A stretch of DNA of 42,042 bases from NCBI GenBank assembly GCA_013151415.1, contig JAADII010000042.1, positions 1-42,042 of the forward strand, written 5' to 3'. This DNA is from Chloroflexota bacterium (GTDB lineage: Bacteria; Chloroflexota; Anaerolineae; J102). The position numbers and the translations under genes are program-made. Below the pieces are notes generated by a model. That model ran no database searches. It was not told the origin of the DNA and was given only the letters and a program-made list of their open reading frames with translations. Positions 1-42,042 of this stretch are shown piece by piece. The number at the start of each line of letters is the position of its first letter. Position 1 is the stretch's first letter.

Positions 1-30
1 TAGAACATAAAATCTATGCTATATGCAGTA

Positions 31-48
31 CGGGGTGCATTCACCCCG
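31..48 (-). terminator. Hairpin overlapping the glnS stop codon
   Basis: CGGGGTG and CACCCCG form a perfect 7-bp stem with a 4-nt loop. The stem overlaps the glnS stop codon at 41-43. Read on the minus strand it is not followed directly by a U run, so it is a weak candidate terminator or an mRNA 3'-end stabiliser rather than a classical intrinsic terminator. Confidence 0.3.
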
Positions 49-2392
49 CCAAGGCTTCTTTCAGCAAATCGTTGACCAGCCGCGGGTTGGCCTTGCCCTG
101 GGTCGAGCGCATGACTTGCCCTACAAAGAAACCCAAGAGACCGGTTTTGCCCCCGCGATAGGCCGCGACCTTGTCGGGATGAGCAGCCAACACTTCGGCG
201 ATGGTTTCGCGCAGCGCGGCCTCGTCGCTGATCTGGCGCAGGCCGCGCGCATCCACGATTTCCTCCGGCGAAGCGCCGGTGCGCGCCATCTCGTTCAGCG
301 TCTCCTTACCCGCATTGGCCGAAATGACGCCCTCATCCACCAGCGCGACCAGACGCGCGAACGCGTGGGGGCCGAAAGCCAGGGAATCGATGGGCGCATC
401 CTTGAGCAGGCGCTGAAGCGCGTTGTTCATCCAACGGGCCACCGAAACGGGATGGTCATGTGCGGCGATGGCGGCCTCGAAAAAGCGCATGGTCGCTTCG
501 TCGCCGGTGAGTAGGTCCGCGTCTTGCTCGCTCAGGTTCAGTTCATTCACATAACGATGATACGCGGCCGCCAATGCGGGATTTTGAGCCCTGGCCAGCT
601 CTCGCGCGCGCGAACGCCCTTCGTCCGTCGCGCGCGGCTCCTTGCTCGCTCCCGGCTCCTCGCGGCGAGCCTCTTGCTTCTGGCTTCTGACTTCCTGCTC
701 CCTGGTTCTCGCTCTTTGCTCCTTGCTCCACGAGTCGCGCAGGGCCACAATGCGGTTGAACACCAGCGCGTCCGGCCGTGAATCCACGCTATCCTGAATG
801 AAATAGCCCTGACGTTCGAACTGATAGCGGGTGTCGGCTGGATCGCGGGCCACGCTGGGTTCGATGCGCGCGCCGCGAATCACCACCAGCGAGTGGGGAT
901 TGAGATAATCTTTGAACGTCTTGCCCTCCTCCACATCATCGGGATTGGCCTTGAGGAACAGGCGGTCGTAGAGCCGCACCTCCACGGGGATCGAATGTGC
1001 AGCCGAAACCCAATGGATGGTTCCTTTCACCTTACGACCTTTGGGCTGCGCGTTGAGGGTTTCCGGGTCGTAGGTGCAGCGCAGCTCGACCACTTCGCCC
1101 GCATCGTTTTTGATCACCTCGTCGCAGCGGATGACATAGCTGTGACGCAGGCGCACCTCGCGGCCGGGGCTGAGTCGGTAATATTTTTTTGGCGGGTTCT
1201 CCATGAAATCGTCCCGCTCGATGTAGATGACGCGCTCGAACGGGACCTTGCGCGAGCCTTCTTTAGGGATGTCGCGCGGCCAGTAAGGCGCGTCCAGCCA
1301 TTCGGTCTGGTCTTCAGGATAATTGGTGATGACCACGCGCAGAGGGCGCAGCACGCACATGACGCGCGGAGAGCGATAGTTCAAATCGTCGCGCACCGTG
1401 TGCTCGAACAGCTCATATTTCACGCGGCTGTTGGTCTTGGCCACGCCGATGATATCGCAAAAACGACGGATGGCGTCGGGCGTAATGCCGCGGCGACGCA
1501 TGCCCATGAGCGTGGGCATGCGCGGGTCATCCCAGCCGCTGACAAGGCCCTCCTCCACCAATTGCAATAGCTTGCGCTTGCTCATCACCGTGTAATCCAG
1601 CTCGAGCCGGGCGAATTCATATTGGTGCGGCCGCGGAGGTTGGACCAGATGATCCAACAGCCAGTCGTAGATGGCGCGATTGTTTTCGAACTCCAGGGTG
1701 CAAATGGAATGAGTGATGTTTTCGATGGCGTCGGAAAGGGGGTGCGCGAAGTCATACATGGGGTAGATGCACCACGCATCGCCGGTGCGATAATGGTGCG
1801 CGTGGCGAATGCGATAGAGAATGGGATCGCGCATGAGCATGTTGGGCGAGGCCATGTCGATCTTCGCGCGCAACACGTGTTCGCCATCCTTGAACTCGCC
1901 CGCGCGCATTCGCCGGAACAGATCGAGGTTCTCCTCGACCGAGCGGTTGCGATAGGGGCTTTCGCGGCCCGGCTCCGTGACCGCGCCTCGGTATTCTCGA
2001 ATCTCCTCCTCGCTCAAGCTATCCACATAAGCCAGGCCCTGGCGAATCAGAGCCTCTGCGAACTCATACAGTTGCTCGAAATAATCGGAAGCAAAATAAA
2101 GATGCTCGCCCCAATCATAGCCCAGCCAGTGCACGGCCTCCTTGATGGCCTCCACATATTCCAGGCTCTCGGTGGTGGGGTTCGTGTCGTCGAAACGAAG
2201 ATGGCAGACGCCGCCGAACTCCTCGGCGATGCCAAAATTGAGGCAAATGGATTTGGCGTGGCCGATGTGGAGATAGCCGTTGGGTTCGGGCGGGAAGCGC
2301 GTGGCCACGCGGCCGCCGTAGGTTCCGGCCTCCACATCCCGCGCCACAATCTCGCGAATGAAATCGCGGGGCTTGTCAGAAGATTCGCTCAT
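41..2392 (-). CDS. glnS: Glutaminyl-tRNA synthetase with C-terminal GatB/YqeY-type domain
   Basis: Charges tRNA-Gln with glutamine in the cytoplasm. The class I signatures are a HIGH motif in [10 protein letters not shown] (about residues 42-45) and a KMSKS-type VMSKRKL loop. The catalytic core and beta-barrel anticodon region end near residue 560. A charged Arg/Glu/Gln/Lys linker follows, encoded by a degenerate 7-nt repeat. After it comes a helical region ending in a module of the kind at the GatB C-terminus and in YqeY (ending near [19 protein letters not shown]). GlnRS of Deinococcus carries a similar appendage, which contacts tRNA. At 783 residues it is far longer than E. coli GlnRS (about 550). 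I chose the ATG at 2392 because MSESS fits family N-termini; an ATG at 2404 is possible, and neither has a clear ribosome binding site. It is the last gene of the mre operon. Confidence 0.95.
636..729. repeat. Degenerate heptamer array inside glnS
   Basis: On the minus strand the sequence reads as about 12 consecutive 7-nt units close to GGAGCAA (GGAGCAA, GGAGCAA, AGAGCGA, GAACCAG, GGAGCAG, GAAGTCA, GAAGCCA, GAAGCAA and further degenerate units). Seven is not a multiple of three, so three units (21 nt) encode seven residues and the reading frame stays open. The product is a highly charged linker between the synthetase core and the C-terminal module. Confidence 0.75.
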
Positions 2393-2444
2393 TTTGTGAT
2401 TCATGGAAGTAGCATATGAATGAGTGATTGAGGACGATAATCCG

Positions 2445-2507
2445 AATATCCAATATCCAAATATCCAGTATCCAATATCCAGTATCCAGCGCCATATCCA
2501 ACCATCC
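2445..2507. repeat. Tandem heptamers (A/T)ATATCC between rodA and glnS
   Basis: Successive units AATATCC, AATATCC, AAATATCC, AGTATCC, AATATCC, AGTATCC, then degenerate copies, fill most of the rodA-glnS gap. The same unit type occurs just upstream of greA. No function is visible. The architecture resembles the short tandemly repeated sequences described in cyanobacteria. Confidence 0.8.
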
Positions 2508-2508
2508 A

Positions 2509-3600
2509 CTAACCGCGCGCTTTGCGACGCATGGCCACGCTCTGCACCAGGCCCAGCATAAGCATGAGCGAGAGCAGCGCATTGCCGCCGTAGCTCACAA
2601 AGGGCAGGGGCAGGCCGGTCACCGGCAGCAGGGCCATGTTCATGCCCACGGTGACGATGCTCTGGAAAAGAACGATGGCGGCCACGGCCACGACGATAAG
2701 ACGGCCAAACACGTTGGGCGCTTCGACCGCGATGCGCCATAAGCGCCAAAGAATGAATAATAACAATAACAGGAGAATCGTCGCGCCGACAAATCCCAAT
2801 TCTTCGGCGATGACGGAGAAGATGAAATCGGTGTGGCGGACGCGTAGAAAATGGAGCTGGCTTTGCGTGCCCTGGCCATAGCCTTTGCCCAAAAGCCCGC
2901 CCGAGCCCACGCTCACCAGCGCTTGCTCCACGTTGAAATAGCTGTCGGGATCCGCAGCCGGGTCCACAAAGATGCGCAGACGGGTGCGTTGGGTTTCGTT
3001 GAGCAGGTTCCAGAAAAGAGGCGAAAGGGCCAGAGCGGCCGCGCCTATGGCGAAAATGTAGCGGTAATAGAGCCCGGCCGCGAAGAAAATAAACGCGGCC
3101 TCCACGGCCAGAACCACCGCGCCGCCCAAGTCCGGCTCGAGAAACACCAAGGTGAGGATAGGGGCCACGATGAGCGCGCCGCCCAATAATGTGGCCGGAT
3201 CATCCATGCGCTCTTGTCTGTCGGCGAGAAATTTGCCCAGCACCAGGGCCAAAACCACCTTGGCCAGCTCCGATGGTTGGATGGGAAAGAGACCGAAGAA
3301 ATCGATCCAACTCTGTGCGCCAAAAATGGTTTTTCCCACAACGCCCACCAGGGCCAACAACGCCAACATGGCCAGATAAATAGGCCATGTAAAGGACGCC
3401 AACAAATTGTAATCGAAGGCCGCAACCGCGATCATCAACGCCACGCCGGCCACGATGTAAAACATTTGTCGCCGAGGATAATCCACCAACTCGGGATCGC
3501 CCTGGACCGCGCTGGCGATCATCACCACGCCATACGAAGAAAGAATGAGAACGGCCAGCAGCAAGAACCAATCGAAGCGTCGCCAACTATATCGCCTCAT
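2509..3600 (-). CDS. rodA: RodA, SEDS peptidoglycan glycosyltransferase
   Basis: SEDS-family membrane enzyme that polymerises glycan strands from lipid II during lateral wall growth, partnered with PBP2. The 363-residue protein has about ten hydrophobic segments. It also has the family signatures [18 protein letters not shown], in the large extracytoplasmic loop and following helix, and [11 protein letters not shown] near the C-terminus. Its start codon overlaps the stop of the PBP2 gene as ATGA (3597-3600), so the two are translationally coupled. That fits their one-to-one complex. The downstream gap to glnS holds heptamer repeats. Confidence 0.95.
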
Positions 3601-5687
3601 GGCTGCAAGGCCTCCATTCTCTCCAACAGAGTCCGGCTGCCCGCGGCCTCGTCGCGCGCCTTGATATCAAAATAACTGCGCAGGATATCGCGCGTGATAG
3701 GCGCGGCCACAGCCGAACCCTCGCCGCCGTTGTAAACAAACACCGTCACCGCGATCTCGGGGTCTTCATAAGGCGCAAAAGCGGTGAACCATGCGTGCGT
3801 GGGCAGGTTCCCGCGACTATCGCGAGGAATGTCCGGATCGTAGAACTCGGCCGTGCCTGTTTTTCCGGCCACCACGATATCGGGCAAAGCGGCTTTGGGC
3901 GCCGTGCCATATTCCCAATTTACGGCCATCCACATGCCCTCGCGCACCACATCCAACCATTTCGACTCGATGGGCAATTCGCGGATCAGCGAAGGCTCGC
4001 GCCGCTCCACCAAGTGCCCCTCCGAATCGGTGATGGCCGCCACAATTTGTGGCCGGAAAAGGAGGCCGTCGTTGGCTACGGCCGCGGTCATCAGCGTCAC
4101 TTGCAGGGGCGTGGCCAACACATCGCCCTGGCCAATGCTCATATTATAGGTGTCGCCCGTCACCCAACGCTCGCCCTTGGCGATGCGCTTCCAGCGCGCG
4201 TCTGGCACCAGGCCGGCGCTTTCCGCGGGCAAATCAATGCCTGTGGGCTCTCCATAACCAAAGAGTCGAGCGTATTCGGCCAGAGTGGGCGCGCCCAAGC
4301 CTTCGAATTCGGTGACATACCAGCCGCCGCCCAATTTGTAGAAATAAATGTCGCAAGACTGAGCCAGCGCTTCTTTCAGGTTGACATCGCCATGATAACC
4401 GCCCTCTTTGTAGATCCAACAGACAAACGGTTGTGCAAGGAGGGGATTATCGGGAAAATTGCGATTGGGCAAATAGATGATGCCCGGCGCATTGAGCCTG
4501 GTGCGAGGCGTGACGACGCCCTCTTGCAAACCGGCCGCCGCGGGCACCATCTTGAATGTGGAGCCGGGCGGGTAGATGCCGCTGATCGCGTGATTGATCA
4601 GGGGTTCGCCGCGGGCTTCGGCAATGCTCGCATATTCGGCTGCGGTGATGCCATCGGCAAAGATGTTGTTATCGTAAGTGGGCAGGCTGACCATTCCCAA
4701 GATATATCCTGTGCGCGTATCCATGGCCACGGCAACGGCGCTCTCCGAACGCCAGCTATTCACGCCGTTGAGCAGGGCTTGAAACATGGCCTCTTGCAAT
4801 TCCATATCTAAACTGAGAATGAGATTTTTGCCCGGCTCTGGCGGGATGGCCTCGCCCAGCACGGCCTGTTCTCGACCTTTGACATCCACCTCGATCACCT
4901 TTCGGCCCGGTTTTCCACGCAAATAATCTTCATAAACAAACTCCAGGCCCGACCAACCCACCCAGGCGTCGGCGTTGTATCCGCGCTCGAGATACGATTG
5001 CATGGTCTCTTGCGGTATGGGTCCTGTATAGCCGATGATCTCCGCGGTCTTGGCGCCGGTTGGATACTCGCGACGGGGCTGAAGCTGCAACACGACGCCG
5101 GGAAGGCGATAACTTTCTTCGATGACGCGCAGAGCCACATCGCGCGGCAGGTTTTCGGCCACCACCACCGGCTGAAACGCGCTGCCCGCCTCGCGCTGCA
5201 ACACCAATTGATCGATTTCATCCACCGACATCACGCTTGGCGACGGGGGCTCGTTGATCCCAAATGTAAGCGGGGGCGGGGTGCGACGAGAGGGAACGGC
5301 TTTGCCGTCATCCTCAAACTCGATATCGGGCGGCGAGACTTCCCACAAAGCCTGGTTGATAAGGGTGGTCAATTCTTCATACAAGACGCGACGCTTCTGC
5401 TGCGACACCACAAAATCGGGATCATCGGGCAAGTCCGCCGGAATGAGCGCGATCTCGAACGCGGCCGTGTTGCGCACCAACATGCGCCCATCGCGATCGT
5501 AAACCACGCCTCGCTCGCCTTCGGGTCGCACCACGCGAATGCGATTGAATGTGGCGCGTTCTTGAAACGCCTGAGCCCGGCCAAATTGCAGCGAGGCGAG
5601 CTTGCCCAAAAGCGCGATAAAAATCAACACCGTGAGCGCCTGGAGCAAGAAAATACGCGTGAGAAAGCGATCTGAACGAGAAGACAT
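3597..5687 (-). CDS. mrdA: Penicillin-binding protein 2 (elongasome transpeptidase)
   Basis: Class B penicillin-binding protein that cross-links peptidoglycan in the Rod complex. The 696-residue protein has a short cytoplasmic N-terminus and one membrane anchor (about residues 10-30). A dimerisation/pedestal domain follows, then the transpeptidase domain with the SxxK motif STFK (S376, K379), the SxD motif SCD (444-446) and KTG (609-611). The length and the SCD variant of the second motif are normal for PBP2. It lies between mreD and rodA, with a 73-nt gap after mreD and an ATGA overlap with rodA. Confidence 0.95.
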   Translation of the reverse strand: MSSRSDRFLTRIFLLQALTVLIFIALLGKLASLQFGRAQAFQERATFNRIRVVRPEGERGVVYDRDGRMLVRNTAAFEIALIPADLPDDPDFVVSQQKRRVLYEELTTLINQALWEVSPPDIEFEDDGKAVPSRRTPPPLTFGINEPPSPSVMSVDEIDQLVLQREAGSAFQPVVVAENLPRDVALRVIEESYRLPGVVLQLQPRREYPTGAKTAEIIGYTGPIPQETMQSYLERGYNADAWVGWSGLEFVYEDYLRGKPGRKVIEVDVKGREQAVLGEAIPPEPGKNLILSLDMELQEAMFQALLNGVNSWRSESAVAVAMDTRTGYILGMVSLPTYDNNIFADGITAAEYASIAEARGEPLINHAISGIYPPGSTFKMVPAAAGLQEGVVTPRTRLNAPGIIYLPNRNFPDNPLLAQPFVCWIYKEGGYHGDVNLKEALAQSCDIYFYKLGGGWYVTEFEGLGAPTLAEYARLFGYGEPTGIDLPAESAGLVPDARWKRIAKGERWVTGDTYNMSIGQGDVLATPLQVTLMTAAVANDGLLFRPQIVAAITDSEGHLVERREPSLIRELPIESKWLDVVREGMWMAVNWEYGTAPKAALPDIVVAGKTGTAEFYDPDIPRDSRGNLPTHAWFTAFAPYEDPEIAVTVFVYNGGEGSAVAAPITRDILRSYFDIKARDEAAGSRTLLERMEALQP

Positions 5688-5760
5688 GTGAGGTCGGGCA
5701 TTGCATATGGCGGCCTGGTTTGCCGCCAGCGCGCGCCATTTTTGGGGTCTCCGCTCAAAA

Positions 5761-6261
5761 TCACAACGGCGAGCGGGATGCGCGCCAATAATCTATGGGC
5801 AAATACAACACGAATATCAGGGCCGCGTTGAGGGCCGCGCCCGGCAAAGTGATGCGCAGAAACGCGTCGAGCCAACTGAAATCGCGACCAAGCAGGCTTA
5901 GTTCGAACATCAGAATGGCGTCCGCGACCACGGTGGCCACCAGCGTGATGAACATGGGCCACCCCAAGCGGGCGCCGAACAGCGCGCGTTCGCCCAGGCC
6001 GGCCAGATAGATAACCGCCAACATGGGCGCGACCGAAGCGCCCAATGGCAGGCCGGCCAATGAATCGACCAAAGGAGCCAACACCAAAGCCGGCAACAGG
6101 GCCGCGCGACGACCGCCGGCCATGGTGAGCAACACCAGGGCGATGAGCAAAAAATTGGGTTGGCCGCCCAAAAGCTGAATGCGACCAGCCAATGTGGCTT
6201 GCATGGCCGCCAAAAACAAGGCGATGGGCAGCAACAACAAGATGGCGGATAGATGCCTCAT
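5761..6261 (-). CDS. mreD: Rod shape-determining protein MreD
   Basis: Small integral membrane protein of the elongasome that interacts with MreC. It has 166 residues and about five hydrophobic helices. The sequence is poorly conserved, as is usual for MreD, so the call rests on size, topology and position. Its ATG overlaps the mreC stop codon as ATGA (6258-6261). mrdA follows after 73 nt. Confidence 0.88.
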   Translation of the reverse strand: MRHLSAILLLLPIALFLAAMQATLAGRIQLLGGQPNFLLIALVLLTMAGGRRAALLPALVLAPLVDSLAGLPLGASVAPMLAVIYLAGLGERALFGARLGWPMFITLVATVVADAILMFELSLLGRDFSWLDAFLRITLPGAALNAALIFVLYLPIDYWRASRSPL

Positions 6262-7151
6262 GGCGTAGTATCGGCGGCAGGCGCGGCCAAAGACTCATCC
6301 CCGTTCTCGGCCGTCTCATCCAACTCGCTTTCGGGCAAGAAATTTGTAACGATCAAGACCAGCTCCAAACGGTTGAAATTGACGGTGGGACGAACGACGG
6401 CTTGCTGAAACGGGCGATTGTCGTTTTGCAACACCTGCACCACCTGACCAACCACCAAACCTTTGGGAAAATCGCGACCCAAGCCCGAGGTGATGACGAT
6501 CTCGCCTGGAGAAACCTCGACATCGGGCGGGATGTAATCCATGAGAGGCAGTTTGCCGGTTCGGCCGCGCAATACGCCCGGCGCGCGCGAGGCTTGCGTC
6601 ATCACATTGATGGCGCTGGTGGAGTCGGTCAGGAGCAAGATTTCGCTACTCTGAGGGTAGACCTCGGAAACGCGCCCCACCAAACCTCGATCCGTAACCA
6701 CCGGCATCCCTTGCTCGATGCCATGCTCGCGCCCCAGATCAATATCGAGCGCGGCGACAAGAGGATTGGCGCGGCCGCCAATCACGCGGGCGATGATCTG
6801 GCCCCCGCGCAGATCATACGTGGGGTTCGCCTGGGCGAATTCAAAAAAGCGCCGCAGCTGTTCGTTTTCAGTCGCTATTTCCGAAAGCTGCAAATTCTCC
6901 ACAGTGAGCCGCTCGACCAACGCCTCCAACTCCGCGTTGCGTCGGCGCAATGTGCGCAGGTCGCGGGCCGTATTCACCACATCGCTGACGCCGACGCGAA
7001 GCTCGGTGAGCGCGGTCGCGAAAGGGCGGGCCGCGTCATGAATGACGCCGTTGACCGGCGTCATAAAACCGGCCGCGTCGAGTAGCATAATGACAACCGC
7101 CCCCAAGATCACTACAAGAATGCCAAGGGGGCGTGGACGCAAGAGCTGCAT
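6258..7151 (-). CDS. mreC: Rod shape-determining protein MreC
   Basis: Bitopic scaffold of the elongasome that links MreB/MreD to PBP2. It has 297 residues: an N-terminal membrane helix (about 9-28), a coiled-coil segment rich in Leu/Glu/Arg (about 60-105), and the beta-rich MreC domain with conserved GLVGRV and SGLGRDFPKGLVVG stretches. An acidic, Ala-rich tail ends the protein. It is separated from mreB by about 110 nt holding an inverted repeat, and is coupled to mreD by an ATGA overlap. Confidence 0.94.
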   Translation of the reverse strand: MQLLRPRPLGILVVILGAVVIMLLDAAGFMTPVNGVIHDAARPFATALTELRVGVSDVVNTARDLRTLRRRNAELEALVERLTVENLQLSEIATENEQLRRFFEFAQANPTYDLRGGQIIARVIGGRANPLVAALDIDLGREHGIEQGMPVVTDRGLVGRVSEVYPQSSEILLLTDSTSAINVMTQASRAPGVLRGRTGKLPLMDYIPPDVEVSPGEIVITSGLGRDFPKGLVVGQVVQVLQNDNRPFQQAVVRPTVNFNRLELVLIVTNFLPESELDETAENGDESLAAPAADTTP

Positions 7152-7167
7152 GTGAATGGTGAGCCAA

Positions 7168-7237
7168 ACGATAAGACCATGGAGCGATGCAACGATAACG
7201 CCATCGTCTTATCGTCCTATCGTCCCATGTCTCCTTC
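7168..7237. repeat. Inverted repeat and octamer units between mreB and mreC
   Basis: ACGATAAGAC (7168-7177) and GTCTTATCGT (7206-7215) are a perfect 10-bp inverted repeat with a 28-nt loop. The right arm opens three tandem octamers, CGTCTTAT, CGTCCTAT and CGTCCCAT. In mRNA it could form a hairpin in the mreB-mreC gap and reduce read-through. No U tract follows, so it is not a standard terminator. Confidence 0.6.
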
Positions 7238-7262
7238 TCTTTAAGATTTGGGGGCGGACCGC

Positions 7263-8324
7263 TTAGTGCAATGTGCTGCCGCGATCGGTGCTGGCCAAGA
7301 CCTTGCGCAAAACATCCAGGTTTTCGAGCACGCTCTCCGCGCCCTTGGCCACGCAAGTCATGGGGTCTTCGGCCACATACACCTTCATCCGAGTCTCCTC
7401 GCTCAGACGTTTGGCCAGCCCTCGCAAGAGCGCGCCGCCGCCGGCCAGCACAATGCCATCTTGCATCAAATCCGCGATCAACTCGGGGGGCGTGTCGTCC
7501 ACCGCGCTTTTCACGGTGTCCACGATGATATTCACCGAGTTGGCCAACGCCTCGCGAATCTCAACCGAGCTCACCTCAATCTCTTCCGGCAAACCCGTGA
7601 TGAGATTGCGCCCGCGCAACGGATAGAGCACCTCCTCCTCCAAAGGATAGGCCGAACCGGCTGCGATCTTGGCCTGCTCGGCCATGCGTTCGCCAATGAG
7701 CAAGTTATATTTCTGGCGAGCGTAGTTGATGATGTCTTCATCCATCTCATCACCGGCCACGCGCACCGAACGCGCGACCACAATGCCGCCCAAAGAGATC
7801 ACCGCGACCTCGGTGGTGCCGCCGCCGATGTCGACGATCATGCTGCCTTTGGCGCTGGTCACATCCAGGCCTGCGCCAATGGCCGCGGCCATTGGCTCCT
7901 CGATGAGATAGGCTTCGCGCGCGCCTGCATTCAGGGTGGCGTCGTAGACCGCGCGCTTTTCCACCTCGGTCACGCCCGAAGGCAACCCCACCACCACGCG
8001 CGGACGAGGAATGACCATGAACACTTTATCATGCACCTTGCTGATGAAATATTCCAGCATCTTCTCGGTGACGTCGAAATCGGAAATCACGCCGTCGCGC
8101 AAGGGGCGAATGGCTGTGATGTTGGCGGGGGTGCGGCCCACCATCTCTTTGGCCTCACTACCAATGGCCAGCACCTTATTCGTCTTCTGTTCAATGGCGA
8201 CGACCGAAGGTTCGTCGATGACGACGCCTCGGCCGCGCACGTTCACCAAGGTGTTGGCCGTGCCGAGGTCTATACCAATGTCGAGGGAAAACAGGCCAAA
8301 AAGCCAGTCGATGGGATTGATCAC
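7263..8324 (-). CDS. mreB: MreB, actin-like cell-shape protein
   Basis: Bacterial actin that forms membrane-bound filaments and organises the Rod complex. It has 353 residues, the normal length. The phosphate-1 loop is GIDLGTANTLV (about 17-27), the phosphate-2 region VDIGGGTTEVAVISLGG, and the adenosine motif VLAGGGALLRGL. The amphipathic start INPIDWLFGLFS may act as a membrane anchor. The start codon is GTG (8322-8324). It is supported by AGGAG nine nucleotides upstream and by the family N-terminus. It is the first gene of the operon running to glnS. Confidence 0.97.
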   Translation of the reverse strand: MINPIDWLFGLFSLDIGIDLGTANTLVNVRGRGVVIDEPSVVAIEQKTNKVLAIGSEAKEMVGRTPANITAIRPLRDGVISDFDVTEKMLEYFISKVHDKVFMVIPRPRVVVGLPSGVTEVEKRAVYDATLNAGAREAYLIEEPMAAAIGAGLDVTSAKGSMIVDIGGGTTEVAVISLGGIVVARSVRVAGDEMDEDIINYARQKYNLLIGERMAEQAKIAAGSAYPLEEEVLYPLRGRNLITGLPEEIEVSSVEIREALANSVNIIVDTVKSAVDDTPPELIADLMQDGIVLAGGGALLRGLAKRLSEETRMKVYVAEDPMTCVAKGAESVLENLDVLRKVLASTDRGSTLH

Positions 8325-8679
8325 GCAGGGTATCTCCTAAAACTGAGCTGAAGTCACTTTGAGACCGGTTGTTTTGCGCTTGAGAAGCGAGACGATCAGA
8401 CGATTCTAGGGCTTGCCGCAAAGAAAACTTCGTCGCGGACGAGCCAATGGTTTGTGACCAGGAGCGAAAATCTCACCGACGCATGACCACGCGATGGGGA
8501 AAAACGCGTCGGTGCGAGATGCGCTTCATGCACACAGCCTGCCATTATAACATAATGGCGCCTCACTTCCCCAAGCGCGGACGCTTATTTGCAGAGAGCG
8601 GCGAAAACCGGGTCGAACCCCTCCTTCGCTCGGCGCCAACCAGCCGCCTGGGTGGGCAAGGCTCGATTCATGGCCGCGC
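8325..8679. other. Intergenic region carrying the mreB leader
   Basis: About 355 nt lie between the end of the rfaE-like gene and mreB, both on the minus strand. I see no credible coding sequence. The notable content is a minus-strand promoter at 8544-8574, which implies a leader of roughly 210 nt before the mreB GTG. The AGGAG ribosome binding site sits just before the start. Confidence 0.6.
8544..8574 (-). promoter_or_regulatory. Candidate promoter for the mre operon
   Basis: On the minus strand TTGGGG (8569-8574) is followed after 19 nt by a perfect TATAAT (8544-8549). The -10 is ideal; the -35 and the long spacer are mediocre. The mreB start is about 220 nt downstream. Confidence 0.45.
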
Positions 8680-9726
8680 TCACGCGGTCCCGGAGCTCAA
8701 AGCCTTGAGCAAATCTTTGGGAGTGACGGCCACATTGCCAAGATGGCGCACAGCAACGCCCGCGGCCGCGTTGCCCAAATAGGCGGCCGTGGCCAGATCG
8801 AGCCCGGCCGCCAGGGCCAAAGTGATGACCGCAATTTGCGTATCGCCCGCGCCAGTGACATCGAACACCCGCGAACGATTGGTTGAGGGAAGATGCTGAA
8901 CCTCGCGCCCGCGCGCCAGGAAGGAAAGGCCCTCACTGCCTCGGCTGATCACCACGCCCCCGGCGTCGAGCATCTCCGCCAGATCGGTCAGAGCGCTGGC
9001 GAAATCTGCGTCCTCGCGCAGGGAACGTCCGAGAAACCGAGCGGCTTCATGGCGGTTGCAACGCACAAGGTCGAACCCCGCGAATCGACTCAGATCGCCC
9101 TGCGAATCCACAATAAGCAACGCGCCCGCGCTGCGCGCGGCCGCGCGCGCAGCATCGAGCGCGCCAGGGGTGACCACGCCCGCGCGATAGTCAGAGATCA
9201 ACACCGCGCCGCAACCCGGCGCGAGCTCGAAAATATGGCGCTTAAGCCGCTCCGCCCGCTCTGCATCAAGAGCGGAGCGGCTGATATGGTCCACGCGCGC
9301 CAGGTGATGAGCGAACACATAGCCGCCCTCGGCCACGATGCGCGTCTTCCGGGTGGTGGGTCGCGTCGCGTCGACCAGCAAACCGCGAATATCCACGCCG
9401 CGCGCGGTCAATTCTTGGCGCAGCAAGTGCGCGGTTTCATCGGCGCCAACCACGCCAACCATGACGGCCCGTCCTCCCAGGCTCTGAATATTGACAGCCG
9501 GATTGGCCGCTCCGCCGGGCAAATATTCGCGCCGCGTCTGCTCGAGCACCGGCACCGGCGCTTCGCGGCTCAGACGCTGCACGCGGCCGATGAGATACTC
9601 ATCGAGAAATACGTCGCCGATCACCAACACGCGGCGACCAGCCAAACGGGCGATCCATGAAGAGAGAGAGGCCGGCGAAACGCTCGAATTAAGGTTTGTC
9701 GCCCTATCGTCCATGGTCTTTATCAT
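8680..9726 (-). CDS. RfaE domain I-type PfkB carbohydrate kinase
   Basis: Ribokinase/PfkB-fold kinase closest in pattern to the kinase half of HldE/RfaE, which phosphorylates heptose-7-phosphate at C1. The 348-residue protein has the glycine-rich GGAANPAVNIQSLGG near the N-terminus, a PTTRKTRI stretch, and the catalytic-base motif DVTGAGDT near residue 300. The nucleotidyltransferase domain of bifunctional HldE is absent. I chose the ATG at 9726 because it overlaps the wecG stop codon as ATGA; an ATG at 9714 is also possible. Pairing with a WecG/TagA enzyme suggests activated-sugar supply for a surface glycan. Heptose specificity is inference, and another sugar phosphate is possible. Confidence 0.8.
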   Translation of the reverse strand: MIKTMDDRATNLNSSVSPASLSSWIARLAGRRVLVIGDVFLDEYLIGRVQRLSREAPVPVLEQTRREYLPGGAANPAVNIQSLGGRAVMVGVVGADETAHLLRQELTARGVDIRGLLVDATRPTTRKTRIVAEGGYVFAHHLARVDHISRSALDAERAERLKRHIFELAPGCGAVLISDYRAGVVTPGALDAARAAARSAGALLIVDSQGDLSRFAGFDLVRCNRHEAARFLGRSLREDADFASALTDLAEMLDAGGVVISRGSEGLSFLARGREVQHLPSTNRSRVFDVTGAGDTQIAVITLALAAGLDLATAAYLGNAAAGVAVRHLGNVAVTPKDLLKALSSGTA

Positions 9727-10457
9727 CCTGAAGAATGCAGCACCGCCCAAACGAAACGGGGGAGGTCCAATTGCCTTCGCCAGCGCCAGGGCTGGGTGGC
9801 CAAACGCCACAACCACTCCAGATTTAGACGAATCAGCCATTGCGGGGCGCGGCGGCGAACCCCGGCCACGTGGTCGAACGCGCCGCCCACGCCCATGCTC
9901 ACGGCCGCGCCGAGATCGTCTTTGTGTTGGGCGATCCACAAATCTTGCTTTGGCGCGCCATAGGCCACGAGGAGAATGTCGGGGCGAGCCGACCGGATGC
10001 GTTGGGCGATGGCGGGGTAGTCTTCGTCCGCAGGCGTTCCGGCATATGTTCCGACCACGCGCAAACCGGGATAACGCTGGGTCAGGATGTCGGCCGTGCG
10101 TTTGGCCACGCCTGGCCCCGCGCCCAGCAAATATAGTGCCCAACCCTCGCGCGCGGCCCGCTCGGCCAGATAGTAAATGCCGTCCGAGCCGGTGACGCGT
10201 TCTGGCAAAACCTGGCCTTGCCGCCGCGCGGCCCATAAGAGCCCCGCGCCATCGGGCAAGACCAGATCGGCCTTTTGCAACACGGCCATGAATTGGGGGT
10301 TGCGTCGGGCCGTCATGACAAACTCGGGATTGGCCGTGCAAATCTGGCGCGGTCGCCCCTCGGCGATAAACGCAGCCACCAGGTCGAGGAATCCGGCATA
10401 AGTGACCGGATGCACAGGAACATCGAGAATATGGATCGCGGGCGGCGGATGCATCAT
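9723..10457 (-). CDS. WecG/TagA/CpsF family glycosyltransferase
   Basis: GT26-family enzyme. Known members transfer N-acetylmannosamine or a related sugar to a polyprenyl-linked acceptor in teichoic-acid linkage or common-antigen synthesis. The 244-residue protein has the family motifs TANPEFVMTARRN (about 41-53), LPDGAGLLWA (about 67-76) and YGAPKQDLWI (about 168-177). The C-terminal Trp/Arg-rich tail resembles the membrane-associating appendage of TagA. It is coupled to the kinase gene by ATGA (9723-9726). The sugar used here cannot be read from the sequence. Confidence 0.88.
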   Translation of the reverse strand: MMHPPPAIHILDVPVHPVTYAGFLDLVAAFIAEGRPRQICTANPEFVMTARRNPQFMAVLQKADLVLPDGAGLLWAARRQGQVLPERVTGSDGIYYLAERAAREGWALYLLGAGPGVAKRTADILTQRYPGLRVVGTYAGTPADEDYPAIAQRIRSARPDILLVAYGAPKQDLWIAQHKDDLGAAVSMGVGGAFDHVAGVRRRAPQWLIRLNLEWLWRLATQPWRWRRQLDLPRFVWAVLHSSG

Positions 10458-10471
10458 CCTACCCTCGGGAA

Positions 10472-10540
10472 ACGATCAACGATCAACAAACCGGACAATG
10501 AACTCCCGTGCAGTGAACTGTGAACTATGAACGGGAAACT
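10472..10540. repeat. Tandem heptamers upstream of the wecG-like gene
   Basis: Units ACGATCA, ACGATCA, then after a degenerate stretch GTGAACT, GTGAACT, ATGAACG. The ACGATCA and GTGAACA unit types recur at 20088-20113. They occupy the divergent region between the wecG-like gene (minus) and the ParB-fold gene (plus). Confidence 0.65.
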
Positions 10541-10606
10541 CACCCAAGTGTATGTCAAAGCGGCGATGCGAGCAAGCATGAAGGATGAGTGCGAGATGCG
10601 GTATTT

Positions 10607-10634
10607 TTGGCCGCGCCGTCCGTCGCGGTACAAT
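10607..10634 (+). promoter_or_regulatory. Candidate promoter for the ParB-fold gene
   Basis: TTGGCC (10607-10612), a 16-nt spacer and TACAAT (10629-10634) point toward the gene starting at 10720. Confidence 0.45.
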
Positions 10635-10719
10635 AGGCGGGCGTTTTTCGGCTCTGGTTCACCCTCAGGTCCGCCGCGGACCTCACGCTTTCCGCCCCAC
10701 ACATACGCACTACGCGCCC

Positions 10720-11553
10720 ATGCACGATAGCCGAACCCTGCCCGACCTGCGAGTATTGGCCACCCGCGACCTGCTCCCGCATGAAAACGCGGATCCGCGT
10801 CGCGTGGAGCGTCTGAGCAAACGCATTCTCGAAAACGGCGTGCTCAAAAACCCGCCCATTGTCGCGCCCATCGAGGCTGAAGGGCCATTTGTGGTGCTGG
10901 ATGGCGCCAATCGCGTGGCCGCGTTTAAGCATGTGGGCATTCCCCACATCGTGGCCCAGGTGGTGCGCTACGACGATCCCGAAGTCATACTGGACACTTG
11001 GTATCATGTGGTCTCGGGCATGGCGCTGGCCGAATTCGAGCAGGCGTTGGAGGAATTGGTGGGCTTGCGCCTGGTGGGGTGTTCGCTGTCCGAGGCCAGA
11101 GAGACGCTGCAAAGAGGCGATGCAATCGCCTACATTGTTTGTGAAGCCGGGGTGCTCAAGGCGCTTCCTCGCGAACGCGATGCCGATACGATGCAGCTGC
11201 TCAACGACATCGTGGGCGCTTATAAGGGTCGCGCCGACATCTTTCGAGCCTCCAACGATATTTGGGAGATTCAAAAGCCCTACTATCCTGAAATCACGGC
11301 TCTGATCGTCTTTCCCCAGCTTCGCCCCGCAGACATCATCGCGGCCGCGCTGGGACGGCACAAAATTCCCAGCGGCATCACCCGTCATATCATCCCTGCG
11401 CGGGCGTTGAATATCAACTTTCCCATTGGCGTGCTCATGTCGGCCTGGTCGGCGGAGCGCAAACGGGAATGGCTGCACGAATGGCTAATGGAGCGCATGG
11501 CCGCGAACGCCATTCGCTTTTACGCCGAATCCACGTTCACGTTCAACGAATGA
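10720..11553 (+). CDS. ParB N-terminal-fold protein, SbnI/SerK-like
   Basis: 277 residues with a ParB-N fold at the N-terminus: LLPHENADPRRVERLSKRI, then LKNPPIVAP, then VVLDGANRVAAFKHVGI. The C-terminal half shows no helix-turn-helix or dimerisation domain of a chromosome-segregation ParB, and no parA is nearby. The size and layout match the SbnI/SerK group, which are free-serine kinases making O-phosphoserine; SbnI is known from staphyloferrin B biosynthesis. The Glu in HENADP and the DGANR motif sit where that group has catalytic or substrate residues. Kinase activity is inference. I chose the ATG at 10720 because homology begins just after it; upstream in-frame sequence looks non-coding. 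It is monocistronic and convergent with the next gene. Confidence 0.75.
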   Translation: MHDSRTLPDLRVLATRDLLPHENADPRRVERLSKRILENGVLKNPPIVAPIEAEGPFVVLDGANRVAAFKHVGIPHIVAQVVRYDDPEVILDTWYHVVSGMALAEFEQALEELVGLRLVGCSLSEARETLQRGDAIAYIVCEAGVLKALPRERDADTMQLLNDIVGAYKGRADIFRASNDIWEIQKPYYPEITALIVFPQLRPADIIAAALGRHKIPSGITRHIIPARALNINFPIGVLMSAWSAERKREWLHEWLMERMAANAIRFYAESTFTFNE

Positions 11554-11590
11554 TTCGGGAATACGCAGGGAAGTTCAACTTCCTCACTGC

Positions 11591-11634
11591 GTCCTCCGCG
11601 CGCTCGGCGGTGAACCTTTTTTCAATAAAGCCAA
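11591..11634. repeat. 44-bp dispersed repeat, copy 1
   Basis: This stretch matches 20221-20264 at 41 of 44 positions by eye, from GTCCTCCGCG to AAGCCAA. It contains CCGC-N7-GCGG followed by TTTTTT, so it may act as a weak terminator between the convergent genes here. It lies in a 100-nt gap. Confidence 0.75.
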
Positions 11635-11653
11635 GAGTAACCGGAAGTGAGCG

Positions 11654-12445
11654 TTAGGGTGTGAGAGAAGGAGGAAGGGGCGGCATGGGGAAGTATGCGC
11701 GCGTGAGGCGCTCCCAGGTTCCATCGCTCAATATTTCCAATAGGGCCTCGTCTATGGCCTCGGCGAGTTTCGGCGCATGTAACGAAGAGACAATCACATA
11801 AGGGTCGGATTCGAGAGGCGGCGAGTGGATGATCAACTCGGCCGGACTGTTAAGCGCCGCGGTGACCGCGTCCACGACCGCGAAATCGGCCGCGCCGCTC
11901 GCCACGGCCTTGAGCGCGTCGGCGGGCGTTTCGGTGCGCATGATTGGCAATGCGCGCTCGCGCGCCCAGGCGTCGCCCAAGCTCCCCCATTCCACGGCGA
12001 TGACGCGGTCTGTCAGGGCTTCGGGTTCGCTCACAGCATCTTCAGGACGACTCACCAACACCAAACCCGCCTCGAAATAGGGTCGCGAGTAGCGCACGTC
12101 TTGGGTCAGTCGCGGGTCGAGCGGGAACGCGGAGATGACCAGATCGACCTTGTCCGCCAGGACGGCATCCACCAGACCATCGAACGCAATGGCCTTGAAT
12201 TCCACAGGCGCATGGAGCCGAGCAGCCAGCTCTTGCGCCAGGTCCGCGTCGAAGCCCGCGATCTGGCCCTTCTCATCCACCATGTCGAAGGGCGGGAAAC
12301 TGGGGTCCATGGCTATGCGCAGAGAACCGCCGGCCTGCAACCGCGCCCAGGCCTCATCTTGGGGGCGCAACAGCCACGCGAGCGCGGCCAAAAGCGCGAC
12401 CAACGCGAGCGCAACGAATGCGCTCAAAAAACGCATGCGCCGCAT
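11654..12445 (-). CDS. Amino-acid-type (family 3) periplasmic binding protein, orphan
   Basis: Substrate-binding protein of the polar amino acid/glutamine type. After a basic N-terminus and a hydrophobic segment (about residues 5-22, no lipobox cysteine), the mature part has the SBP_bac_3 pattern: LRIAMDPSFPPFDMVDEKGQIAGFDADLAQELAA in outline, then DLVISAFPLDPRLTQDVRYSRPYF. About 263 residues. No permease or ATPase gene adjoins it, so it either serves a transporter encoded elsewhere or acts as a sensor. Several in-frame ATGs exist (12436, 12445, 12463, 12475, 12493). I chose 12445 because MRRMRFLSAF gives a compact signal-anchor. Confidence 0.82.
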   Translation of the reverse strand: MRRMRFLSAFVALALVALLAALAWLLRPQDEAWARLQAGGSLRIAMDPSFPPFDMVDEKGQIAGFDADLAQELAARLHAPVEFKAIAFDGLVDAVLADKVDLVISAFPLDPRLTQDVRYSRPYFEAGLVLVSRPEDAVSEPEALTDRVIAVEWGSLGDAWARERALPIMRTETPADALKAVASGAADFAVVDAVTAALNSPAELIIHSPPLESDPYVIVSSLHAPKLAEAIDEALLEILSDGTWERLTRAYFPMPPLPPSLTP

Positions 12446-12514
12446 CCTGAAAGTGGAACGCATCGGAAAACGCATAGAACACAGAAATAACAAAGACGAG
12501 CGGGCATGGCTCTA

Positions 12515-12535
12515 ACCCTATTGTCCCATTGTCCG
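12515..12535. repeat. Short octamer repeat
   Basis: CCTATTGT, CCCATTGT and CCGC form about 2.5 octamer units. They resemble the CCTATCGT/CCCAT units of the mreB-mreC gap. Confidence 0.4.
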
Positions 12536-12618
12536 CGGTCGCAGGGCAAGCCCGGGCGGCCGGTTTGGGCATGATCTACAACAAGAGCGAGCAAATCCCG
12601 CGACCTCGACGCCCAACT

Positions 12619-12648
12619 TTGCCCGGCCTTGAGAAATGATGCTAGAAT
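12619..12648 (+). promoter_or_regulatory. Promoter for the glycan gene pair
   Basis: TTGCCC (12619-12624), an 18-nt spacer and TAGAAT (12643-12648), with a TG dinucleotide giving an extended -10 (TGCTAGAAT). The GT2 gene starts 34 nt downstream. Confidence 0.55.
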
Positions 12649-12681
12649 CAGAGGTTGCACCATCCCGCGCCACAAGGACGA

Positions 12682-13611
12682 ATGCCGCCTCAAATGCTCG
12701 ATCTGGCCATTATCATCGTCAATTACAACACCAAAGCGCTCTTACGCGTATGCCTTCGCTCGGTTTTCGCCAGCGAAGGCGATTTCACCTATCATGTGAC
12801 GGTGGTGGACAATGCCAGCCAGGATGGTAGTCTTGATATGGTGCGGGCCGAATTTCCACAGGCTCGGGCCATTGCCGCGCCCAAAAACGGGGGCTTCGCC
12901 TACGCCAACAACTTAGGTTTGCGCAGCTACGGGTTTGGCCAGGGGGCGGATCTCGCGACATTGCCCCGATATGCGCTTTTGCTCAATCCCGACACCGAGC
13001 TGCCCCCTCGCGCGCTGGCCGAGATGCTGGACCTCATGGACGCGCGGCCCGAGCTGGGGGCGTCCGGCCCCAAACTGGTGCTGCCCGACGGTTCGCTCGA
13101 CAAAGCCTGTCGTCGCGCCTTTCCCAGCCCAAAATCCTTCATTTATCGCGGCATTGGCCTCAGCAAGCTCTTCCCAAACAGTCCTCGCTTCGCGCAATAC
13201 AACCTCACCTATCTGCCCGAAGACGAAGAGACCGAAGTGGATTCGGTGGTGGGCGCGTTCATGTTGGTTCGTCGCGAGGCCATCGAGCAGGCCGGATTGC
13301 TTGACGAGAGCTTCTTCATGCACGGCGAAGATCTGGATTGGGCTTTTCGCATCAAGAAAGCGGGTTGGAAGGTATGGTACTACCCCAAAGTGCAGGTGTT
13401 GCACCATAAAGGCGCGGCCTCGAAGGGCAACCCGCGGGTGCGCGTGGCCTTTTATCAGGCCATGCGCATATTTGTGCGCAAACATTATCGCGAGCAAACC
13501 TCCCCGCTCCTTTATTGGTTGATCATGACCGGGATCTGGCTCAAGGGCGGCGTGGATATAGGCCATGCCTGGTTGCGGGCGCGGTTGAGTCGAGGGGGGA
13601 GTCTGGCATGA
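12682..13611 (+). CDS. Family 2 glycosyltransferase (rhamnosyltransferase-like)
   Basis: GT-A fold transferase. The N-terminal LAIIIVNYNTKALLRVCLRS nucleotide-binding strand is followed by VVDNASQDGS and the metal-binding NPDTEL (D104). Further on, FFMHGEDLDWAFRIKKAGW holds the acceptor-site ED. The 309-residue length and pattern match WbbL-type rhamnosyltransferases. The start at 12682 has AAGGA close upstream; ATG 12694 is the alternative. Its stop overlaps the next start as ATGA (13608-13611), so it is coupled to a polyprenyl-phosphate sugar transferase. Together they probably start and extend an exopolysaccharide or surface glycan on the cytoplasmic membrane face. Confidence 0.88.
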   Translation: MPPQMLDLAIIIVNYNTKALLRVCLRSVFASEGDFTYHVTVVDNASQDGSLDMVRAEFPQARAIAAPKNGGFAYANNLGLRSYGFGQGADLATLPRYALLLNPDTELPPRALAEMLDLMDARPELGASGPKLVLPDGSLDKACRRAFPSPKSFIYRGIGLSKLFPNSPRFAQYNLTYLPEDEETEVDSVVGAFMLVRREAIEQAGLLDESFFMHGEDLDWAFRIKKAGWKVWYYPKVQVLHHKGAASKGNPRVRVAFYQAMRIFVRKHYREQTSPLLYWLIMTGIWLKGGVDIGHAWLRARLSRGGSLA

Positions 13612-15008
13612 GACGCACGAGGCTTCTGGTCCAATTGCTCATGATGGGCAGCGACATGTTCGCGGCCGCTTTGTCCGTGTTCGCGGCCCATCGTGTGCAA
13701 CGCGCGCTCAAGCCCGATTCGGTGGATCGTTTTCTGGCCTATTTGCCTTTTGCGCTTCTTTTGGCCATCTTCGTCGTTATTGTCGCCTTTTTTGGCAAGC
13801 GCTATCACCGCCGCTATCCGGTCAGCTTCATCGACAGCCTCTCCTCACAGGGTTGGCCAGCGACCATCGCCTATCTGCTCACCCTGACCGGATTGGTCTT
13901 CTTTTTCCGCGCCGGCGACGGCGGCCAGATTGCGCCCATGCCGCGCGGATTCTTGCTGTTTACATGGGTGTTGCTCATTCTGTTCATTGGCATCGGGCGT
14001 TATGTGCTGATTCGCATTATCGCTTTGTTTCAGGCGCATGGCTACGCGCGCGACCGGGTGCTGGTGGTGGGAACAGGCGATGTAGGCCGGATGTTGGTGC
14101 AAAAGTTGGAAAGTAGCAGCGGCGTCGGACACGAAGTGGTGGGATTTGTGGAAACCGGGGAGGATGGCCGCACGCGGGTCGGCGCGCCGCTGTTGGGTCG
14201 CCCTGCCGATCTGCCCCGCATCATCGAGGAATACGAGATCGACGAAGTGGTCATCGGCGTTCCCGAAGCCTCACATCGGCAACTGGTCAACCTGATTTCC
14301 CTGTGTGAACGCGAAAAAGTCAGCATCAAAGTTTTTCCCGATGTGTTCCAGATCATGGCCACCGAAGTGACGGTGAGCGATCTGGCCGGATTGCCTTTGT
14401 TGACCATGCGCGATGTGGCCTTGCGCGGCTGGCGTCTATCGCTCAAGCGCATGTTCGATCTTTTCTTCGGCTCGCTGGCCCTGATTTTCCTTTCGCCGCT
14501 TATGCTGCTCATTGCGCTCCTTATCAAACTGGAATCGCCCGGGCCGGTGTTTTATATTCAGGAGCGCATGGGGCTGGACGCGCGTCCTTTCCCCATGCTC
14601 AAATTCCGCTCGATGCGCACCGACGCAGAGGCGCATGGTCCTGGTTGGACCACGGCCGATGATCCTCGAAAAACCCGTTTGGGCGCGATCATCCGGCGCA
14701 TCTCCATCGATGAGCTACCTCAATTGATCAATGTCATCCGCGGAGACATGAGCCTGGTGGGGCCTCGGCCCGAACGACCGGTTTATGTCGAGCAATTCCG
14801 ACAATATATTCCCCGCTACATGGAGCGCCATCGCGAAAAGGCCGGCATCACAGGTTGGGCGCAGGTCAATGGTTTGCGCGGGGACACGAGCATTGTCGAG
14901 CGCACCAAATACGACCTCTGGTACATCGAAAACTGGTCTCTGTGGCTCGATTTCAAAATCTGCTTGCGCACGCTGCTGCGCATATTCAGCGACCGAAACG
15001 CATACTAG
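13608..15008 (+). CDS. Polyprenyl-phosphate hexose-1-phosphate transferase (WcaJ/EpsE type)
   Basis: Initiating transferase that loads the first sugar phosphate of a surface polysaccharide onto undecaprenyl phosphate. The 466-residue protein starts with four to five hydrophobic segments. A CoA-binding-like Rossmann domain follows (VLVVGTGDVGRMLV, about residue 145 onward). The C-terminal bacterial sugar transferase domain has KRMFDLFFGSLALIF, then FPMLKFRSMRTDAE, then SIDELPQLINVIRGDMSLVG and PRPERP. The C-terminus ends in the typical WYIENWSLWLDFKI. The start overlaps the upstream stop (ATGA) and has GAGGGGGGAG before it. Sugar specificity is not visible. Confidence 0.93.
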   Translation: MRRTRLLVQLLMMGSDMFAAALSVFAAHRVQRALKPDSVDRFLAYLPFALLLAIFVVIVAFFGKRYHRRYPVSFIDSLSSQGWPATIAYLLTLTGLVFFFRAGDGGQIAPMPRGFLLFTWVLLILFIGIGRYVLIRIIALFQAHGYARDRVLVVGTGDVGRMLVQKLESSSGVGHEVVGFVETGEDGRTRVGAPLLGRPADLPRIIEEYEIDEVVIGVPEASHRQLVNLISLCEREKVSIKVFPDVFQIMATEVTVSDLAGLPLLTMRDVALRGWRLSLKRMFDLFFGSLALIFLSPLMLLIALLIKLESPGPVFYIQERMGLDARPFPMLKFRSMRTDAEAHGPGWTTADDPRKTRLGAIIRRISIDELPQLINVIRGDMSLVGPRPERPVYVEQFRQYIPRYMERHREKAGITGWAQVNGLRGDTSIVERTKYDLWYIENWSLWLDFKICLRTLLRIFSDRNAY

Positions 15009-15063
15009 AGCGCGGTCTCATGACCGTTGGTCTGTTCACCTGGCTATATCGCCGCGACCAGGC

Positions 15064-15092
15064 TTGACAGGATCGAGCGCAAAAATTATACT
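15064..15092 (+). promoter_or_regulatory. Promoter of tRNA-Arg
   Basis: Perfect TTGACA (15064-15069), exactly 17 nt, then TATACT (15087-15092). Transcription should start near 15099, about 19 nt before the mature tRNA 5' end. It is one of the strongest promoters in the window. Confidence 0.85.
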
Positions 15093-15117
15093 TTAACGTA
15101 GATAGCATTATAGACGC

Positions 15118-15190
15118 GCCCTCGTAGCTCAACGGCTAGAGCAACGGTCTTCGGAACCGTAGGTTGGGGGTTCGAATCCCTCCGAGGGTA
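15118..15190 (+). tRNA. tRNA-Arg, anticodon UCG
   Basis: A full cloverleaf folds by hand. The acceptor is GCCCTCG/CGAGGGT, with a G1-U72 wobble. The D stem is GCTC/GAGC and the anticodon stem ACGGT/ACCGT around loop CTTCGGA (anticodon TCG at 15151-15153). The variable loop has 5 nt and the T arm is GGGGG-TTCGAAT-CCCTC. The discriminator is A. CCA is not encoded. It reads CGA and, through wobble, other CGN arginine codons. Confidence 0.95.
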
Positions 15191-15197
15191 TCAGGAG

Positions 15198-15239
15198 AGG
15201 CGGCTGCGCGGTCAGGAGACGACGTAGTCGCCTTTTTTT
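15198..15239 (+). terminator. Terminator downstream of tRNA-Arg
   Basis: AGGCG (15198-15202) pairs with CGCCT (15229-15233), with a small inner GAC/GTC stem, and a run of seven T follows immediately. The outer stem is short with a long loop, but the T tract is strong and the position is right. Confidence 0.5.
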
Positions 15240-15317
15240 GTGAAAACCAGACAACAAAACGGCCTGGCGTTACGCAACATATAAGACGCCACTTCACATC
15301 CGATTCTCAACACCATC

Positions 15318-16652
15318 ATGACCGAAAAACTCAACCTCGTCATCATCGGGGGAGGACCGGCCGGCATGGTTGCGGCGCTTTCCGCCGACCCCGAAGTCGC
15401 GTCCATCAATCTGATCAGCAATGCGGCGGTGGGCGGCCGAGCAGGTTGGCACAGCTTATTGCCCAGCAAGGTTTTGCTCACCGCGGCCGACCGGCATCAT
15501 CAGGCCGGAGCCGACATACCGCCCTTTCACCAGCTCACGCGGCGGATAGCCCGCCTGGCCGAGCAATATAATGGCAAGTGGCAAGAACGTCTGGAAGCGC
15601 ATGGGGTGAACATCATCAGCGGAAACGCTCATTTCATCGGCCCGCATGAGGTGCAAATCGAAAGTCCGAATGGCGGCGTGCAGACCCTCGGCTTTGACAA
15701 AGCCATCGTGGCCAGCGGCTCGACGCCGATCTTCCCACCCGCGCTCAAGCCCAATGGCAAAGAGATCATCGCGCCCCGCTTCGTGAAACACCTGCCCGGC
15801 CTGCCCCAACACATGATCGTGGTGGGTGGCGGCATCACCGGCGCTGAATTCGTCTACGCGTTCAACAGCTTGGGCGTTCAAGTCACGTGGTTGGTGGATC
15901 AGTATGGCGTGCTGCCGCCGTACGAACGCTCGGTGGTGGATGTGCTGGTGGGCGTGCTCGTGGAGCGAGGCGTTGATCTGGTGGAGGGCGTGGCCGTGGC
16001 CGAGGTGAAGGCCGAAAACAATAGCGTGACCGCCACCCTGGAGGATGGCAGCTTGTTCGCAGCAGAGCAGGCATTCATTGCCATTGGTCGCCGACCCGAC
16101 CTCGCCAATCTGAACCTGTCTGCGGCTGGTTTCGATGCCGAAACGCGCGCTTTGACGGTGGACGAATTCGGCCGCACGGCTATTCCCCACATTTACGCGG
16201 CCGGCGATGTCACTGGACCGCCCCTGGTGGTGAACAAAGCCTGGGATCAGGCTCGCGTGGCCGCGCGCCACGCAACCGGACGCCCCACGCCAGCGCTGCG
16301 CTCGGACGTATGGGTCGAAGCGGTCTACTCCCATCCGCAGGTGGCGCAGGTTGGACTAACGGCCATGCGAGCGGTGGCCCAAGGCCGCAGCGTTCGCGAA
16401 CGGAGACTCCCTTTTTCCGCGCTGCTCAAGAGTCGCTTGCTCGATGAGCAAGACGGTTTTCTCACCCTGTGCAGCGATCCCGACACCGACGTTATTCTTG
16501 GCGCGGCCGCGGTGGGCGATCATGCCGCTGATGTGCTGGCGCCTATCGCTTTGGCCATCCGCCTGGCCGCGACCGTAGACGACCTGGCCGCCATATTTCC
16601 CGCGCATCCCTCCCTTTCCGAGCTGCCTTTCGATGCCGCGCGCTTCGCCTAA
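15318..16652 (+). CDS. Lipoamide-dehydrogenase-like flavoprotein lacking both redox cysteines
   Basis: Class I pyridine-nucleotide-disulfide oxidoreductase fold of 444 residues. The FAD-binding motif is VIIGGGPAGMVAA (about 8-20), the NAD(P)-binding motif VVGGGITGAEFVYAF (about 172-186), and the second FAD motif HIYAAGDVTG. The dimerisation domain ends with AHPSLSE, close to the family HPTxSE. In the active-site segment, where the family has GGTCxxxGCIPSK, this protein has VGGRAGWHSLLPSK. Both cysteines are gone while PSK remains. It therefore cannot do dithiol chemistry. By analogy with the LpdA-type paralogues of mycobacteria it may be an NAD(P)H-quinone or other reductase; this is inference. 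It is the first gene of a four-gene operon (gaps of 9, 16 and 19 nt). Confidence 0.88.
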   Translation: MTEKLNLVIIGGGPAGMVAALSADPEVASINLISNAAVGGRAGWHSLLPSKVLLTAADRHHQAGADIPPFHQLTRRIARLAEQYNGKWQERLEAHGVNIISGNAHFIGPHEVQIESPNGGVQTLGFDKAIVASGSTPIFPPALKPNGKEIIAPRFVKHLPGLPQHMIVVGGGITGAEFVYAFNSLGVQVTWLVDQYGVLPPYERSVVDVLVGVLVERGVDLVEGVAVAEVKAENNSVTATLEDGSLFAAEQAFIAIGRRPDLANLNLSAAGFDAETRALTVDEFGRTAIPHIYAAGDVTGPPLVVNKAWDQARVAARHATGRPTPALRSDVWVEAVYSHPQVAQVGLTAMRAVAQGRSVRERRLPFSALLKSRLLDEQDGFLTLCSDPDTDVILGAAAVGDHAADVLAPIALAIRLAATVDDLAAIFPAHPSLSELPFDAARFA

Positions 16653-16661
16653 CGCAATACC

Positions 16662-17243
16662 ATGGAACGATTGACGCATCGGCCGCGTTACGGCCATTTC
16701 AACTGGCTTGCGCCATTTTACGACCGCATATTCGGGGCTATTGGCAATGAGGCCCTGTTCGAGCGGCTTCAGGTGCGATCCGGCGACACGGTGCTCGATA
16801 TTGGCGGAGGCACAGGTCGCGTGGCGCACCAGTTATCGACCCTCGAAGCTCGCGTCATCGTGATCGATCCCTCACCCAAAATGCTGGCTCATGCAGACGC
16901 CAAGGGTTTGCCCGCAGTGCGTTCGCTGGCCGAGCAATTGCCCTTCGCCTCGAATTCCATCGAGCGAATCTTTGTGGTGGATGCGTTTCATCATTTCGCG
17001 AATCAGACGCTCGCCGCGCAAGAAATGGTGCGCGTGCTGACCCAAAACGGCCGCATCGTCATCGAGGAGATGGATTTGCGACATCTGGTCGTGAAAGGCG
17101 TTGCCCTGGCCGAAAAACTGGCCCTGATGCAAAGTCATTTCTACACCCCCACCGATCTCGCGCAATTGTTTGTGGACGCGGGCGCCACGATAGTGGAGAT
17201 CGCGCCGCACAACATCAGCGCTCATCTCGTTTTTACAAAATAG
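16662..17243 (+). CDS. Class I SAM-dependent methyltransferase
   Basis: 193-residue methyltransferase of the UbiE/Methyltransf_11 type. SAM-binding motif I is VLDIGGGTGRVAHQL (about 45-59), followed by the acidic VIVIDPSPKML strand and the post-I/II region FVVDAFHHFANQ. The substrate is unknown. It lies nine nucleotides after the flavoprotein gene, so the two are surely co-transcribed. A quinone or other small-molecule substrate would suit the neighbour, but nothing in the sequence shows it. Confidence 0.88.
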   Translation: MERLTHRPRYGHFNWLAPFYDRIFGAIGNEALFERLQVRSGDTVLDIGGGTGRVAHQLSTLEARVIVIDPSPKMLAHADAKGLPAVRSLAEQLPFASNSIERIFVVDAFHHFANQTLAAQEMVRVLTQNGRIVIEEMDLRHLVVKGVALAEKLALMQSHFYTPTDLAQLFVDAGATIVEIAPHNISAHLVFTK

Positions 17244-17259
17244 GACACGGACGATCACC

Positions 17260-17664
17260 ATGAAAACCACAACCGTTCGCTGGATCGAAGATATGACATT
17301 CGCCGCGGAAACCGGCTCTGGCCACGCGGTGGTGATGGATGGCAAGACCGGCGCCGGCCCTTCGCCCATGGAACTGCTCCTGGTGGGCATGGCTGGCTGC
17401 ACCGCGGTCGATGTGGTGAGCATTCTCAAGAAGCAACGTCAGCCTCTCGAAGGCCTGGAGGTGCGAGTGGAAGGCAGGCGAGCGGATTCACATCCCAAAG
17501 TTTACACCCATATCGCCATCGAATACATCGCGCACGGGGATATCGACGAAAAGAAACTTGAACGCGCGATTGCCCTCTCTCAAGAAAAATATTGCTCGGC
17601 CTCTATCATGTTGGGCAAGACCGCGCTCATCGAAACGCGATATCGAATCCAAAAAACGACATGA
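17260..17664 (+). CDS. OsmC family protein
   Basis: 134-residue OsmC/Ohr-superfamily protein. The first conserved cysteine lies in GMAGCTAVDVVSIL (about 44-57) and the second in EKYCSASIML (about 107-116). Those are the two positions used by peroxidatic members to reduce organic hydroperoxides. The YhfA-like start (TTVRWIEDMTFAAETGSGH) places it in the general OsmC branch. It is probably cytoplasmic and linked to oxidative or electrophile stress. It is the third gene of the operon with the cysteine-less flavoprotein. Confidence 0.9.
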   Translation: MKTTTVRWIEDMTFAAETGSGHAVVMDGKTGAGPSPMELLLVGMAGCTAVDVVSILKKQRQPLEGLEVRVEGRRADSHPKVYTHIAIEYIAHGDIDEKKLERAIALSQEKYCSASIMLGKTALIETRYRIQKTT

Positions 17665-17683
17665 CCACGAAAAAGGTGATATC

Positions 17684-19171
17684 ATGACCGCCACCGAAGT
17701 CTCCTCTCTTCCAACCATCAAACCTCGCCACAATTGGCTGCACCGCGTGCATGTGGCGTTCGTTCCTGGCCCCATGGATAGCCTGTCCGAAGAAGTGGCC
17801 GATGGCATCATGCGCAAATTTGAGGAGCTGGGCCACGTGGTGCAGGCAAAACCCAGTAATGAGACCGATATCATCCTGACGACGGCGCAATATGGTGAGC
17901 CATTGAACTGGCGGAAGTCATTAGTGCTCACCGCGCGCGCGCGTTTCAAGCTGAAGCGCAATCCCACCGTATACACCTTGCTTCACATGACACCGGCTCA
18001 GCTCAGCGAGCTGATGGCCCGTTTCGAGCGAGCCTTGGCCAAAGAACCGCCAGACCCGGCCGATTTCGAGTTTCCCGGGCTCAATCCCACAGCCTATCAT
18101 GTTTTGGTGGAGCAAGGGCGTCGCGGGGGGCCGATTCTTTCCATTCAGCGCCTGTTGCAGGCTCAGGCGAAAGGCATCCGTCTTTTGTTGGTGGTGGGTG
18201 ATGACGCGCCTGATTATGTCTATCATTTCGATCTGGTGGGCGCGTATCCCAAAAGCGTCAACAGCCCCTTGGAAGACATGTACGAAGATATTGTCTTGCG
18301 CATGGTCACCACCGTGAGCACCCATGAAGTCACCGATCACGAGGTCGTGGACGCGCCCATCCCTTATGAAGTTTGGCGCCATCTGGAAACCCCTCAGGCC
18401 ATGATCACGGCTTCGGCCGAGTTTGGCAAGCGGAACTTTTTCACAGACATGGTGCGCATCAACGACCTGGTGAGCGTGCCCGCAGTGGCGGGCGCGGTGG
18501 CCAGCCAATACAGTGAGGGTTGTTTCGCGACCTGGGATCCCCACATCCAGGCGCTTATCGCCACCATCACCGGCAGCGCGCGCCCGGTGGACAAAGACAA
18601 TTTGACCGAGGACGAACTGGCCGTGTTGACCGGCGTGCGGCCCGGCGGGGTGGGTGCGTATGTCCGGCATGTCGAGGGCAAGGTGAACGATCCGCCCTCG
18701 TCTGAAGCTGTGGAAATGGTGGAGATTGATCTTTGCTTGCCTCGCATTCATCTGGACGGCGCTTGGGGGGTGGAGGCCGAGGTTCCGGTGGTGCGCTCCA
18801 AGTTGCACGGACATCGCGGGGTGGCCGCGTATGACCCGCGTTTCGTGGAGTATGCGCCCCTCGACCCGCCCTATTTTCATTATTTGGTCTCGTGCGCGAC
18901 TGCGGCCCAGGCCAAAGCTGTGAAAACGGCCTTCTGCCGCGCCGAGGCGTTGTGCAATCCCCACGACCCTCGCCAAATCGTTTTCACGGTCTTGCCAGGC
19001 CACGGCCTTATGGTGGTGGAAAAATGGATTCCGGGCAAGAAACCTTTTCAGGCCATTTGGGAGGCCATGGACGCAGGATATTTTGTGGTGGATAGCCATG
19101 TGCCCCAAGGCCCTTTGCAATTCGTCCCCGATGCTGAAGGCATGATGCGGTTGGTGGAAAGCGAGCACTGA
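17684..19171 (+). CDS. Protein of unknown function, 495 residues
   Basis: I do not recognise this family. The ATG at 17684 is chosen because AAAGGTGAT precedes it by a good distance; upstream in-frame sequence overlaps osmC. There is no signal peptide or membrane helix. Visible features are a hydrophobic alternating strand LLLVVGDDAPDYVYHFDLVG (about 167-186), a His/Asp-rich HEVTDHEVVDAPIPYEVW, HGHRGVAAYDPRFVEY with two histidines, and a C-terminal QIVFTVLPGHGLMVVEKW. It looks like a soluble enzyme of two or more domains. It ends the operon and is convergent with the radical SAM gene, with 10 nt between stops. A role with the flavoprotein, methyltransferase and OsmC is likely by context only. 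Confidence 0.8.
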   Translation: MTATEVSSLPTIKPRHNWLHRVHVAFVPGPMDSLSEEVADGIMRKFEELGHVVQAKPSNETDIILTTAQYGEPLNWRKSLVLTARARFKLKRNPTVYTLLHMTPAQLSELMARFERALAKEPPDPADFEFPGLNPTAYHVLVEQGRRGGPILSIQRLLQAQAKGIRLLLVVGDDAPDYVYHFDLVGAYPKSVNSPLEDMYEDIVLRMVTTVSTHEVTDHEVVDAPIPYEVWRHLETPQAMITASAEFGKRNFFTDMVRINDLVSVPAVAGAVASQYSEGCFATWDPHIQALIATITGSARPVDKDNLTEDELAVLTGVRPGGVGAYVRHVEGKVNDPPSSEAVEMVEIDLCLPRIHLDGAWGVEAEVPVVRSKLHGHRGVAAYDPRFVEYAPLDPPYFHYLVSCATAAQAKAVKTAFCRAEALCNPHDPRQIVFTVLPGHGLMVVEKWIPGKKPFQAIWEAMDAGYFVVDSHVPQGPLQFVPDAEGMMRLVESEH

Positions 19172-19181
19172 AGAACCATAG

Positions 19182-20081
19182 CTACAGGCCCAGCGAGAGC
19201 TGCACCGGCTCGGGGGAGAGCATGACGGGCGGTGGCCGTCGCGGCGCGAGCTCGCGGCGGATGCGCTCGATGCGTCGCGCCAGCCGCAGCCGATACTCGG
19301 CCGGCGCATCTTGGGCCGAGGCATAGGCGCGACGATAGGCCGCGACCAGGTGGGGTTGGCGTTCGGCCAGATAACGAAAGAAATGGCTGCGCGTGGCCGC
19401 ATACATGCGAAAAGTCTGATGAAAGGCCACATCCGCGCCGTGGTCGTAGGCGGCCTGGATGAGGTCGCGCAGTTGCTCTTCGCGATCGGTGACGCCCGGC
19501 AAGATGGGCGCGATGGCCACCGAGACCGGCACGCCAACCTGGGTCAACTCGCGCACCACGCGCAGCCTTTGCATGGGCGTGGGCGCGTCCGGCTCGAGCT
19601 GGCGGGCCAGGGCTTCGTCGAGGGTGATGATGGTCATGGCCAGGGTGAACCCCGCGACCCGCGCCAACGAGGCCATGATGTCCGCGTCGCGCAGGGCCAT
19701 GGTGTTCTTGGTGACGAGGCTGGCCGGGGTGAGTTGATCGCGCAGGACGTGCAACGCGTCGCGGGTGAGGCGATAGCGGCCTTCGATGGGCTGGTAGGGG
19801 TCGGTGGCCGTGCCGATGCACACCTTCTCCCGCTTCCACGAGGGTCGTCGCAAATCCGCGCGCAGGGCCTGAACCAGATTGCGCTTGACGAACACAGTGC
19901 GGGAAAAGTCCGCGGTCGGGTCCTGCTCCAAAAACTCGTGCGTGTAGCGCGCGTAGCAATAGACGCAATCGTGCTTGCAGCCGCGATACGGGTTCAACGA
20001 CCATTTCATACCCGGATAAGCCGCGCTCTGCACGCGATTCAGCGCAGTCTTGACCGTGATTTCGATATAGCGGGTGGACAT
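19182..20081 (-). CDS. Radical SAM protein, SPL/Rv2578c-like
   Basis: 299-residue radical SAM enzyme. The cluster motif CKHDCVYCY (CxxxCxxC, about residues 36-44) follows NPYRGC. The pattern YRGCxHDCxYCYAR, with a later CIGTATDPYQPIE, marks the family that includes Rv2578c and relatives of spore photoproduct lyase. No member of this subgroup has a well-established substrate that I can name. I chose the ATG at 20081 because it gives MSTRYIEI; ATG 20093 is an alternative. Repeats lie upstream. Confidence 0.88.
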   Translation of the reverse strand: MSTRYIEITVKTALNRVQSAAYPGMKWSLNPYRGCKHDCVYCYARYTHEFLEQDPTADFSRTVFVKRNLVQALRADLRRPSWKREKVCIGTATDPYQPIEGRYRLTRDALHVLRDQLTPASLVTKNTMALRDADIMASLARVAGFTLAMTIITLDEALARQLEPDAPTPMQRLRVVRELTQVGVPVSVAIAPILPGVTDREEQLRDLIQAAYDHGADVAFHQTFRMYAATRSHFFRYLAERQPHLVAAYRRAYASAQDAPAEYRLRLARRIERIRRELAPRRPPPVMLSPEPVQLSLGL

Positions 20082-20087
20082 GGGAAC

Positions 20088-20113
20088 GAACAACGATCAA
20101 CAGTGAACAGTGG
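20088..20113. repeat. Heptamer units upstream of the radical SAM gene
   Basis: ACGATCA, ACAGTGA, ACAGTGG: the same unit types as at 10472-10540. Confidence 0.5.
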
Positions 20114-20120
20114 ATTTCCT

Positions 20121-20253
20121 GAAAAAAGCTATTCCACCGCTGAGTTTGCTGAGAGCGCGAAGAAACAGTGGGCGTTTTAAGAGAAAAACATGGCTCAATT
20201 CACCTCATTTTCCTCTCTCCGTCCTCCGCGTGCTCGGCGGTGAACCTTTTTTC
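20121..20253. repeat. Imperfect inverted repeat element
   Basis: The 320-nt gap before the antitoxin gene holds no gene. Its left arm (from 20121, GAAAAAAGCTATTCCACCGC) and its right arm (ending 20253, GGCGGTGAACCTTTTTTC) are imperfect inverted copies, about 130 nt apart end to end. The right arm overlaps the 44-bp dispersed repeat. It could be a small non-autonomous element or a decayed pair of repeats. No target duplication is obvious. Confidence 0.5.
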
Positions 20254-20264
20254 AGTGAAGCCAA
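20221..20264. repeat. 44-bp dispersed repeat, copy 2
   Basis: Matches 11591-11634 with three mismatches over 44 positions, in the same orientation. Both copies sit at the edge of intergenic gaps. Confidence 0.75.
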
Positions 20265-20400
20265 CGATGAACTCATTATAAATTAGAACATCCGTTCCCC
20301 GCAAATATGAGTCACCCCCTCACAACCCGCGCCGCTTCACGGTCAATGGCCGCGCGTCGGGCCGCCTTCTGTAATGGTGGAAACTCGAGGCAACCCTCTC

Positions 20401-20589
20401 TCAAACCCCCAACAGTTCTTTTGCTTGATCGAAACTCACCGTAGGCGCCTCTCCCTCTTCCTGTTTGGCCTTGCGAAGCGCGCGCAAGTCTTCGTACATC
20501 TCAAGTGCTTCCTGAATCTTCAAAAAATCTTCGTATGTCAGGACGACGAATTCCTTTCGCCCATCTTTTTCAAAAATTTGAGCTTTCAT
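20401..20589 (-). CDS. Orphan antitoxin-like protein (Phd/YefM type)
   Basis: 62 residues. The N-terminal MKAQIFEKDGRKEFVVLTYEDFLKIQEAL matches the pattern of Phd/YefM-like antitoxins and their relatives (xxIxxxGKPxxVVLxYxxFxxL). It is followed by a charged helix (EDLRALRKAKQEEGE) and a DQAKELLGV tail. No RelE/ParE/Doc-type toxin gene follows within the next 300 nt on its strand, and none precedes it. A consensus promoter lies upstream and GAGAGAG could serve as ribosome binding site, so it may be expressed alone. A role in neutralising a toxin encoded elsewhere is possible. Confidence 0.72.
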   Translation of the reverse strand: MKAQIFEKDGRKEFVVLTYEDFLKIQEALEMYEDLRALRKAKQEEGEAPTVSFDQAKELLGV

Positions 20590-20913
20590 AATCGCACTCT
20601 CTCAAGGGGCGCTTATTATGAAACAAATCCCGCAAGCTGTCAACCAAATTAGGCAAGAGACGCGCGTTCAAAATGGAGTCGGTGTGCAGGCCCTAACGCA
20701 TCCTGTCTTTTACTTTCATTTGACAAGCAATGGGGATATGGTAAACAATGTGGATCACAGACGCTCTTTCCGGGCTGCGCGAGACCGGATAATGCGTGAC
20801 CTGCATCTTTGATAAATCGCGTTTCGTAGTGATGTCCCGTATTGACGAAAGCCAAATGTGCTGGCTGATGAAAACAGCTACGCATTTTGCGCGCTATTAA
20901 CAGGGGGAGAAAG
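20590..20913. other. AT-richer intergenic region
   Basis: About 324 nt between divergent genes. It holds the antitoxin promoter on the minus strand. A candidate plus-strand -35, TTGACA at 20720-20725, is followed after 16 nt by a poor TAAACA. I see no convincing gene; short open frames on both strands lack ribosome binding sites and family signatures. Base composition is clearly lower in GC than the neighbouring operons. Confidence 0.5.
20615..20643 (-). promoter_or_regulatory. Promoter of the antitoxin-like gene
   Basis: On the minus strand a perfect TTGACA (20638-20643), 17 nt, then CATAAT (20615-20620). The start codon is about 26 nt downstream of the -10. Confidence 0.75.
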
Positions 20914-21435
20914 ATGTCCCAATCAACACAAGGCGAAAGAATACCGAAGCAAGTAAAACCCCGCTATCAGGAGATTGTGGCTCTGACAGACAAGGTGTGT
21001 AAAGAGTATCTGAACGATGAATATGCTGAAATGGCTCGTAAGTTAGCTGCGCGTCTGGCGCGCAAACGACCCTCGCCTTTGTTGCGTGGGCGGCCTGAGA
21101 TTTGGGCGTGTGGGATTGTGTATGCGTTAGGATCGGTCAACTTTCTGTTTGACGGGTCGTTTGAACCATACTTGAGCGCCGAAGACCTGTGTCAAGTTTT
21201 TGGGGTGAGCAAGAGCAGTGGAGCAAACAGAGCGAAGCAAATCAAGGAAATGTTCAGGATGTTTCAGTTGGATCCAAAATGGACTTTGCCAAGCCGGATG
21301 GAAAACAATCCGCTGGTGTGGATGTTGGAAGTAAACGGAATGATAGTGGATGCGCGGTGGTTACCGCGAGAAGTGCAAGAAATTGCGTATGAGAAAGGTC
21401 TTATACCGTACATTCCAGCGGATCGTAAGGAGTAG
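20914..21435 (+). CDS. DUF6398-like protein
   Basis: 173-residue soluble protein. The order KVCKEYLNDEYAEMARKLAA, then KRPSPLLRGRPEIWACGIVYALGSVNFLFD, then LCQVFGVSKSSGANRAKQI and a C-terminal EVNGMIVDARWLPREVQEIA matches what I recall of the DUF6398 family. The middle segment LCQVFGVSKSSGANRAKQIKEM reads like a helix-turn-helix. The molecular function is unknown. The ATG at 20914 has AGGGGGAGAAAG directly upstream. Its codon use and composition are more AT-rich than the flanking operons, suggesting horizontal acquisition. Such genes are common in variable regions. Confidence 0.75.
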   Translation: MSQSTQGERIPKQVKPRYQEIVALTDKVCKEYLNDEYAEMARKLAARLARKRPSPLLRGRPEIWACGIVYALGSVNFLFDGSFEPYLSAEDLCQVFGVSKSSGANRAKQIKEMFRMFQLDPKWTLPSRMENNPLVWMLEVNGMIVDARWLPREVQEIAYEKGLIPYIPADRKE

Positions 21436-21458
21436 TGCGAGGCGCGCCTATGAGATGC

Positions 21459-21551
21459 GAGATTGCTTCGACCTACGGCCTACTAAGAAACTTACCGTTT
21501 TTTTCTGTTTGAGCAGCGCCAATCGGTGCTGTGGCCTTACTCGCAATGACC
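21459..21551. repeat. Split copy of a common palindromic repeat
   Basis: GAGATTGCTTCG (21459-21470) and CTCGCAATGACC (21540-21551) are the two ends of the widespread bacterial intergenic palindrome that usually reads GAGATTGCTTCG..CTCGCAATGAC within about 35 nt. Here they are separated by 69 nt with no similarity to the usual core. The 333-nt gap between the DUF6398-like gene and greA otherwise holds the greA promoter, terminator and heptamers. Confidence 0.5.
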
Positions 21552-21600
21552 CTTATGAACGCGCCCCCACTTTGAAACGCGCTCCAAAGCAACCCATTTC

Positions 21601-21630
21601 TTGCCACCTTCGCGGCTTTCGCAGTATAAT
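21601..21630 (+). promoter_or_regulatory. greA promoter
   Basis: TTGCCA (21601-21606), 18 nt, and a perfect TATAAT (21625-21630). Transcription should begin near 21637. Confidence 0.75.
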
Positions 21631-21636
21631 GCTTTG

Positions 21637-21687
21637 CCGCGAAGCCCCCGGACGGAACTGAGACCCCGCGCTCAGTTCTTTCTTTTT
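21637..21687 (+). ncRNA. Short terminated greA leader RNA (predicted)
   Basis: From the predicted start near 21637 to the end of the T tract is about 51 nt. This RNA would consist of a short G/C-rich 5' part and the terminator hairpin. Existence as a stable RNA is inference. The layout resembles the GraL leader RNAs described upstream of greA in E. coli. Confidence 0.4.
21655..21687 (+). terminator. Intrinsic terminator in the greA leader
   Basis: GAACTGAG (21655-21662) and CTCAGTTC (21671-21678) form a perfect 8-bp stem with an 8-nt loop, followed at once by TTTCTTTTT. It lies between the promoter and greA, so greA expression needs read-through. Confidence 0.85.
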
Positions 21688-21735
21688 ATGGGTTCAAAGA
21701 TCGGGCGTGGTTCGACTTTGCGCATGGCTCATTAG

Positions 21736-21762
21736 TATCCAATACCCAATATCCAACTATCC
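21736..21762. repeat. Heptamers upstream of greA
   Basis: TATCCAA, TACCCAA, TATCCAA, CTATCCA: the same unit as at 2445-2507. The array lies between the leader terminator and the greA start codon, where a ribosome binding site would be expected; no clear one is visible. Confidence 0.7.
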
Positions 21763-21768
21763 ACAACT

Positions 21769-22254
21769 ATGAACGAAACCATTAATCACGAAGAAGCCGT
21801 TTACGTCACGCCGGAAGGGCTGGCCAAGCTCAAGGAAGAGCTGGAATGGCGCGAAAACGTGCGCCGTAAAGAGATCGCGCAGCAACTGGCCGCGGCCAAA
21901 GCCGAAGGCGATCTTTCCGAAAACGCAGGTTACGACGAAGCCAAATATCAGGCCGGCATGAACGAAGGCCGCATCCTCGAACTCAAGCAAAAGATCAAGA
22001 ACGCGGTCATCATCGAATCGGCGGGGCCCTCCGACACCGTGCAACTGGGCAGCACGGTCACCATCAAAGACCTGGAATTCGGCGACGAGGAAGTGTACAC
22101 CATCGTCGGCTCCACCGAATCCGACCCCGGCAACGGTCGCATCTCACACAAATCGCCTATGGGCGAAGCCCTGCTGGGCCGCGCGGTCGGCGACAAAGTC
22201 AGGGTGAATACGCCCGGCGGCGAACTCACCTTCGAGATACTGCGCATCGGCTAA
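21769..22254 (+). CDS. greA: Transcription elongation factor GreA
   Basis: Rescues backtracked RNA polymerase by stimulating transcript cleavage through the secondary channel. The 161-residue protein has an N-terminal coiled coil (VTPEGLAKLKEELEWRENVRR, about 13-33) with the acidic tip AEGDLSENAGYDEAK (about 45-59). The C-terminal FKBP-like domain includes VGSTESDP and the SPMGEALLGR stretch. It is normal in length. It heads a greA-lysS-GH57 operon and has a leader with an intrinsic terminator. Confidence 0.97.
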   Translation: MNETINHEEAVYVTPEGLAKLKEELEWRENVRRKEIAQQLAAAKAEGDLSENAGYDEAKYQAGMNEGRILELKQKIKNAVIIESAGPSDTVQLGSTVTIKDLEFGDEEVYTIVGSTESDPGNGRISHKSPMGEALLGRAVGDKVRVNTPGGELTFEILRIG

Positions 22255-22278
22255 GACGCGAACGCGAGCAGCGTCTTT
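22253..22278 (+). terminator. Weak hairpin between greA and lysS
   Basis: AAGACGC (22253-22259) pairs with GCGTCTT (22271-22277) around an 11-nt loop, followed by TCC only. It overlaps the greA stop codon and may attenuate rather than stop transcription into lysS. Confidence 0.35.
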
Positions 22279-22323
22279 CCGCAACCCCCTTACACAATAC
22301 GCCCCATCCTCCCCAGCCCTTCC

Positions 22324-23826
22324 ATGACCGACACCCAAACCATCCACCAAACCGAACAAGACCTGCTGGATCAGGAACGCGCGCGGCGGGAAAAACTGGA
22401 GCGCATGCGCGCGGCCGGCATCGATCCCTATCCCCCTCGCGTCGAACGCACCCACACCATCGCCCAGGCCATCGCCGCGTACAAGGCCGGCGAGTTGGGC
22501 GAGGATGAAGAAGTCAAGCTCACCGGTCGCATGGTTTTGCGCCGCGTCATGGGCAAACTCTCCTTCGCGCACATCGAAGATGGCTCCGGCCGCGTGCAGA
22601 TCATGCTTCAGCGCAATGTTTTGGGCGCAGAAGCCTACGACTTTTTCAAGAAAGACCTCGATTTGGGCGACATCATCGGCGTCGCGGGCGAGATGATCAC
22701 CACGCGCACGGGCGAAATCACCTGCCGGGTGCGCAAAATCACCATCCTGGCCAAGGCGCTCAAGCCCCTGCCCGACAAATGGCGCGGTCTCAAAGACCCC
22801 GAACTGCGCCAACGCATGCGCTATCTCGACCTGCTGGCCAACCCCGAAGTGCGCGAGGTCTTTCGCACGCGCGCGGCCATCGTGCGGGCGTTGCGCGACT
22901 ACTTCGACGGCGAGGGCTTTCTGGAGGTGGAGACCCCCATCCTCCAACCCATTTACGGCGGCGCGGCGGCCGAGCCGTTCGTCACCTATCACAACTACCT
23001 GCATCAAAAACTCTATTTGCGGGTGAGCTTCGAGCTTTATCTCAAGCGATTGCTGGTGGGCGGTTACGAGCGGGTCTATGAGATCGGACGCGACTTCCGC
23101 AACGAGGGCATCAGCCACAAACACAACCCCGAATTCACGCAACTGGAATTCTACGAAGCCTACACCGACTACGAAGGCGTCATGCGGCGCACCGAGGACA
23201 TGTTGGTGTTCGTGGCCGAGCGGGTTCTGGGCGGCCTGCAATTTCAATGGAAAGAGCACACCATCGATCTGACCCCGCCCTGGCCTCGCATTCCGCTGCG
23301 TCAGGCCATCCTCGACGCCAGCGACATCGACTACGAAGCCTATCCCGACGCGGACAGCCTGCGCGCGGTCATGCGCGAGCGCGGCATTGAGGCGGCCGCG
23401 GACGCATCGCGCGGCAAGCTCATCGACAAACTGCTGAGCCACTTCGTGGAGCCGAACCTCATCCAGCCCACCTTCCTCATCGACTACCCCCTGGACATCT
23501 CGCCCCTGGCCAAGCGCACGCCCGGAACCAAAGACATGGTCGAGCGCTTCGAGGGCTTTATGGGCGGCATGGAGATTTGCAACGCGTTCAGCGAGCTCAA
23601 CGACCCCCTGGACCAGCTCGAACGCTTTCTGCAACAGGGCCGCGCGCTCGATGCAGGCGATAAGGAAGCCCATCCGGTCGATGAAGATTATGTCAACGCC
23701 CTTATGTACGGCATGCCGCCGGCCGGCGGGTTTGGCATGGGCATCGACCGTCTGACCATGCTCTTCACCAACCAGGACAACATCCGCGAGGTCATCCTCT
23801 TCCCCCATCTGCGGCCCGAAAACTGA
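22324..23826 (+). CDS. lysS: Lysyl-tRNA synthetase, class II
   Basis: 500-residue class IIb LysRS. The N-terminal OB-fold anticodon-binding domain (about 60-150) contains LTGRMVLRRVMGKLSFAHI. It is followed by motif 1 around FLEVETPILQPIYGGA, motif 2 in YEIGRDFRNEGIS, and motif 3 in GFGMGIDRLTMLF at the C-terminus. It charges tRNA-Lys. The start ATG has no obvious Shine-Dalgarno sequence. The stop codon overlaps the next start as TGATG (23824-23828). Confidence 0.97.
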   Translation: MTDTQTIHQTEQDLLDQERARREKLERMRAAGIDPYPPRVERTHTIAQAIAAYKAGELGEDEEVKLTGRMVLRRVMGKLSFAHIEDGSGRVQIMLQRNVLGAEAYDFFKKDLDLGDIIGVAGEMITTRTGEITCRVRKITILAKALKPLPDKWRGLKDPELRQRMRYLDLLANPEVREVFRTRAAIVRALRDYFDGEGFLEVETPILQPIYGGAAAEPFVTYHNYLHQKLYLRVSFELYLKRLLVGGYERVYEIGRDFRNEGISHKHNPEFTQLEFYEAYTDYEGVMRRTEDMLVFVAERVLGGLQFQWKEHTIDLTPPWPRIPLRQAILDASDIDYEAYPDADSLRAVMRERGIEAAADASRGKLIDKLLSHFVEPNLIQPTFLIDYPLDISPLAKRTPGTKDMVERFEGFMGGMEICNAFSELNDPLDQLERFLQQGRALDAGDKEAHPVDEDYVNALMYGMPPAGGFGMGIDRLTMLFTNQDNIREVILFPHLRPEN

Positions 23827-25961
23827 TGGACAACGTCCTCCACGTCGCCATCATCTGGCACATGCATCAGCCGTACTATCGGCAACCGGATAGCGACGTG
23901 GCCATCTTGCCCTGGGTGCGACTGCACGCGGTCAAAGACTATCTGCACATGGCCCAGGTCGCGGCCCAATATCCCGACGTTCACGTCACCTTCACCCTGG
24001 TTCCCTCGCTGGCCGAACAACTGCGGGACTACGCGGCCGGCAAACTGGTGGATCGCTTGATGATCCTGGCCGAAAAGCCCTATTTCAGCCCGGACGACAA
24101 GCGCTATCTGCTCAACATCTGCTTCAGCATCGATTGGGACAACATCATACGCCGCTATCCGCCCTACGCGGCCTTGCTCGACCGTCGCCAACTGGCCCTG
24201 CTCAACCCCGACTATTTCTCAACCCAGGCCTATCGCGACCTCATCGTCTGGTTCAATCTGGCCTGGACCGATCCCAACATCCTCGAGCAGGACGCGTTCT
24301 TCCGGGGCCTGGTGGAAAAGGGGAGCGACTTCAGCATCGACGAAGCGCGGGCGCTGATACAGCGGCATGTCGAGATTGTGGGCCAGGTGTTGCCCACCTA
24401 TCGCCGCTTGCAAGACGCGGGCCAACTGGAAATCATCACCGTTCCCTATTTTCATCCCATTTTGCCCCTGCTGGTGGATAGCCGCATCGCCCAACGCGCC
24501 TCGCCCGGCCTCCCCATCCCCGACCCGCCCTTCCAACACCCCGAGGACGCGGACGCGCACATCCGCGAAGCCGCGGCCTTTCACGCCGAACTCATGGGCC
24601 AACCCCCGCGCGGCCTGTGGCCCAGCGAAGGCGCGGTCTCGCCCGAAATCTTGCCCCTGGTCGCGAATCACGGCCTGCGCTGGCTCGCAACCGACGAGGC
24701 CATCCTGGGCAAAAGCCTGGGCCTCTACTTCGAGCGCGACGAGGGCGACTTCGTGCGCCGCCCCGACATTCTCTACCGACCCTACCGCGTCGCCACCCCC
24801 CACGGCGACCTGGCCATCCTCTTCCGCGACCACAATCTCTCCGATCGCATCGGCTTCACCTACCAAAACCTGGGCGGCGAGCAGGCCGCCGAAGACATGA
24901 TCGTGCGACTCAAGCACATCGCGCATCAACTGCGCAATCAAGATCGGCCTGGACTGGTGAGCATCATCCTCGATGGCGAAAACGCCTGGGAGCGCTACGA
25001 ACACAACGGCGACGTCTTCCTTCATGCGCTTTATGGCCGTCTGCAAGATGACCCCGCGCTCGCGGCCGTGACCGTATCCGAACATCTCGACGCGCATCCG
25101 CCCGAGAACGCGCTGGATGAGCTGGCGTCCGGGTCCTGGATATTGGGCGATTTCAGCACCTGGATGGGCGACCCCGAACACGTGGAGGCCTGGCGACGCC
25201 TGCGCGACGCGCGCGCGGCCTTCGACCGCTGGCTGCAAAGCAAGCCCGATCCCGAGCAGGTGAGCGAGGCGCGACGCCATCTCTTCGCCGCGGAAGGCTC
25301 GGACTGGTTCTGGTGGTACTCGCATCGCAACAGCAGCGACCAGGACGCGCTTTTCGATCAGGCCTTTCTCGATTACCTGGACGCGGCCTATCGGGCCATG
25401 CATCTCGTGCCCCCGGCCGCGGACATGACCCCCATCCAGGGCATAGGCCGACGACCGCGGCCGACCCCCGCCTTTTTCACCCCGCTCCTCGACGCCAACC
25501 CCGACCCCACCGCACAATGGGGCCGCGCGGGCGTGTTGCAACCGGCCGCCTCCAGCGGCGCCATGCAGCAGGCGGGCGGGCTCATCCGCGCCCTGCGCTA
25601 CGGCAACGACGAGGCCTATCTCTACCTGCGGCTGGAGCTAAACGCGCGGCCGAGCGAACACGATGTCGAGATTCATCTACGCACCAACGCGGGCGAATTT
25701 CTGCTCAGCCTGGGCCGCGGCCAGACCACCATGTTCTTCTACCGCGTCACCGGGGCCGCTCCTGTTAGCTTGGGGCCGGTGCAGAGTCGGTTGGGCGAGA
25801 ATCTGGTGGAGATGGCCGTCCCTCTGGCCCGATTGGGCTTGCTTCCTCTGGAAAAGGAAAGCGCCGCCGCGATACGCGCTTGCCTCGACCCCCGCCAGGC
25901 CACGCGCGAATGCCTGCCCGAGGAAGGCGAGAGCGTCATAGGCGTGTTTGAAAAATCTTAG
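23826..25961 (+). CDS. GH57 family glycoside hydrolase
   Basis: 711-residue family 57 enzyme of the alpha-amylase/branching-enzyme/alpha-mannosidase-like type (COG1449 pattern). The N-terminal IIWHMHQPYY holds the first conserved region. WPSEGAVS contains the probable catalytic nucleophile E268. IILDGENAWE contains the probable acid/base D383. Beyond about residue 540 there is an extra beta-rich region after a Pro-rich link, possibly a carbohydrate-binding or dehydrogenase-like C-terminal domain. There is no signal peptide, so it should act on cytoplasmic glycogen or maltodextrin. It is coupled to lysS by TGATG. Confidence 0.92.
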   Translation: MDNVLHVAIIWHMHQPYYRQPDSDVAILPWVRLHAVKDYLHMAQVAAQYPDVHVTFTLVPSLAEQLRDYAAGKLVDRLMILAEKPYFSPDDKRYLLNICFSIDWDNIIRRYPPYAALLDRRQLALLNPDYFSTQAYRDLIVWFNLAWTDPNILEQDAFFRGLVEKGSDFSIDEARALIQRHVEIVGQVLPTYRRLQDAGQLEIITVPYFHPILPLLVDSRIAQRASPGLPIPDPPFQHPEDADAHIREAAAFHAELMGQPPRGLWPSEGAVSPEILPLVANHGLRWLATDEAILGKSLGLYFERDEGDFVRRPDILYRPYRVATPHGDLAILFRDHNLSDRIGFTYQNLGGEQAAEDMIVRLKHIAHQLRNQDRPGLVSIILDGENAWERYEHNGDVFLHALYGRLQDDPALAAVTVSEHLDAHPPENALDELASGSWILGDFSTWMGDPEHVEAWRRLRDARAAFDRWLQSKPDPEQVSEARRHLFAAEGSDWFWWYSHRNSSDQDALFDQAFLDYLDAAYRAMHLVPPAADMTPIQGIGRRPRPTPAFFTPLLDANPDPTAQWGRAGVLQPAASSGAMQQAGGLIRALRYGNDEAYLYLRLELNARPSEHDVEIHLRTNAGEFLLSLGRGQTTMFFYRVTGAAPVSLGPVQSRLGENLVEMAVPLARLGLLPLEKESAAAIRACLDPRQATRECLPEEGESVIGVFEKS

Positions 25962-25990
25962 GGCGAAGTCAAGGCCCTGGGCGATTAAGG

Positions 25991-26020
25991 TTGACGGAAA
26001 GAGGTCAATGGTGCTAAAGT
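25991..26020 (+). promoter_or_regulatory. Candidate promoter for the CBS protein
   Basis: TTGACG (25991-25996), 18 nt, TAAAGT (26015-26020) preceded by TG as an extended -10. The CBS gene starts 51 nt further on. Confidence 0.5.
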
Positions 26021-26070
26021 TGTGATAAAATGAACCACGCCTTCACATCTCTCATGGTTTGCGCATCCAT

Positions 26071-26475
26071 ATGAAAACCGTCAATGTATTGGCTGCGAAA
26101 CGGTTGGGCATTTGGGCCACGCCTCCCCATACTTCCTTGCACGCGGTCGCCGACATTCTGACCGAAGAGGATATCAGCTCGTTGGTCGTGGTGGACGACA
26201 ACGGTTATTTGCTGGGCATTATCACGCGCACCGACCTTCTGCGCGCAGCCTTGAAGCGCCCCAATGACTGGCGCAACCAACCCGCCAGCGCCTGGATGAC
26301 CACCAATGTGGTGACCATTGATCCAGATGCGACTTTGCAAGCGGCGGCAGAAAAGCTGCTAGAACACTGCATCCACCGCGTGGTTGTGGCGCAGCGCGAA
26401 AAGGATAAGTGGCGCCCCATTGCTGTGGTGTCTGATGGCGACATCATTTACCACCTGGCCAGACGCACTGCTTGA
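26071..26475 (+). CDS. Two-CBS-domain protein
   Basis: 134 residues made of a Bateman module. The first CBS motif has DISSLVVVDDNGYLLGIITRTDLL (about 32-55) and the second IHRVVVAQREKDKWRPIAVVSDGDII (about 101-126). Such stand-alone pairs bind adenosine nucleotides and regulate partners. No partner domain is fused. I chose the ATG at 26071, which directly precedes KTVNVLAAK. It is transcribed alone or with the small gene downstream. Confidence 0.9.
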   Translation: MKTVNVLAAKRLGIWATPPHTSLHAVADILTEEDISSLVVVDDNGYLLGIITRTDLLRAALKRPNDWRNQPASAWMTTNVVTIDPDATLQAAAEKLLEHCIHRVVVAQREKDKWRPIAVVSDGDIIYHLARRTA

Positions 26476-26550
26476 GATGGACGAGGAAGCGAACGCTCTC
26501 GAATTTTCCAAACGTTCGTCGCTATTTATCGAAGCCTGAGGAAAAAAACC

Positions 26551-26748
26551 ATGAAACACCGGAGGAACGTCGCATTCGTATGGCTGGCTCTTCTATTTGT
26601 GGCCGCCATTGGCCGCATAGACGCCGCCCAGGCATTGGAAATTCGGGGAGGAGGCGACGTGGTCATCGGCGCGGGGGAGGTGTTCGCTGATGACCTGTAT
26701 GCCGCCGGGAAAACCGTCATCGTAGATGGCGTGATCGCAAATTACTGA
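26551..26748 (+). pseudogene. Truncated bactofilin-like (polymer-forming) protein
   Basis: 65 residues: a signal peptide (MKHRRNVAFVWLALLFVAAIG..DA, about 1-25), then LEIRGGGDVVIGAGEVFADD and LYAAGKTVIVDGVIANY before the stop. The last part is the first turn or two of the right-handed beta-helix repeats typical of secreted bactofilin-like proteins in this phylum (xVVIxxGEVVxDDLYxxGxTVxVDGxVxGD). A full protein would have many more turns. The frame simply stops, and the next gene follows 49 nt later. It has a good ribosome binding site (GAGG). It is probably a deletion relic, although a functional short protein cannot be excluded. Confidence 0.6.
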
Positions 26749-26797
26749 AATTCAGAAACAAACGCAACCCCAAACATCGGCTGAAAGGAGATTCTCT

Positions 26798-27790
26798 ATG
26801 ACTCTAAGCAAACGCGAACGCATCGAACGGCTCATGGCCGGAGAAACCGCGGACCGGCCCGGCATCGCGCTATGGCGACACTGGCCCGGCGACGACCAAA
26901 ACCCCGAAGAGCTGGCGCGCTCCACGCTCGACTGGCAGGCTCAGCATGATTTCGACTTTGTCAAGGTCAGTCCCGATTCGGGCTTTTGCGTCGAAGCCTG
27001 GGGGGCGGAATCGAAATGGGTTGGAGGCGATGAAGGCAATCGCCGCTATGTCGCTCATCCTATGCGTCGCGCCGAAGATTGGGCCGCGATTCAGCCGCAA
27101 GACCCGCACCAAGGACGATTGGGCGGCCAGGTGCGCTGTCTCGAGCTCATTGGCCGCGGCCTGAACGACGACACACCATTCATCCAGACCATTTTCAGCC
27201 CCACCGCGCAGATTAAATACCTGGCCGGAAGCCGCGATGTGCTCGCGCATGTGCGCATGCATCCCGACGCGGTGGAGGATGCCCTGGCCGCGATCACCGA
27301 AACCACCATTCGCTTTCTCGAGGCTATCCAACACACGGGCGTCTCCGGCATCTTCTACGCGGTGCAACTGGCCACGCCTCGCGAACTCACACGCGAGGAA
27401 TACGAGCGTTTTGGACGGCCCTACGACATGGAAATCTTGAAAGCCGCGAACGAGCTCTTTTGGTTCAATTTGCTGCATTTGCACGCGGCCGACGCGTATT
27501 TCGACCTGGCCGAATACTATCCGGTGCAGGCTGTAAACTGGCATGACCGCGAAGGCGCGCCCTCGCTGGCCGAGGCCCGCTCTCGCTTCGACGGCGCGTT
27601 GGTTGGGGGGCTGCGCCAACGCGAGACCATGCTGCTGGGAACGCCCGCGGATGTGCGAGCCGAGGCGCTGGACGCGATCGCGCAGACCCAGGGCCGCGGC
27701 TTCATCCTGGCTACGGGCTGCGTCACGTTGGTCACCTCGCCCTTGGGCAACATTCGCGCGGCCCGCGCGGTGGTTGAGGACGCCGGATAA
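26798..27790 (+). CDS. Uroporphyrinogen decarboxylase-family protein
   Basis: 330 residues with a URO-D/MtaA-type fold. The start SKRERIERLMAGETADRPGIALWRHW resembles the HemE opening. The rest lacks the complete set of HemE substrate-binding arginines that I would expect, so a corrinoid or methyltransferase-related role is as likely as heme synthesis. Near the C-terminus, GFILATGCVTLVTSPLGNIRA resembles the zinc-site region GxxxxxGCxxxxxxxxxN of MtaA/MtbA-like proteins, including a cysteine. AAAGGAGA lies upstream of the ATG. It is followed after 13 nt by a NUDIX gene. Confidence 0.82.
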   Translation: MTLSKRERIERLMAGETADRPGIALWRHWPGDDQNPEELARSTLDWQAQHDFDFVKVSPDSGFCVEAWGAESKWVGGDEGNRRYVAHPMRRAEDWAAIQPQDPHQGRLGGQVRCLELIGRGLNDDTPFIQTIFSPTAQIKYLAGSRDVLAHVRMHPDAVEDALAAITETTIRFLEAIQHTGVSGIFYAVQLATPRELTREEYERFGRPYDMEILKAANELFWFNLLHLHAADAYFDLAEYYPVQAVNWHDREGAPSLAEARSRFDGALVGGLRQRETMLLGTPADVRAEALDAIAQTQGRGFILATGCVTLVTSPLGNIRAARAVVEDAG

Positions 27791-27803
27791 GGATATAGGC
27801 TGA

Positions 27804-28307
27804 ATGAATCGGAACGAGTTTGTCTATTGCCCGCGTTGCGGTCATCGACTGGAACGCGGGCATCGTTTTGGCCGGGAGCGCGCGTATTGCCCCGAGTGCG
27901 GGTTCATCCATTTTCGCGACCCCAAGTTGGCCGTGGGCGCGGTGGTGATGCAAAACGGCCGCGTTCTGCTCATTCGGCGCGGCGTGGTCCCGCGCATCGG
28001 CTATTGGGCCGTGCCCTCAGGGTTTGTGGAATACGATGAACAGCCGCGCGAGGCGCTCAAGCGCGAGGTGGAGGAGGAGACGGGCCTGCGCGTCGCGGTG
28101 GGTCGGGTGCTCGAGGTGTATCGCCTGGCCGACCCAAACAAACAGGGCGCGTTTCTGCTTTTCGAGGCGACCGTGGTGGGAGGTGAGTTGAGGCCGGGCG
28201 ACGATGTGACCGAAGCGCGCTGGTTCGGGCCGGACGACGCGCCCTGGGACGCGTTGGCCTTCGAGCATATGCAAGAAATCTTGAAACGGTTGTGGGGCGA
28301 GCCATAG
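27804..28307 (+). CDS. NUDIX hydrolase with N-terminal zinc ribbon
   Basis: 167 residues. An N-terminal zinc ribbon (CPRCGH.., CPECGF, about 9-34) precedes the NUDIX fold. The NUDIX box runs from GFVEYDE to REVEEETGL (Gx5Ex7REUxEExGU, about 71-93). Substrates of such zinc-ribbon NUDIX proteins include ADP-ribose, NADH and related diphosphates. It lies 13 nt after the UroD-family gene and is probably co-transcribed. Confidence 0.92.
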   Translation: MNRNEFVYCPRCGHRLERGHRFGRERAYCPECGFIHFRDPKLAVGAVVMQNGRVLLIRRGVVPRIGYWAVPSGFVEYDEQPREALKREVEEETGLRVAVGRVLEVYRLADPNKQGAFLLFEATVVGGELRPGDDVTEARWFGPDDAPWDALAFEHMQEILKRLWGEP

Positions 28308-28348
28308 CTCCTGCAACAGGGCGAATGGCGTGAGACGCGAGGGGCGAC

Positions 28349-28377
28349 TTGAACATGCATCGCCTGTGCTGTACAAT
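28349..28377 (+). promoter_or_regulatory. Promoter upstream of the amidohydrolase
   Basis: TTGAAC (28349-28354), exactly 17 nt, TACAAT (28372-28377). It implies a leader of about 230 nt before the M20 gene. Confidence 0.65.
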
Positions 28378-28454
28378 GACGAACAAACGCAGACGTAGAC
28401 GGTCCGCGCCAACATCCCATTGGCTTCGTTGCACCATTGCCCTGCTCCCGCCCC

Positions 28455-28510
28455 ATTGACCGATGCTGTGGTCAATTCGAAGGTCAGCGACGCGATTTTC
28501 CCTAGCGTCG
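28455..28510 (+). other. Two stem-loops in the amidohydrolase leader
   Basis: ATTGACC (28455-28461) pairs with GGTCAAT (28470-28476) around 8 nt. CGACGC (28488-28493) pairs with GCGTCG (28505-28510) around 11 nt. Neither has a U tract. Both lie between the promoter and the start codon, so they may be part of a cis-acting RNA element. Confidence 0.45.
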
Positions 28511-28612
28511 AGACCAGCGAGCGGGGGTGGCCGAGCAACATGATAATCAGGCGTCGCGAACAACCGCCCGCCGATAATAAATGAAAAGACAAGAGGATGA
28601 TGCAATCTCATC

Positions 28613-29836
28613 ATGACTGATTTTCTAGCGCTTGCCCAAACCATCGCGCCAAAACTCGTCGCCTGGCGGCGAGATTTTCATCAACATCCCGAGCTCAGTT
28701 TTCAAGAATTTCGCACTGCTGAAATTGTCGCCCGTCACCTCGATGCATTGGGCGCTGAAGTCACCACCGGCGTGGGGAAAACCGGGGTGGTCGGCGTCAT
28801 CGAGGGGAATGGACCCGGCCCGGTCGTGCTATTGCGCTTCGACATGGACGCATTGCCCGTGAACGAAGCCACCGGCTTGCCCTTCGCCAGCCAGCATCCT
28901 GGGATCATGCACGCCTGCGGGCACGATGGGCACACCGCCATCGGCATGGGCGTGGCCGAGATGCTCAGCCAGACGCGCGATGCATGGCCCGGCGCGGTGA
29001 AATTCCTGTTCCAACCCGCCGAGGAGGAAGCGGGCGGCGCCAGGGCCACCATCCGCGACGGCGTGCTGGAAAACCCGCGGCCTGATGCGGCCTTCGCCCT
29101 CCATTTGTGGAACCAGTTTCCCCTGGGCATGCTAGTGGTGCAGCCCGGCCCGCTTATGGCCGCCAGCGATCATTTCGTCATTGTCATCACCGGCCGAGGC
29201 GGGCACGGGGCCGTGCCCGAAGAGACCATCGACGCGGTGTTGGTGGGGATCGAAGCGGCCAACGCGCTCCACCATATTGTCAGTCGCAATATCTCGCCGC
29301 ACGACACGGCCGTGCTCTCCATTGGCAGCTTTCGGGCCGGCAAAGCGTTCAATGTCATTGCCGAAGAAGTGATCATGGAAGGCACCTTGCGCACCTTCGA
29401 TTTGTCGGTGCGCGAGCGACTCATTGGCCGCATGGAGGAGGTGTTGGCCGGGGTGACGGCGATGCACGGGGCCAGTTATCGATTCGAGGTCATCGAAAAC
29501 GAGTACGCGCCTCCGGTGATCAATGATGAACGCATGACCGCCATCGCCTACAAGGCCGCGCGCCGCGTCGTCGCTGAAGAGCAGATCACCCAGATCACGC
29601 CCATCATGGTCGCGGAGGATATGTCGGAGATATTGAACCGCGTGCCGGGATGCTACATCATGTTGGGTGCGGAGCCAGAAGACGGCGCGCGCGGGCCGCA
29701 TCACAACCCCCGATTCGACATCAATGAGGACGCGCTCCCCATTGCCGCGGCGGTCATGGCTTCGGTGGCCGTTGAGTTTCTAAACAGTTCGACGGCGGGC
29801 GAGTCCGCGGCGATACCGATGAAAGAGACCTCATGA
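28613..29836 (+). CDS. M20D family amidohydrolase
   Basis: 407-residue zinc peptidase-fold amidohydrolase of the hippurate hydrolase/N-acyl-amino-acid amidohydrolase group. The start is WRRDFHQHPELSFQE (about 19-33). The metal-site motif MHACGHDGHTA is near residue 100, EEEAGGA near 140, and VPEETIDA and the dimerisation (lid) domain follow. It removes acyl groups from N-acyl amino acids or related conjugates in the cytoplasm. The exact acyl and amino acid are not visible. The ribosome binding site is weak. Its stop codon abuts the stop of the convergent SDR gene with no base between them. Confidence 0.93.
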   Translation: MTDFLALAQTIAPKLVAWRRDFHQHPELSFQEFRTAEIVARHLDALGAEVTTGVGKTGVVGVIEGNGPGPVVLLRFDMDALPVNEATGLPFASQHPGIMHACGHDGHTAIGMGVAEMLSQTRDAWPGAVKFLFQPAEEEAGGARATIRDGVLENPRPDAAFALHLWNQFPLGMLVVQPGPLMAASDHFVIVITGRGGHGAVPEETIDAVLVGIEAANALHHIVSRNISPHDTAVLSIGSFRAGKAFNVIAEEVIMEGTLRTFDLSVRERLIGRMEEVLAGVTAMHGASYRFEVIENEYAPPVINDERMTAIAYKAARRVVAEEQITQITPIMVAEDMSEILNRVPGCYIMLGAEPEDGARGPHHNPRFDINEDALPIAAAVMASVAVEFLNSSTAGESAAIPMKETS

Positions 29837-30622
29837 CTACCACTCGCCCAATAGACCAAATTTACCGCCATCCACGCTGAGGATGTGTCCGGTGACGTAT
29901 TTCGACGCGTCCGAGGCCAGGAAAATTGCAGCGCCTACGATGTCATCATCCTGGCCCACGCGGCCCAAGGGAATGCTCTTGACTTTTTCGGCCAGTTTCT
30001 CCGGATCATCCAGGATGTGTTTGCTCATGGGGGTGTAAAACCAGGTGGGCGCGATGGCGTTTACGCGGATGCCATGTGGGGCCCATTCCACGGCCAGGGC
30101 GCGGGTGAGCATGGTGAGACCGCCTTTGGCCGCGGCGTAGGCCGCCTGATTGGCGTAGCCCAACAAGCCCGACAACGAGGTGATATTGATGATGGACCCG
30201 CCGCCCATCTCCTTCATCACCCGGCCCGCAGCCTGACAGCAATAGAACGCGCCATCCAGATCGATGGCCATCACCCGACGCCATTCCTCCACGGTCATAT
30301 CCAATGCGGGGACGCCTTGCGAGACGGCCGCGTTGTTGATGAGAATATCGAGCCGGCCCCAATGCTCAACTGTGCGCGCCACCATCTGTTGGGCCTGCTC
30401 TGGCCGGCTCACATCGGTTTGCAGGGCCAGCGCGTCCGCGCCCGCCGAGTGCAACTCGTTCGCCACGGCCTCGCATTTGGAAAGGGTTCGGCCCGCCAAC
30501 GCGACGCGCGCGCCGTAACGGGCCAGCCCCGCGGCCATGGCCCGCCCAATGCCGCTGCATCCGCCGGTGACAATGGCCACCCGACCCGACAAATCGAAGA
30601 TATCGCGTGCGTTTACATCCAT
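29837..30622 (-). CDS. Short-chain dehydrogenase/reductase
   Basis: 261-residue classical SDR. The cofactor motif is TGGCSGIGRAM (about 19-29), NNAA is near 95, the catalytic Ser lies in NITSLSG, and YxxxK is YAAAK. The end YVTGHILSVDGGK is typical. An Asp/Arg at the end of the second strand (LAGRTL) suggests NADP preference. I chose the ATG at 30622. It overlaps the end of the OCD-like gene by 10 nt, so the two are coupled. It is the last gene of the minus-strand catabolic operon. Confidence 0.93.
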   Translation of the reverse strand: MDVNARDIFDLSGRVAIVTGGCSGIGRAMAAGLARYGARVALAGRTLSKCEAVANELHSAGADALALQTDVSRPEQAQQMVARTVEHWGRLDILINNAAVSQGVPALDMTVEEWRRVMAIDLDGAFYCCQAAGRVMKEMGGGSIINITSLSGLLGYANQAAYAAAKGGLTMLTRALAVEWAPHGIRVNAIAPTWFYTPMSKHILDDPEKLAEKVKSIPLGRVGQDDDIVGAAIFLASDASKYVTGHILSVDGGKFGLLGEW

Positions 30623-31650
30623 AATGGCCGCTCCCAAAGTGTAACGATCTGGCCCAGGCCCTTTTGCCGCGCGTTCTGGTGAATGCGTCGGGCCACGGCC
30701 AGATCGTGCAAACCCATGCCAATGGGACTGAAAATAATAATCTCTTCGTCGCTCTCTCGACCCGGTTTCCGACCTATCACGATTTGCCCCAATTCGGCGT
30801 AAAGATCGTCATCCGCAAACTGACCGTCGCGCCACATAAGGGCCACGGTCGAATACATGCGATGTTTCACCGTGTTCCAGTCATCCACAACGATCTTGTC
30901 CGCCTGACGCAGCACGTCGTATTCGGCCTCATAACCGGAAACGTGCGCGTAGAAACTACCCGGCCTCAGCCATCCCGAGCGGACAATGGGCCGGGTGGTG
31001 GTCGTGGCCGTAATCAAGACATCGGCCTGACGGACCACCTCTTCCAGGCTGCTCGCCACAGTCAGTTGCACATCCAAACGCGCGTTCATTTCGTCCACGA
31101 ACGCGCGAGCCCGATCCCGGCGAATGTCGTAGACCAGGCCTTGCCGGACGCCGGGCCGCACCACTTTCAAGGCCATCAATTGAGTGCGACATTGAACCCC
31201 GGCGCCGATAAGCCCCACCCGGCGCACATCTTCGCGCGACAAATAGCGAGCCGCCACGCCAGTAGCCGCGCCTGTGCGCATGGCGCTGATGAGCGCGCCG
31301 TCCATGACCACCAACGGCAAACCGGTTTCGGTGTCGTGCAACACAAGCAGCGCCGACGCGCGCGGCAGGCCGCGCCGGTGGGGATTGCGTGGGAAACTGG
31401 CGATATCCTTCAGCCCCACCGTATCGAAACGGCCTCCCACATATCCGGGCATGATGTTGATATGATCGTGCAGCTCGCCAGGGGGCGGCTCTTTCCAATC
31501 CAACACGATCTTTTCGGGCAACACATAATCCCCTTCCGCGTGCAGACGAAACACGTCCTCCAGTTCCGCGACGGTGGCGGCCATGTCCAGCCCGCCCGCG
31601 GCAATGACATCTTCTTGACTTAACCAGAGAACCTCCACTTTTTTGGTCAT
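30613..31650 (-). CDS. Ornithine cyclodeaminase/mu-crystallin family protein
   Basis: 345 residues. The family's first half includes HDHINIMPGYVGG and DGALISAMRTGAATGVAARYL (about 118-138). The Rossmann motif VGLIGAGVQCRTQL follows (about 145-158). Members are NAD(P)-dependent and include ornithine cyclodeaminase, alanine dehydrogenase, ketimine/pyrroline-2-carboxylate reductase and SbnB. Which activity applies is not visible. Between an enolase-superfamily gene and an SDR gene, an imine or opine reductase/dehydrogenase is more plausible than ornithine cyclodeamination. Confidence 0.9.
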   Translation of the reverse strand: MTKKVEVLWLSQEDVIAAGGLDMAATVAELEDVFRLHAEGDYVLPEKIVLDWKEPPPGELHDHINIMPGYVGGRFDTVGLKDIASFPRNPHRRGLPRASALLVLHDTETGLPLVVMDGALISAMRTGAATGVAARYLSREDVRRVGLIGAGVQCRTQLMALKVVRPGVRQGLVYDIRRDRARAFVDEMNARLDVQLTVASSLEEVVRQADVLITATTTTRPIVRSGWLRPGSFYAHVSGYEAEYDVLRQADKIVVDDWNTVKHRMYSTVALMWRDGQFADDDLYAELGQIVIGRKPGRESDEEIIIFSPIGMGLHDLAVARRIHQNARQKGLGQIVTLWERPLWM

Positions 31651-31718
31651 GGCTCACGCACCATTTCCTTGAACAACGGTCGGGGCCTCGTCCGGCTTGC
31701 GCCGAGACCCCACAAGGG

Positions 31719-32888
31719 CTATGAATTTTCACACACCGCCCACAAGAAGGGCGCGACGCGCGCTTCCACCAGCTCCACGCCCAGGCCAGGACGAGTGGGC
31801 GCGGGCAAATAGCTGCCTTCGCGATCATGTTCGGGCGCATGATCGACAATGGCGTAATGCTCGGCCGGGCGATAGGGGTACAATTCGACAATGCTCAGAT
31901 TGGGGATGCAAAGGGCCAGGTGCAGGGCCGCGGCCGTGGCCACGGGCGTCACCCCGGCATGGTGGGGCTGAATCTTCATGTTATAGACCTCGGCCATGGC
32001 CGCGATCTTTTTGGTCTCCATCAAGCCGCCCGTGTTGCCCACGTCGGGCTGCAATATGTCCGCGGCGTGGCGCTCCATCACCTCGCGGAAGCCATAACGG
32101 GTGTAAAGACGCTCGCCCACGGCTATGGGGATGTTGACATGTTCCGACACTTTTTTCAAGGCCCCCACATCGAACGGATCGACCGGCTCCTCCAGGAAGA
32201 AAAGATCGAACTCCTCCAGTTGACGCCCAATGCGGATGATGGCGTCGGTGGTGAGCTCCGCGCTCACATCCACCAACACATCGACATCCCAGCCCACGGC
32301 ATCGCGCACCGCGCGCACGCGCGCCACCGCCAAACGCTCGGCCTCGCGATCAATGGAGCGCAGGGATACATGCCGAATGCGCCCATATGAATCGCTGCGG
32401 TCGGGCGTGGCCAGGGGATAAAGCTTTAGAGCCGTGTAGCCATCGGCCACCACTTTCTCCGCGGCGCGGGCGAACTCATCGGGCGTAGATGAACGAAAAG
32501 ACCAGCCATTGGCGTAGACGCGAACCCGGTCGCGATATTTTCCGCCCAGCAATTCATAAACGGGAACGCCCAGCGCCTTGCCCTTGATATCCCACAAGGC
32601 CTGTTCGATGGCGCTCATGCCCGAGAAGACAATGGGCCCGCCTCCCTTGGCCCAGAAGGAATCGTCGTACATCCGGTTCCACAATGCCTCGATGGGAAAC
32701 GGGTCCTGCCCCAAAATGACAGCCTCGACCAGGTCTTTGATCATGCCGGCGGCCGCCGTGGCGCCAATGCCGTAATCCACCGCGGCATGCCCCACGCCTG
32801 TAAATCCCTCATCGGTGAACAGCTGGACGAGGATGGGCCTTCGACCTGTAATCTGACCCAGATAAATATGCGCCTTAGTGATTTTCAT
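31719..32888 (-). CDS. Mandelate racemase/muconate lactonizing family protein
   Basis: 389-residue enolase-superfamily enzyme. The metal ligands are D207 (VLVDV), E233 (FFLEEP) and E259 (VGER). A His-Asp dyad is suggested by H309 or H310 (IQPHHAG) with D282 (QPD). K155 lies in ALKLY on the second strand. This is the mandelate racemase subgroup pattern, and the C-terminal ATAAALHLALCIPN segment recalls acid-sugar dehydratases such as DgoD/GlcD. An epimerase or dehydratase acting on a carboxylate substrate is expected. The DadA-like gene upstream ends 4 nt before its start. Confidence 0.9.
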   Translation of the reverse strand: MKITKAHIYLGQITGRRPILVQLFTDEGFTGVGHAAVDYGIGATAAAGMIKDLVEAVILGQDPFPIEALWNRMYDDSFWAKGGGPIVFSGMSAIEQALWDIKGKALGVPVYELLGGKYRDRVRVYANGWSFRSSTPDEFARAAEKVVADGYTALKLYPLATPDRSDSYGRIRHVSLRSIDREAERLAVARVRAVRDAVGWDVDVLVDVSAELTTDAIIRIGRQLEEFDLFFLEEPVDPFDVGALKKVSEHVNIPIAVGERLYTRYGFREVMERHAADILQPDVGNTGGLMETKKIAAMAEVYNMKIQPHHAGVTPVATAAALHLALCIPNLSIVELYPYRPAEHYAIVDHAPEHDREGSYLPAPTRPGLGVELVEARVAPFLWAVCENS

Positions 32889-32892
32889 ATGC

Positions 32893-34143
32893 TCAAAATC
32901 GGTCGGGTGAGAAGGGGGTTAGCTCGAGATCAGGGGGTTCGCCAGCGATGAGCTGGGACACCAATTTGCCGGTTATTGCACCCTGAGTCATGCCCAACAT
33001 GCTGTGGCCGGTCGCGACAATGAGATTGCCCAGGGCGGCGCTGCGGCCAATGAGGGGGAGATCATCGGGCGACATGGGCCGAAAGCCGCGCCACAGCTCG
33101 ATCTCCTCCAATTCACCGCCTGCGCGCACGTAGTCGCGCATGGCTCGTCGCGAGGCGTCGATGCGGCGCTGATTGATGCGCATGTCGAAACCGGCCATCT
33201 CCAGCGTGCTACTGAAACGCAATGCATCGCCCATTGGAGTGACAGCGACCATGTCGTCTGAAAGCTGAACCGGCAATTCAGGATAATCGGCCGGACGCCG
33301 GGCCGTGATGCTGTAGCCCTTGGCGGGCTGGATGGGCAAACGCAGGCCCAACGCCCGCCCCAACGGCGCCGACCATGCGCCGGCCGCGAGCACGACGGCT
33401 TCGGCCTGAAAATCGCCGCGCGTGGTGCGCACTTTGGCGATGCGCTTGCCCGAAGTCTCGAAACTCAACACCTCGGTGCGCTGGCGAATATCCGCGCCCA
33501 GGCTCTGCGCCACGCGGGCGAGGTTCTTCACAAAATGGTGGGGCGAAAAATGGGCGTAATCTTCGTAAAATACGCCGCCTATCACAGCCGAACTTGCGGG
33601 GGGAAATCGCTCATGCACCGCGACCGCATCCAACACGTCGCCCCTCACGCCAAACTGCTGCAATAGCTCCAACTCTCTCTTGGCATGATCCAGGGCCGAT
33701 TGCGTGCGATAGAGAAAGAGACGGCCTCGCCGCTGGTATGCGTCCTCCAACGGGTGACGCGCGTGCATCTCATCATATAGGGCGATGCTGGCGCGACCCA
33801 AAGCCAGTAGAATGGGAATGGCCCTCAGCATCTTCTCTCGTTTGCACGCGCCGCGAAAGAGCCAGAGCCAGCGGATCAGGTCGGGATCCAGTCGGGGTTT
33901 GATATAGAAGGGGCTGGCTGAATCGAGCAACCAGCGCAGGCCCTGGGTGAGCGCGCCCGGCGCAGGCAAAGGGATGGCGTGATCCACGGCAATGAGACCC
34001 GCATTGCCGTATGACGCGCCGCTGGCAATGTCGTTTTTCTCCACCAGAGTGACCGAACGACCGGTCTCGGCAAGAAAATAGGCGGCGCATACGCCGATGA
34101 CGCCGCCGCCAATGATAAGGGTGTCCACGCGTTGAGTTGTCAT
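32893..34143 (-). CDS. FAD-dependent D-amino-acid dehydrogenase/oxidase (DadA-like)
   Basis: 416 residues of the DAO fold. The N-terminal FAD motif is DTLIIGGGVIGVCAAYFLA (about 7-25), followed by the DadA signature SYGNAGLI (about 44-51). AKGYSIT and GFRPMSPDDLPLIGR lie further on, and the C-terminal ATGHSMLGMTQG FAD contact closes the fold. It oxidises a D-amino or secondary amino acid to the imino acid. Substrate is not visible. It is co-directional with the enolase-superfamily gene (4-nt gap) and the permease gene (18-nt gap). Confidence 0.92.
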   Translation of the reverse strand: MTTQRVDTLIIGGGVIGVCAAYFLAETGRSVTLVEKNDIASGASYGNAGLIAVDHAIPLPAPGALTQGLRWLLDSASPFYIKPRLDPDLIRWLWLFRGACKREKMLRAIPILLALGRASIALYDEMHARHPLEDAYQRRGRLFLYRTQSALDHAKRELELLQQFGVRGDVLDAVAVHERFPPASSAVIGGVFYEDYAHFSPHHFVKNLARVAQSLGADIRQRTEVLSFETSGKRIAKVRTTRGDFQAEAVVLAAGAWSAPLGRALGLRLPIQPAKGYSITARRPADYPELPVQLSDDMVAVTPMGDALRFSSTLEMAGFDMRINQRRIDASRRAMRDYVRAGGELEEIELWRGFRPMSPDDLPLIGRSAALGNLIVATGHSMLGMTQGAITGKLVSQLIAGEPPDLELTPFSPDRF

Positions 34144-34161
34144 GAGAACGCCAACATGGAT

Positions 34162-35115
34162 TTAGTTTTGTAGTTTGGGATCCAGCACATCGCGCAGGCC
34201 GTCACCCAACAGGTTGAACGCGAGAACGGTGATCAAGATGGCCAGACCGGGAAAAAGAGAGACCCAGGGCGCCTGAAACAGGTATTTTGTGCCGTCGCGA
34301 ATCATGGAGCCCCAGGCCGGCGTGGGAGGCGACACGCCCAGACCAATGAAACTGAGATTGGCCTCGACGCGAATCGCGCTGGCGATCCAGATGCTGGCCA
34401 AGACAACGAGTTCGCTTACGATGTTGGGCAACACATGAAGCCGCGCAATGCGGAAATTACTGGCGCCGATGCTGCGAGCGGCTTCGACATATTCGTTTTG
34501 TTTCACGCTTAGCGTCGAACTGTGGGCCACGCGAGCGAACGTGGGCGCAAGCACAATGCCAATGGCGAGGATCATATTGAACAGGCCGCCTCCCAATACG
34601 GCCAACACCATCAAGCCCATAATCAGGCTGGGAAAGGCCATGAGAATATCGGCCGCGCGCATGAGCACGTTTTCGGTCTTGCCGCCCAGATAACCGCCCA
34701 TAAGCCCCATCAGCGCGCCGATGACCCCGCCGATGATCACGGAGACAATGCCCACCAGCAGGGAGACGCGTGAACCGTAGATGATGCGCGAGAGCATATC
34801 GCGACCATAAGAATCAAGGCCCATCCAATGCTCGCGGCTGGGAGGCGCCAGCCGGTTGGCGGTGTCCTGCTCCAGAGGATCGTAAGGAGCCAATAGGGGT
34901 TGCGGATCTCGCCCTTGAAAAACCGCGATGAACCAATCATCGGCGAAAAGCGCCATAAAAACGACCAACAACATGAGAATAACGCCCAAAATGGCGGGAC
35001 GATTGCGAATAAAAGTTCGGAACAGGCGTTTGCGCTGACTACGCAGGCGCACAACAGGCGCTTCGGTGGCGTCTACAATCTGGGTTTCAATGGCTTCATC
35101 GAATTTATCTTTCAT
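34162..35115 (-). CDS. Dipeptide/oligopeptide ABC transporter permease, DppC type
   Basis: 317 residues. A cytoplasmic N-terminal tail (about 40) leads into a first helix near 50-70. A large extracytoplasmic loop carries HWMGLDSYGRDMLSRIIYGSR, typical of DppC/OppC, and four to five more helices follow. The EAA loop is YVEAARSIGASNFRI, the ATPase contact. I chose the ATG at 35115 because GAGGTG precedes it at the right distance. It pairs with the DppB-type gene 10 nt upstream. Confidence 0.94.
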   Translation of the reverse strand: MKDKFDEAIETQIVDATEAPVVRLRSQRKRLFRTFIRNRPAILGVILMLLVVFMALFADDWFIAVFQGRDPQPLLAPYDPLEQDTANRLAPPSREHWMGLDSYGRDMLSRIIYGSRVSLLVGIVSVIIGGVIGALMGLMGGYLGGKTENVLMRAADILMAFPSLIMGLMVLAVLGGGLFNMILAIGIVLAPTFARVAHSSTLSVKQNEYVEAARSIGASNFRIARLHVLPNIVSELVVLASIWIASAIRVEANLSFIGLGVSPPTPAWGSMIRDGTKYLFQAPWVSLFPGLAILITVLAFNLLGDGLRDVLDPKLQN

Positions 35116-35125
35116 GCCGTGCACC

Positions 35126-36064
35126 TCAGTGGGTAATGCGAGGATCAACGAAGCTGTAGATGATGTCCGTTATGAGATTGATGCCCACAACGAAAAGTGC
35201 ATAAATCACCATCACCGATTGCAGGAGCGTATAATCTCGCTGCATGATGGCGCTGACCAGCATCTTGCCGAGACCGGGCCGCGCGAAAACGGTTTCGGTG
35301 AGCACCGAATCGGCGACCAGGCTGGCGGCCCAAACGCCGATGATGGAGACAATGGGCACCAGCGCGGCTCGCAGGGCGTGGCGCAACACCACGATGCGCT
35401 CGCTCAATCCCTTAGCCCGAGCCGTGCGAACATAATCATCTTTGAGCACGTTCAACATGGCGGAGCGGGTGAGCCGGGTGACGGACGCGGTCATGATCAG
35501 CCCCAATGTCATGGCCGGAAGCACCAAATGCCTGAGATTGCTGTTCAAATCGGTGAGATCACCCCCGCCCACGGCCGGAAATATTGGAATTTTATAGGCG
35601 AATGTCAGCATAATCAAGATGCCGAGATAAAACGCCGGCACCGAAAGCCCCGCCAGAGACACCACCCGGCCTATGTAATCGATTGAGGTGTTGACATGTC
35701 GCGCGGTGTAAATGCCCAAAGGCACGCCCAAAATCGTGCCTATGAAAATGGCCGTGATGGTGAGCTCGAGGGTGTAGGGAAGCACCTGTCTCACCAGATC
35801 GCTGATCTCCTTGCCGGTGATCATCGATGTGCCCAAATCGCCCCGCAATAGATCGCTCAGAAAACGAAAATATTGCACATATAGGGGATCGTTCAACCCC
35901 ATTTTCTCGCGCAGAGCCTCCACCGCCTCTTGCGAGGCGTAGTCGCCCAGCGCCGCAGTGGCTGGATCGCCAGGAATCACCCGCACGACAAAGAAAACCA
36001 GGGTCAACACAGCCAGGACGGTGGGAATGGCCAGAAGCAATCGAGAAGCGATATATCGAATCAT
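35126..36064 (-). CDS. Dipeptide/oligopeptide ABC transporter permease, DppB type
   Basis: 312 residues. The N-terminus MIRYIASRLLLAIPTVLAV and VVRVIPGDPA are characteristic of DppB/OppB. About six helices follow, with the EAA loop DYVRTARAKGLSERIVVL near residue 210. The end LLQSVMVIYALFVVGINLITDI..DPRI is typical. I chose the ATG at 36064, with GGAG nine nucleotides upstream. It lies downstream of an intrinsic terminator that separates it from the binding-protein gene. Confidence 0.95.
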   Translation of the reverse strand: MIRYIASRLLLAIPTVLAVLTLVFFVVRVIPGDPATAALGDYASQEAVEALREKMGLNDPLYVQYFRFLSDLLRGDLGTSMITGKEISDLVRQVLPYTLELTITAIFIGTILGVPLGIYTARHVNTSIDYIGRVVSLAGLSVPAFYLGILIMLTFAYKIPIFPAVGGGDLTDLNSNLRHLVLPAMTLGLIMTASVTRLTRSAMLNVLKDDYVRTARAKGLSERIVVLRHALRAALVPIVSIIGVWAASLVADSVLTETVFARPGLGKMLVSAIMQRDYTLLQSVMVIYALFVVGINLITDIIYSFVDPRITH

Positions 36065-36229
36065 CAGCGCATTGCTCCAAGGAAATGAATGAAACGAAAA
36101 CCTCAACCTACTCAGACATGGCGTCGTTGTCGGCGCGCGCGGCGGCTCGCAAAACAATGAAGAATCGACCGGGAACCAAGGCCGACTCATTCCCTGAGCC
36201 CCGGTCTCCCGCTCCCGGTCGATTCTGGG

Positions 36230-36261
36230 AAAAGTCGGGAGCCCATTTTTGGGCCCCCGAC
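36230..36261 (-). terminator. Intrinsic terminator between binding-protein and permease genes
   Basis: On the minus strand a 12-bp stem (36250-36261 with 36234-36245, one G-U pair) closed by an AAAA loop is followed by TTTT. It sits just after the binding-protein stop codon. Partial termination here would give more binding protein than permease, a common ABC operon layout. Confidence 0.85.
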
Positions 36262-36277
36262 CGAGCTGCGGAGACGA

Positions 36278-37984
36278 CTACTTGTTGATGGTTGTGGTCT
36301 CGTCGATTTGCGGATAGAGCGCAAGCACCGACTTGAGCTCATGCCCATAATCGACGTAATCGTGTCGAGCAGTGACCTGGTTCATGTAGAGGATGGGATA
36401 GGAGATCATCTCTTCCAGGAGCTTGATCTGAGCATCCTTCCACATCTGCACCTGCTTGTCGGCGTCTTGCTCCACGCGCGCCGCCTCGATCAGATCATCG
36501 ATGCCCGCGTAATGAGAGAAGTTCGTGTCGGGCTTGGCGCCGGTGACCACGATGGAATCGGAATGATAGAAGCGGGTGAGATAGACATCCGCGTTGGGTC
36601 GCCAGGCCACGTAGACGACGATGGGGTTCACATCCTGGCGAATGAGCTTATGCATGCTGGAGTGGTCCACCGTGGTGATCTTGATGTCGATGCCGATCTT
36701 GGCCAACTGAGCCTGCATGCTCGTGTAAGGCTTCAGATAGGACTCGCGCTCTGAGGAGACCACCTCGAGCGAGAAGCCGTCAGGATATCCGGCTTCGGCC
36801 AATAATTGTTTGGCTTTCTCCAGGTCGCGAGCATAGTCCAGGCCCAGTTCCTCCACCTCTTCCTTGGTCAGGCCGCCGGGCAGGAATTTCGCAGGCACCG
36901 CAGAGTATACCTTCTCGGCCACAGGCGGGCCGCCAAACAGGGCCAGGAACTCATCGCGATCCAGCGCATAGGCGATGGCTTTGCGCACGCGCACGTCATC
37001 CAGAGGCTTGACCGAAGTGTTGAAGTGAATGGTCGCCACTTCGCCCACGCCGTAGACGTCCACGCTGATGCCCTCTTCCTGATCCATGCGCTTGACCCAA
37101 TCGCTTTCGTTCTGGCCGTTGATGACATCCAGATCACCCGATTTCAGGCCCAACTCTCGACTGTTGAGCTCGGGCATGAAGCGATACTCCACCCGGTCCA
37201 GCTTGGGGCGACCGCGGAAGTAGGCGTCGTTGGCCACAAGCACAACCTTGTCTTGCGGCGTGTAGCTTTCAAACTTGAAGGGGCCTGTGCCGGCGGGATT
37301 GGTCTTGAAGCCCTCCGCGCCAACATTTTCATAATGCTGTTTGCAGATGATGAAGCCGCCCGCGTAATCCGCCACCTTGGGGAAGAACAAAATGGGCGAA
37401 ATGGGCTGCTCCAATGTGATCTTCACCGTGTAGTCGTCGAGAGCCTCCACGGTCATGCCGTTGTATTCCCCGGCATAAGCCGAAGTGTCGGGATTGGCCG
37501 ACTTTTGCAAAGAGTAGACCACGTCCTCGGAAGTGAGTTCATAGGCCGGGGTTTCCTTTGTCTCCTGGCACATCACGCCTTTGCGCAACTCGAAGGTCCA
37601 CACTTGTTTGCCATCCACGACCTCCGGTTCGGGCAGGCTGACCGCCAGATCGGGTTCAAAGGTGGAGCCGTCGCCGGGCTTATAGCGCACCAGAGCATTG
37701 AAAATCATGTCCACCAGATTGCGGTCGTTGGTGGCGGCCGCAAAATGGGGGTCCATGGTGCCCAGATCAGCCGCTTTGTCGGCGTAGCGCAAAACCATTG
37801 GCTCGCTCGGCTCAGGGGGCGCCTCGGTGGGTTCGGCGGGCTTCTCCGTAGGTTCGGCCGGCTTCTCCGTGGGTTGAGCAGCCGGCGGCTCCTCGGCCGG
37901 AGCGCCGGGTGTGGCCTGAGCGCATGCCGCCAACGCGAACAACAACAGCAGTAGGATGCTACCAAGTAATACGAAGCGCTTCAT
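36278..37984 (-). CDS. Family 5 (dipeptide/oligopeptide-type) binding lipoprotein
   Basis: 568 residues. A lipoprotein signal peptide has lipobox LAAC (Cys about 21). A repetitive linker EKPAEPTEKPAEPTEAPPEP (about 38-57) follows, then the SBP_bac_5 domain with VSLPEPEVVDGKQVWTFELR, NPAGTGPFKFESYTPQDKVV, and VRKAIAYALDRDEF. It should be anchored outside the membrane, delivering peptides, opines or similar solutes to the permease pair. I chose the ATG at 37984 because AAGGAGGAG precedes it; the upstream open frame lies in the leader. A consensus promoter is about 250 nt upstream. Confidence 0.94.
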   Translation of the reverse strand: MKRFVLLGSILLLLLFALAACAQATPGAPAEEPPAAQPTEKPAEPTEKPAEPTEAPPEPSEPMVLRYADKAADLGTMDPHFAAATNDRNLVDMIFNALVRYKPGDGSTFEPDLAVSLPEPEVVDGKQVWTFELRKGVMCQETKETPAYELTSEDVVYSLQKSANPDTSAYAGEYNGMTVEALDDYTVKITLEQPISPILFFPKVADYAGGFIICKQHYENVGAEGFKTNPAGTGPFKFESYTPQDKVVLVANDAYFRGRPKLDRVEYRFMPELNSRELGLKSGDLDVINGQNESDWVKRMDQEEGISVDVYGVGEVATIHFNTSVKPLDDVRVRKAIAYALDRDEFLALFGGPPVAEKVYSAVPAKFLPGGLTKEEVEELGLDYARDLEKAKQLLAEAGYPDGFSLEVVSSERESYLKPYTSMQAQLAKIGIDIKITTVDHSSMHKLIRQDVNPIVVYVAWRPNADVYLTRFYHSDSIVVTGAKPDTNFSHYAGIDDLIEAARVEQDADKQVQMWKDAQIKLLEEMISYPILYMNQVTARHDYVDYGHELKSVLALYPQIDETTTINK

Positions 37985-38076
37985 TAGGCTCCTCCTTTTT
38001 GAGTGAGTTGAGTAACGGTTTGGAAAGTGAGATGGATGAAGGACCGCATAGCGACCCGTCGAACCCGAGAACAGAG

Positions 38077-38099
38077 GGCGCGATCGCGGAAATCGCGCC
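38077..38099 (-). other. Hairpin in the binding-lipoprotein leader
   Basis: GGCGCGAT and ATCGCGCC form a perfect 8-bp stem around 7 nt. No U tract follows on the minus strand, so it is not a terminator. It could stabilise the mRNA or be a regulatory structure. Confidence 0.5.
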
Positions 38100-38229
38100 G
38101 CACCAAAAAAGGATGCCGTGAGTGAAGGGAAAGAATGACCGATTGGCGGGCATTCGCTCCCCCATCCCCGGTTCGTTTTTCCAGGCGGCGACAAGCTGGC
38201 GAGAACGCACAAAGGCGAGAATACGCTAA

Positions 38230-38258
38230 AATGTAGATGATCTATCGATGATTGTCAA
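38230..38258 (-). promoter_or_regulatory. Promoter of the ABC importer genes
   Basis: On the minus strand TTGACA (38253-38258), exactly 17 nt, TACATT (38230-38235). The overlapping TTGACTTGACA offers a second -35 register. Confidence 0.75.
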
Positions 38259-38294
38259 GTCAACTTTCTTGCAACTGAAAAGAGACGGAGCGCT

Positions 38295-39476
38295 TCAAAG
38301 GTAGGGATGAGCCCCCTGGTAGGGCTGGCCCTCCTCAAATCGGGTCACGCGCAAAGGCGCGATATCAACCACATCGGTGCGACCGTTCGAAATCAGCTCG
38401 GCCATAACCTGGCCGATGGCGGGGCCTTCTTTGAACCCATGCCCGCTCATGCCGATGGCCAGATAAAATCCTTCGATCCCCGGCGCAAGACCCAGCAAAG
38501 CGTGGCCATCTGGCGAATACCCTTCGACGCCCACGTGGCCCTTGCGCACCCGGCCTGTCTCCATGCGAGGAATGCGCGCGCAAAGGCGCTCCAGAGCCTG
38601 ATATTGGATGGCAGGCATCAGCGTCTCGCTGTAATGGTCCAGCTCGACCGGCTTGATGACCTTGTTATGCTCGCCTCCGGAAATGCCGGTTAGCGTGAGG
38701 CCGCCGGTCTCGGGCCGGGCGTAAACGCCGTTGATGCGGTCGATAAAAGTGAGATGCGGCGTTGGAATCTCGGGCGGCGTCTCCAGAATGGTGGCCTGAT
38801 GCAGGGCGAGGGTGAGGTCGATTTCGAGACCCGCCATGGCCGCCACCATCGCGCCCCACGGCCCGGCCGCGTTGACGACGGTATCCGTGGCGATGAACCC
38901 ACGCGAAGTCTGCACACCACGCACGCGAGCGCCCGCGATATCGATTCCCCGCACTTCGACGCCCTGAAGGATTTGGGCGCGATGGCGACGAGCGGCCTCG
39001 GCCAGACTCATGGTGGTCAGATGCGGATCTGCATAACCGGACTCAGGTTCGTAGGCCGCGATGGCAAAGTCATCCACCACCATATATGGGGCCATTTCTT
39101 TAAGCTCATCGCTGGAAATCAAGCGCGTTTCAATGCCGATCTCTCGCATCATGGCCACATTGGCCTTCAACGGCTCAAGATGGTGAGGCTTGACGATGCG
39201 CACAAAACCCGTGCGCACAAAGCCACACTCCCCGCCCACAAGCTCGTCGAAATACCGAAACGTATCGAAGCTTCTATGGGCGAATGTGGCCTCGATTGGG
39301 TTGTCGTAATGCATCCGCACCAACCCGCTGCTCATCCCCGTTGCCCCAGCAGCGAGATGCTTCCGTTCGAGCAAGATGATACGCCCCGCGCGCATGCGAG
39401 AAAGATGATAAGCGATGCTGACTCCGATGATGCCACCGCCGATAACGACAACGTCAGCGGTCACGGGAAGCTCCAT
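38295..39476 (-). CDS. FAD-dependent oxidoreductase, sarcosine oxidase beta/DadA superfamily
   Basis: 393-residue DAO-fold flavoprotein. The N-terminal FAD motif is ADVVVIGGGIIGVSIAYHLS (about 7-26), followed by AAGATGMSSGLVR, and near the end GVEGYSPDGHALLGLAPGIEGFYLAIGMSGHGFKEGPAIG in outline, as in sarcosine/dimethylglycine oxidase subunits. It should oxidise a secondary or tertiary amine or an amino acid. It is distinct from the DadA-like protein encoded at 32893-34143. It is the first gene of the minus-strand island, transcribed separately from the ABC genes. Confidence 0.9.
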   Translation of the reverse strand: MELPVTADVVVIGGGIIGVSIAYHLSRMRAGRIILLERKHLAAGATGMSSGLVRMHYDNPIEATFAHRSFDTFRYFDELVGGECGFVRTGFVRIVKPHHLEPLKANVAMMREIGIETRLISSDELKEMAPYMVVDDFAIAAYEPESGYADPHLTTMSLAEAARRHRAQILQGVEVRGIDIAGARVRGVQTSRGFIATDTVVNAAGPWGAMVAAMAGLEIDLTLALHQATILETPPEIPTPHLTFIDRINGVYARPETGGLTLTGISGGEHNKVIKPVELDHYSETLMPAIQYQALERLCARIPRMETGRVRKGHVGVEGYSPDGHALLGLAPGIEGFYLAIGMSGHGFKEGPAIGQVMAELISNGRTDVVDIAPLRVTRFEEGQPYQGAHPYL

Positions 39477-39528
39477 AGGCGGCCCTCGTGCAGTGAGTGA
39501 ATGGCGCGGTCATTGTTGAATGGAAGTA

Positions 39529-39558
39529 AGCATACCATCATCGCCCCCATATATGCAA
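39529..39558 (-). promoter_or_regulatory. Weak candidate promoter for the FAD oxidoreductase gene
   Basis: On the minus strand TTGCAT (39553-39558), 18 nt, TATGCT (39529-39534). Both boxes are imperfect. Confidence 0.3.
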
Positions 39559-39566
39559 GCGCGCTT
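39557..39566. promoter_or_regulatory. Palindrome between divergent promoters
   Basis: AAGCGCGCTT is a perfect 10-bp palindrome that touches the -35 boxes of both the minus-strand and plus-strand promoters here. It is a candidate operator, but short palindromes also occur by chance in GC-rich DNA. Confidence 0.3.
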
Positions 39567-39594
39567 TGATTCAGGTCATGGGATGTTATACAAT
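39566..39594 (+). promoter_or_regulatory. Plus-strand promoter before the 14-codon frame
   Basis: TTGATT (39566-39571), exactly 17 nt, TACAAT (39589-39594). The only immediate downstream frame is the short one at 39602. Confidence 0.55.
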
Positions 39595-39601
39595 CGGAGT
39601 T

Positions 39602-39646
39602 ATGAGAAAACTTTTTCCTTTCAGCAACCGGCGACGCCGCCTCTAG
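39602..39646 (+). CDS. Possible 14-residue leader peptide with four consecutive arginines
   Basis: An ATG preceded at once by GGAGTT opens a 14-codon frame: MRKLFPFSNRRRRL, then TAG. It begins only 8 nt after a good -10 box, so transcription would start very near the ATG and the GGAG may lie at or before the 5' end. If real, it would be nearly leaderless. The run of four Arg codons recalls attenuator leader peptides, and a hairpin follows at 39662-39682. It is short enough to be chance. Confidence 0.25.
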   Translation: MRKLFPFSNRRRRL

Positions 39647-39661
39647 CGTATGCGTCATGAG

Positions 39662-39682
39662 CGGCGCTGCAACAGCTTGCCG
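39662..39682 (+). other. Hairpin after the 14-codon frame
   Basis: CGGC-GCTG-CAA-CAGC-TT-GCCG forms two stacked 4-bp helices with a 2-nt bulge. There is no U tract. Confidence 0.4.
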
Positions 39683-39788
39683 TGAAGATATCCTGATGGA
39701 GCCAACAATGCCCACCCGATTGACGGCCGACGAATCATGCGCGCCTTGCAGGTGGCGAACGATTGTCTTCTTCTCTCCGAAGGCGCGT

Positions 39789-39817
39789 TTGACGCACGCC
39801 CCCATCTAGCGTAAAAT
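39789..39817 (+). promoter_or_regulatory. Promoter of the GntR-fusion gene
   Basis: TTGACG (39789-39794), exactly 17 nt, TAAAAT (39812-39817). Just downstream, ATAGC (39835-39839) and GCTAT (39846-39850) form a 5-bp dyad that could be an autoregulatory operator. Confidence 0.75.
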
Positions 39818-39867
39818 AGTAATGTAATGACAATATAGCAAATCGGCTATTCTCAGGGGTGACCGTT

Positions 39868-41334
39868 TTGGACAGTATCGACCGCAATTCTCCCATTCCA
39901 ATTTACTATCAACTCAAGCTCTTGATTCAGGAACAGATCAAGCGGGGCGAATGGCGTCCTGGCGATAAAGTGCCGACCGAGGCGGAGTTATGCGAACGGT
40001 ACGAAATCAGCCGCACGCCGGTGCGCCAGGCGCTCCTGGAACTGGTGCGCGAAGGCGTCTTGACAAGGCGGGCGGGACGCGGCACGTTCGTCGCCCCCAG
40101 ACCCGAAACCTTCACCACTTTACGCGTGATTTTGTCCGACTCTCGCTGGCAATGGCCTTTGGAAGAAGCCTTGCACCTTTGGAATCGGGAACATCCTGAT
40201 GACCGACTGGAGCTGGACTGCGAAATCGTGGCCTTGCCTCGGCTTTATGATCGCCTAACCCTGAGCGTGGCGCAAGGCCGAGCGCCCGACATTTCTCTGC
40301 TCGATTCTGTTTGGGTGGCCGAATTCGCGCATCGCCGCTACCTGCTCTCGCCCGAAGAGGTGGATTCGGCATGGGCGGATCGAGTGAAGCGGGGCTTGTA
40401 TCCCCCGGTGCTGACCGCCAACAGCTATCAAAACACTCTTTACACCATACCCACCAACGCGGACACGACCGTTTTGTGGTATCGTCGGGATTGGTTTGCC
40501 GCCGAGGGGCTAAAACCACCGCAAACCTGGTCAGAACTCATCGAAGTAGGACGTCATTTGCGCGGGGCGCGGGTGCGGGCTCGTTACGGCATGGGCGCGT
40601 ATCCTCTGGCGTTCGTTGGTGGTCGTGCGGGCGGGGAAACCACAACCTACCAGCTTCTACCGTTCCTCTGGAGCTTCGGAGCCGACATCATCGAGGAGGG
40701 GCAGGTGGTTTTGGGACGGCCAACCACGGTCGAGGCGTTGACCTTCCTGAAACGATTGCTTCAAAAGGAAAAACTGGCCTCGCCGGGCGCGATCGCGTAT
40801 CGCTGGGACAGCGCGGTGAAGGCCTTTGGTCGGGGCGAGGTGGCCATGGCGTTGGGCGGCACCTACGAAAACTACATGATCCGCGCCATTGCCGGCTGGG
40901 ACATGCCGGCATTTCTGGAACACGTCGGATTCTCACTGCTACCGGCGGGACCACAAGGCGCGCCCGCCACACTGGTGGGCGGCATGACATACGGCATCTA
41001 CCGCCAATCCGCTCATCCCCAAAAAGCCCTGGCTTTGCTCGAACGGATGATCACGCCCGAGATACTCTCGACTTTCAGTCGCAACACCGGGCACAACAGC
41101 GCCTATGTTTCGGTGGCCGAAGCCATTCGCCGCGAAGATGACGGCTTCCTGAGTCAGACCGCGCCCCTGGTGGCCCACGCCCGAAGCCGCCCATCTTCGC
41201 CGGTCTACCAGCGCATTTCCTCACATTTTCAGGAAATGATCGAGTTCGCGCTCACTGGCGAACGCTCTTGCAAAGAGGCCGCGCGACGCGCGGCCGAGCG
41301 CATTGGCGGCGCAACGGGTCTACCGGTCATATGA
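39868..41334 (+). CDS. GntR helix-turn-helix fused to a solute-binding-protein domain
   Basis: A transcription regulator of about 488 residues. The N-terminal GntR winged helix runs from PIPIYYQLKLLIQEQIKRGEW to TRRAGRGTFVAPRP (about residues 8-80), with recognition-helix segment YEISRTPVRQALLELVREG. The remaining 400 residues match family 1 extracellular solute-binding proteins. They include LTLSVAQGRAPDISLLDSVW, LYTIPTNADTTVLWYRRDWF, and AFGRGEVAMALGGTYENYM. No signal peptide is present, so this sugar-type binding domain must sit in the cytoplasm as an effector sensor, unlike the usual GntR effector domains (FCD, UTRA). I chose the TTG at 39868 because AGGGGTGA lies at the right distance; GTG at 39859 overlaps that site. 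A binding-lipoprotein gene follows. Confidence 0.9.
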   Translation: MDSIDRNSPIPIYYQLKLLIQEQIKRGEWRPGDKVPTEAELCERYEISRTPVRQALLELVREGVLTRRAGRGTFVAPRPETFTTLRVILSDSRWQWPLEEALHLWNREHPDDRLELDCEIVALPRLYDRLTLSVAQGRAPDISLLDSVWVAEFAHRRYLLSPEEVDSAWADRVKRGLYPPVLTANSYQNTLYTIPTNADTTVLWYRRDWFAAEGLKPPQTWSELIEVGRHLRGARVRARYGMGAYPLAFVGGRAGGETTTYQLLPFLWSFGADIIEEGQVVLGRPTTVEALTFLKRLLQKEKLASPGAIAYRWDSAVKAFGRGEVAMALGGTYENYMIRAIAGWDMPAFLEHVGFSLLPAGPQGAPATLVGGMTYGIYRQSAHPQKALALLERMITPEILSTFSRNTGHNSAYVSVAEAIRREDDGFLSQTAPLVAHARSRPSSPVYQRISSHFQEMIEFALTGERSCKEAARRAAERIGGATGLPVI

Positions 41335-41360
41335 ATCATTGAACATCGAGAAAAAAGCTC

Positions 41361-41389
41361 TTGACACGAGTCCGGGCATCGGTTAAGAT
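41361..41389 (+). promoter_or_regulatory. Promoter of the family 1 binding-protein gene
   Basis: Perfect TTGACA (41361-41366), exactly 17 nt, TAAGAT (41384-41389). The start codon is about 235 nt downstream. That leader (41396-41623) contains no credible gene but does contain an unused near-perfect Shine-Dalgarno sequence, AAAGGAGGTGA, near 41511-41521. Confidence 0.8.
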
Positions 41390-41394
41390 GGTTG

Positions 41395-41412
41395 ATGTAT
41401 TTGTAACTACAT
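41395..41412. promoter_or_regulatory. Candidate operator for the GntR-fusion regulator
   Basis: ATGTA-N8-TACAT is a perfect dyad that begins at the predicted transcription start. A repressor bound here would block initiation. The spacing and AT-rich GT..AC pattern are in the style of GntR-family operators. Confidence 0.55.
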
Positions 41413-41623
41413 TATGACATCATTATTTATTCTCCTGCTTATTCCTCGCTTTCGATACTCGATTCAAAACCCTATCAGCCCAAATTTCGCCCTTGTTCTT
41501 CACCCGAACAAAAGGAGGTGAGCGCCATCCCATCCCATACTTTCGTATCGCATCCCTGAAGTCTCGTCCGATCTGTTCTTTCTCGAATGAACCATGCCCT
41601 TTCGTCTCAAAGGAGGCAAGCAG

Positions 41624-42042
41624 ATGTTTCGTCATGTTCGACTTCTACTTTTTGTGATCATAGCCGTGTTGGCGCTGGCGGCCTGCGCAGGCCAGGCCAC
41701 GCCCGAGCCTACAGCTGCGCCCACCGAAGCGCCGGCTCAACCCACGGCCGCGCCCACCGAAGCGCCGCCCCAACCCACGCCCACTCCGGTCGAGATCACC
41801 AAAGAGGATGTGATTTTCTTCTCCACTCAGTTTGTGCCCGTGGAGGAGCAAGAAAAGTTCCGCGCCATCCTGGCCAAGGGCGGCTTTGACTTCACCGCCT
41901 CGGAAGAAGGACCCCTGATCGACGCGGTGCTCGCCGGACAACAGGCCGGTGAAGGCCAGGTCGATGTCATCGGCGCGCTGCACGGCACTTTCCCGCCCCT
42001 GGCTCGCGCCGACGCCCTGGAAAACCTCATCGATCTCGCCGA
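41624..42042 (+). CDS. Family 1 solute-binding lipoprotein, N-terminal part
   Basis: Runs off the window end; 139 codons are visible. A lipoprotein signal peptide has lipobox LAAC (Cys about 21). A linker built of repeated PTAAPTEAP units (about 26-52) follows, then the start of a binding domain (ITKEDVIFFSTQFVPVEEQEKF). AAAGGAGG lies 7 nt before the ATG. It is probably the binding component of a sugar-type ABC importer whose permease genes follow beyond the window. It is preceded by a promoter with a dyad and by the GntR-fusion gene, its likely regulator. Confidence 0.88.
   Translation, partial: MFRHVRLLLFVIIAVLALAACAGQATPEPTAAPTEAPAQPTAAPTEAPPQPTPTPVEITKEDVIFFSTQFVPVEEQEKFRAILAKGGFDFTASEEGPLIDAVLAGQQAGEGQVDVIGALHGTFPPLARADALENLIDLA

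Follow-up and report, generated by a model that had tools for sequence, protein, structure and literature searches.

What does a terminator-like hairpin do between a promoter and the start codon of greA, in the leader of the gene that this promoter appears to serve? In a sequence-only reading, the window (the whole stretch of 42,042 nucleotides of Chloroflexota DNA that was analysed) had been described as carrying a TTGCCA-18-TATAAT promoter, an 8-bp terminator and greA, in that order, and direct reading of the sequence confirmed this arrangement (Table 1). The terminator had moreover been proposed to act prematurely in the greA leader and to release a short RNA. Our analyses indicate, with a probability of roughly four in five, that the element is a promoter-proximal intrinsic terminator in the greA 5′ untranslated region, which would throttle the expression of greA, usually together with that of lysS.

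Table 1. Positions of the features of the greA locus in the window
Feature	Position	Strand	Basis
Sigma-70-type promoter, TTGCCA + 18-nt spacer + TATAAT	21601..21630	+	sequence, consensus scan
-35 element, TTGCCA	21601-21606
-10 element, TATAAT	21625-21630
Predicted released RNA, ~51 nt	21637..21687	+	inferred from promoter and terminator
Predicted terminator hairpin, GAACTGAG-ACCCCGCG-CTCAGTTC	21655..21678	+	sequence, folding, conservation, covariation
5′ arm, GAACTGAG	21655-21662
Loop, ACCCCGCG	21663-21670
3′ arm, CTCAGTTC	21671-21678
T-rich tail TTTCTTTTT, predicted release site	21679..21687	+
Remaining greA 5′ untranslated region, without promoter-like site	21688..21768	+
greA, transcription elongation factor GreA	21769..22254	+	NCBIfam, Pfam; ATG at 21769
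lysS, lysine-tRNA ligase, 69 nt 3′ of greA; probably same operon	22324..23826	+

The promoter agrees with the consensus at 11 of 12 positions in a consensus scan. With a start site at ~21637, assumed to lie 7 nt 3′ of the -10 element, the released RNA would be 51 nt long, and the earlier proposal of a ~50-nt product is upheld as a prediction. The hairpin, the stem of which can be lengthened by a G-T pair (21654/21679), has a folding energy of -11.6 kcal/mol (z = -3.5 relative to shuffles). It is moderately stable, with four G-C pairs out of eight and a T-tract broken by one C, and given these features termination at this site may be weak. Counted singly, terminator-like matches in the window show no excess over chance (8 versus 7.6 expected), and we therefore tested the promoter and terminator arrangement as a unit, defined as a promoter-like site with a terminator of at least 8 bp and a T-run no more than 36 nt 3′ of it. 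A search of both strands of the 42-kb window finds a single instance of this arrangement, and 20 shuffled windows contain none.

Several repeats are found in the immediate surroundings. A dispersed repeat at 21461-21581, just 5′ of the greA promoter, ends before the -35 element and has at least 16 more copies in the same genome, at 81-98% identity. We considered that the hairpin might be a piece of this repeat and rejected the idea, as the repeat stops before the promoter and the hairpin is single-copy. A short repeat, TATCCAATACCCAATATCCAACTATCC, with more than 10 similar copies in the genome, is located at 21734-21763, directly 5′ of the greA start codon. Finally, a perfect 9-bp inverted repeat (CTTCGCGGC/GCCGCGAAG, at 21608-21616 and 21636-21644) flanks the -10 element. 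It is stronger than in 200 shuffles, yet it is missing from 17 relatives, and it is possibly a local operator.

Conservation of the terminator in relatives had been set beforehand as a test of the proposal, and the hairpin is indeed present in all 18 genomes of the window's family that yielded greA (the window's own among them, and chosen without use of the hairpin), as well as in other classes. In each of these 18 genomes, the -10 element is followed, after 19-28 nt, by GAACTG...CAGTTCT and a T-run. The two arms are 92% and 98% identical within the family; identity outside them is near random, with 33% over the 10 nt upstream, 37% in the loop and 29% over the 10 nt past the T-tract. A strict terminator rule is satisfied by 15 of the 18 family leaders, compared with 0.3 in shuffles, and by 34 of 83 leaders in the rest of the class, compared with 1.4 in shuffles. 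Five family members harbour a second terminator-like hairpin between the conserved hairpin and greA.

5′ hairpins can protect mRNAs, and the stem found in the window is of moderate strength, such that the hairpin might be an mRNA stabiliser, a processing site or a pause signal and not a terminator at all. However, a T-run follows the 3′ arm in all 18 family members and is one-sided, which would be needless for a stabiliser or a processing site, and we regard this explanation as improbable. The sequence analysis thus supports the proposed premature terminator in the greA leader.

The anatomy of the leader was compared over 63 sequences, a set gathered in part by the hairpin pattern and including a few near-identical pairs. 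A promoter-like site is present in the 75 nt 5′ of the hairpin in 56 of the 63 leaders, and the gap between the -10 element and the hairpin core has a median of 20 nt. No promoter-like site was detected between the hairpin and greA in any of the 63 leaders, nor at 21688-21768 in the window. This agrees with the earlier remark that no second obvious promoter precedes greA, the absence of such a promoter being the other test set beforehand. The distance from the hairpin to greA ranges from 22 to 281 nt (median 88), and the loops are 3-13 nt long. The flanks of the hairpin are asymmetric: 8-nt stretches contain on average 5.6 T 3′ of it and 1.7 A 5′ of it.

These data bear on two other explanations. 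A perfect inverted repeat just 3′ of a promoter could be a DNA operator that overlaps the start of the transcribed region and is bound by a dimeric repressor. Nevertheless, the distance between its half-sites varies with the length of the loops, which would be intolerable for a dimer, and the T-run is one-sided. These two observations led us to reject the operator, which is very improbable; in addition, the covariation described below preserves pairing over sequence at the outer and inner positions. The hairpin might also merely be the terminator of the upstream gene, given that the DUF6398 gene located upstream of the promoter in the window is co-directional with greA and ends at 21435. However, that gene and the hairpin are separated by the promoter, whose spacing is conserved, and the hairpin is unchanged in several relatives that have a divergent or another gene on its upstream side. 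We rejected this hardly credible explanation on the basis of the neighbours found in those relatives.

Covariation in related leaders, which the sequence-only reading had suggested as a check, was found as well. It was analysed on an alignment of 32 leaders with an 11-pair helix, which also served to build a covariance model. The helix shows 27 two-sided changes versus 13.1 in shuffles, a count inflated by kinship among the sequences. Its covariation score is 0.274 versus 0.171 in shuffles, noting that slid alignments, with fewer paired cells, also score lower. Neither value is reached in any of 500 shuffles. Among 57 distinct hairpins, joint changes are seen at the outer pairs (G-C, A-T, C-G) and at the inner pairs; the middle C-G, T-A and G-C pairs are invariant, which is partly imposed by the hairpin-based collection of the leaders. 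We define the hairpin of the Chloroflexota greA leader as ACTG(A/G)G..C(C/T)CAGT followed by a T-run, upstream of greA; by its sequence, the hairpin of the window is of this type.

We then examined how tightly this hairpin is linked to greA and how far it extends. The family hairpin pattern was found in 15 of 61 genomes, at a single site in each and at greA every time. A looser pattern, ACTGAG..CTCAGT with a T-run, is located at greA in 12 of the 14 genomes that have it. Applied to 201 genomes of the phylum, the covariance model, a home-made one whose E-values are rough, placed the hairpin immediately 5′ of greA in further classes (families f60, f67, f80 and others), as well as several weaker matches elsewhere, without linkage to greA. 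A scan of 84,980 species genomes with the strict form AACTGAGRG..CYCTCAGTT..TTTT yielded 77 stretches, 16 of which are greA-linked. All 16 belong to records named Chloroflexi/Chloroflexota, Dehalococcoidia, Chloroflexia, Herpetosiphonaceae or Thermobaculum, and no greA-linked strict form was found in other phyla among these 84,980 genomes.

The element is patchily distributed beyond the window's class, the strict rule being satisfied there by 9 of 40 greA upstream regions, and it is thus not essential to greA everywhere. No similar greA leader was found in 15 genomes, mostly of other phyla, that were reached via matches chosen for a pattern copy without greA linkage, and on this basis we rejected a greater age of the element outside the phylum. 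The greA terminators of Acinetobacter and Streptococcus equinus have other sequences. As judged from these genome comparisons, the element is a phylum-level feature, normally found upstream of a greA-lysS pair, and no oddity of a single genome.

Two hairpins at other loci were noted in the course of these searches. A similar strong hairpin, ACGGCTGAGGTGGTTGCCTCAGCCGT, with a T-run, is present in four genomes of one family, apparently at one shared non-greA locus. At position 1496 of the - strand of L137, a hairpin with a T-run precedes, by 78 nt, an ORF that begins like the translation factor LepA; this hairpin is possibly a second leader terminator.

Across the phylum, lysS is located 3′ of greA at 48 of 51 hairpin-bearing loci, and the same is true of 21 of 23 loci of the class without the core hairpin. 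Three loci have kept the hairpin without lysS beside greA, indicating that the element goes with greA. From this gene order, the terminator probably gates both greA and lysS.

The GreA proteins encoded behind the leader differ at their catalytic tip. In E. coli, residue D41 was needed for GreA autoregulation. An alignment of the tips shows that the GreA of the window (GDLSENAGYD) has the equivalents of D41 and E44. Six Dehalococcoidia GreA copies encoded behind the leader have the tip GGTENNAEY and lack the residues aligned to E. coli D41 and E44. In one of the genomes (G240), the other GreA copy has the D41/E44 motif but no leader (L263, L264). Should the Dehalococcoidia leader be sensitive to RNA cleavage, this activity would have to be supplied by the other GreA copy; otherwise the input differs.

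The architecture of the leader constrains the ways in which termination could be controlled. In 55 leaders, with the start assumed 7 nt after the -10 element, the predicted released RNAs have a mean length of 48 nt (range 31-57), and the predicted 5′ tail that precedes the hairpin has a median of 12 nt. We rejected an aptamer, a T-box, a riboswitch or a leader peptide, for which some 12 nt before the hairpin are too short, and a search of the leader region against Rfam gave no match up to E = 1. Prior to synthesis of the 3′ arm, the best fold of the nascent RNA has a mean energy of -3.6 kcal/mol, versus -15.8 for the hairpin, and a modest alternative fold covering half the arm is predicted in 9 of the 55 leaders. 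No consistent, strong competing fold that would serve as an antiterminator is predicted in these leaders. Given so short a tail and the lack of a predicted stable alternative fold, any control has to target either the polymerase or the hairpin.

We propose the following scenario. RNA polymerase would start at ~21637 and transcribe the hairpin and its U-tract after roughly 17 nt. A fraction of the complexes would stop at ~+51, releasing the short RNA, and only the read-through fraction would yield the mRNA of greA and probably lysS. Termination efficiency might then report the state of the elongating polymerase, such that greA would be under feedback control by the level of its product, as in E. 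coli, where catalytically active GreA represses via the leader in vivo, an effect that was not reproduced in vitro (PMC6829880). This feedback step, drawn by analogy, has in our view slightly less than even odds; it is complicated by the Dehalococcoidia GreA copies that are encoded behind the leader and lack both catalytic tip residues.

The short RNA might instead be the purpose of the system, with the terminator serving mainly to make a trans-acting regulator. Trans effects of GraL, the RNA made from the E. coli greA leader, have been reported (PMC6829880), and a discrete RNA of ~48 nt is predicted here as well. Nevertheless, the parts that could pair with targets are not conserved, with 26-33% identity in the tail and 34-42% in the loop, and the hairpin, seldom found at other loci, is linked to greA. 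We thus see only an outside chance for such a regulator.

A more serious alternative to feedback through the general elongation state, within the same terminator anatomy, is sequence recognition, in which a dedicated trans factor, or RNA polymerase itself, recognises the CUGAG/CUCAG stem and sets read-through. The GAACTG and CAGTTCT arms are constant in all 18 family genomes, with randomised loops and flanks; a plain terminator would tolerate compensatory changes everywhere, and the invariant arms therefore favour recognition of the sequence. In E. coli, swapping the terminator arms with the fold kept nearly abolished repression by GreA, and an as yet unknown accessory factor was proposed (PMC6829880). 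The constancy of the stem sequence in the window's family, beyond that of the fold, is what the arm-swap result would predict. On the other hand, no factor is known, and the covariation of the outer and inner pairs leaves only about five to six central pairs to be recognised. In addition, the invariance of the core over the 63 leaders is partly imposed by their collection, and a common ancestral sequence with ordinary constraint on the stem could explain part of the pattern. We consider sequence recognition tentatively, as a possibility that falls clearly short of even odds.

A bolder version appears rather unlikely to us, namely that the leader is a phylum-wide, sequence-specific RNA, with a factor that reads the CUGAG/CUCAG stem and sets greA-lysS output independently of GreA-stimulated RNA cleavage. 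The presumed independence stems from the fact that the leader is kept before the Dehalococcoidia GreA copies without D41 and E44 equivalents. If true, a brake of the GraL kind would have evolved independently here, with a different input. Sequence analysis shows a promoter-like site, a hairpin and a T-run at fixed spacing, with conservation, covariation and linkage to greA, and promoter-proximal termination in the greA leader is the reading that we retain.

The element can be compared with several known systems. It would share with classical attenuators (riboswitches, T-boxes and leader-peptide systems) an intrinsic terminator in the 5′ untranslated region that can be read through, but it differs from them by the lack of space for a sensing domain or a leader ORF and by the lack of an Rfam match. 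The greA/rnk group ranks seventh among gene families with attenuators, which were described in Proteobacteria, bacilli and Clostridia (Naville and Gautheret 2010, PMC2965389). Those leaders similarly have a premature terminator upstream of greA; however, they were described with a clear antiterminator (PMC2965389), and no consistent one is predicted in the Chloroflexota leaders. A word search of that paper returned no mention of Chloroflexi, and a literature search that covered few subscription journals retrieved no account of greA attenuation in Chloroflexota.

The closest parallel is GraL, as the sequence-only reading had suggested, and the layout agrees (PMC6829880). The E. coli leader likewise has a sigma-70 promoter and a terminator hairpin ~20 nt into the transcript, before greA (Potrykus 2010 as cited in PMC6829880; Dylewski 2019, PMC6829880). 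The GraL RNAs measure 37-59 nt, their hairpin is preceded by 19 nt, and about one third of the transcripts read through (PMC6829880); for the Chloroflexota RNAs, 31-57 nt are predicted. The greA AUG is at +150 in E. coli and at about +133 in the window. In both cases, the sequence of the terminator arms seems to matter. In contrast, the stem sequences are unrelated, that of E. coli being GACCTGGG..CCCGGGTC, and in Chloroflexota the gene downstream of greA is lysS and the stem is conserved across a phylum. The covariance model of the Rfam greA leader (RF01769) matched none of 41 genomes of the clade, with the E. coli control recovered. Given this result and the stem mismatch, we rejected homology to GraL by sequence; by these sequence comparisons, we place the Chloroflexota leader in the same functional kind as GraL but in a separate sequence family, an RNA element absent from Rfam.

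greA attenuators were described in Proteobacteria and Firmicutes. The Chloroflexota version is unrelated to them, minimal and highly conserved, which suggests that braking greA by early termination is either an ancient solution or a recurrent one. The Chloroflexota leaders also offer natural variants, with differing stems, GreA proteins with and without the catalytic residues, and leaders without lysS, with which to determine whether GreA activity sets read-through.
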